A DNA stretch of 37,237 nt from positions 1-37,237 of the forward strand of contig JANQJV010000193.1 of assembly GCA_028281465.1 (NCBI GenBank), in the 5' to 3' direction. Both the position numbers and the translations under genes were made by a program. The notes below the pieces were generated by a model, which had not been told where the DNA came from, searched no databases, and saw only the letters and a list, made by a program, of their open reading frames with translations. The stretch is from Azospirillaceae bacterium. Lineage in GTDB: Bacteria > Pseudomonadota > Alphaproteobacteria > Azospirillales > Azospirillaceae. Shown one piece after another: positions 1 through 37,237 of the stretch (positions are counted from its first letter, which is position 1; every line of letters starts with the position of its first letter).

Positions 1-127
1 CGCCATCTTGGCGGCCGGCCGCTGGGCGTGGTCCGGGCCGGCTGGAAGCCGGCGGTCCAGCCGGCAAGCATGCCGGCGCTCCGAAACAGGGCGGCCCGAA
101 GACCAGTTATTGTTTCGGGCCGTTGGT
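1..127 (+). repeat. Dispersed palindromic repeat, copy A (5' truncated by window edge)
   Basis: This stretch matches positions 238-364 almost base for base over 127 nt. It contains nested inverted repeats rich in GCCGGC and ends with a CGAAACA...TGTTTCG pair followed by GGGCCGTTGGT. It looks like a REP/MITE-like non-coding element; ORFs across it are low-complexity and not credible genes. The left edge of the window cuts the element, so its outer arm is not visible. Confidence 0.8.
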
Positions 128-187
128 GTAAGATCGGCTGAATACTGGAGCAGGCGTGCAAGAAGAACGCACGGGAGTTCAAACGGT

Positions 188-366
188 CGGTTTCGGCGCT
201 GAACCAGGAGCGCCGGCATCCCTGCCGGCTGGGCCGCCGCCATCTTGGCGGCCGGCCGCTGGGCGTGGTCCGGGCCGGCTGGGAGCCGGCGGTCCAGCCG
301 GCAAGGATGCCGGCGCTCCGAAACACGGCGGCCCGAGGATCGGTCATTGTTTCGGGCCGTTGGTAT
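188..366 (+). repeat. Dispersed palindromic repeat, copy B (long form)
   Basis: The element begins with CGGTTTCGGCGCTGAAC and has outer arms GGAGCGCCGGC (207-217) and GCCGGCGCTCC (309-319), which are perfect reverse complements. They flank about 91 nt of inner GC-rich hairpins, including the CGCC/GGCG pair around 238-250. A second inverted pair, CGAAACA and TGTTTCG, follows. Copy C near 37048 has the same outer arms but only a 6-nt loop, so long and short forms coexist. The right end abuts a transposase relic. No coding function is visible. Confidence 0.82.
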
Positions 367-509
367 TACGTGATCATTACCTCGCCAATCGAGTCTTCAA
401 TTCCTTTGAGGAGATTGGTCAACTTTCCTGTGACGCCTGGCTAAAGCGTGTGGAGCAGCCATGGCAGATCATGTCGATCGGCAGCCGACGGTGGGCCCAC
501 GAGTTCTCG
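360..509 (+). pseudogene. C-terminal remnant of an IS630-type transposase
   Basis: The frame reads DHYLANRVFNSFEEIGQ, then CDAWLKRVEQPWQIMSIGSR and RWAH. This matches the conserved C-terminal end of IS630/Tc1-like DDE transposases, where a YLANRVF-type motif is followed by CDAWN and then SIG.R.WAH. Only about 50 residues remain; the catalytic DDE core is absent and the upstream sequence is replaced by repeat copy B. It has no start codon of its own and is almost certainly non-functional. The family call rests on motif memory. Confidence 0.72.
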
Positions 510-910
510 TCACTCATGGTTGGTACACCGCCATCGTGGATAATTGGGTGAAGGAGCTCGCGCCACCGGGACGGGCCGGCTTTCGTCAAGGCGAGTCCGC
601 TGGGCCTGGTGGGGGGCTGGCACGGCTTTAACGCGTGATTGGGATGCCGGATTAGGCGGTCCAGTTGATCCGGCACACGAATGTGCGGACTGGCGCCGGA
701 GATCACTCCAAACTGCCGCCCAAAACACGAACAGCTCCGTCAGCAAAACCACAGGTGGCTTGCGGCTTTGTCCCGGGGAGGATCTCCACCAAAAGAACTA
801 GGGGGGACTCATACTTCTGAAGGATAAATCGCGACTGATCCAAGCCAGCGCATTTGCCGTATTGGGTGTGTCTTCCGAGGGGAAGACCACTTCAACCAAC
901 GGAGGCCGTC
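510..910. other. Gene-free stretch after the transposase relic
   Basis: I see no convincing gene here. ORFs on both strands are short, arginine/proline-rich and lack Shine-Dalgarno sites. The segment may be decayed insertion-sequence DNA. Near its end, GTCTTCC (870-876) and GGAAGAC (881-887) form a 7-bp stem with a GAGG tetraloop in what would be the 5' leader of the small ORF at 911. Confidence 0.5.
870..887 (+). promoter_or_regulatory. Small leader hairpin upstream of the 30-aa ORF
   Basis: A perfect 7-bp inverted repeat with a four-base loop lies 23 nt before the ATG at 911. It leaves the GGAGG ribosome-binding site unpaired. It could stabilise a short mRNA, but a chance hairpin in GC-rich DNA is possible. 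Confidence 0.3.
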
Positions 911-1003
911 ATGGATCACATGCTCTTCATCCTGCCGCTCACCACGTTCGCACTGGTCGCCTTGATTGCATTCCGTGAAATCGTGAACGTCAGCGACTAC
1001 TGA
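911..1003 (+). CDS. 30-residue single-helix membrane peptide (unknown)
   Basis: A strong ribosome-binding site, GGAGG at 901-905, sits 5 nt upstream of the ATG. The 30-residue product starts MDHMLFILPLTTFALVALIA and ends FREIVNVSDY. It has one hydrophobic helix of about 18 residues (5-21) and a short charged C-terminal tail, the usual build of small membrane proteins such as oxidase or transporter accessory peptides. I do not recognise the family and no neighbour suggests a partner. It stands alone, with a leader hairpin upstream and a GC-rich inverted repeat about 150 nt downstream. The SD, start, helix and stop fit well, but so short an ORF can be chance. Confidence 0.45.
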   Translation: MDHMLFILPLTTFALVALIAFREIVNVSDY

Positions 1004-1404
1004 ACCCGCTCACCCAGCACCCTGTTTGGTGGAGCCAACCGGTTCGTTACCCCTTCGAAGGAACAAACCGGCTTATAGGAGCAGTCGACAGGCCACACCC
1101 CATCGACTGACAACAGTAGGATGATACCATCCACACTCTGGTTACCCAACGCGCGCCACCGGTTGCCGCCGGTGGCGCGTGCGCCACTGGAAATGAAACT
1201 GCCACAAGACCACGCGGTCCGCAAGCACAATCGGAACGCCGGCAATGTGGGATCTGAACACTGAGGGAACTGGGCCTCTACAAGACCGGAAGGAGCGCAA
1301 TCTGGCGTCGACTAAGGTAAAGGGCGCAAGTGGTCGCTTCGACTCCATCGCCTATGAACCGCTTTGAGGCCAAATGCGGAGCCAAGCATCCCCCTGCCTT
1401 GAAT
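1004..1404. other. Intergenic stretch with one strong inverted repeat
   Basis: No credible gene is visible. The main structure is an inverted repeat with arms CGCGCCACCGG (1152-1162) and CCGGTGGCGCG (1169-1179), giving an 11-bp stem and a 6-nt loop. It is not followed by a U-tract on either strand, so it is at best an unconventional terminator for the small ORF upstream. Confidence 0.45.
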
Positions 1405-1440
1405 GAAAAAAGCGCCGGATGGCCTTGGCCATCCGGCGCT
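1404..1440 (-). terminator. Rho-independent terminator of the universal stress gene
   Basis: AGCGCCGGATGGCC (1411-1424) and GGCCATCCGGCGCT (1427-1440) are perfect 14-nt complementary arms. Read on the minus strand, the hairpin is followed directly by a run of six T. It lies 33 nt past the stop codon of the usp gene. Stem, tail and position make this the clearest terminator in the window. Confidence 0.9.
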
Positions 1441-1473
1441 GCTGGCGAGGGGTGTCTCCTGCCGGACTGGACG

Positions 1474-2307
1474 TCAACGATGCAGGTAGAGAGTGGCATT
1501 GCTGCCACGCAGGAGACGTGCCGGCAAAGAGCCAAAAAACAGTTCACGCCAAGTATGGGCACCGGCAGACGCGAGGACCATCAGGCCGGGGCGCAGCGCC
1601 AACAAACGATTGGCGAGTACCGAAAGCGGCTGACGGTCGGTTTCCAGTGCGAAGGTGCGGTACTGTACCTTGTATTGGTCGCACAATACCGCTGCTTCTT
1701 TGGCCAACTGACGGGCACGGTCAATCTCGCTTTGCACCGAGACCACTTCGAGTTGGAATTGCGTTCCTAGACCAAGATCAAGGAAGTTCTTGAGGGCGTC
1801 GCGACCCTGTTCGCTGCCGTCATAGGCAATGGCCACCGTTTCCGGGTTGTTGCGCTGGGCGGCGCTGCTCACCAGGACGGGGCATGGGCAGTCACGCAGC
1901 AGCCGGATCAAACCACGGCGCGACAGAAGACGGGTGCCTTCACCACGCTTTTGCCGACCCATCATGAGCAGCGTGCACTCGTTCCAATGGGCTTTCAGCG
2001 TCGCCATGCCGTCGCCTTCGGCCATGATGGCTTTGGCGGTCGCCCCCAGCTCGCGGCACTGTGTGGCCAGATGCTCGGCAAAGGCACCGATCTGGGCCTT
2101 TAAGGCCGCGTAACGCCGCTGATCAGCCTGCATTTTGTAATGCATGGCACCAGCCGGGACGGCCTCGCGGCGGATGCTACGGTCGGGGTCGGTCACACCC
2201 AACACGGTGACGCTGGCGTTGCCGGTTTTCGCGAGTTCAAGTGTGGTGTTGCTGACGATATCGTCGCTCTGCGCGCCATCCAGCACGACAAGAATATTCT
2301 GTGCCAT
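1474..2307 (-). CDS. Tandem-domain universal stress protein (UspA family)
   Basis: The 277-residue product has two UspA-like domains. The first begins MAQNILVVLDG; the second starts near residue 158 with ETVAIAYDGSEQGRDAL, the usual beta1 strand and acidic residue of the nucleotide pocket. The closing motif (GAHTWRELFFGS) retains the final GS but has T where the ATP-binding type has its second glycine, so nucleotide binding is uncertain. The start was chosen at the ATG preceded by GGAGGAGG rather than 37 codons upstream, where no SD exists. It is monocistronic with a strong terminator. Family members act in the cytoplasm in survival of starvation, oxidative or anaerobic stress. A GTTCAT repeat cluster lies about 110-150 nt upstream of the start. 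Confidence 0.9.
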   Translation of the reverse strand: MAQNILVVLDGAQSDDIVSNTTLELAKTGNASVTVLGVTDPDRSIRREAVPAGAMHYKMQADQRRYAALKAQIGAFAEHLATQCRELGATAKAIMAEGDGMATLKAHWNECTLLMMGRQKRGEGTRLLSRRGLIRLLRDCPCPVLVSSAAQRNNPETVAIAYDGSEQGRDALKNFLDLGLGTQFQLEVVSVQSEIDRARQLAKEAAVLCDQYKVQYRTFALETDRQPLSVLANRLLALRPGLMVLASAGAHTWRELFFGSLPARLLRGSNATLYLHR

Positions 2308-2416
2308 CCGATGCCTCCTCCGGTTCATAGGAGTTCCGATTCGACCCAAGCCCGCTTTCGAAGAAATCGGACCGCAAAACGGCCGTATCGACACTAAAGA
2401 GACATCGGCAGTTAAC

Positions 2417-2455
2417 ATGAACCATTCAAAAACAGTTTGTTCATATAACGTTCAT
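2417..2455 (-). promoter_or_regulatory. Candidate operator: GTTCAT direct repeat (PhoP-box-like)
   Basis: On the plus strand GTTCAT occurs at 2439-2444 and 2450-2455, an 11-bp spacing, and its complement ATGAAC lies at 2417-2422. Eleven-bp direct repeats are the usual binding pattern of OmpR/PhoP-type regulators; the enterobacterial PhoP box is (T/G)GTTTA-N5-(T/G)GTTTA, and here it reads TGTTCA-N5-CGTTCA. The site is in an AT-rich patch upstream of usp and near a PhoP/PhoQ-like gene pair. Regulation by that pair is inference. Confidence 0.4.
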
Positions 2456-2513
2456 TATTGAAAGGAAAACGTAAGGTGCGGTCTTTGTCGCAGGTCTAGT
2501 TCTACAGGGTAGG

Positions 2514-2537
2514 TTTGATCTCGCCGGAGGGATCAAA
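2514..2537. promoter_or_regulatory. Inverted repeat TTTGATC...GATCAAA
   Basis: Perfect 7-bp arms are separated by 10 nt, inside the otherwise empty segment between usp and the end of the sensor kinase gene. The spacing is too wide for an FNR/FixK site (TTGAT-N4-ATCAA). The rest of 2456-2749 shows no gene; an ORF starting at 2537 has an SD-like GGAGG but a composition that does not look like a protein. Confidence 0.3.
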
Positions 2538-2749
2538 TGGCCTACGGGCTACTACGTATGATCCTAGACTTTATAGATGGGAATGGCCCGGTTTCTTTGT
2601 CTTTGAACCCCGTGCGGCACGTGGTCGCAAATGTCGAGCGGCGTAGGACAGGGGTGCGGGGCGGGCCGTCCGTAAGCCACCAGGAACGATGGGCCTACGC
2701 CTTTTGTGCCCAATCTAATCATGATGGTGAAAATGGGCGCCGTAAGGCG

Positions 2750-4099
2750 TCAGCGTGCTGGCAGCGTGAGCACGGCCAAGAGACCGCCGATGGCCGAGCC
2801 GGACAAGGCTAGCTGGCCGCCATACATTTCGGCCAGATCGGCGACGATGGACAGGCCCAGCCCCGAGCCTTGGGAGCGTTCGTCGAGCCGTTTGCCGCGC
2901 AAGACGGCCAGTGCTGCCTTGCGTTCGGTCATGCCCGGACCGTCGTCATCGACGCGCAACGTCATGGTCTTGCCGCCCAGCGACAGGGTTACCATGACCC
3001 GGGTGCTGGCGTGTTTGCAGGCATTCTCGATCAAGTTGCCAACGAGCTCCTCCAGGTCTTGCCGTTCGCCGCGGAACTGTGGCTGGGCGGCGATGTGGCA
3101 ATCCACGGTGAGATCGCGGTCTCGATACAGGCGCCGCAGGGCGGCACAGATATCGGTCACCACTCGGGCGACGTCGACCCGTTCCGGGGCCAGACTGACC
3201 GGTCCGGCCGTGGCGGCGCGGTGCAAGTGGTGCTCCACGATGCGGGCGATCCGGTCGATATTGGCGTGGATGTCGGGAGCCGAGTCGCCCCGGTGCGCGT
3301 CGCCGTCGACATTGGACTTGAGCAAGGCCAGTTCGGTCTTGAGAGCGTGCGCCAGATTGCCGGCGCTCTGACGGACGCGCAAGACCACCTGGCGATTGTG
3401 CGCGATCACCGAATTCACCGCCTCCACGGCATTGGCCAGATCGCTTGGATAGTTGCGGCTCAGTTCGTCGAGCTCCCCGGCCTGGAAGCGCTCCAGCTCG
3501 CGCGCCAGCCGGCGCAGCGGGTGCAGGCCCAACTGCACCTGGAACAGGATGGCTGCGGTGAGGCCGATGCCCAGGGTGCCCAAGGCCAGGTGGATCAAGG
3601 TTTCAAAGCTGTCGATCTCTTCCTGGACGTCACGATCGTCCACGGCCACCTTGACCAGCGCGATGCGCCCGTCGACCAATTCGGTCGCCGTCTGCGCGGT
3701 GCGCAACGACACGTCGTCCGGCCCGCGGTCGTAACCGAAGCTGACCTGACCCGGATCCATGGCCAAGTCCAAGGTGAGTAAAAAGTCGCCGAGCGACGGT
3801 GAGCGCAGTTCGGTGCCGTCTGCCGTGCGCACCTGCCAGTACCACCCCGAACCCGATACCTGAAATCGGGGGTCGCCAATCGGGCCGACGCTCACCACGG
3901 CCGTGTCCTTGCCACCAGCGTCCTCGACACGGAGGGCCGCGGTCACGGAGCGCAAGACGGCTCCGACCTTCAGATCGAACCGGCTGGTGACCGCCTGGCT
4001 GAAAGCGAAGGACAGAACAGCCGCACCGCCGAGCCAGGCGATGGCGATCCAGCCGGCCGCCGCCGCCAGCAGGCGGGTTCTGATCGACAGCGGTTTCAT
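2750..4099 (-). CDS. PhoQ-like membrane sensor histidine kinase
   Basis: This 449-residue protein has TM1 at about 10-34, a periplasmic domain of about 130 residues, TM2 near 168-188 and a cytoplasmic HAMP-like linker. The phospho-acceptor box is AGNLAHALKTELALL with H251, the LAHxLKT form typical of PhoQ-type kinases. The N-box is NLIENACKHA, then VDDDGPGM and GSGLGLSI for ATP binding. Its ATG overlaps the stop codon of the upstream response regulator by four bases (ATGA), so the two are co-transcribed and probably translationally coupled. PhoQ relatives sense divalent cations, acid or membrane stress; the ligand here cannot be read from sequence, as the periplasmic domain is not conspicuously acidic-patched. 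Confidence 0.9.
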   Translation of the reverse strand: MKPLSIRTRLLAAAAGWIAIAWLGGAAVLSFAFSQAVTSRFDLKVGAVLRSVTAALRVEDAGGKDTAVVSVGPIGDPRFQVSGSGWYWQVRTADGTELRSPSLGDFLLTLDLAMDPGQVSFGYDRGPDDVSLRTAQTATELVDGRIALVKVAVDDRDVQEEIDSFETLIHLALGTLGIGLTAAILFQVQLGLHPLRRLARELERFQAGELDELSRNYPSDLANAVEAVNSVIAHNRQVVLRVRQSAGNLAHALKTELALLKSNVDGDAHRGDSAPDIHANIDRIARIVEHHLHRAATAGPVSLAPERVDVARVVTDICAALRRLYRDRDLTVDCHIAAQPQFRGERQDLEELVGNLIENACKHASTRVMVTLSLGGKTMTLRVDDDGPGMTERKAALAVLRGKRLDERSQGSGLGLSIVADLAEMYGGQLALSGSAIGGLLAVLTLPAR

Positions 4100-4761
4100 G
4101 CCTTGGGAACCGCCAATCGATAGCCTTGCCCACGAACGGTCTGGATGATGTCCATGTTCAGCTTGCGCCGAATTCGGCTGATCAGAACATCGACCACATT
4201 GGACGACTGCTGGGCATTGCGGTCATAGACGTGGTTGACCAGGCCGCTGCGCGTGACCAAGCGGCCCGGATGATGCATCATGTATTCCAGAATGCGGAAC
4301 TCCTGCGGCGTCAGCGCCAGGGGCACGCCACTCACCGTCACTCGGCCGCTGTTGGTGTCCAAGGTCAAGGGGCCGAACGTCAACATAGGGCTGAAGTGTC
4401 CAGCGGCACGTCGGATCAGGGCACGAACGCGGAGCAGAATTTCGTCCATGTTGATCGGCTTGACCAGATAGTCATCGGCGCCAGCGTTGAAGCCGGCGAG
4501 TTTGTCGCTCCACCGGCTGCGCGCCGTCAAAATGAGGACCGGGGCCCCCATGCCGTCCTCGCGCCAGCGCTGAAGAACAGAAACCCCATCCATTTGCGGC
4601 AGGCCCAGATCGAGCACCACGCAGTCGTAGACCTCCGTAAGACCGAGGCGCACCGCCTCGAGGCCGTCCTGCGCCGTGTCGGTCACATAGCCGGCGTGCT
4701 CGAGCACCTGGCGCAAATCCTCGCAAAGCTGACCCTCGTCTTCGACCACCAAAACACGCAT
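4096..4761 (-). CDS. PhoP/OmpR-family response regulator
   Basis: The 221-residue product is a two-domain transcription regulator. The receiver has the acidic pair E7-D8, phospho-acceptor D51 in VVLDLGLPQMDG, the conserved T in ILTAR and K in YLVKPI. The C-terminal winged helix (about 125-218) has LTPQEFRILEYMMHHPGRLV and the closing QTVRGQGYRL typical of OmpR/PhoP proteins. The start was set at MRVLVVEDE because the family begins there; an ATG eight codons upstream is possible, and neither has a clear SD. It is the first gene of a pair with the kinase. Targets are unknown; a PhoP-box-like repeat upstream of the usp gene is one candidate. Confidence 0.92.
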   Translation of the reverse strand: MRVLVVEDEGQLCEDLRQVLEHAGYVTDTAQDGLEAVRLGLTEVYDCVVLDLGLPQMDGVSVLQRWREDGMGAPVLILTARSRWSDKLAGFNAGADDYLVKPINMDEILLRVRALIRRAAGHFSPMLTFGPLTLDTNSGRVTVSGVPLALTPQEFRILEYMMHHPGRLVTRSGLVNHVYDRNAQQSSNVVDVLISRIRRKLNMDIIQTVRGQGYRLAVPKA

Positions 4762-5707
4762 CAAGCCAAACCCGGACAGCGGCATGAACCGAGATCATTT
4801 TCCCATTGTTTTGGTCCAGGGAAAACACTCCAGAGCAAGCCCCGAGCCGATTGGGCCGATCGGTGACGAGGTTTGCCGAAAGAACAGATGGCTAGACCAA
4901 TTCCGCGGACAACCGCGAACGCAAACCGTTCCGGCACCCTCGGGACCACCCCAATGCGCGGCGTCTTTGAGTCTGGCATCATGTGTCTCGAGCGAATCGT
5001 CGTCCCGGATCGGATCGAACGGCAGCAAACGTGATCCAGCCGCGTCTGCCGTCGGTCCAGGAGCCCCCGTCCATGTGGCGTTTTCCGCCGTCAGGAAACA
5101 GGGCGCTTGCCCATGAAAACCGGTCCAGTGGCATTCGTGCCCGGGGCAAGCCTGGATCGATCCACGACACGTGTCCGGCGCACGGTTCGGACCCGATGGT
5201 CGCGGTCCCTGCCGTTGCCGACTCTCGATGGTCGGCGGCCGCGTGCCGCCCGCGCGATCCTTCGTTGTCGATCACCGTCGCCGGCACTGGGCCGTCCGGC
5301 ACCGTCGTCACCGCTACCGACGCAGTGGTCGGGCAAATGAATATGGTGGCGGGCGCGGCAGAGCGTCTCAACCATCAAGCTTAGAAACCTTAATCGCTTT
5401 CCAACTATACGTATAAACACTTAAATATAATACTATCTTGTTTCGTTTCAGGTAGCTCCGCATATTGGATGCTTAAGAGAGTCGCAACGACCCGAACGAG
5501 ACGGACTGCCAATGATCTTGGGCCGCATTGGTCGAACCGCCGGACACCGCGACTGGAAACATGCCTTAGCGAATGGGGCAGGGCGGTTGCGTTGCTCCGA
5601 CGTCGCTCGGCACGATTGCAAGCGGTTACTTCGGCCTCCCTGGCCAACGCCCTGGTGCCTGACGTCGGCCCACCGCCGTTCGAAACAAGCGCGAGGGGCG
5701 AACGCCG
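4762..5707. other. Long intergenic region upstream of Mrp cluster 1
   Basis: This 946-nt stretch has ORFs in several frames but none with recognisable domains or a good SD. Most is GC-rich; 5385-5460 is a sharp AT-rich patch that probably holds the promoter of the antiporter operon. An 80-codon ORF at 5469-5711 ends in an ATGA overlap with the mrpE start, which is typical of coupled genes, but its arginine-rich product resembles nothing I know and I do not call it. Confidence 0.5.
5426..5431 (+). promoter_or_regulatory. Candidate -10 element for Mrp cluster 1
   Basis: A perfect TATAAT lies in the AT-rich patch before mrpE. No good -35 box is seen 16-18 nt upstream. If used, the transcript would have a leader of roughly 270 nt, long enough for leader regulation. 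Confidence 0.35.
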
Positions 5708-6187
5708 ATGATGCGGATATTGCTTTTTGCCGGACTTTGGCTGGTTCTGACCGAAGCGGATCCCGGCGCCATGCCGGTTGGTGCCCTGGCGGCTCTGGCG
5801 GCCGCCTGGACAAGCAAGCACCTTCTGCCCCCGCAACCAGGGCGGCTGCGCTTGATGGCCTTGCTACGCTTCACCTGGCATTTCCTCAAACTCTCGGTCT
5901 ACAGCGGAATCGACGTCGCCTATCGTGCGCTGCATCCCCGGCTGCCGCTCGACCCTGCACTGGTTGGCGTACGCGTGACGCTGCCACCGGGTATGGCACG
6001 CACGACTTTGGCCAGTGAGCTCAGTCTGCTGCCCGGGACCCTGGCCGTAAGCCAAGATGGTGACGAAGTGGTGTTGCATTGTCTCGACCAAACCCAGCCG
6101 ATCGAACAGCAGGTGAGCACGGAAGGGACGCTGATCACATCCATACTGGGCGACGGTCCGGATGCAGGAGGAACCCGTCATGTCTGA
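5708..6187 (+). CDS. mrpE: Mrp antiporter subunit E, cluster 1
   Basis: The 159-residue product is an MnhE/MrpE-family protein: short N-terminal hydrophobic helices (ILLFAGLWLVLTE; AMPVGALAALAAAW), then FTWHFLKLSVYSGIDVAYRA and a soluble C-terminal half with LPPGM and LSLLPGTLAV, the signature of the family. MrpE is a small membrane subunit required for assembly or activity of Mrp Na+(Li+,K+)/H+ antiporters. It starts the operon; two consecutive ATGs make the exact start ambiguous by one codon, and a GAGGGG sequence lies just upstream. Its 3' end overlaps the mrpF start by 8 nt. Confidence 0.9.
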   Translation: MMRILLFAGLWLVLTEADPGAMPVGALAALAAAWTSKHLLPPQPGRLRLMALLRFTWHFLKLSVYSGIDVAYRALHPRLPLDPALVGVRVTLPPGMARTTLASELSLLPGTLAVSQDGDEVVLHCLDQTQPIEQQVSTEGTLITSILGDGPDAGGTRHV

Positions 6188-6518
6188 GTTTCTCCTGGGC
6201 GCCGCGTTCTTCCTTCTGATCACTGTGGCCGGGGGCCTGGTTCGTGTGGTGCTCGGACCGGACCAGGCCGACAAAATGATGGCGGCGCAGCTTCTCAGTA
6301 GCGGCGGCATTGCGATTCTGCTGATCGTGGGGGTCGGCCTACAGTTGGAGGGGGCTATCGATGTGGCCCTTGTCGTTGCCCTGCTCGCCGCCTTTGCGGC
6401 CGTAGCCTTCGTTAAGGGCACAAGCCAGGCCGGAACAGGAGATCCGGAAGCCGTTGGCGTCGACCAGCTCACCACCCTGCGACAGGACGCACCCCAAGGG
6501 AGGCCCGACAGCCCATGA
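6180..6518 (+). CDS. mrpF: Mrp antiporter subunit F, cluster 1
   Basis: This 112-residue protein has three predicted helices and the MrpF/MnhF hallmark RVVLGPDQADKMMAAQLLSS, followed by AIDVALVVALLAAFAAVAFV. The start is the ATG preceded by AGGAGG; an upstream in-frame ATG lies before the SD and was rejected. The C-terminal tail after about residue 80 is hydrophilic and longer than usual. Subunit F forms part of the E-F-G small-subunit end of the complex. It overlaps mrpE by 8 nt and mrpG by 4 nt. Confidence 0.9.
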   Translation: MSEFLLGAAFFLLITVAGGLVRVVLGPDQADKMMAAQLLSSGGIAILLIVGVGLQLEGAIDVALVVALLAAFAAVAFVKGTSQAGTGDPEAVGVDQLTTLRQDAPQGRPDSP

Positions 6519-6823
6519 CTGCCGCCCTGGACGCCATCACCGTTGTCTTCGTCCTTGCCGGCTGCTTCTTCTTTCTGGCCGGAAACGTGGGCCTGCTGCG
6601 GTTTCCAGACACGCTCACGCGCCTTCATGCCTTGACCAAAGCCGACAATCTGGGGTTGGGCTTGGTCGTGATCGGACTCATGCCGCGCATGGATCACCCG
6701 CTGTCGGCGCTCAAACTGCTCTTGGTCTGGGCGCTCGGCATGTTGGCGGCGGCCACGGTCGGACAGTTGATCGCCCGGTCGGTGCTACGCCGGGGTCTGC
6801 CAATCTGGAAAGGTCCGCAATGA
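6515..6823 (+). CDS. mrpG: Mrp antiporter subunit G, cluster 1
   Basis: The 102-residue membrane protein carries the MnhG/MrpG motif GLLRFPDTLTRLHALTKADNLG, in which RxPDxxxRxHAxTK is diagnostic. Three helices are predicted. It is linked to mrpF and to the following fused mrpB gene by ATGA stop/start overlaps, so translation is likely coupled. In known complexes G sits with E and F and is needed for cation/proton antiport; it has no proton-channel domain of its own. Confidence 0.92.
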   Translation: MTAALDAITVVFVLAGCFFFLAGNVGLLRFPDTLTRLHALTKADNLGLGLVVIGLMPRMDHPLSALKLLLVWALGMLAAATVGQLIARSVLRRGLPIWKGPQ

Positions 6824-7812
6824 CCGCTTTTCCGCTCCTGGACCCGGCCTTGTGTTTCGTCATCCTGACCACCGCGGTTTTGGCAGTAGCCATCCGCACG
6901 GTCTTCGCCGCCGTGGTCTCGTTCATCGTCTTCGGCCTTCTGATGGCGATTGCCTGGGTTCGTCTGGGCGCCGTCGACGTGGCGCTCACCGAGGCTGCCA
7001 TCGGGGCTGGACTCACGGGTGTTCTGTTGCTCAGCACGGTCGCTCGGATCGCCAAACACCGGGCCGACCGCGGCGACGATGTGCCGATCCTGGAGGGACC
7101 GGAACCCGACCCGGCCCCCACCGATCCGTTGCCGGGACTGGCCACGCAGTCGCTGGCTATCGTGCTGTCCGCGGCCGTTGCCGCAGCTCTGGTGGCGGCG
7201 GTCGCTTTGCTGCCCGTTCCGGCTCCTGGCTTGGTCGCCGAGGTGGGAAGCCGTCTGTCCGAAACTGGCGTGGAAAGTCCGGTGACGGCGGTGCTCCTCG
7301 CCTATCGCGGCTACGATACGCTGTTGGAAATCGTCGTTTTGCTGTTTGCCCTGCTCGGTGTCTGGTCGCTGACGGCCGACGCCCGCTGGGGTGGCCAACC
7401 CGGGTTGCGTCATCTGGCGCGGCCCGACGGGGTGATGGCCTATCTGGGCCGGCTGTTGCCCCCGATCGGGCTTCTCGTGGGCGTTTATCTGTTCTGGATC
7501 GGCGGCTATCGGCCCGGTGGCGCGTTTCAAGCCGGCACCGTTCTGGCAGCCGTTTGGCTTCTGGCGGTCATGGCGGGGCTTGTGCCCATCCCCAAGGTCT
7601 CGGGCATCCGCCTGAGGCTTGCCCTCGTTATCGGTCCGGCGGTGTTCCTGGCCATTGGCCTCGCCGGTTATCCCCTGCACGGTGCCTTTCTCGGCTATCC
7701 CCCGGCGATTGCCAAGGTGCTGATCATCCTCATCGAAGCCGGGCTGACCATATCCATCGCGACGATTCTCGGCCTTCTCGTGGCCGGCGCTCCTGAGGAG
7801 CGGCCGTCATGA
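6820..7812 (+). CDS. mrpB: Fused MrpA C-terminal (DUF4040)/MrpB subunit, cluster 1
   Basis: This 330-residue membrane protein joins pieces usually split between MrpA and MrpB. Residues about 1-80 hold a DUF4040-type domain ([16 protein letters not shown]). A middle part with VTAVLLAYRGYDTLLEIVVL resembles MbhE and the C-terminal end of MrpA. The last third is an MnhB domain (PPIGLLVGVYLFWIGGYRPGGAFQAG). The start is the ATG in ATGA overlap with mrpG; the frame is open far upstream but that is mrpG in another frame. Cluster 1 has no full-length MrpA, so this gene supplies its C-terminal functions. The linkage of DUF4040 to MnhB resembles Mbh/Mbs-type gene order more than bacterial Mrp order. 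Confidence 0.88.
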   Translation: MTAFPLLDPALCFVILTTAVLAVAIRTVFAAVVSFIVFGLLMAIAWVRLGAVDVALTEAAIGAGLTGVLLLSTVARIAKHRADRGDDVPILEGPEPDPAPTDPLPGLATQSLAIVLSAAVAAALVAAVALLPVPAPGLVAEVGSRLSETGVESPVTAVLLAYRGYDTLLEIVVLLFALLGVWSLTADARWGGQPGLRHLARPDGVMAYLGRLLPPIGLLVGVYLFWIGGYRPGGAFQAGTVLAAVWLLAVMAGLVPIPKVSGIRLRLALVIGPAVFLAIGLAGYPLHGAFLGYPPAIAKVLIILIEAGLTISIATILGLLVAGAPEERPS

Positions 7813-8162
7813 GTGTCGATAGTCTGTTCACCCAACCGGGCCTTTACGGCGTCACCGGGGCCCTAGCGATTGGCATCGGTGTTTATGGGCTGATTGTGCG
7901 TCCGCACCTGGTACGCAAGATCATTGCCGTGAATATGGTCGGGAGCGGTGTTTTCCTCCTATTCGGCGCGGTCGCGGATCGCGCCGCACCAGGACCCGGT
8001 GGTGATCCTGTTCCGCACGCCATGATCATCACCGGCATCGTGGTGGCCTTGTCGGCCACCGCGCTTGCCGCCACCCTGACGCTGCGCCTGTCGCGGGAAA
8101 CCGGGCGCACGGCGCTGCCGCCCGAACCTGAAGACCCTGCGGTCCAGGACAAGGAGTCCTGA
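7809..8162 (+). CDS. mrpC: Mrp antiporter subunit C, cluster 1
   Basis: The 117-residue protein has three helices and is homologous to NuoK. Key stretches are GVYGLIVRPHLVRKIIAVNM and DPVPHAMIITGIVVALSATALA, matching the MnhC pattern in which [PQ]xALxxTxIVI closes helix 3. It starts in an ATGA overlap with the fused mrpB and is followed after 2 nt by a GTG-started mrpD. MrpC is thought to carry part of the lateral ion pathway between B and the D subunits. Confidence 0.9.
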   Translation: MSVDSLFTQPGLYGVTGALAIGIGVYGLIVRPHLVRKIIAVNMVGSGVFLLFGAVADRAAPGPGGDPVPHAMIITGIVVALSATALAATLTLRLSRETGRTALPPEPEDPAVQDKES

Positions 8163-8164
8163 CC

Positions 8165-9685
8165 GTGCCAGGGGTTGTTTGGGGACCGGATGTCGGCTCC
8201 GGATTGCTAGCGCTGGCGGTGGTTCTGCCAGTGGCCGGTGCGCTGCTGATCCTGCCTTTGGGCCGCCACGCCGAACGGGTGCCCCACTTGCTCTTCATGG
8301 CAGGTCTGGTGTTGGCGACCGCGATCGCCTACCATGTCTGGATCGGCGGCGTGTTGACCGCCGCCATCGGCGGATGGCCGGCGCCGCTGGGCATTGTCTT
8401 GCGGGCCGATGGCCTGTCGGCCGTCATGCTGTTGACCACGGCCTTGGTCTTGGTGCCGGTGGGCATTTTTGCTGCCGGAGAGTTTCAACCAAGAACCGCG
8501 GATGGCCGGGAAAGCCGGGCCGGCCTTCTGTTTTGGCCGCTTATGATGGGAGTCTGGGCCGGCCTCAACGGCACCTTCCTCAGCAACGATCTCTTCAACA
8601 TCTATGTTGCCTTGGAATTGCTGACCTTGGCTGCCGTGCCACTGGTGACGCTGGAAGGTAAGGCCGGCACGCTGGCTGCAGCATTGCGTTACCTCTTGTT
8701 CGCTCTGCTCGGATCGCTGCTCTATATGCTGGGTGCGGCGCTGCTGTATGGCACGCACGGCACCCTGGACCTGACGCTCCTGGCCGACCGGGTTCGCGAC
8801 GATGCGTCGGCGCTGATCGCGGCTGCCCTTATGACGGCGGGTTTACTGGCCAAGACGGCCATGTTCCCGCTCCATTTGTGGTTGCCGCCCGCCCACGGCG
8901 GTGCGCCGGCCGCAGCAAGCGCCATCTTGTCGGCCCTGGTGGTCAAGGCATCGTTTTATCTTGTCGTCCGGCTTTGGTTTGACTTGTTCCCAAGCCTCTT
9001 GGACGACACCGGCGCGACCGTGCTTGGCTTGTTCGGTGCCGCGGCGATCCTGTCTGGGTCCGTCTTGGCCCTGCGCCAAGCACGCCTGAAGCTGCTTGTG
9101 GCCTATTCCACCCTGGCTCAGCTTGGGTATCTGTTCCTTATGTTCCCGCTCGCCGGCGGGGGAACGGAAGCGCAGCCGTGGACCGCCGGCGCCTGGAGCG
9201 GGGGCATCTTCCACGCTGTCTCCCATGCGTTCGCCAAGGCGTCGCTGTTCCTCGGCGCCGGGATTCTCGTGCAGGGCATCGGCCACGACCGCATCGCCGA
9301 TCTGCGCGGTGCCGCCCGGTCTCTGCCCATGGTCATCGCGGCGTTCGGCCTGAGCGGGCTGTCGCTCATGGGGTTGCCGCCGAGCGGCGGATTCATCGCC
9401 AAATGGCTGCTCCTGACCACGGCCATGGCCTCCGGACGCTGGGGCTGGGCGGTGGTGATGTTCGCCGGCGGCCTTCTGGCGGCGACCTATGTCTTCCGCG
9501 TCCTAAACCGGGCCATGGCAACGCCGGAGCAGCCGCTGCGCCTGGTGCAGCCGGTTCACCAAAGCCGCCAGCTCGCCGTGCTGTTTCTGGCACTGGTCTC
9601 CGTGTTGCTTGGGTTGGTGCCCGCAATTCCATTTGAGTTGCTCCAGATCGGCGGGGGCTTGTCGACGGTGGAGGGGTTCCGATGA
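8165..9685 (+). CDS. mrpD: MrpD-type proton-channel subunit, cluster 1, first copy
   Basis: This 506-residue polytopic protein, about 14 helices, belongs to the NuoL/M/N-MrpA/D family. The functional residues are present: the TM5 glutamate E151 in NIYVALELLTLAAVPL, the TM7 lysine K230 in GLLAKTAMFPLHLWLP, a lysine in the TM8 segment SALVVKASFYLVVRL, and GFIAKW in the TM12 region. It starts with GTG two bases after mrpC. It probably forms one antiporter-like channel. Of the three D-type genes in this cluster this is the most MrpD-like. Confidence 0.9.
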   Translation: MPGVVWGPDVGSGLLALAVVLPVAGALLILPLGRHAERVPHLLFMAGLVLATAIAYHVWIGGVLTAAIGGWPAPLGIVLRADGLSAVMLLTTALVLVPVGIFAAGEFQPRTADGRESRAGLLFWPLMMGVWAGLNGTFLSNDLFNIYVALELLTLAAVPLVTLEGKAGTLAAALRYLLFALLGSLLYMLGAALLYGTHGTLDLTLLADRVRDDASALIAAALMTAGLLAKTAMFPLHLWLPPAHGGAPAAASAILSALVVKASFYLVVRLWFDLFPSLLDDTGATVLGLFGAAAILSGSVLALRQARLKLLVAYSTLAQLGYLFLMFPLAGGGTEAQPWTAGAWSGGIFHAVSHAFAKASLFLGAGILVQGIGHDRIADLRGAARSLPMVIAAFGLSGLSLMGLPPSGGFIAKWLLLTTAMASGRWGWAVVMFAGGLLAATYVFRVLNRAMATPEQPLRLVQPVHQSRQLAVLFLALVSVLLGLVPAIPFELLQIGGGLSTVEGFR

Positions 9686-11166
9686 CCGGGATGCTGCCGC
9701 TTCTCATTCTCTCCACGTCGCTGGTGCCGGCGGTGGTCATCTTCTTTCTGCCCGAGGCGGCAACACGTGTGCGCGCCGCCGTGAATTTGATCGGTGCGCT
9801 GGCCAAGCTGCCGCTGGTCGGCCTGATTTTGGACGGTGTCGCCGCTGGGGAGCAGTATGAGCTGCGGTACACCCTCGTCCCCGGACTCGACTTCCTGCTC
9901 CGCATCGATGCGCTTTCGCTCCTGTTCCTGAGCTTGTCCGCCTTTCTATGGCTGCTGACCACCCTCTATGCCCTGGCCTATCTGCGCGACGGAGCGAACC
10001 AGTCACGTTTCTTCGGTTTTTTCAGCCTATGCGTGGCTGCCACCACCGGCATCGCCATGTCCGGGTCGCTCATCACCTTCTTCCTCTTCTATGAGCTCCT
10101 GACCCTATCCACCTGGCCGTTGGTGGCGCATCGCGGCGACGCCCGGTCCATCGCGTCTGGCAGCCATTATCTGGCTTACACGCTTGCGGGCAGCACGGCC
10201 CTGCTCTTGGGAATCGTGTGGTTGGAGGGCCAGGTCGGACCGGTGGAATTCGCCGCGCAGACGGGTATCGCCGGCGCCGACCCGAACACGCTGCGGTGGA
10301 TCTTTCTGCTCATGGTGGGCGGTTTGGGCGTCAAGGCGGCCCTGTTTCCGCTCCATTCCTGGCTGCCGGCGGCCATGGTGGCGCCGGCTCCGGTGAGCGC
10401 GCTTTTGCATGCGGTCGCCGTGGTCAAGGCCGGCGCCTTCGGCATCGTGCGCGTGGTCTACGACGTGTTCGGCATCGGGCTCGTGACCGACTTGGGCCTC
10501 GGGGTTCCACTCGCGGCTGTGGCATCGTTCACCATCATCTACGGCTCGCTGCGCGCTCTGAACCAGAGCGACATCAAACGCCGGCTCGCCTACTCCACGG
10601 TCAGCCAGGTATCGTACATCATCCTGGGCACCGGCCTTGCGGGACCGACGGCCATGATCGGCGGTCTGGTCCACCTGATCCACCAGGGCCTCATGAAGGT
10701 GACGTTGTTCTTCTGCGCCGGGGCTTTGGCGGAGACCCTGCACATCTACCGGATACAGGAGGTCGACGGCTGCGGCCGGCGCATGCCCGTCACCATGCTC
10801 GCGTTCAGCATCTGTGCGGTCGGCATGATCGGTTTGCCGCCGGTCGCCGGCTTCGTGAGCAAATGGTATCTGGGTACCGGTGCCATTGAAGCCGGCCAGA
10901 TCTGGGTGCTGTTCGTGCTGGCCGGCAGCAGTGTGCTCAACGCCTTGTATTTCCTACCCATTCTTTACCGCACCTGGTTCCGGCCGGCCACCGGGACCTG
11001 GCGCGAGCCTTTGACGCCCCTGCCGGCGGCCAAGGTGTGGGGGTTGGTGAGTCCCGCGGTCGCCACGGCCGTGGCCTCTCTGGCCTCCGGCCTTCTGGCG
11101 GCGGCCCAACCGTTCAGCCCGCTCGGGTGGGCCACTCTGATCGTGACCCGGGACTACGGACCATGA
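9682..11166 (+). CDS. MrpD/NuoL-type channel subunit, cluster 1, second copy
   Basis: A 494-residue membrane protein of the same family, linked by ATGA overlap. It keeps the TM5 glutamate E138 (FFLFYELLTLSTW), TM7 lysine K218 (GLGVKAALFPLHSWLP), SALLHAVAVVKAGAFG with histidine and lysine in TM8, and FVSKWYLG. The paired histidine and SALLHA sequence resembles MrpA/NuoL more than MrpD, so it may take the place of the missing N-terminal MrpA half. Function: proton translocation as part of the complex, inferred from conserved residues. Confidence 0.87.
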   Translation: MTGMLPLLILSTSLVPAVVIFFLPEAATRVRAAVNLIGALAKLPLVGLILDGVAAGEQYELRYTLVPGLDFLLRIDALSLLFLSLSAFLWLLTTLYALAYLRDGANQSRFFGFFSLCVAATTGIAMSGSLITFFLFYELLTLSTWPLVAHRGDARSIASGSHYLAYTLAGSTALLLGIVWLEGQVGPVEFAAQTGIAGADPNTLRWIFLLMVGGLGVKAALFPLHSWLPAAMVAPAPVSALLHAVAVVKAGAFGIVRVVYDVFGIGLVTDLGLGVPLAAVASFTIIYGSLRALNQSDIKRRLAYSTVSQVSYIILGTGLAGPTAMIGGLVHLIHQGLMKVTLFFCAGALAETLHIYRIQEVDGCGRRMPVTMLAFSICAVGMIGLPPVAGFVSKWYLGTGAIEAGQIWVLFVLAGSSVLNALYFLPILYRTWFRPATGTWREPLTPLPAAKVWGLVSPAVATAVASLASGLLAAAQPFSPLGWATLIVTRDYGP

Positions 11167-12872
11167 ATGCCGGTTTTCTGTTGGTCGCCGCGCCGGCGAC
11201 CCCGCTCGTTCTGCTCCTGGCGGGTTTGCTCGTGCCGCCGCTGCGCCGCCATCTGCCCGATTTTTTGGCACAGGCCCCCGTCCCGGCGCTCGTCGCCGCC
11301 TTCCTGGCCATGGGCAACGCGTCGGTGGACGGCGAGACGCTGCTGCTCGGCATGGCGCTGCGACTGGATTTCCCCGGCGCCGTATTGTTGGGCTTCTGTG
11401 CTCTGCTCTGGATCACGTGCGGTGCGTTTGCCAGCACCTATATCCGCGGCTCGGCTGACCGCGAGCGTTTTAGCGTCTTTTGGCTGCTGACGCTCTCAGG
11501 CAATCTCGGCGTCTTCATCGCCGCCGATATCATCAGTTTCTACCTCGCCTTCGGACTGGTCAGCTTGCCGGCCTATGGCCTCGTGGTCCACGACGGCACG
11601 GATCGATCGCGCCGGGCCGGCCTATTCTATCTGGTCCTGGCTGTGCTTGGCGAGACGTGTTTGTTGCTCGGGCTGATGCTCATGGCATCCGGCGCGGACA
11701 GTCTGTTGATCAGCGATGCGGTGGGCGCGATCCCAAGCCTGCCGTACCGGGATCTGACCTTGGGCCTGCTTGTCGCCGGATTTGGATTGAAAGCCGGGCT
11801 GTTCCCCTTGCACGTGTGGCTGCCCATGGCACACCCGGCGGCGCCCACGCCGGCATCCGCCGTGCTGAGCGGCGCCATCATCAAGGCCGGCATCATCGGC
11901 CTCATCAAGTTTTTGCCTTTGGGCACCGGTCTTCCGGAGTGGTCCCTTGTCCTGACCACCGCCGGTTTGTTTACGGCATACTTCGGCGTGCTCATGGGCG
12001 TGACCCAGAGCCACCCCAAGGCGGTGCTGGCGTATTCCAGCCTGAGCCAGATGGGCTTGGTGATCACGCTCCTGGCGTCCGGGCTGGTCGCCGCGGGTGT
12101 GTCAGCCGGTGATGTGGGCGCGGACCATGGTGCGGATGGCATTGCCCAGGTTGCGGCGTTCTACGCTGTCCATCACGGGCTGGCCAAAGGCGCGCTGTTT
12201 CTGGCCGTCGGCGTGGTCGGCGCGACGGGGGCGGCGCGGATTGGGCCGGTTCTGGCCGTCACCGCCGTGATCGCCCTTGGTGTCGCGGGTTTGCCGTTGA
12301 CCGGCGGGGCTCTTGCCAAACTGGAGCTGAAAGGGCCGCTCGGTGGCGGCCTGGTGGAGACCCTGGTGGCGTGGTCGGCCGTGGGGACCGCGCTGTTGAT
12401 GCTGCATTTTCTGCGCCGGTTGCGCATGGCCGCCTCTGCCGATGCGGCGGCGCGTCCGTCGCCGGGCTTGTCATTGCCCTGGGGCGCCACGGTCCTGGCG
12501 GCTGCGCTGGTGCCTTGGGGCCTGTATGCGGCCGCCGGCAGCCACGACCTCGCTTACGCGGTCAAACCCGGCAATCTCTGGGCTTTGACGTGGCCGATCC
12601 TCTTGGCCGGGATACTCGGTTGGAGCCTGCGCCGGATACGGCTGCCGTCAGTGCCGGAAGGCGATATCGTCGAACCCATTGCACGGCTTCTTGAACCCGT
12701 GCGATCGGTCCGGCTGCCGCCGCTGCCGGGTGTGCCGAGCATCGTTGAGGCCGTGGGGCGGGCTGCCGCCGGCATCGTGGTGGCGGCCGAGGCGCCGGTC
12801 CGCCCCTTCCCGGCTGCCGGACTCGCCCTCCTGGCCGTCGCTGCGATCATGGCTTTCGCTCTGGCCGGGTGA
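11163..12872 (+). CDS. MrpD/NuoM-like channel subunit, cluster 1, third copy, lacking the TM5 Glu
   Basis: The 569-residue product continues the operon by ATGA overlap. TM7 (GFGLKAGLFPLHVWLP, K210) and TM8 (SAVLSGAIIKAGIIGLIKF) are conserved and GGALAKLELKG replaces the TM12 motif. In TM5, however, where both paralogues have E, this one reads FYLAFGLVSLPAYGLV with G131. A glutamate appears later in VLAVLGETCLLLG, possibly TM6. The C-terminal about 100 residues form an extra amphipathic stretch (ILLEPVRSVRLPPLPGV-like) and a last helix, longer than a normal MrpD. It may be a modified or non-pumping channel. It ends the operon; no clear terminator is seen before the convergent cluster. Confidence 0.85.
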   Translation: MNAGFLLVAAPATPLVLLLAGLLVPPLRRHLPDFLAQAPVPALVAAFLAMGNASVDGETLLLGMALRLDFPGAVLLGFCALLWITCGAFASTYIRGSADRERFSVFWLLTLSGNLGVFIAADIISFYLAFGLVSLPAYGLVVHDGTDRSRRAGLFYLVLAVLGETCLLLGLMLMASGADSLLISDAVGAIPSLPYRDLTLGLLVAGFGLKAGLFPLHVWLPMAHPAAPTPASAVLSGAIIKAGIIGLIKFLPLGTGLPEWSLVLTTAGLFTAYFGVLMGVTQSHPKAVLAYSSLSQMGLVITLLASGLVAAGVSAGDVGADHGADGIAQVAAFYAVHHGLAKGALFLAVGVVGATGAARIGPVLAVTAVIALGVAGLPLTGGALAKLELKGPLGGGLVETLVAWSAVGTALLMLHFLRRLRMAASADAAARPSPGLSLPWGATVLAAALVPWGLYAAAGSHDLAYAVKPGNLWALTWPILLAGILGWSLRRIRLPSVPEGDIVEPIARLLEPVRSVRLPPLPGVPSIVEAVGRAAAGIVVAAEAPVRPFPAAGLALLAVAAIMAFALAG

Positions 12873-12942
12873 CGGGTACCGGGCCGGTCTCGCACCCACC
12901 CTGACACCCTGAGTTCCGCCATCTTGTCCCAGGTCTACCGCC

Positions 12943-13335
12943 CTAACTGTGTTCCACCGGAGGCTCCGAAGTGGTGGTTCGAGCCGCGGCGGCCTGGACC
13001 GGTTCGCCAGATATCTCCTTGCCCGCCAGTTCATCGACAATGGTGCCTTCCCAGAGCCGTACGCCGGCGCGATAGGCCGCTCGGCCGATCATATGGGCCG
13101 CCACCGGTGCCGTGATAAGGAGAAAGACAAGGGCGGAAATGGCCCGCGTGCCGACGCTCAATTCGCCGAAATGCAAGGCCACGGCCAACAACATGAGACC
13201 GGCGCCGAGCGTACCGGTCTTGGTCGACGCGTGCATGCGGATGTAGGTATCGGGCATGCGATAGACGCCCACAGCGGCGCCGAAGGCAAAAACACCCCCA
13301 CACAGAAGAAGAAGCGCCACGATCACATCGATCAT
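12943..13335 (-). CDS. mrpG: Mrp antiporter subunit G, cluster 2
   Basis: The 130-residue membrane protein has the MnhG motif VYRMPDTYIRMHASTKTGTLG and three helices, with a hydrophilic tail (after about residue 95) longer than the family norm. It is the last gene of the minus-strand operon and its ATG overlaps the mrpF stop by 4 nt. It shares only the diagnostic motif with the cluster 1 MrpG, so the two clusters are not a recent duplication. Confidence 0.92.
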   Translation of the reverse strand: MIDVIVALLLLCGGVFAFGAAVGVYRMPDTYIRMHASTKTGTLGAGLMLLAVALHFGELSVGTRAISALVFLLITAPVAAHMIGRAAYRAGVRLWEGTIVDELAGKEISGEPVQAAAARTTTSEPPVEHS

Positions 13336-13655
13336 CGTTCGTCCCTCGTTCGGCGCCGCTCCAATTGCTGCATGTGGCGGCGTTCGCCATAGAGGGCAAA
13401 TGCTACGGTCGCCAGGAAACCCACCAATGCCAGCATGATCGCCACGTCGAGAAAGGCGCTATATCCGGTTTGGACCGTGTAAAGCGCCATCAGTCCGACC
13501 AGAAGCACGGCCAAGAGGTCGAGTGCCACCACCCGATCCGCCAGATATGGGCCGATGAGGATACGCACGAAGGCCAATGCCATGGCTGCGTAGAACAAGG
13601 CCATGGAGATGCTGACGGCCCAGTCCAACACCGGTGGGAGAGTCTCGTCGGTCAT
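13332..13655 (-). CDS. mrpF: Mrp antiporter subunit F, cluster 2
   Basis: A 107-residue protein with three helices and the MrpF signature RILIGPYLADRVVALDLLAV, then FLDVAIMLALVGFLATVAFA. The tail is rich in arginine and glutamate. It lies in ATGA overlap with both neighbours, mrpE and mrpG. Required small membrane subunit of the antiporter complex. Confidence 0.92.
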   Translation of the reverse strand: MTDETLPPVLDWAVSISMALFYAAMALAFVRILIGPYLADRVVALDLLAVLLVGLMALYTVQTGYSAFLDVAIMLALVGFLATVAFALYGERRHMQQLERRRTRDER

Positions 13656-14119
13656 CGCACCGCCTCCAAGACCTTGAGTTCCATACCAGCCTTCAGATCG
13701 GCCTTCAGCTCTTCGGCGTCATCGATGAACATGGCATGCACGTAGAGCGTGCGTCGGTCCGGCGATACGTCGAGGCTGAGCGTGCCGGGTGTCAATGTGA
13801 TCAGGTTGGCAACCAGAAGGATTTCCGTATCGGTCTCCGCATCCAAGGGCACGGCAATGATGCCGGGCTGCGTCTTAAGCTCGGGCGTGAGCACATCCCA
13901 CAGGACTCGCAGGCTGGACATCAAGAGATCGTAGAGGAAAAAACCAACCAACCCGAGAATTTTGAAAACGCGCTCGAAATAGTCGGTTTCGCCGTAGAGG
14001 AAACGGGTGACCCATAGCGCGCCGTAACCGATGATGTAACCGATGATCAGGTTTCCCAGGGTTAGCGATCCGGTCACCGCGGCCCAGCCCAGGGACAAGG
14101 CAACGTTAAGGAACAACAT
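13652..14119 (-). CDS. mrpE: Mrp antiporter subunit E, cluster 2
   Basis: The 155-residue protein has two N-terminal helices (LFLNVALSLGWAAVTG; GNLIIGYIIGYGALWV) and a soluble half with GIIAVPLDAETDTEILLVAN and ITLTPGTLSLDVS, the MnhE core. Its start lies 14 nt inside the 3' end of mrpD. Compared with cluster 1 MrpE it keeps the LTPGTL motif almost in the standard form. Confidence 0.92.
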   Translation of the reverse strand: MLFLNVALSLGWAAVTGSLTLGNLIIGYIIGYGALWVTRFLYGETDYFERVFKILGLVGFFLYDLLMSSLRVLWDVLTPELKTQPGIIAVPLDAETDTEILLVANLITLTPGTLSLDVSPDRRTLYVHAMFIDDAEELKADLKAGMELKVLEAVR

Positions 14120-15629
14120 GGGCGGTCTCCCGGCTGCCTAGGACGGCGTCGACATAGGCTTGGTTGGACATCACCTGGTTTCCGGCCACCAAGGCGACGT
14201 CGAAAACCGGCTGAATCAGGAGCCCCATCAACACGGTGAAGATCGCCAAGGCGACGATGGGCGCCATGAGCGTCATGGCCGCGTGCGGCTCCAGCCGTGT
14301 GAGAAGCGCGTCGTCCCCGCGCGGGTGCGGCTTCCAAAACGCCTCTCCCCAGATCTTGGTCATGGAAAACAACGTCATGAGACCCACGGCCAGGGCCACG
14401 CCGGCGATCACATACGCCTCTGTTTCCAGGCTTGCCTTCACCAGCGCGAACTTGCCCCAGAAACCGGACAGCGGCGGCATCCCGGCCAGGCCGAACGCTG
14501 AGATCATGAACAAAATGGCGACAAACGGTGTGCGCTTGTAAAAGCTACCAATATCATACAGATGAAATGATCCACCAAGTCGCTGCATCACGCCACTAAT
14601 AAGGAACAAGTTGGTCTTAGCCACGATGTTATGCACCATATAGAAGAGGGCAGCCGCCAACCCCAGCGGTGTGAACAACGCCAGCCCCATGATCATATAA
14701 CCAATCTGGCTGATGATGTGGAACGACAGGAGCCGGCGCACCTCCATCTGCGCAGCCGCGCCGAGCACGCCCGTCACCATGGTGAAGCCGGCGATGATCA
14801 GCAAGAGGTTGTGGGTAAACCCGATGTCGTGCGTGAAGATCAACGTGAACACGCGGATCAGGGCATAGACACCGACCTTGGTCAACAGGGCGCCGAAGAT
14901 CGCCGTCACCGACACCGCCGGTGTATGATACGATGCTGGAAGCCAGAAAAATAGCGGGAACAGGGCCGATTTGATGCCGAACCCAAGAATGAAAAGCGTG
15001 GCCACCACCGTCAGCAGTGCGGGGTTGTCGATGTCGCGGAGCGTGACGTGCAAGTCCGCCATGTTCAACGTTCCGGTCATGCCGTACAGCATGGCCACCG
15101 ACATCAGGAACATCACCGTGGACACGAGGTTGATGGCCACATAGCGAATGCCGCCGTCCATCTGCGCCTTGGAGCCGCCGAGCACGATCAGGCCGAATGA
15201 GGCCATCAGCATGACCTCGAACCAGACGTAGAGATTGAAGATGTCGCCGGTCAAGAAGGCACCGGCGACGCCGGCCAGTAGCACGTGATACAGGGCGTAA
15301 TAGCCGGAGCGCTGCAACGGCTGGGTAATGTCACCCAGGCTGTAGACCGTGACCAGAAGTCCCATGATCCCGGTCATGAGCACCATGACGGCACTCAGCA
15401 TGTCGGCGACGAACGTGATGCCGAAGGGCGCCGGCCAGTTGCTCGCTTGCATGGCCACCGGGCCGTGGCTCCAAACCACCATGAAAAGACCGGCACTCAC
15501 CCCCAATACCAGCACGGATCCGGCGACGCTGAGGCTGCGGCAAACCCAGGTGTTGTGCCGGAACACATAGCACAGAATTCCGGTGACGAAGGAGAGCAGC
15601 ACCGGCCCGATCAGGAGTGTCTGGGTCAT
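14106..15629 (-). CDS. mrpD: Mrp antiporter subunit D, cluster 2
   Basis: This 507-residue, roughly 14-helix protein is a canonical MrpD. It has the TM5 glutamate E138 in FNLYVWFEVMLMASFGL, the position shown to be essential in Bacillus MrpD, and the TM7 lysine in GFGIKSALFPLFFWLP. Other conserved stretches are AIFGALLTKVGVYALIR, SFHIISQIGYMIMGLA, MVHNIVAKTNLFLI and GFWGKFALV. The start overlaps the mrpC stop (ATGA). A local dip in GC at about 14540-14700 falls inside the gene, without any break in the frame. Confidence 0.94.
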   Translation of the reverse strand: MTQTLLIGPVLLSFVTGILCYVFRHNTWVCRSLSVAGSVLVLGVSAGLFMVVWSHGPVAMQASNWPAPFGITFVADMLSAVMVLMTGIMGLLVTVYSLGDITQPLQRSGYYALYHVLLAGVAGAFLTGDIFNLYVWFEVMLMASFGLIVLGGSKAQMDGGIRYVAINLVSTVMFLMSVAMLYGMTGTLNMADLHVTLRDIDNPALLTVVATLFILGFGIKSALFPLFFWLPASYHTPAVSVTAIFGALLTKVGVYALIRVFTLIFTHDIGFTHNLLLIIAGFTMVTGVLGAAAQMEVRRLLSFHIISQIGYMIMGLALFTPLGLAAALFYMVHNIVAKTNLFLISGVMQRLGGSFHLYDIGSFYKRTPFVAILFMISAFGLAGMPPLSGFWGKFALVKASLETEAYVIAGVALAVGLMTLFSMTKIWGEAFWKPHPRGDDALLTRLEPHAAMTLMAPIVALAIFTVLMGLLIQPVFDVALVAGNQVMSNQAYVDAVLGSRETAHVVP

Positions 15630-16036
15630 GATCCGGCCACCTCCGAAGCGCCTTGGCCGTCGGGGGCGGTGGCTTTGGGCGCATAGTCCGTGGTGTCGGC
15701 AATGCGCATGCGGTCGCTGCGTACGGTCCCGAGCTCCTGATAAGTGCGCAGGATGAGAACCACGCTGAAGGCCAGAATCCCGAAACTGATGACGATGGCC
15801 GTGAGGATCAGTGCCTGCGGTAGTCCGTTGGCAACCGATGTGGTGACGGTCTTCAACCCTTCCGGCACCAATGCCGGAACTGCGCCTTCATACCGGCCGG
15901 CGGCCAGGATCGTGAAATTGGCGGCGTTGCTAATCAAAACCAGACCGAACATGAAGCGCACCAGGTTGAGGTTCAGCATCATGTAAATACCGGCCGCGGT
16001 CAGAAAACCAACCAAGAGCGCCAGCAGGGTTTCCAC
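15626..16036 (-). CDS. mrpC: Mrp antiporter subunit C, cluster 2
   Basis: The 136-residue NuoK homologue has three helices: TAAGIYMMLNLNLVRFMFGL, VLISNAANFTILAAG and NGLPQALILTAIVISFGILA, the last being the MnhC signature (DPLPQALVLTAIVI type). The hydrophilic tail is about 30 residues. It begins 3 nt after mrpB and overlaps mrpD by ATGA. Confidence 0.93.
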   Translation of the reverse strand: METLLALLVGFLTAAGIYMMLNLNLVRFMFGLVLISNAANFTILAAGRYEGAVPALVPEGLKTVTTSVANGLPQALILTAIVISFGILAFSVVLILRTYQELGTVRSDRMRIADTTDYAPKATAPDGQGASEVAGS

Positions 16037-16039
16037 CGG

Positions 16040-16459
16040 TCAGATCTCCTCTTCCATGGCGAAGATCACACTCAGCACCGCTCCAACCACAACCAGATAC
16101 ACGCCGATGTCGAAGAGCAGGATGGTGCTGAGCGGCCATCCCTTGTCGCCGTCCCCGCCGCCGACGAACAGCCATTTGCCAGTCAGAAACGGCTCGCCGA
16201 ACAGCATGCCGACGACGCCGGCAGCCACCGCGCATCCCAAGCCGATCAGAGACAACACATTGGGGTGAACATAGAGCGCTCGACGGGCCTCGGCGGTGCC
16301 CCGGCTTTTGCCGTAGAGTGCGAAAGCGATCACGGCCACCAGGCCGCCGATGAAACCGCCGCCCGGTTCGTTATGGCCGCGTAGCAGGAGAAACACGGAG
16401 AACACCAGCATCAATCCGGTGATTAGCCGCGTTGCCGTGGACAGGATCAAAGATGTCAC
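16040..16459 (-). CDS. mrpB: Mrp antiporter subunit B, cluster 2
   Basis: A 139-residue protein with four helices and the MnhB signature [20 protein letters not shown], then [20 protein letters not shown]. Here B is a free-standing subunit, whereas cluster 1 fuses its B domain to DUF4040. The ATG overlaps the mrpA stop codon. Many alphaproteobacteria instead have A and B fused (PhaAB), so this operon has the separate seven-gene arrangement of group 1. Confidence 0.93.
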
Positions 16460-18786
16460 TGGACACTCCCATCGTCATCGCGCCGGGCGGTCAGAGTCTT
16501 CTGCCGAAGACTGATGAGCGCATAAGCGGCGAGGCCGGCCAGCGCAATCACGGCGATCTCGCCCAATGTATCCAGGGCCCGGAAGTCCACCAGAATGACG
16601 TTGACGATATTGCGGCCGTGCGCCGCCGGCACGCTCATGGCCTCGTAGTATTCCGTGATCCTGGTATCCAGCGGAAGGCTGGTGATGGATATGAGGATCA
16701 CCGTCATCAGCGCGCCGATGGCCAGCGACACCACGGCGGCGAATCCATTGGCAAGGCTAAGGCGTGGCCGGAATCGGTCGAGCGGCGGCAGTTCAAGCAG
16801 GGCAATCGCGAGCAAGATAACGAACAGAATGTCGATCAGCACTTGGGTCAGCGCCACGTCCACCGCGCCGTGGACGGCGAACAACATGGCCGTGCCGACT
16901 CCGACAGCCCCCAACGCGCAGATGGCGGTCAGACGGGAATTCGCGACGATGGCCGTCGCCGTCCCGGCAACGATGAGCAAGGCCGCCGCCCAGGCGAATC
17001 CGGTGGCATCCAAGAGATTGGTTTGCATGGGCAAGACATTTCCGCGCACCAAGCTCCAGCCGGTCAGAATGACGATAGTGGCGAAGATCGTCCCCAGATA
17101 GCCGCGCAGAGACCCATGCTGCAGGACACGGGTCTGCCAGGCGGCGAACGCCTTCACTCCGGCCAGAGCGTGGTCGTACCCCTGTTCGGCCGTCAGCGGC
17201 ACACGGGCGGCAGTCCGTTCCAGAGCCGCGCGGATTGGTGCACGGAAATGCCAGCAGGCATAGCCCAGGGCGAAGGTGGCCAGGCTGAGTAGCAACGGCA
17301 GGTTGATGCCATGCCACAGTGCCAGATGCACCGAGACCGGCGATCCATAGACCGCTGAGGTCGCCGGGCCGATCAGTGGATCGGCAAGCCAGAACGGCAG
17401 CAGACCCATGAGCAGGCCGAGCGTGCCGAGCACCGCCGGGCCTAGCCACATGGCCAAGGGTGGATCATGGGGCGGTGCTGGCCATGACCGTTCCGGTCCA
17501 ATGAACGGTGCCACGGCGACGATGCCCGCGGCGCCGATCATCATGGCGTTGGCGGCGAGGGCGAAACCGGCGACGAGGGCGGGCAGGGTGGCGGCGTGCA
17601 GCGCACCCTCGTACATGACCTCCTTGCCGATGAAGCCGATGAACGGGGGCAGTCCGGCCATGGAGAGGGCCGCAGCGACGGACAAAGCGAAAACCTTGGG
17701 CATGGCGCGCCGCAGGCCGGACAGCTCATCCCGGTCTCGTGTGTGCGTGGCATGGTCGATGGCGCCGACCGCCAGGAACAGTGTCGCCTTGTACAGGCAA
17801 TGGACGACCAGGAACGTCATAGCTCCCATGACGGCATATTTGTCGCCACCGCCGAGCATCAGCGTCAGGGTGCCAAGCCCCATGATGGTCGTCCAGGCAA
17901 GCACCTGCTTCAGGTCGCGCTGATACAGCGACCAGACCGAGGACATGACAGCCGTGATACCGCCGGCCAGGGTCAAGGCCCAGACCCAGCCATCGGTGCC
18001 GCCGAGTGTCGGGTGCAGGCGGGCCATCAGATAAATGCCGGCCTTCACCATGGTGGCGGAATGCAGGTAGGCGCTGACCGGGGTGGGCGCCGCCATGGCG
18101 TTCGGTAGCCAGAAGTGGAACGGAAACTGGGCCGATTTGGTGAAGCAGCCGATCAAAACCAGCGCCAAGATGGCGCCGTACAAGCCATGTTCGCGGATGT
18201 CCACGGTGCCGGCGCGCAGGTCGCTCAGCTCGAAGCTGCCGCCGATGAGGCCGAGCAGAATCAGGCCGGCGAGCATGGCGAGGCCGCCGAGACCGGTCAC
18301 CAGCAAGGCTTGGAGAGCCGAATACCGCGACTTCGCCTCGTCATGGGTAAAGCCGATCAGCAGATAAGACGTGATGGTTGTCAATTCCCAGAAAACGAAC
18401 AGCGTGATTATGTTGTCAGACAGAACCACACCGAGCATGGACAACATAAACAGCGTTAAGACAATGAAAAAGCGTGTATTGAATGCGTAGTGCTCCATGT
18501 AGACACTGGCGTAGGAGAATACGACCACGCCGATTCCACTGATCAAGAGGGCAAAGAGAAGTCCTAGTCCATCCACGTACAGCGACAGCGACACGCCCAG
18601 ACCGGGAAACCACGGCATGGCCCAGCGCAGGATGTCGCCGCCCGCAATGCTGGGGGTGAGGCTGAGGAAGATCAGCGTCAGGACGGCCGGTAGAGCCGTG
18701 ACCGCGACCAGCTTGCGTAGCCGTTTGCCCGTGGCGGCCGCATGGGTGTCGTCATGGGCGGATGCCGGTTCAGCGAACTGAGCCAT
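16456..18786 (-). CDS. mrpA: Mrp antiporter subunit A, cluster 2
   Basis: The 776-residue, about 20-helix protein is a full MrpA. The N-terminal NuoL-like domain has the TM5 glutamate E134 in [33 protein letters not shown] around TM7, [15 protein letters not shown] in TM8 and [11 protein letters not shown] near TM12. The C-terminal part has the DUF4040-type segment [20 protein letters not shown] and an MbhE-like end ([19 protein letters not shown]). The size fits MrpA without a fused B domain. It is the first gene of the operon, with GAGG about 9 nt before the ATG. A 10-bp inverted repeat lies about 54 nt upstream of the start codon. Confidence 0.95.
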
Positions 18787-18839
18787 GCGCGCGGACCTCG
18801 TCGTCAGATGCCGGATGAGAAGAGATAGTGCCGTGCCGG

Positions 18840-18878
18840 GCGGACCAAATCCTTGGCACCATACTCACTTTGGTCCGC
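18840..18878 (-). promoter_or_regulatory. Perfect 10-bp inverted repeat upstream of mrpA
   Basis: GCGGACCAAA (18840-18849) and TTTGGTCCGC (18869-18878) are perfect complements separated by 19 nt, located in the 5' region of the cluster 2 operon. As RNA it would fold into a hairpin before the mrpA SD; as DNA it could be an operator with half-sites about three helical turns apart. There is no U-tract, so it is not a terminator. Confidence 0.45.
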
Positions 18879-19532
18879 ATTCATGATTGATGCTAAAATG
18901 ACACGTTCACGCTGGAGACACGCTCACCGTTTCACACTGTGCACGATGTCGCAGGCTTAGGCAACGAAGAGTCGGTATCTGGGCTCCGAGCTTCTATCGG
19001 CGTTGCACTTGGGCTCACGCCGCCGCACCGGATTGGGCGTCGACGCCGATCGAAACGGTGGACGGTCGGTGTCGTGTTGGGTGCCGGCGGGTGTCGACGA
19101 CGCGATAGCGGCCAACGGTCAAGTCGTAGACAGGCAATACCCGATCGAAGCGGTCGAACACCACAGAAGAGGGCACCGTGAGCCGCCGTTTGTAGGCCTT
19201 CCGTCTGCTTGGTGGCTGTTTGCTTGGTTGTTGTCTGCTTGGTGGTTGGGTGCCGTGCCGCCCCGTCAGGCCGAGAGCTTCCCCGTCCGCTTCCGACCGA
19301 CACCCGTTCCACCGCCGCGAATGGGGCCATCGCCTCCTGACCAGACCCCGTCGCTGAGCCGCAACGCGCCGTCCCAGTCAGTGGTGCGTCGGCAGGATGC
19401 CGTTGCCGGGTTGCCTCAGCGATACGCTCCGAGACCAGCCTGGAGGGAGGTGCGGCGCAGGGGATGGGACGGCCGAGCAACCACACCCTTGACGGATCGC
19501 CCGGGCAACGGCTATTTTTGCGTCTTGCATGT
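18879..19532. other. Gene-free region between mrpA and tRNA-His
   Basis: No convincing coding region is seen. A long minus-strand frame runs through the tRNA gene and is repetitive, so it is rejected. The region holds a three-unit tandem repeat and possibly the mrpA promoter near 18880-18930, where the sequence is locally AT-rich. Confidence 0.5.
19204..19248. repeat. Tandem repeat, three 15-bp units
   Basis: The units are TCTGCTTGGTGGCTG, TTTGCTTGGTTGTTG and TCTGCTTGGTGGTTG. They lie in an intergenic region and have no visible function; the pattern suggests replication slippage. Confidence 0.75.
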
Positions 19533-19608
19533 GGCGGCGGTAGCTCAGCGGTAGAGCCCCCGGTTGTGGTCCGGGTGGTCGTGGGTTCAAGTCCCATCCG
19601 TCGCCCCA
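19533..19608 (+). tRNA. tRNA-His (anticodon GUG)
   Basis: The cloverleaf is complete. The acceptor stem GCGGCGG pairs with CCGUCGC (one G-U). The extra G at position -1, the histidine identity mark, faces C73, and CCA is encoded (19606-19608). The D arm is GCUC/GAGC, the anticodon stem CCCGG/CCGGG with loop UUGUGGU giving anticodon GUG, and the T arm is GUGGG-UUCAAGU-CCCAU. The gene stands alone, 145 nt upstream of sbtA. Such tRNA 3' ends are common integration sites, but no att duplication or integrase is seen here. Confidence 0.97.
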
Positions 19609-19753
19609 GCAGCCCGCCCAACTTTGTCACACGTGGGACCATCGTCCGTTGTGCCTGGATGGGGTGCGGATCGCCGCAATTCCACGGCGTTTTCCGGATA
19701 TCGTCAACGCCTTCGGTCCCATCTTCGATCATCCGTCCCGGTGAGGGCCTGTC

Positions 19754-20752
19754 GTGCTCGAGCTTGTCAATCTCGGGCTGAGCAATCTGCTCACGCCCAT
19801 GATCCTGTGTTTCGCTTTGGGGCTTCTGGCCGCCCTGCTGCGGTCCGATTTGGAGATTCCGGAGGCGCTCGGCCGCGGCATGGCGCTCTATCTCATGCTC
19901 GCCATCGGCATGAAGGGCGGGTTTACCCTGGCCGAGGGCGGTGCCGGTCTGGAAGTCCTGGCTGGGCTGTTGGTTGCCGGTATCCTCAGCTTCGCCATGC
20001 CGTTCGTTGCGTTTCCGCTGCTGCGGCTGCTGGTCGGGCTCGACCAGGTGCATTCGGCTGCGGTCGCCGCTCACTACGGCTCCATCTCCGTCGTCACCTT
20101 CGTCACCGCCGTGCAGTTCCTCGACCTGCAGGCCACCAGCTATGAGGGGTATCTGGTGGCCATGATGGCGATGATGGAAACCCCCGCGATCATCTCCGGC
20201 CTGATCCTGGCCCGGCGCAGCGCGATGGGAACGGAATCGGGCCGAGGCCCGGGACTCGGGCTGTCGTCGGAGTTGCTGCGGGAGATCCTGGTCAACGCCA
20301 GCGTGGTGGTGCTGGTCGGTGGTTTCGTCATCGGTTGGGCCACCGGTGATCGGGGGGCCGCCATGGTCAAGCCGTTCATCCAGGATCCGTTCAACGGCGT
20401 TTTGTGTCTGTTCCTGCTCGACATGGGCCTGCTGGCGGCACGCCAGATGCGGTCAGCCGGCATCCTCACGCCCCGTGCCTTCGGCTTCGGCGTTGCCATG
20501 CCGCTCATCGGTGCCGGCTTCGGCCTGGGATTTGCCGCCCTGCTCGGTCTGTCCCTTGGTGGAGCCACCCTTCTGGCCGTTCTGGCCGCGAGCGCATCCT
20601 ACATCGCTGTGCCGGCGGCCATGCGTCTGGCCTTGCCCGAGGCTAATCCGGCCGTTTACGTCACCTTGTCGCTGGTGATCACCTTCCCGTTCAACGTGGT
20701 CTTCGGCATACCGATTTACTTCGGGACCGCGCGGCTCTTAGGGTTCAGTTGA
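19754..20752 (+). CDS. sbtA: SbtA-family sodium-dependent bicarbonate transporter
   Basis: The 332-residue, roughly 10-helix protein matches the SbtA family (formerly DUF897). Diagnostic segments are HYGSISVVTFVTAVQFL at the end of the first half and ASASYIAVPAAMRLALPEAN followed by VTLSLVITFPFNVVFGIPIY near the C-terminus. SbtA imports bicarbonate with Na+ across the inner membrane. At 332 residues it is shorter than cyanobacterial SbtA (about 370), mostly in the cytoplasmic loop between halves. The start is GTG, preceded by GTGAGGG. The SbtB-like gene follows 29 nt downstream, and two Na+/H+ antiporter operons lie just upstream, a fitting source of the Na+ gradient. Substrate is inferred from family. 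Confidence 0.88.
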   Translation: MLELVNLGLSNLLTPMILCFALGLLAALLRSDLEIPEALGRGMALYLMLAIGMKGGFTLAEGGAGLEVLAGLLVAGILSFAMPFVAFPLLRLLVGLDQVHSAAVAAHYGSISVVTFVTAVQFLDLQATSYEGYLVAMMAMMETPAIISGLILARRSAMGTESGRGPGLGLSSELLREILVNASVVVLVGGFVIGWATGDRGAAMVKPFIQDPFNGVLCLFLLDMGLLAARQMRSAGILTPRAFGFGVAMPLIGAGFGLGFAALLGLSLGGATLLAVLAASASYIAVPAAMRLALPEANPAVYVTLSLVITFPFNVVFGIPIYFGTARLLGFS

Positions 20753-20781
20753 CCGGGCCTGACCGGTTGGGGAGGAACGCT

Positions 20782-21090
20782 ATGCAGACCCATCGCAAGA
20801 AGAAAATCGAGATCATTGTTGAAAAGGCCCGCGTCCGTTCCGTTCTGGAGCGGGTGGAAGCCCTTGGCGCCAAGGGCTACACCATGATTCCGGACGTTTC
20901 CGGACGCGGTCACCATGGTGACTGGGGTCACTCCGACATTCTCGACGTGTACCGCAGCGTGCTCGTCATCGTGATTGCCGACGCCGACATCGCCCAGCGC
21001 ATCGTCGACGAAAGCCAGCAAATCCTTCAGCATGCCACCGGCATCATCTATGTGAGCGATGTCGACGTGGTGCGCAGCGAGCATTTCTGA
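20782..21090 (+). CDS. sbtB: SbtB-like PII signalling protein
   Basis: The 102-residue protein has the PII-like fold pattern seen in SbtB: KKKIEIIVEKARVRSVLERV, then GAKGYTMI as in cyanobacterial SbtB, a short T-loop rich in G, H and D (GRGHHGDWGHSD), and ATGIIYVSDVDVV at the end. SbtB trimers bind adenine nucleotides, including cAMP, and dock on SbtA to control bicarbonate uptake. The C-terminal CGPxGC R-loop of cyanobacterial SbtB is absent; this protein stops at VRSEHF. The start was placed at the ATG after GGGGAGGAA. It is co-directional with sbtA and surely in the same operon. Confidence 0.85.
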   Translation: MQTHRKKKIEIIVEKARVRSVLERVEALGAKGYTMIPDVSGRGHHGDWGHSDILDVYRSVLVIVIADADIAQRIVDESQQILQHATGIIYVSDVDVVRSEHF

Positions 21091-21108
21091 CCGACGCCTC
21101 CGGTGCCG

Positions 21109-21663
21109 TCATCCCTTCAGGCGGCGGCACCATGCGGCAAAGGCGGTAAGGAACCCGGTCAGGGCCGTGCGCAGGGCGTCATCGGTCAACTGTCCGGCGT
21201 CGTCGAATTTGTCCCAGATGTTGGAAACATACACTTCCGGTTTGTTCATCGTCGAACAATTCAGTGCGGCCATGGTCTGGCGCACCTGCAGTTGGCCACG
21301 GGCCGTGCCGAAGCCGCCACCGCCGCCCATGATACCCAACGGTTTGCCGGCGAACGGATGATCGGGCGGCCGGGATACCCAGTCGATGGCGTTCTTCAAC
21401 GGACCGGGGACGCCGTAGTTGTATTCCGGTGTCGCGATCAGCAGCCCGTCGGCGCGCCGGATGCGCCCGCGCAACGCCTCCGCCGGTGCCGGCAAACCGT
21501 TGGTTTCCAGGTCACCGTTGTACACCGGCAGGTCCGACCAATCGACGATATCGATGGTCAGGCCCTCCGGTGCCAGAGCCGCCGCCGCACGCAGGAGGGC
21601 GCTGTTGTACGAGGCCCGGCGCAGGCTGCCGGAAAGGCCGACAATATCCAGGGTCTGTGTCAT
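21109..21663 (-). CDS. NADPH-dependent FMN/quinone reductase, ChrR/YieF-like
   Basis: The 184-residue flavodoxin-fold protein has the FMN phosphate loop GLSGSLRRASYNSALLRAA and the family motif PEYNYGVPGPLKNAIDWVS, both close to E. coli ChrR (YieF). Such enzymes reduce quinones by two electrons, plus chromate or azo compounds, using NAD(P)H, and limit redox cycling in the cytoplasm. The start was chosen at MTQTLDIVG because the family begins one strand earlier; an ATG six codons upstream is possible. It converges with sbtB at 18 nt and is upstream of nothing on its strand. Confidence 0.9.
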   Translation of the reverse strand: MTQTLDIVGLSGSLRRASYNSALLRAAAALAPEGLTIDIVDWSDLPVYNGDLETNGLPAPAEALRGRIRRADGLLIATPEYNYGVPGPLKNAIDWVSRPPDHPFAGKPLGIMGGGGGFGTARGQLQVRQTMAALNCSTMNKPEVYVSNIWDKFDDAGQLTDDALRTALTGFLTAFAAWCRRLKG

Positions 21664-21786
21664 GGGGATCTCTGACGTCATGGAAATTGGATCAAGCGAA
21701 GACCACCGCGGTCTCCCTGACGGACAATAGAGCTCACATGCCTGTCGTAAACCCCACGGTGTTGGCGCGGCAAGGACGACCCTGGG

Positions 21787-23589
21787 TTAGGCCGCTTGTT
21801 CTCCTTCAAGTTGGTCAATCAGGCGACCAATCATGGCCAAACCCTTGTCCCAGAAGCTTGGGTCCCGCGCATCGAGGCCGAATGGGGCAAGCAACTCGTG
21901 GTGCCGCTTGGTGCCGCCAGCCCGTAGCATGCCCAGATAGCGCTCGGCAAATCCGCCGTCGGCTTCCTCGTAAACGGCATAAAGCGAATTGACCAGACAT
22001 TCGCCGAACGCATAAGCGTAAACATAGAATGGCGAGTGGATGAAATGTGGGATGTAACTCCAGAACGCATGATAGCCGTCGTCGAAACGCAAGCTCGGGC
22101 CCAAGCTCTCGGTCTGTACGGCAATCCAAAGCTCGCCCAGGCGTTCCGCCGTCAATTCGCCTAGGCGGCGTTCGGCGTGCACGCGCCATTCGAAATCATA
22201 GAAGGCGATCTGGCGCACCACCGTGTTGAGCATATCCTCGACCTTGCCCACCAGCAGGAACCGGCGTTTGGCCGGGTCGGTCTCCCGAGCCAGGAGAGCC
22301 TGGAAGGTCAGCATTTCCCCGAACACCGAGGCAGTCTCGGCCAGGGTTAGGGGCGTGGCGGCCATCAGGCTGCCCTGGTCACCGGCCAACACCTGGTGCA
22401 CGCCATGCCCGAGCTCGTGCGCCAGCGTCATCACATCCCGGCTTTTGCCGTGATAGTTCAGCAGGATGTAGGGGTGTGCGCTTGGCACCGTCGGGTGGGC
22501 GAAGGCGCCCGGCGCTTTACCAGGGCGCAAGCCGGCGTCGATCCAGCGGCGGTCGAAGAAGCGTTGGCCGATGTCCGCCATGTTGGGCGAAAATCGCCGA
22601 TAGGAGTCAAGCACGATGTCGCGCGCATCCGACCAGGCGATGATCGAATCCTCCACGTCCGGCAGCGGCGCATTGCGATCCCAGTAATCGAGGTGCTCGC
22701 CACCAAACCAACGGGCCTTGAGTGCATAATAGCGATGTGACAGCGATGGATAAGCGCGTTTAACAGCCGTTACCAGAGCATCGACCACGCCATCTTCCAC
22801 CTGGTTGGACAAGTTGCGGGCGGCGACCGGGTTGGCAAACTGCCGCCAGCGATCCTCGATTTCCTTGTCCTTGGCGAGCGTGTTGGTGATCAGTGCAAAA
22901 GTTCGAACATTTTCGCTGAGTACTTTCCCGATCACCTGGCCGGCGTCTTTGCGCACCGACCGGTCGGGGTCTGTGAGCTTGTTCAGTGCGTCGGTGCTGG
23001 TCAGGTCGTGCCCCCCGATCGGGAAGCGCAGGCCGGAAATGGTCTCGTCAAACAAGCGGTTCCAGGCGTTGCGGCCGACCACGCCCTTGTCATGCAGGAA
23101 TCGCTCCAGCACGTCTTCCAACTGGTGTGGCCGGAAGGCGCGCACCGTGTCGAGCCAGGGCCGGTAGTGGGCCAGAGCCGCTGTATCGGCCACCATCGTA
23201 TGTAGCCGGTCCTCGTCCAGCCGGTTCAGCTCCAGCGTGAAGAACACCAGGTGTTTGGAGATGTCATTGATGCGTTCCTGGACCGACTGGAAGAATTTGC
23301 CATTGTGCGGGTCGTCCATATCGCCGGCATAGACCAGGTAGCCATAGCTCATGATCCGGCCGAGCACGTCGTCAATGCGCTCATATTCGGCAATCGCCTC
23401 GCCCAGCTCTGCAGCGCCGATCTGGTCGAGCTTGCCCGCATAGGTCTGGTGGAACGCGTCGGCTGCTGCCGCCATGGCGCCGAAGTCGTGCTCCAAAGCG
23501 TCGGACTTCGGACCGGTGTAAAGATCGTCCAGGTTCCAGGCCGGCAGGTCGTTCGTCGCGGCCTCCGCTGACGGAAGGTTTGCACTCAT
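21787..23589 (-). CDS. pepF: Oligoendopeptidase F (M3 family metallopeptidase)
   Basis: The 600-residue cytoplasmic zinc peptidase has the active-site helix MTLAHELGHGVHQVL (HELGH at about 391-395) and the downstream ETASVFGEM that gives the third zinc ligand. The N-terminal half is helical, and NLDDLYTGP near residue 20 is a common PepF opening. It cleaves short peptides of roughly 7-17 residues. The start was set at MSANL, with GGAG at 7-nt spacing; an ATG five codons upstream sits directly against its SD and is less likely. There is no signal peptide. The neighbours (FMN reductase, RegA) suggest no specific pathway. Confidence 0.94.
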   Translation of the reverse strand: MSANLPSAEAATNDLPAWNLDDLYTGPKSDALEHDFGAMAAAADAFHQTYAGKLDQIGAAELGEAIAEYERIDDVLGRIMSYGYLVYAGDMDDPHNGKFFQSVQERINDISKHLVFFTLELNRLDEDRLHTMVADTAALAHYRPWLDTVRAFRPHQLEDVLERFLHDKGVVGRNAWNRLFDETISGLRFPIGGHDLTSTDALNKLTDPDRSVRKDAGQVIGKVLSENVRTFALITNTLAKDKEIEDRWRQFANPVAARNLSNQVEDGVVDALVTAVKRAYPSLSHRYYALKARWFGGEHLDYWDRNAPLPDVEDSIIAWSDARDIVLDSYRRFSPNMADIGQRFFDRRWIDAGLRPGKAPGAFAHPTVPSAHPYILLNYHGKSRDVMTLAHELGHGVHQVLAGDQGSLMAATPLTLAETASVFGEMLTFQALLARETDPAKRRFLLVGKVEDMLNTVVRQIAFYDFEWRVHAERRLGELTAERLGELWIAVQTESLGPSLRFDDGYHAFWSYIPHFIHSPFYVYAYAFGECLVNSLYAVYEEADGGFAERYLGMLRAGGTKRHHELLAPFGLDARDPSFWDKGLAMIGRLIDQLEGEQAA

Positions 23590-23714
23590 CCCAGTCTCCA
23601 ACACATCCCTCCCAAAGACACCTCAAAAAAAGGGCACACCGGCACCATGCTCAGTCGGCGCGGCAAAATCCAAGCCCTTACATGGGGTGTCTCGTTGGAC
23701 CCGGCGAGCGGTCG

Positions 23715-24299
23715 TTACCCGCGCGGCGCGTGTTTATTGAGGATGCGCTGCAGTGTGCGCCGGTGCATCTTCAGCCGGCGGGCGGTTTCCGAAACATTGC
23801 GGTCACATTGCTCGAAAACGCGCTGGATATGTTCCCAGCGTACCCGATCAGCCGACATCGGGTTCTCCGGCGGTGACGGCAAAGGCCGTCCATCCACCAG
23901 CAATGCCGCTTCGATCTGGTCGGCGTCCGCGGGTTTGGGCAGATAATCGACGGCTCCGGCCTTGACCGCCGCCACGGCCGTGGCGATGTTACCGTATCCG
24001 GTCAGCACCACGATCCGTGCGTCGGGTCGAGCGTCGCGCAGGGCAGACACCACGTCGAGGCCGCTGCCATCACCCAGACGCAAGTCGATGACAGCGAACA
24101 CCGGTGCGGATTCCTGGGCCACCTCAACACCCAATGCCACACTTTCCACAGCCACCACGTCGAAACCGCGCCGTTCCATGGCGCGGGCCAGACGATTGCG
24201 GAACGGGCTGTCATCGTCGACGATGAGCAGGCTGCGGGCTGCATCACCGGTAAATGTCAACCTTGGCCCTTCTTGGGCCGAAACCGTATCGGATGCCAT
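23715..24299 (-). CDS. regA: RegA/PrrA/ActR-type redox response regulator
   Basis: The 194-residue regulator has a receiver with the DDD acidic cluster at 28-30, phospho-acceptor D72 (VIDLRLGDGSGLD) and K in DYLPKPAD. A proline-rich linker leads to a Fis-type helix-turn-helix, VRWEHIQRVFEQCDRNVSET and RRLKMHRRTLQRIL, nearly identical to the highly conserved RegA C-terminus. RegA homologues control photosynthesis, CO2 fixation, nitrogen and terminal oxidase genes by redox state. The start was chosen at MASDTV with GGGGAAG upstream, as a longer open frame overlaps regB. It lies 13 nt downstream of regB. Confidence 0.95.
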   Translation of the reverse strand: MASDTVSAQEGPRLTFTGDAARSLLIVDDDSPFRNRLARAMERRGFDVVAVESVALGVEVAQESAPVFAVIDLRLGDGSGLDVVSALRDARPDARIVVLTGYGNIATAVAAVKAGAVDYLPKPADADQIEAALLVDGRPLPSPPENPMSADRVRWEHIQRVFEQCDRNVSETARRLKMHRRTLQRILNKHAPRG

Positions 24300-24312
24300 G
24301 GCCGCACTTCCC

Positions 24313-25674
24313 CTAGGTTCGGGCCTCCAACTCTTTTCGTTGCCAGCGCACGGCCACGCATGCGCCACCGTTTCTTCTGTTACTAAACTCCACCGAAGCA
24401 CCAGATCTTTCAAGCAGAGTCTGCGCGATGAAGATACCAAGGCCCATGTGGCCGCTCTTGCTTGCACGCGCCGACAGGTAAGGTTCGCCGATGCGCGCGA
24501 GCACGCTGGGTGGGAAGCCGGGACCGTCGTCCTGGATAGTCAGTGTGACCATGCGTGAATTCCACGTGGTGTCGACAGTGACCTGGCGTGCTGCGAACTG
24601 AAGCGCGTTCTGCAGCAGGTTGCCCAGGCCGTGCACGATCTCCGGCGTCAACCGCAACGACGGCTCTCGGCTGTCGTCCAGCGGTTTGGGCACGATGCGC
24701 AGCTCGGTCGCCACACCGGCCTTGTAGGGGGCCGCCGCCTGGTCGATCACCGCCGTAACCGGCAGCGCCGAAAACGGTGTGTCGTCGGCCTCCGGGTCGT
24801 GCGCGAGCTCGGCGAGGATCTCCCGGCAGCGTGCGGTTTGGCTCTGAATCAGAGCCACGTCGTCGGCCGCCGGGCCTTCGGCTGGCAGGTCGCGGGCCAG
24901 TTCCTTGGCGGTCACGGCAATGGTGGCGAGCGGTGTGCCCAATTCGTGCGCCGCGGCGGCGGCCAGTGCGCCGAGCGCCGATAGCCGCTGTTCCCGTGCC
25001 AGCCCCAGTTGGGCGGCCGCCAGGGCATCGGCGATGCGGCGTGCCTCCTGCGCGAAGCGATAGACATAGCTCGCCATGAGCGCGGATGACATGGACAGGG
25101 CGAGCCAGACGCCGAAGTGGTAGAGCGGCTGCATGATCGGGCTGGGCGCTGTGTCGGGCCACGGCAGGGGAAAATGCCAGAGCGCCAGCACTGTCAGGCA
25201 CGACTGGTTGAGCATGGCCAGCAGCACCACCGAATAGCGCGACAGGATCGCTGCACCGACGGCGAGCGGGGCCAGCAACAGGATTGCAAACGGGTTGGTG
25301 AGACCGCCGGTCAAGTAAAGCAGCAAGGAAAGCTGCAACGTGTCATAGGCCAAGAACAAGGTTGCGTCCCGGTCTCCCAGCCGCGCCTGCCCGGTGGGCT
25401 GCAGCGTGGCCACGAGGTTCAGCAGCACCGAAGCACCGATGGTCGCCAGGGCCGGTCCCAAGGGGAGATTGAAGCCGAGGACGAAGTGTACGACAAGGAT
25501 TGTGATCAATTGTCCCGGGATTGCGATCCACCGGGTCAGAATCAGCGTGCGAACGGTGACACGGCCGTCGATGGGCCGGTCCTTATCCTGGTGGCGGTCG
25601 GCTCCCCCCCATCGGCCGACCCAACGGGTGAAGACGGTGGAGACCGACGCGGGCTGATGGGTGTTTGGGCTCAT
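24313..25674 (-). CDS. regB: RegB/PrrB/ActS-type redox sensor histidine kinase
   Basis: The 453-residue kinase has six N-terminal helices, the ubiquinone-binding heptapeptide GGLTNPF (123-129), the H-box AAAAHELGTPLATI with H243 and the redox-active cysteine equivalent to RegB Cys265 (C283 in ARCREILAEL). The ATP domain has NLLQNALQFA, DDGPGFPP and MGLGIFIAQTLLERSGA. Together these residues match the known redox switch: quinone occupancy and cysteine oxidation turn the kinase down. The start is uncertain; the ATG chosen has no clear SD and a GTG 19 codons upstream is open. The N-terminal 35 residues are longer than in Rhodobacter RegB. It is transcribed with regA. Confidence 0.95.
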   Translation of the reverse strand: MSPNTHQPASVSTVFTRWVGRWGGADRHQDKDRPIDGRVTVRTLILTRWIAIPGQLITILVVHFVLGFNLPLGPALATIGASVLLNLVATLQPTGQARLGDRDATLFLAYDTLQLSLLLYLTGGLTNPFAILLLAPLAVGAAILSRYSVVLLAMLNQSCLTVLALWHFPLPWPDTAPSPIMQPLYHFGVWLALSMSSALMASYVYRFAQEARRIADALAAAQLGLAREQRLSALGALAAAAAHELGTPLATIAVTAKELARDLPAEGPAADDVALIQSQTARCREILAELAHDPEADDTPFSALPVTAVIDQAAAPYKAGVATELRIVPKPLDDSREPSLRLTPEIVHGLGNLLQNALQFAARQVTVDTTWNSRMVTLTIQDDGPGFPPSVLARIGEPYLSARASKSGHMGLGIFIAQTLLERSGASVEFSNRRNGGACVAVRWQRKELEART

Positions 25675-25890
25675 GGTGGGCGCGGAAAGCCGGGTGGGCT
25701 GGCGGCGGGCGGGCAATCGAACGGACCGCACGTGTCAAGGGAGCGTGACAGTCGAGACCGTTCGCGCGTTATGCCGCAGATCGACCCGGGTGTCGACCGC
25801 TTGCTCGCCCGGGCCGAACGAAAACCGTTGGCATCCGGTGAAGGGTGCGGGCCGCGCCCACCATCGTCGCCGGATTGGGCTGCGGTCGGT

Positions 25891-26355
25891 TCAGCTCACC
25901 CCGCGAGACCTGCGCCAAGCGACAAGAAATTCACTCAACAGCCTATAGAAGAATGGCTGAGGCCGTGCGTAATACGCGATCAACCCGTCCGCATCAGAAA
26001 TCTTACGGACAAAACCATGGCCAGAAAAGTCGAACTCATCGCCCTCAAAGGTAAAGAATAAACGAAACTCGAAGTGCTGGTGCTGCTTTAGATGGCCGTC
26101 GTACGGTTGAATACGAAGACTTCGGGTACCCAAATCAACGATCTGATACATCTTGCCATTGATATCGATCTTTGGCGGCGGCGGCACCGCAGCGGCTCGG
26201 GGCGCAACCGGCTTGGCCGGCGCCGTCTCCTTGCCGCGGGTGGCCGGATTGATTGGGCGGGTCGGTTCGGTCGGTGGAGACGACTCAGGAGTTGAGCCGG
26301 GTTCGTCAGTTTCGTCCTCGTCCTGCCCGGTCACCAGCAAGTCGATCCAAGACAT
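25891..26355 (-). CDS. Unknown protein with possible PilZ-like C-terminal domain
   Basis: This 154-residue protein starts MSWIDLLVTGQDEDETDEPG and continues with a proline/threonine-rich acidic linker to about residue 60. A compact beta-rich domain follows: KIDINGKMYQIVDLGTRSLR, then QHFEFRLFFTFEGDEF, FSGHGFVRKI and YYARPQPFF. The order of strands and the D-x-S-x-x-G-like DFSGHG suggest a PilZ-type fold, but the RxxxR c-di-GMP motif is not obvious, so ligand binding is unsupported. The start at MSWIDLL is preceded by AGGA and skips 16 less likely codons. It lies upstream of regB on the same strand, 216 nt away, and diverges from the flavoprotein gene. Confidence 0.6.
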   Translation of the reverse strand: MSWIDLLVTGQDEDETDEPGSTPESSPPTEPTRPINPATRGKETAPAKPVAPRAAAVPPPPKIDINGKMYQIVDLGTRSLRIQPYDGHLKQHQHFEFRLFFTFEGDEFDFSGHGFVRKISDADGLIAYYARPQPFFYRLLSEFLVAWRRSRGVS

Positions 26356-26602
26356 GGCGTCGGCGATCCTTCCTACTGTCAAGCTGCTGAGGTGCGGCAG
26401 CATACCCCATGGCCTGGTGGCCTACGTCACAATAACGACAAAAGCATAGCGATGGATGCTGGGCCGGATGGTATGGAGCGCCGCCCGGCAGGTGTCTGGT
26501 GACAGGGGGGCCGTGCGATGGTCGACCTCCGGTTCGTCCCGCCCGAAATTTCTTCATATATGCATTCATACGGGCTGAGCGTGCCAACGGCCTTTGCGTT
26601 TG

Positions 26603-28045
26603 ATGGCAACCCGGCCCCATGTGGACTGGCAAAGCGAGGAGGAGGCCTTGAAGGCGCTGAGGCCGCTAGTGATTTCCGGACGAGAGGTCCTGCCCCTGGT
26701 CGAGGGCGGCAAAGGCATTTCGGTGTCGAATGGCGAAAGCTCCGGCGCCTGGGCTGCGGCGGATGGCGTCGGCACGTTCTCCGGGGTCAATGCCGACAGC
26801 TATGACGAACGGGGCGGACTGCTGCCTCAGACCTACAGCGGCCGTACCCGCCGCGAACGGCATGAGGAGCTGATTGCCTATTCCATCCGTGGCGGCATTA
26901 CCCAAGCGCGCGTGGCGCATGAGCGCAGCAACGGGCGCGGCCGCATCCACATGAACATCTTGTGGGAGATGGCGGCGGCCGAGCGGATTTTACACGGCGT
27001 CTTGGAAGGGGCCCGTGGCCTGATCCACGGCGTTACCTGCGGCGCTGGTATGCCGTATCGAATCGCCGAGATCTCCGCCCGTTACGGTGTCTACTATTAT
27101 CCGATCGTGTCGTCGGCGCGCGCGTTCCGCGCCTTGTGGCTGCGCGCCTACAAGAAGTTTAGCGCATTTCTCGGCGGCGTGGTCTATGAGGACCCATGGC
27201 TGGCCGGCGGTCACAATGGCCTGTCGAACAGCGAAGATCCGCAGAACCCCGAAAATCCGTTGCCGCGGGTGATCGCATTACGCGAGATGATGCGCAGCTT
27301 CGGCTTGAACGACACGCCGATCTTTATGGCTGGTGGTGTCTGGTTTCTGCGCGAATGGACCGATTGGATCGACAACCCGGATGTGGGCCCCATTGCCTTC
27401 CAATTCGGCACTCGACCGCTCCTGACCGCTGAGAGCCCGATCTCGGATGCGTGGAAGCGCAAGCTGTTGACGTTGCGAGAGGGCGACATCTTTCTCAACA
27501 AGTTCTCGCCCACAGGGTTCTTTTCCTCGGCGGTCAACAACCCATTCATCCAGGAGTTGCGCGATCGGTCGCAGCGCCAGGTGGCGTTTTCCATCAAGGC
27601 CGTTGGCGAACATACCGAGAGCTTTCCGGTGGGGCCGCGTGGCCGGCCGGTTTACCTCACGGAAAGCGACCGCGTCAGCGCACAGGCCTGGATTGCCCAA
27701 GGGTTCACCACCGCCCTGCGGACGCCCGACAGTACGTTGATCTTCGTCGCACCGGAAAAGGCCGACGAAATTCTCACCGATCAGATCAACTGCATGGGCT
27801 GTCTGTCGGCATGCCAGTTCTCCAACTGGTCGCAAAATGAGGACGGCACCACCGGCCGAAAGGCAGACCCGCGGTCGTATTGTATACAGAAGACGCTGCA
27901 GGAAGTGAGCCACGGTGATGATGTGGAGAACCAGTTGATGTTCGCCGGGCACAATGCCTATCGATTTGCCGACGACCCTTTCTACGCCAACGGTTTCATC
28001 CCCAGCGTTGGCCAATTGGTGGCACGCATCGCCACCGGGGATTGA
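26603..28045 (+). CDS. Nitronate monooxygenase-like FMN protein with a four-Cys motif
   Basis: The 480-residue product looks like a TIM-barrel FMN enzyme of the nitronate monooxygenase (2-nitropropane dioxygenase) group: MAGGVWFL and IAFQFGTRPLLT as phosphate-binding turns, and LAGGHNG, the GGHxG motif. It is longer than classical NMO (about 330-350). The C-terminal part carries NCMGCLSACQFSNW plus a later SYCIQ, giving C397, C400, C404 and C427 (C-x2-C-x3-C-x22-C), compatible with a [4Fe-4S] cluster as in dienoyl-CoA reductase relatives. The ATG is used rather than a TTG three codons before; SD is weak for both. Substrate unknown; nitronate oxidation is only a family label. Confidence 0.82.
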   Translation: MATRPHVDWQSEEEALKALRPLVISGREVLPLVEGGKGISVSNGESSGAWAAADGVGTFSGVNADSYDERGGLLPQTYSGRTRRERHEELIAYSIRGGITQARVAHERSNGRGRIHMNILWEMAAAERILHGVLEGARGLIHGVTCGAGMPYRIAEISARYGVYYYPIVSSARAFRALWLRAYKKFSAFLGGVVYEDPWLAGGHNGLSNSEDPQNPENPLPRVIALREMMRSFGLNDTPIFMAGGVWFLREWTDWIDNPDVGPIAFQFGTRPLLTAESPISDAWKRKLLTLREGDIFLNKFSPTGFFSSAVNNPFIQELRDRSQRQVAFSIKAVGEHTESFPVGPRGRPVYLTESDRVSAQAWIAQGFTTALRTPDSTLIFVAPEKADEILTDQINCMGCLSACQFSNWSQNEDGTTGRKADPRSYCIQKTLQEVSHGDDVENQLMFAGHNAYRFADDPFYANGFIPSVGQLVARIATGD

Positions 28046-28142
28046 CCTCTGCGGCGTCTCCGGGCGGCCTTGGCAGTCGGCACCGGACCATCCGGTCGGT
28101 GGTGGGCGATGGTGGATTGCCCTTGGCCGTGGCGCCGGATGG

Positions 28143-28160
28143 TTCTAAGCTTCGTTAGAA
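28143..28160. promoter_or_regulatory. Inverted repeat TTCTAA-N6-TTAGAA
   Basis: Perfect 6-bp arms with 6-nt spacing lie 32 nt upstream of the cytochrome ATG, between the flavoprotein and cytochrome genes. The 18-bp symmetric shape is that of a dimeric regulator site. The short AT-rich stretch following (TAGGATATTTGGATAG) may hold the promoter. Confidence 0.35.
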
Positions 28161-28192
28161 TGCTTAGGATATTTGGATAGGTGGGGGAGGTC

Positions 28193-28762
28193 ATGGGTTC
28201 GTTGCTCACCGTGTTCCGCAAATGCCTGAGGGGCGCTGTGACGCCCGTGGTGCTGGGTCTGGCGGGCTCTGCCGTGGTGGCGTGTACCGGATCGGCTCCA
28301 CCGGCGGACGACAGTTTGCTCGCGCCTGCGGCGACCCGACCGGTCCCGACGGTTGCCAGCTTGACGGCGCCGGTCGATCCGGATTTGTCCGGGGCGGCCA
28401 TCGCCGAACGACGGTGTGCCGATTGTCATGCCGTCGGCGACACCCGGTTCCAGGCGACGGCGATGGGGGTGGCGGTCCCGTCATTCCGCGATATCGCCTT
28501 GAAACCGGAGACCAGCGCTGCTTCCTTGGAGCGTTTCATGTCGGTGCGGCACGTCGTGTTCGTCGACGGCGTGACGCAAGTCATGCCGGCCAGCGGATTG
28601 ATGCCGAGCCAGCGGGCAGCGGTGATTGACTACATCTTGTCGTTCCGGTTCGGATCGGGTGACGCACAGGCGCCCCGCCGGCCGCCGCAGACGGAGGACC
28701 GCCGCTACTCGCCTACTGAATCATCAGACTCGCAGGGGGAGAAGCGAATTCCCCTGTATTGA
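28193..28762 (+). CDS. c-type cytochrome, predicted lipoprotein
   Basis: The 189-residue protein has a signal sequence with lipobox VVAC (C31), predicting a lipid-anchored periplasmic protein. A single haem site, C75-A-D-C78-H79, is followed by VMPASGLMP, where M131 is the likely axial ligand, so it is a class I monohaem cytochrome with a PRxPP-rich tail. SD GGGGGAGG sits 3-10 nt before the ATG. The size of the haem domain (about 85 residues) fits a small electron shuttle. Its partner oxidase or dehydrogenase is not in the window. The last 50 nt overlap the convergent histidine kinase gene, so the tail is coding on both strands. Confidence 0.85.
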   Translation: MGSLLTVFRKCLRGAVTPVVLGLAGSAVVACTGSAPPADDSLLAPAATRPVPTVASLTAPVDPDLSGAAIAERRCADCHAVGDTRFQATAMGVAVPSFRDIALKPETSAASLERFMSVRHVVFVDGVTQVMPASGLMPSQRAAVIDYILSFRFGSGDAQAPRRPPQTEDRRYSPTESSDSQGEKRIPLY

Positions 28763-29951
28763 CGGGCACAGTCTGACCACCGCCGGGCTGACCACCTCCG
28801 GGCCAGTCGCGCCCGTGCCGGGCGGCGTGCACCCGCACCGCGGGCAGAGTGACCGTCACCACCGTGCCAACGTCCGGTTGGCTTCTCAAGGCGAGGCTGC
28901 CGCCGTGCAATTCGACAAGGCCTTTGGACAGAGCAAGACCAAGGCCAATGCCTCCTTGAATCCGGGCCAAGGACATGTCGAGCTGTTCGAACGGACGAAA
29001 CAGCCGGGCCATTTCCGTGTCCGGGATGCCTTGACCGGAATCCGTCACCGATAGCGTCAGACCGCCATCCTTTGCCACGCCGGCTGAGAGCGTGACGTCG
29101 CGGCCCGGCGGAGAAAACTTGATGGCATTATCCACGAGATGGCGCAGAACTTGGTCGAGTGCGCGCGGATCAGCGTCGACCAGCGGGAGTGTGGTCGGTG
29201 TCCGGTCCTTGATCGTCACGCACCGGTCGGCTGCCAGGCTGTGCAACCGCTGGCAAACTGTGGCGACGACGGTTGGCAGATGCACCAGATCCGGTGACAG
29301 GCGCACTTGGCCCGATTCAATATCGGCAAGCTGCAGTAAATCATTGATGCGGTCAAGCAAAGCGTTTCCGCTGTCGTGGATGGCTTTTGCATAGTCGCCA
29401 TAACGCGCGGAAAGGCCACCGAACATCTCATTGGCAAGAATCTCTGAGAATCCAATGATCACATTCAATGGCGTCCGCAGCTCATGACTGAGCACGGATA
29501 GAAATCCTTTGCGATCATCTTTGTCCAGATCCTGTGTTTCTCTGTTGCCTGCCGGAGGGGGTCGTCCGCCAATGTCCGGCCGCACCACCACAACCCATCC
29601 CTCACCTTGCAGGTCCGGCGGCGCTGGTCCCGGTGCCGGAGGGGTCAGGTCGGCAAGGGCGACGGTAACCGGAATCTTGGCCCCGTTGCGGTGGCGCAGG
29701 ACGGCGTTCTGGTCCCCGGGGGCCGTGCGGATCAAGTGTGCAAGTTGGGCAATGGGACAGGGCGTTGCCGTCGGATGGGGGCTGACGAACAGATTGGACG
29801 CTGTGGATCCGACGAGATCGACGGACGACCAACCGAGCAAACGCTCCGCTGCGGCGTTGATCAAGGCAACGGTCCCATCGGACCGGGCTACGATCACCGC
29901 GTCGGGCAGGCCCTGGAACACGCGCTCCACCAGCACCGAGGGGTGCGGCAT
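28713..29951 (-). CDS. Cytoplasmic PAS-domain sensor histidine kinase
   Basis: The 412-residue protein has an N-terminal PAS domain (about 8-125: PDAVIVARSDGTVALINAAA then ERLLGWSSVDLVG), a HisKA domain with FLSVLSHELRTPLNVIIGFS (H156), and an HATPase domain with HLVDNAIKFSPPG, VTDSGQGIP and GGIGLGLALS. No membrane segment is seen, so it is soluble. A glycine/proline-rich C-terminal tail of about 30 residues overlaps the cytochrome gene on the other strand. SD GGGAGAAA lies 7 nt before the ATG. No response regulator is adjacent. One cysteine in the PAS (PCPIAQL) is not a haem motif; the signal is unknown. Confidence 0.92.
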   Translation of the reverse strand: MPHPSVLVERVFQGLPDAVIVARSDGTVALINAAAERLLGWSSVDLVGSTASNLFVSPHPTATPCPIAQLAHLIRTAPGDQNAVLRHRNGAKIPVTVALADLTPPAPGPAPPDLQGEGWVVVVRPDIGGRPPPAGNRETQDLDKDDRKGFLSVLSHELRTPLNVIIGFSEILANEMFGGLSARYGDYAKAIHDSGNALLDRINDLLQLADIESGQVRLSPDLVHLPTVVATVCQRLHSLAADRCVTIKDRTPTTLPLVDADPRALDQVLRHLVDNAIKFSPPGRDVTLSAGVAKDGGLTLSVTDSGQGIPDTEMARLFRPFEQLDMSLARIQGGIGLGLALSKGLVELHGGSLALRSQPDVGTVVTVTLPAVRVHAARHGRDWPGGGQPGGGQTVPVNTGEFASPPASLMIQ

Positions 29952-30213
29952 AGGTTTCTCCCGGCCAAAGCCTCAACCCGGTTTGTCGGCTCCAGAGAAC
30001 AGCTCAAGTTCCCCGCTTGCCTTTGCAAACCGGAGTTACGGATGGGCTCTCGTCGCTTCCGGTGAGCGCCAGACCTCAGCCCATGTAAGAGGACAAGGTA
30101 AAACGGCGGGTACACCACCACGCCAGCCATGAATATGGCGCTGCCAGACGACAGGGAGAAGGGGCGAGTCCGGGTCTTCGAAGAAACCAGCCATTCGGTG
30201 GTGCTGGGCGGGA
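29952..30213. other. Intergenic stretch upstream of the PAS kinase
   Basis: No gene is called. In the minus frame a hydrophobic stretch of about 20 residues (AGVVVYPPFYLVLLHGL) lies at about 30080-30139 with an ATG at 30130, but it has no SD and runs into the kinase start. I consider it likely chance or a decayed relative of the adjacent small membrane proteins. Confidence 0.4.
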
Positions 30214-30837
30214 TCAGCGTGTTGCCACCGCCGATACCGTCCCGGTGTGTTGGGCCGAGGACCACAAGGTCCCGTCGGCGAATTCACCGAGTGGTTGCTC
30301 CGGCGTGCCGATCGCGTCGATAACTGCAAAAACGTAATGCGCCGCCAAGGCCCCCACGATGCCGGCACCGAAGCCCAAACCATGCGCGGTATCGACCACC
30401 TGCGAGACGACGCGCGCCGGGATCGCTGGGCGCATGGCCACAAGCCCTACGCCGGCTGCCGGCGCGGCCATGGCGGCCGCTGCCGGGGCTGCAACCGCCG
30501 CCGGTGGCGCGGCGGCGATCGTCACCGGCGCCGCGCTGCCGGCGATCGCAGCCCAGGCGCGACCACCCTGTAGAGCCACCCAACGAAAGGCGGCATGCAC
30601 GCGGCCGAAGTAGGGCGACAGGGTCGGGAGGTGCGGCACCAAGGTTTCCAGGGCATAGTTAAAGGCGATCATCCCGAACACGGCGCCTGCCCCAACGATC
30701 ATCAGGCGCCGGCTGTCGGCGGGTGTCGACGTGTCCGTCGGCGGCGCCAGGTCGATCTGCGCATGAGCCGGCTGGACGGTCACCGGAAGTACCGCCAACA
30801 GCGTCAGCAGCAACAGGATGCTCACGATCCGGCGCAT
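30214..30837 (-). CDS. Exported small-protein family member 5, extended (unknown)
   Basis: This 207-residue protein is the long member of the array. It has a signal peptide ending PAHAQ (about 26), a first helix with RLMIVGAGAVFGMIAFNYAL, matching the array motif G-A/G-x5-F-N, then an alanine/proline-rich stretch (APPAAVAAPAAAAMAAPA) and a glycine-rich C-terminal helix GFGAGIVGALAAHYVFAVID. GGGAGG lies 7 nt before the ATG. It lies last in the array, on the same strand. I do not recognise the family; the shared helix motif is seen directly, homology is inference. Confidence 0.75.
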   Translation of the reverse strand: MRRIVSILLLLTLLAVLPVTVQPAHAQIDLAPPTDTSTPADSRRLMIVGAGAVFGMIAFNYALETLVPHLPTLSPYFGRVHAAFRWVALQGGRAWAAIAGSAAPVTIAAAPPAAVAAPAAAAMAAPAAGVGLVAMRPAIPARVVSQVVDTAHGLGFGAGIVGALAAHYVFAVIDAIGTPEQPLGEFADGTLWSSAQHTGTVSAVATR

Positions 30838-30924
30838 GGCGTTTGCCTCCCTTTGCTGGCCCGGGCGGTTTCCATCGGCCGGGCTATGGCCCTAGGCCTG
30901 GCCGGCGGGCGCCGCGGCCTTGGC

Positions 30925-31257
30925 TCAACTGCCGGAATAGAGCCAATTGGCGATCCAGCCGCCGGTGACGGCGCCGACCACCGTGTACAGCCGGCTCAGC
31001 CCCAGCACGGTGGCATCGGCCACAGGACCGGAGGTGGCGTTGGCGACACTAGACGGCAAGAATCCGGCATAGCCGGTACTGAGCAGATTGATGCCGACCA
31101 CACCGGCGACCGCGCCGGTGGCGAGCACCAGGGGGTAGAGCCAGTCTTCAGTATAGGGTTGCGGCTCCGTTGGCAACTGCAGGGGTACCTGGGCCCGCCC
31201 GGGAAGGGCCGTCATGGCGAGGCAGAGCGCGGCGATGGCCAGCCAACGAGTGTGCAT
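30925..31257 (-). CDS. Exported small-protein family member 4 (unknown)
   Basis: The 110-residue product has a signal peptide ending PGRAQ (about 23), a proline-rich spacer, TM1 LVLATGAVAGVVGINLLS and TM2 LYTVVGAVTGGWIANWLY near the end. The pattern G-A-x5-N in TM1 and G-x-W-x4-W-x-Y in TM2 recurs in the other members. SD AGGAG lies 8 nt upstream of the ATG. It follows member 3 by 100 nt and precedes member 5 by 87 nt. Likely an inner-membrane protein with a short periplasmic N-terminus after cleavage, or a hairpin with both tails outside. Function unknown. Confidence 0.75.
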   Translation of the reverse strand: MHTRWLAIAALCLAMTALPGRAQVPLQLPTEPQPYTEDWLYPLVLATGAVAGVVGINLLSTGYAGFLPSSVANATSGPVADATVLGLSRLYTVVGAVTGGWIANWLYSGS

Positions 31258-31357
31258 CTGTCTGTTCTCCTCACGTGCGCGCGCCGAACCGGCCGGAGGG
31301 TGGCATCGCGTGTGCTTAAACGGTTGGTCGGGCCTCGTAAGTCCAGGTCAGGTCAGG

Positions 31358-31687
31358 TCAATTGAGAATGAGATAAAGAAAATGGCCGACGGTGATGCCA
31401 GCCGCTGCGGCCAGAACGGCAGTGAACCGGCTACCCGCGATCACCGGTGCCGAGGCATGGGCGACGGCACCACCGACGAGCGGGATCGATCCGAACGGTT
31501 CGGACAGGACATTGAAGAAGACGACGGCCAAAATAGCGCCGGCGCCAACGGCCAGCATGCGGTGCTCCTGCGGTTCCGCATACCGCATCGGCATCGAGAC
31601 CTCGGACTGGGCATGTGCCGGTTGCAGTGTTGTGACCGCCAGCACGCCAACCAAGGCCACAAGGGCGGCCATCAAGACCTTGCGCAC
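31358..31687 (-). CDS. Exported small-protein family member 3 (unknown)
   Basis: The 109-residue product begins at a GTG with GGAGG at 5-nt spacing; an ATG six codons upstream has a poorer site. The signal peptide ends QPAHAQ (about 27). TM1 is MLAVGAGAILAVVFFNVLSE and TM2 is AAAAGITVGHFLYLIL at the very C-terminus. The segment between helices (PLVGGAVAHASAPVIAGSR) is glycine/alanine-rich. The array motif G-A-G-A-x5-F-N is clearest here. I see no catalytic residues and no cysteines in the mature part. Confidence 0.75.
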   Translation of the reverse strand: MRKVLMAALVALVGVLAVTTLQPAHAQSEVSMPMRYAEPQEHRMLAVGAGAILAVVFFNVLSEPFGSIPLVGGAVAHASAPVIAGSRFTAVLAAAAGITVGHFLYLILN

Positions 31688-31741
31688 ATGTCCCTCCGTC
31701 GCCATGCCCGATGCCGCCTGGTCCCGTGCTGCGGTCCGGCG

Positions 31742-32068
31742 TCACCAGTCCATGTAGATGTTGTCGGCGATCCAGGCACCGGTCACGGCGACCGAGATCG
31801 TCCAGAAATTGCTTAAAGCCAAGGCCCGATAGGCTGGCACCGACCCGCCTTGGGCGACCGCTCCGGCTAGCCCCGGCAGTGCCCCGAACCCGTAGGCCGC
31901 GAAATTCCAGACCAGGATGGCCGCCATGGCGCCCACGCCGACGAACAACGGATAAGCCGGATCGGTCGCCGGCGTCGGCACCGGCGAGACGGGAGGAGTC
32001 TGCGCGACCGCAACGGGCGTCCAGGCCAGGCTCAACGCCAGCAACAACGCCAGAAGCTGACTGCGCAT
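31742..32068 (-). CDS. Exported small-protein family member 2 (unknown)
   Basis: The 108-residue protein has a signal peptide ending AVAQ (about 23), a proline/threonine-rich spacer (TPPVSPVPTPATDPAYP), TM1 LFVGVGAMAAILVWNFAAYG and TM2 FWTISVAVTGAWIADNIYMD ending in DW. The start was set at the ATG with GGGAGAA upstream; the frame is open for 35 more codons without SD. G-x-G-A-x5-W-N and G-A-W-I-A match member 4 (G-G-W-I-A) especially well. A 13-bp hairpin lies in the spacer upstream of this gene. Confidence 0.75.
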   Translation of the reverse strand: MRSQLLALLLALSLAWTPVAVAQTPPVSPVPTPATDPAYPLFVGVGAMAAILVWNFAAYGFGALPGLAGAVAQGGSVPAYRALALSNFWTISVAVTGAWIADNIYMDW

Positions 32069-32101
32069 GCCGTTCTCCCAAGCAGAACTTGCCAGGTACG
32101 A

Positions 32102-32133
32102 TTGGCTGCCCGATCCCGTAATCGGGCAGCCAA
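32102..32133 (-). promoter_or_regulatory. 13-bp hairpin between array members 1 and 2
   Basis: TTGGCTGCCCGAT (32102-32114) and ATCGGGCAGCCAA (32121-32133) form a perfect stem with a 6-nt loop, 33 nt upstream of member 2's start. Without a U-tract it is not a classical terminator. It may set different expression levels for member 1 and the rest, by processing, attenuation or 5'-end protection. Confidence 0.5.
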
Positions 32134-32267
32134 GAAAGCGCGTTACCGTAGACGGCAGGGAGTCGAGCGTCAAGGCGGTCCAGCCGCAACACGCGATGCG
32201 GTGTCACATTCCGGACACGCCTCTCCCACGTGCCGGCTTTTGCCTCCCTCGCGAGGACGCGAGCGGG

Positions 32268-32591
32268 TTACTCGGCCGTGTTTGGCGCCCGGATATAGGT
32301 CGTGTAGAACCAGTTGCCGGCTGCACCACCGATCAACGCCACACCGATGATGGCAACGCCGCGTCCCAGATCGGCCAGCACCGCCGAGATCACGGAATTC
32401 TGGCTCAAAAGATTGAAGGCGAGTACGGCCGTGACGGCACCGCCGCTGACTGCCAGTACCTGGGATACGTTGACGTCGCGCATGCCGGCGAAATGGTCCA
32501 CCGGTTCGGTCTGCGCTTGTGCCACCGCCGGCAGCCAAATCAGGCACGCCACCAACACGATTTTCGCCAGCCGCGAAAGTCCGATCCCCAT
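32268..32591 (-). CDS. Exported small-protein family member 1 (unknown)
   Basis: The 107-residue product has a signal peptide (LVACLIWLPAVAQAQ, cleavage near 27), a short acidic spacer with VDHFAGMRDVNVS, TM1 VLAVSGGAVTAVLAFNLLSQ and TM2 IIGVALIGGAAGNWFYTTYI. It contains the array motif G-G-A-x5-F-N-L-L and the W-x-Y end of TM2. The ATG lies within a short direct repeat (CCGATCCCCATGC twice) and its SD is weak; no other in-frame start keeps the signal peptide intact. It is the first of the five genes, 146 nt downstream of the YejE-like gene on the same strand. Confidence 0.75.
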   Translation of the reverse strand: MGIGLSRLAKIVLVACLIWLPAVAQAQTEPVDHFAGMRDVNVSQVLAVSGGAVTAVLAFNLLSQNSVISAVLADLGRGVAIIGVALIGGAAGNWFYTTYIRAPNTAE

Positions 32592-32737
32592 GCCCGATCC
32601 CCATGCCCGAGATGATCCGTACGCCCTGATCCGGCTCCGAGGCCCCAGTGACGTGTCGGGACGGTACACCGCTTTCCCGGCCGGCTCAAGCTGCACTCGG
32701 GTGGCCGAGGGGGCAAAAGGGGCCGTGGGCTGCGCCG

Positions 32738-33805
32738 TCACGCCGTCCGGTACGCCACTGTCGTCTTGCGCGGATCGAAGGCGTCGCGCACGGCTTCGCC
32801 CACGAACACCAACAGGCTGAGCATGATGGCGAGCACGAAAAAGGCGGTCAGGCCGAGCCACGGGGCCTGCAGGTTGGCCTTGCCCTGGGCCAGCAGTTCG
32901 CCTAGCGACGGCGACCCCGGCGGCAGGCCGAAACCGAGGAAATCGAGTGCGGTCAATGTTGTGATCGATCCGTTGAGGATGAACGGCAGAAACGTGAGCG
33001 TGGCCACCATGGCGTTCGGCAAGACGTGTTTGGCCATGATCACAACGTCGTTGGCTCCCAGCGCCCGGGCCGCCCGCACATAGTCGAAATTGCGGGCGCG
33101 CAGGAACTCCGCCCGCACCACGCCGACGAGCTGCATCCAACTGAATAGCAGCATAAGACCGAGCAGCCACCAGAAATTGGGTTCAACCACGCTGGCCATG
33201 ATGATGATGAGATAGAGCGTCGGCATGCCTTGCCAGATTTCGATGCCACGCTGGAACAACAGATCTGTCAGGCCGCCGAAATAGCCCTGCACGGCGCCGG
33301 CGGCGATGCCGATCAAGCTGGACAACACTGTGAGCGTGAGACCAAACAACACCGAGATTCGGAAGCCGTAGATGAGGCGTGCCACAACATCACGCCCCTG
33401 ATCGTCGGTGCCGAGCCAGTTCACCGCCGAGGGCGGTGCCGGCGCCGGGACCGGCAGATCGTAATTGATGGTCTGATAGGAGAATGGAATCAGCGGCCAG
33501 ACCATCCAGCCTTTTTCATTGATCAGGTCGGCGACGAACGGGTCACGATACTCCGCTTCGGTCTCGAACTCACCGCCGAATACGGTCTCGGCATAGGAGT
33601 TGAAGATCGGGACATAGAAGAGGCCATCGTAGCGGATCAGCAACGGCTTGTCATTGGCAATGAACTCGGCGAACAAGCTGATGATGAACAGCACCGCGAA
33701 GATCCAAAATGACCAGTAGCCGCGTCGATTCTGCCGAAAACTGGCCAGCCGACGTCGGGTCATGGGTGATAGCCGAGACTTGGTCGGCGGAGGGGTGTGT
33801 ACCAC
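32738..33805 (-). CDS. yejE: YejE-type ABC transporter permease (orphan)
   Basis: The 355-residue permease matches YejE: RRGYWSFWIFAVLFIISLFA, EFIANDKPLLIRYDGLFYVP, then a binding-protein-dependent permease domain with GTDDQGRDVVARLIYGFRIS and the EAA-like loop VRAARALGANDVVIMAKHVL. YejABEF imports microcin C and similar peptides. The GTG start has GGAG about 9 nt upstream and restores the usual RLSP.xRRR N-terminus; an ATG 14 codons downstream is the alternative. No yejA, yejB or yejF is adjacent: the next genes are a methyltransferase upstream and the small-protein array downstream, so the rest of the transporter must lie elsewhere, or this copy is solitary. Confidence 0.88.
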   Translation of the reverse strand: MVHTPPPTKSRLSPMTRRRLASFRQNRRGYWSFWIFAVLFIISLFAEFIANDKPLLIRYDGLFYVPIFNSYAETVFGGEFETEAEYRDPFVADLINEKGWMVWPLIPFSYQTINYDLPVPAPAPPSAVNWLGTDDQGRDVVARLIYGFRISVLFGLTLTVLSSLIGIAAGAVQGYFGGLTDLLFQRGIEIWQGMPTLYLIIIMASVVEPNFWWLLGLMLLFSWMQLVGVVRAEFLRARNFDYVRAARALGANDVVIMAKHVLPNAMVATLTFLPFILNGSITTLTALDFLGFGLPPGSPSLGELLAQGKANLQAPWLGLTAFFVLAIMLSLLVFVGEAVRDAFDPRKTTVAYRTA

Positions 33806-33846
33806 GGTGATTGGGCTCCGTGATCCGGGGGGACCGGGACAGGTCT

Positions 33847-34650
33847 CTACACCCATGGGCGGTCTGCTGCGTCGGCAAGCAGACGGGCGGAAAAGCGCAG
33901 GCGCACGTAGTCGGCGACCCATCTGCCGTCGGGTTGGCGCAGGCCAGAGGCTGCCGCGTCGCACACGGCCGATACCACGTCGGTTCGCTCGGTTGCCGGC
34001 AGATCTTCCAGGTAGAAGGCAATGAAGGTTTCGAGCCAACCGGCCAGGCCGGTTGGCAGTGGCGAGGGCCGGTCGAACAACCTAATGGTCTCGACCGCGA
34101 AGCCTGCGACCGTCAACCGTTCCCGGTATTCTTCGGCCGTCGGAAAGTACCAGGGCAGGGCGAGCGGCACACCGGGTCGGCGAGCGGCATGGACCGTGCG
34201 CAGGGCGGCGATGACGGTGGCAATGTTGCCATGCCCGCCGAATTCGCCGACGAAGCGGCCACCGGGTTTGAGCGCCCGTGCCACGCCGGTCAGCACAGCC
34301 TGTGGAGCGGTCATCCAATGCAGGGCCGCGTTGGAAAGCACGGCATCAAACATCCGCTCGAAGTCCAGCGCGTGGCCGTCCATGACCCGTGCATCCAGGC
34401 CGCGCGCGCATGCCGCCGCCACCATGGTGGCGCTTGCATCGACGCCGATCACCGCGGCGCCTGTGGCCGCAAGCTCTGCGGTCAAAGCGCCGTCACCGCA
34501 GCCCAAGTCGAGAACGCGCAGGCCCGGACGTGGCGCCAACAAATCCAAAAGTGGCCGCCCGCCTTCCGTAACGAAGCGCGCGTTGTCGGCATAGCCGGCC
34601 GCATCCCAGCGTTGCACCGGCGCGGTCGGACCGGCGGTCACATCCGTCAC
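33847..34650 (-). CDS. Class I SAM-dependent methyltransferase
   Basis: The 267-residue cytoplasmic enzyme shows the Rossmann methyltransferase motifs: VLDLGCGDGALTAELAATG (motif I, about 46-54), VIGVDAS (motif II acidic residue) and FDAVLSNAALHWM (motif IV), then LKPGGRFVGEFGG. N-terminal WDAAGYADNARFV resembles trans-aconitate 2-methyltransferase and other small-molecule methyltransferases. Its substrate cannot be told from sequence. The ATG overlaps the mlaD stop by 4 nt, so it is in an operon with mlaD; yejE follows after 41 nt. Confidence 0.88.
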   Translation of the reverse strand: MTDVTAGPTAPVQRWDAAGYADNARFVTEGGRPLLDLLAPRPGLRVLDLGCGDGALTAELAATGAAVIGVDASATMVAAACARGLDARVMDGHALDFERMFDAVLSNAALHWMTAPQAVLTGVARALKPGGRFVGEFGGHGNIATVIAALRTVHAARRPGVPLALPWYFPTAEEYRERLTVAGFAVETIRLFDRPSPLPTGLAGWLETFIAFYLEDLPATERTDVVSAVCDAAASGLRQPDGRWVADYVRLRFSARLLADAADRPWV

Positions 34651-35153
34651 GGCAGATCCAAGCCGTCGGCGTTGCCGACGCCATCGGCGCCACCAGCGCT
34701 GTCGCCGCCGATGTCTTGAAGGCTATAAATGACTTGGCCGAGTAGCTGTTCGAAGCCCGGCTGGGATTGCGTGTATTCGATCCGACCACCGGGGGCAATC
34801 ACGTCGGGGTCACCGCCCGGTTCCAGGGCTAGGTACTTGCCGCCGAGCAGGCTTTCGCTGGCAATGATGGCCGAGGTGTCGAGTGGTAGCTTAATCGTGG
34901 GGTCGAGCGTCAAGCTCACCTCCGCCAGGAAGGTGACCGGATCGAGCCGTTGCGCCGCCACCGCACCGACCTTGACACCGCCGATTCGTACATCACTGCC
35001 CACCTGCAGCCCGCCCAGATCCGTGAACGAGGCCGTGACCGTATAGCCTTCCACCCGGCCGATATCGGCGCTGGTGTAGGCGAAGACCATGAACAGTGCG
35101 GCCACGGCAAGCACCACGGCACCGAGCACGGTTTCGATGATGTTGTTTTTCAT
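34647..35153 (-). CDS. mlaD: MlaD-type MCE-domain phospholipid transport protein
   Basis: The 168-residue protein has an N-terminal helix (about 7-25) and one MCE domain: ASFTDLGGLQVGSDVRIGGV, KVGAVAAQRLD and LLGGKYLALEPGGDPD. MlaD hexamers sit on the periplasmic side of the MlaFEDB complex that returns phospholipids from the outer membrane. The start was chosen at MKNNIIETV, the usual family opening, rather than 11 codons upstream. No mlaE or mlaF is adjacent. A gene of this type next to NDUFA12 is a common alphaproteobacterial arrangement as I recall. Confidence 0.92.
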   Translation of the reverse strand: MKNNIIETVLGAVVLAVAALFMVFAYTSADIGRVEGYTVTASFTDLGGLQVGSDVRIGGVKVGAVAAQRLDPVTFLAEVSLTLDPTIKLPLDTSAIIASESLLGGKYLALEPGGDPDVIAPGGRIEYTQSQPGFEQLLGQVIYSLQDIGGDSAGGADGVGNADGLDLP

Positions 35154-35186
35154 ACGGTGATCAGTCCGATTGCTGGCCTGGGACAC

Positions 35187-35242
35187 GGGGTCGGGCGGCG
35201 GGGGTCGGCCGGGCGGGGGTCGGCCGGGCGGGGGTCGGCCGG
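35187..35242. repeat. Tandem repeat, 15-bp GC-rich unit (about 3.7 copies)
   Basis: The unit GGGGTCGGCCGGGCG is perfect at 35201-35215 and 35216-35230, with a partial copy after and a diverged copy before. It fills most of the gap between NDUFA12 and mlaD, just past the NDUFA12 stop. Likely variable in length through slippage. Confidence 0.85.
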
Positions 35243-35246
35243 ATTG

Positions 35247-35624
35247 TCACGAGGGGGTCCAGGGTTCGTAATCTCCGGTTGCGGCGGCGCGTTGGCCGCC
35301 CTGGAACGTGTGGCCCGGCGGGCGGTAGGCTTTGGTCGTACCTGACAGATTGGGTTGGTGTTCCTTGACCCACGGTTTGTGGAACCGACTGTCGTCAGGG
35401 AGCGGCGCGTCGGCGTTGTGGTGCAGCCAACCGAACCACTCCGGCGGCACGCGGGTTGCCTCCGGTTCACCGTTATAGAGAACCCAACGTCGTTCCCGCC
35501 GGTCCGGCGGTGGCCGGCGTTCCTTGAAATAGCGATTTCCAGAACGGTCCTCGCCGACCGGTTCACCACGCCGCCAAGTGAACAGGCGTACGTGCAGGGT
35601 CGCGAGCGTCGTCATGAGCGACAT
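35247..35624 (-). CDS. NADH:ubiquinone oxidoreductase 17.2 kDa-like subunit (NDUFA12)
   Basis: The 125-residue protein matches the NDUFA12/B17.2 family: FTWRRGEPVGEDRSGNRYFK, RRWVLYNGEPEATRVPPEW, GWLHHNADAPLP and KPWVKEHQPNLSGTTKAYRP. It is a peripheral complex I accessory subunit restricted to alphaproteobacteria and mitochondria, which makes it a good taxonomic marker. Several ATGs occur upstream; MSLMTTL was taken because the family normally starts close to this. SD is weak. It is transcribed with mlaD across a 15-bp tandem repeat. Confidence 0.92.
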   Translation of the reverse strand: MSLMTTLATLHVRLFTWRRGEPVGEDRSGNRYFKERRPPPDRRERRWVLYNGEPEATRVPPEWFGWLHHNADAPLPDDSRFHKPWVKEHQPNLSGTTKAYRPPGHTFQGGQRAAATGDYEPWTPS

Positions 35625-36238
35625 CTTGCCGGGCAGCGGCATTGGGCGGTCCATCGAAGCCAAGGGGCATCCAAGCGGTCGGCGCGGGTGCAAAGCCGCT
35701 CCGCCGCACCGGATTTCCTAAATCGTCGCGGCAATATGCCACCGCGCTGGACCAAGCGTCCAGCGGGTTGAATGGCGTCGGCCGGGGCAGGTGGGCCGTC
35801 GGCGGTGCCGGGCGTACGACCGTAAGGCGCGGTTGATGATTGAATCTCCACACGCGCCACGTATCTAAATGGGCCAAGACAAACTCCATTAGCGTGAATA
35901 ATTACGTGACAAAATCTCGTTACCGCCTCTGTATTCGAATGCTGACGAAGTGTATTGCATTGCAGAATCATTCCGTATCCAGTCAAATTGGTTAAAGATT
36001 TGTTGATCCGTAGGGGTTGCCGGAGTGTGAAAACAGTCAACAGAAAGTCTGGAATAAATCCAGACCCTGGCTCCGGTATGGGTCACGGTTCTGCAGGTGT
36101 TCCAACGCAGAGCCGGTATTGGTGTCGTGGTCGGCCGAATTTCGGTTCAGGCTGGACCGATGACGGCATTTCGATGGCTTGATGTATTGACACTTCGGAC
36201 TGGGGTGTCGGTTCGGAGTTTTTCACCGGGAGAAGGAG
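35625..36238. other. Intergenic region between NDUFA12 and hemerythrin
   Basis: The first half contains a proline-rich minus-strand frame without known motifs, probably non-coding or the leader of NDUFA12. From about 35880 to 36060 the sequence is clearly AT-rich relative to its surroundings and likely holds divergent promoters. No RNA gene is recognised. Confidence 0.5.
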
Positions 36239-36706
36239 ATGAGGACCGTGGCGACCAGGGCTGCGACACGCCGGCCGGAGTTCGAAGCCCGCTGGGACGT
36301 GGTGCTGTGGAGCGAGTCGTACAGCGTCGGCAACGCGGCGATCGATGCCGACCACCAGCGGTTGTTGGCGCTGTTCAATGACTTCTCCAATGCAGTCAAT
36401 GGGGATAAGGGGGAGCTGGCGATTCGCAGTGTGCTCGATGAGCTGCGCGATTACGCGCATGATCATTTCCGCCGTGAAGAAAGTCTAATGCTTGAGCATC
36501 GGTATCCGGACTATCACCGGCACAAACGCATGCACGACACCTTCGAACGTCAGATCGCCGACGTGGCGAGCCATCTGGATATGGGCAGTGGCGATATGTG
36601 CGCATTCCTGCTCAGTTTCCTGGCCAAATGGCTGACGGGGCACATCCTGTCCGCCGATCAGCAATTCGGAGTATTCCTGGCCGAACGAGGTATCTCCGAG
36701 CACTGA
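36239..36706 (+). CDS. Bacteriohemerythrin (O2-binding di-iron protein)
   Basis: The 155-residue four-helix protein has all seven iron ligands of the family: H39 in AIDADHQ, H76 and E80 in HFRREE, H95 and H99 in HRHKRMH, and H135 and D140 in HILSAD. It binds O2 reversibly at a di-iron site and may deliver or sense oxygen or scavenge iron/NO. The ATG is preceded by GGGAG and also abuts GGAG; a GTG three codons in is a possible alternative start. Hemerythrins are common in aerotactic and microaerophilic bacteria, in line with the redox sensors in the window. It is a separate transcription unit. Confidence 0.93.
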   Translation: MRTVATRAATRRPEFEARWDVVLWSESYSVGNAAIDADHQRLLALFNDFSNAVNGDKGELAIRSVLDELRDYAHDHFRREESLMLEHRYPDYHRHKRMHDTFERQIADVASHLDMGSGDMCAFLLSFLAKWLTGHILSADQQFGVFLAERGISEH

Positions 36707-36764
36707 GACGTCCTGGCCGGCGCGTTACGCTGTTCCGTGGTGGTCGGCAGATCGGGAAAATTCC

Positions 36765-37181
36765 ATGTCGGTGATGCTCGACGAGAGCGGTCGCATGAGT
36801 CGCGATGCGTTCATTGTCTGGGACAGCGGCCCGCGGGTCCGCTTCGACCTGATTGAGGGAATTCCGGTCATGGTGGCACCGGCCTCACCGCGGCACGGAA
36901 TCGTGTTGATGAGCTTTGGGCAAGGCCTGAACAATCGGCTTGAGGCCTTTTCCGACCGCGTGCTGATCGGCAACGGCGGCCTATCCGAGGAGGATTGGAC
37001 CCACTGTTTCTTCGAAGCCGATGTGGTGTTGGCGCGTGGACCGCAACCGGTTTCGCCGCTGAACGAGGAGCGCCGGCAAGGAGGCCGGCGCTCCGAAACA
37101 GGGCGGCCCGAGAACCGGTCATTGTTTCGGGCCGTTGGTATTAGTTCCACACCGTGCTACCGCCCGACCCGCAGAGGATGA
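36765..37181 (+). pseudogene. Uma2-family endonuclease-like gene broken by a repeat
   Basis: The N-terminal about 92 residues are Uma2-like: MSRDAFIVWDSGPRVRFDLI, EGIPVMVAPASPRHG, then ALR-type LNNRLEAF and CFFEADVVLARG, the PD-(D/E)xK core strand. From about 37048 the frame enters repeat copy C, so the last about 45 codons read as repeat sequence (ERRQGGRRSETGRPE...). Family members run to about 180-200 residues, so the rest of the nuclease fold is gone. It is probably inactive; the function of Uma2 proteins is not well known. Confidence 0.75.
37048..37144 (+). repeat. Dispersed palindromic repeat, copy C (short form)
   Basis: It opens with CGGTTTCGCCGCTGAAC as in copy B, then has GGAGCGCCGGC (37067-37077), a 6-nt loop and GCCGGCGCTCC (37084-37094), a perfect 11-bp stem. 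CGAAACA...TGTTTCGGGCCGTTGGTATTA follows, as in copies A and B. The 91-nt middle of the long form is missing. It interrupts the Uma2 gene. Confidence 0.85.
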
Positions 37182-37197
37182 ACCTCTGGGCGGGTCG
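37165..37197 (+). terminator. Strong hairpin downstream of the broken Uma2 gene
   Basis: CGACCCGC-AGAGG pairs with CCTCT-(GG)-GCGGGTCG around a 5-nt loop. There is no U-tract, so a rho-independent role is uncertain; it may belong to neighbouring repeat DNA. Confidence 0.4.
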
Positions 37198-37209
37198 TGG
37201 CCACATCCC

Positions 37210-37237
37210 GGAGCGCCGACGCCCCGTCGGCCCGGCC
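37210..37237 (+). repeat. Probable start of a further repeat copy at the window edge
   Basis: GGAGCGCCGACGCCCC then GTCGGCCCGGCC resembles the opening of copy B (GGAGCGCCGGCATCCC, TGCCGGCTGGGCC). The copy is cut by the window end and diverged, so the call is tentative. Confidence 0.45.

Follow-up and report, generated by a model that had tools for sequence, protein, structure and literature searches.

Tandem genes for small exported two-helix proteins in an Azospirillaceae bacterium: candidate paralogous subunits of one inner-membrane assembly

Mic10, a protein of the mitochondrial MICOS system, is a two-helix hairpin that carries a GxxxG motif in its first helix and further glycines in its second (PMC10803214). 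These glycine motifs mediate the formation of oligomers that have been suggested to bend the membrane, and both termini of the protein face away from the matrix, on the side that is comparable to the periplasm (PMC10803214). The current study describes a bacterial locus encoding small proteins of similar outline, on a stretch of 37,237 nucleotides from an Azospirillaceae bacterium (contig JANQJV010000193.1 of assembly GCA_028281465.1), which is referred to here as the window. Taken together, the observations are best explained by a tandem array whose products are paralogous subunits of a single assembly in the inner membrane, a reading to which we assign a probability of roughly 0.7.

The array and its two-helix module

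The five genes are transcribed in the order g1 to g5 on the minus strand, which corresponds to the subfamily order D-A-B-C-F, and together they span positions 30214-32591 (Table 1). Codon usage gave a coding signal for all five open reading frames (log-odds +32 to +49). The positions, strand and lengths put forward in the original prediction were confirmed, that of g3 on the condition that translation starts at the GTG; the alternative is a longer, ATG-started reading from 31705, and the GTG start is also found in the subfamily B relatives on a second contig of the same genome (C317) and in another Azospirillaceae genome (G009). Shine-Dalgarno-like sequences lie ahead of g2, g3, g4 and g5, and none is clear upstream of g1, in agreement with the predicted four. 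All five proteins have a signal-peptide-like N-terminus ending in Ala-Gln. The motif proposed for the first helix is present in all of them, although with a spacing of six residues rather than five (G-A-x6-[FWI]-N), and the W/F-x-Y ending ascribed to the first four proteins was found at the C-termini of g1, g3 and g4, whereas g2 has N-I-Y instead.

Table 1 Genes of the array in the window
Gene	Subfamily	Position	Strand	Product
g1	D	32268..32591	-	107 aa; signal peptide and two helices, with a very short loop between them
g2	A	31742..32068	-	108 aa; signal peptide and two helices; opens the A-B-C trio
g3	B	31358..31687	-	109 aa from GTG 31687; preceded by GGAGGG
g4	C	30925..31257	-	110 aa; signal peptide and two helices; AlphaFold2 hairpin
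g5	F	30214..30837	-	207 aa; same helix 1, then a long Ala/Pro-rich stretch between the helices and, after helix 2, a C-terminal tail, which set it apart

The same strand carries, upstream of the array, genes for an OppC-like permease and a methyltransferase and, three genes upstream, one for an MlaD-domain protein; a PAS histidine kinase lies downstream. Elsewhere in the window, two convergent sets of genes for Mrp-antiporter-like membrane subunits (6162-12872, plus strand, and 12943-18786, minus strand) were assigned by eye. The right end of the window contig, C301 (36868-37150), resembles that of C317 (L008:10890-11064), with GRPVSERR in the translation, and this shared sequence is probably a dispersed repeat that broke the assembly.

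Among 40 modules of the family, G24 and A25 of helix 1 were present in all, G28, which completes a GxxxG motif, in 37, and N33 likewise in 37. Helix 2 starts with S64-R65 (R65 in 39/40) and contains an invariant G75 and, in 36 modules, A79. The conserved polar residues are located mainly near the helix ends, the middle of the helices is rich in Gly and Ala, and no conserved polar helix face that would suggest a pore was seen in the 40 modules. Lys and Arg are slightly more frequent in the loop than in the two tails (1.07 vs 0.50 and 0.33 per protein). Ahead of the module, nearly all family proteins show a small-x-Ala site with Gln after it, and then a linker rich in Pro, Ala and Gln. The AlphaFold2 model of g4 (model m76ef9464131f) predicts helices at residues 16-36 and 58-84 of the mature part, with a mean pLDDT of 80.5 and values of about 96 in the helix cores. 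A further observation concerns the N-terminal segment: in seven of eight sets of paralogues from the same genome (e.g. L077:2112-2771), the first 18 residues resemble one another more closely (54-65%) than the mature parts do (35-39%); the window set is the exception, with 29% compared with 35%.

Homology, subfamilies and distribution

To score the window proteins, HMMs were built from other genomes only, with the signal peptides removed, and 1000 shuffled window proteins served as the null. The mature proteins were matched by these models with E-values of 4.7e-28 for g4 (C model), 1.4e-21 for g3 (B model), 2.1e-19 and 4.3e-14 for g2 (A and C models, respectively), 1.9e-13 for g1 (D model, built from five proteins) and 1.2e-11 for g5 (F model), and g5 was also matched by a profile devoid of any F protein (6.8e-9); the best E-values among the shuffled sequences were 0.007-0.14. 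In profile-profile comparison, the probabilities were 99.5% for A-C, 98.5% for A-B and 97.3% for B-C, on which basis g2, g3 and g4 can firmly be regarded as mutually homologous. The values of 95.5% for A-D, 93.6% for A-F, 55% for C-F and 35% for D-F suggest a weaker case for the homology of g1 and g5 to this A-B-C core. The predicted similarity among the five was therefore borne out by profile comparison, firmly for g2 to g4 and less so for the two outer genes.

An alignment without signal peptides contains six subfamilies, five of which are represented in the array, the remaining one, E, having no member in the window. In the tree, subfamilies B, C, D and E each form a single clade that extends across genera or species, and subfamily A, where g2 occupies a long branch, needs two changes; this is in line with the old duplications that had been proposed. 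The g3 protein groups with the B proteins and g4 falls in the C clade, each together with the copies from C317 and G009. By BLAST, g4 is A-like, whereas the tree places it in C, and the subfamily assignments of g4 and g2 are less sure than that of g3. All six subfamilies are under purifying selection (dN/dS 0.08-0.43).

None of the five window proteins scored above a cut-off in Pfam or NCBIfam, searches of PHROGs, PADLOC and PDB gave scattered weak matches to the family and no convincing one, and the structure search with the hairpin model returned no match at E up to 0.001, an absence that does not show a new fold. The literature search yielded no paper on the family. These results support the original proposal that the array represents an undescribed membrane protein family. 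Carriage by phages or plasmids was considered and rejected, as a C-type protein had no match among plasmids, the fused ABC protein of Stella described below had none among phages, and no viral contig was confirmed.

A profile of 20 family proteins was used for a census of other genomes, as the original prediction had envisaged, and it recovered relatives with a patchy distribution: family-bearing genomes numbered 12 of the 82 from the order, 3 of 385 in a sample of the class, one of them the window's own, and 2 of 398 in a sample of the phylum. The patchiness extends to genera, as the family was found in all five genomes of a genus of MAGs (g6), in two of five genomes of another (g8) and in three genomes of a large genus (g11), of which two or more are Azospirillum. 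A six-row profile scan of the genome contigs was biased towards A- and C-type motifs, and several of the genomes are MAGs with possibly wrong names, above all one labelled Thiotrichales (Gammaproteobacteria), in which an A-B-C trio close to those of g6 (L102:7848-9048) reflects either transfer or wrong binning. Because it is absent from most relatives, the family does nothing universal.

Other sets of similar proteins were also observed. Two g6 genomes (L084:7368-9132 and L086:2693-4093) carry tandem genes for small exported two-helix proteins, flanked by rplI-like and dnaB-like genes, and a related protein is encoded at the start of L087 in G009. Profile comparison of these sets with the array family gave 92.8%, and a wider superfamily may include both. 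Three small exported proteins with two glycine-rich helices (L092:46-1730), from a genome of another family (G428), gave 95.5% in profile comparison to subfamily D.

Gene order and stepwise fusion of A, B and C

The A, B and C modules occur at three levels of organisation. They are encoded by separate genes in the window, in a second trio of the same genome on C317, in G009, where an A-B-C-F cluster lies near the contig start, in the five g6 MAGs, which have two clusters per genome (A-B-C and D-E-F), and in the Thiotrichales MAG. In Azospirillum halopraeferens, A. oleiclasticum and Skermanella aerolata, an A gene is accompanied by a fused BC gene encoding 197-219 residues, the two genes overlapping by 4 bp in S. 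aerolata, and in an Acetobacteraceae MAG this A + BC unit occurs twice in tandem. A single ABC protein unites all three modules in Stella sp. ATCC 35155 and MAG 336R. Stella vacuolata (L094:8001-8913) and MAG SJ646 (L099:7809-8710) have the ABC arrangement with a frame that is interrupted in the deposited sequence, owing to either sequencing error or decay. Placed end to end, g2, g3 and g4 of the window align with the Stella ABC protein over its whole length (34% identity). The order A-B-C is constant in genes and fusions alike and, wherever present, D comes first and F last.

The fusion of neighbouring genes in unchanged order is a classical sign that the separate proteins act together. The stepwise fusion of A, B and C in a constant order therefore suggests that they act in one assembly and, since a mere ten residues or so connect B to C in the fused proteins, the B and C hairpins must be neighbours. 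That the same modules occur as three genes, as A + BC or as one protein argues strongly, though indirectly, for one six-helix inner-membrane unit built by A, B and C, and it lends indirect support to the hetero-oligomer of the original prediction. A defined A:B:C complex is the joint prediction of gene order, the two levels of fusion and the subfamily clades. The link of D and F to the trio is limited to gene order and the weaker homology.

For the AlphaFold2 model of the Stella ABC protein, the input consisted of ABC rows and trimmed BC rows, as aligning single modules to ABC misplaced the B modules. The model has six main helices, with a pTM of 0.69 and a mean pLDDT of 69.7 from a shallow alignment of nine sequences, and it found no significant match in PDB (E up to 0.001) or in viral structure libraries, which again does not establish a new fold. 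As the fused Stella protein carries the whole core, its structure, pore activity and membrane bending become approachable with a single gene.

Proposed assembly, alternatives and comparison with known systems

We propose the following sequence of events. Each protein would be exported by the Sec pathway and cut ahead of the Gln. Entry through Sec, removal of the signal peptide and two membrane passages leave both ends of a protein on the periplasmic side. The mature protein would accordingly remain in the inner membrane as a hairpin with periplasmic ends and a cytoplasmic loop ending in Ser-Arg, a topology suggested by the signal peptide, the two helices and the loop Arg. The fusions fit this arrangement because they join successive modules through their outer ends. 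The GxxxG motif of helix 1, together with the invariant Gly and the further small residues of helix 2, could allow tight helix packing. The A, B and C hairpins would then lie side by side in fixed composition as a six-helix unit, to which the genes at the ends of the array may contribute D and F as further hairpin subunits, F adding its long flexible stretch. As for the task of such an assembly, a membrane scaffold driven by packing is our tentative guess, to which we commit ourselves with low confidence. We rank it above a channel because conservation falls on small residues and end caps and not on a polar helix face.

The first alternative is a pore or channel, as suggested in the original prediction, with the hairpins of A, B and C arranged around a lumen. 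A hetero-oligomer of small hairpins could make a ring, polar residues recur at N33, S64-R65, S71 (75% polar) and position 80 (D/N/H; 80% polar), and the best VIA match of the ABC model was a designed channel, with a Z of 5.8 that does not exceed the noise level given for such helical models. However, most of the polar conservation lies towards the helix ends, leaving a Gly/Ala-rich middle that suits tight packing, the structure searches gave no significant match to a channel fold, and the genes around the array differ from genome to genome; we consider a channel unlikely. The neighbours of some family genes point instead to envelope transport, with the proteins as accessories of Mla-type lipid transport or copper handling. 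In S. aerolata, the A + BC genes directly follow a fused MlaFE-like ABC ATPase-permease, with MlaA and DUF6524 in the locus; in MAG 336R, the ABC gene starts 7 bases after CopD and is followed by a multicopper oxidase (CopC, CopD and the oxidase being annotated by eye); and the window has its MlaD-domain gene upstream. Against this, of the 82 genomes 18 have the MlaFE-like protein and 12 the family, and only four have both; the MlaFE-like protein is absent from the window's genome, all g6 genomes and G009; and at other loci the neighbours are ImuA-like, purH or ribosome-related. We rate a role in transport as distinctly improbable, and the MlaFE-like ABC locus was rejected as an obligate partner, its presence not coinciding with that of the family. 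DUF6524, on which no paper was found either, was likewise rejected: 23 of the 82 genomes have it, among them 9 of the 12 with the family, but it often occurs without the family and, in the window's genome, lies on other contigs. The MlaFE-like fusion itself belongs to a recurring uncharacterised locus, with a partner of about 375 residues, a soluble protein of 142 residues, DUF6524 and often MlaA and a CzcA-type efflux pump (L076:2627-17998 with L077:45-1598; L079:3794-16999; L120:7471-17998; L100:11768-16055).

Two further explanations concern the proteins themselves. If the N-terminal segment were left uncleaved, each protein would have three helices, and the closer resemblance of the first 18 residues in seven of the eight paralogue sets is unusual for signal peptides. 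The small-x-Ala site with its Gln and linker in nearly all proteins argues against this, as do the fused B and C modules, which lack the segment and hence do not need it, and the window proteins, in which it is not specially conserved; we regard an uncleaved segment as very unlikely. The five could also be unrelated hydrophobic exported proteins that are alike by composition, as Gly/Ala-rich hydrophobic helices converge easily and the D-F link is weak. Yet the scores of the window proteins against window-free models without signal peptides lie far beyond those of shuffles of the same composition, each subfamily recurs at the same place in the gene order of other genomes, and the glycine-zipper, pilin and c-subunit controls do not match. 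On the sequence evidence this explanation is refuted for g2 to g4, and for the array as a whole it is hardly credible.

Each of these controls has features in common with the array proteins. The glycine-zipper 2TM domains (PF05433 Rick_17kDa_Anti and PF13488) also place two short glycine-rich helices in exported proteins, but hhalign of the family and its subfamilies against 16 PF05433 domains gave 0.3-15.7%, and the window proteins had no Pfam match to these domains up to an E of 5. The TrbC/VirB2 pilins (PF04956) share the signal peptide, two hydrophobic helices and similar size, but the hhalign probability was 0.1%, and only g1 matched, with an E of 3.9 and 8.2 bits against a cut-off of 27.9; type IV secretion genes were absent among the predicted genes of the window, and PF04956 was not matched in the window's genome. 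The c subunit of F-type ATP synthases is a hairpin with a glycine-rich first helix, but it too gave 0.1%, and helix 2 of the family lacks a conserved acidic residue at its centre, where Gly, Ala and Val prevail, the D/N at position 80 being at the end of that helix.

The scaffold that we favour is best compared with Mic10. Mic10 was not among the Pfam matches of the five window proteins, and a search with 20 relatives (E up to 0.1) did not return it either. Both are small two-helix hairpins, as modelled for g4, with a GxxxG motif in helix 1, whereas the array family differs in its at least six paralogous subfamilies, its signal peptide and its natural three-module fusions. Mic10-like oligomerising hairpins are the best analogue by architecture only, with the topology and the oligomers of the family being our inference. 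In its most far-reaching form, the proposal is that some alphaproteobacteria shape or organise their inner membrane with a hetero-oligomeric scaffold of three paralogous hairpins, which certain lineages, such as the star-shaped Stella, have joined as one six-helix protein; it would be an analogue of Mic10 or the reticulons that is related to neither, and we regard this version as a long shot. If the array does encode a membrane scaffold, it would bear on the organisation of the inner membrane in alphaproteobacteria, the group from which mitochondria came.
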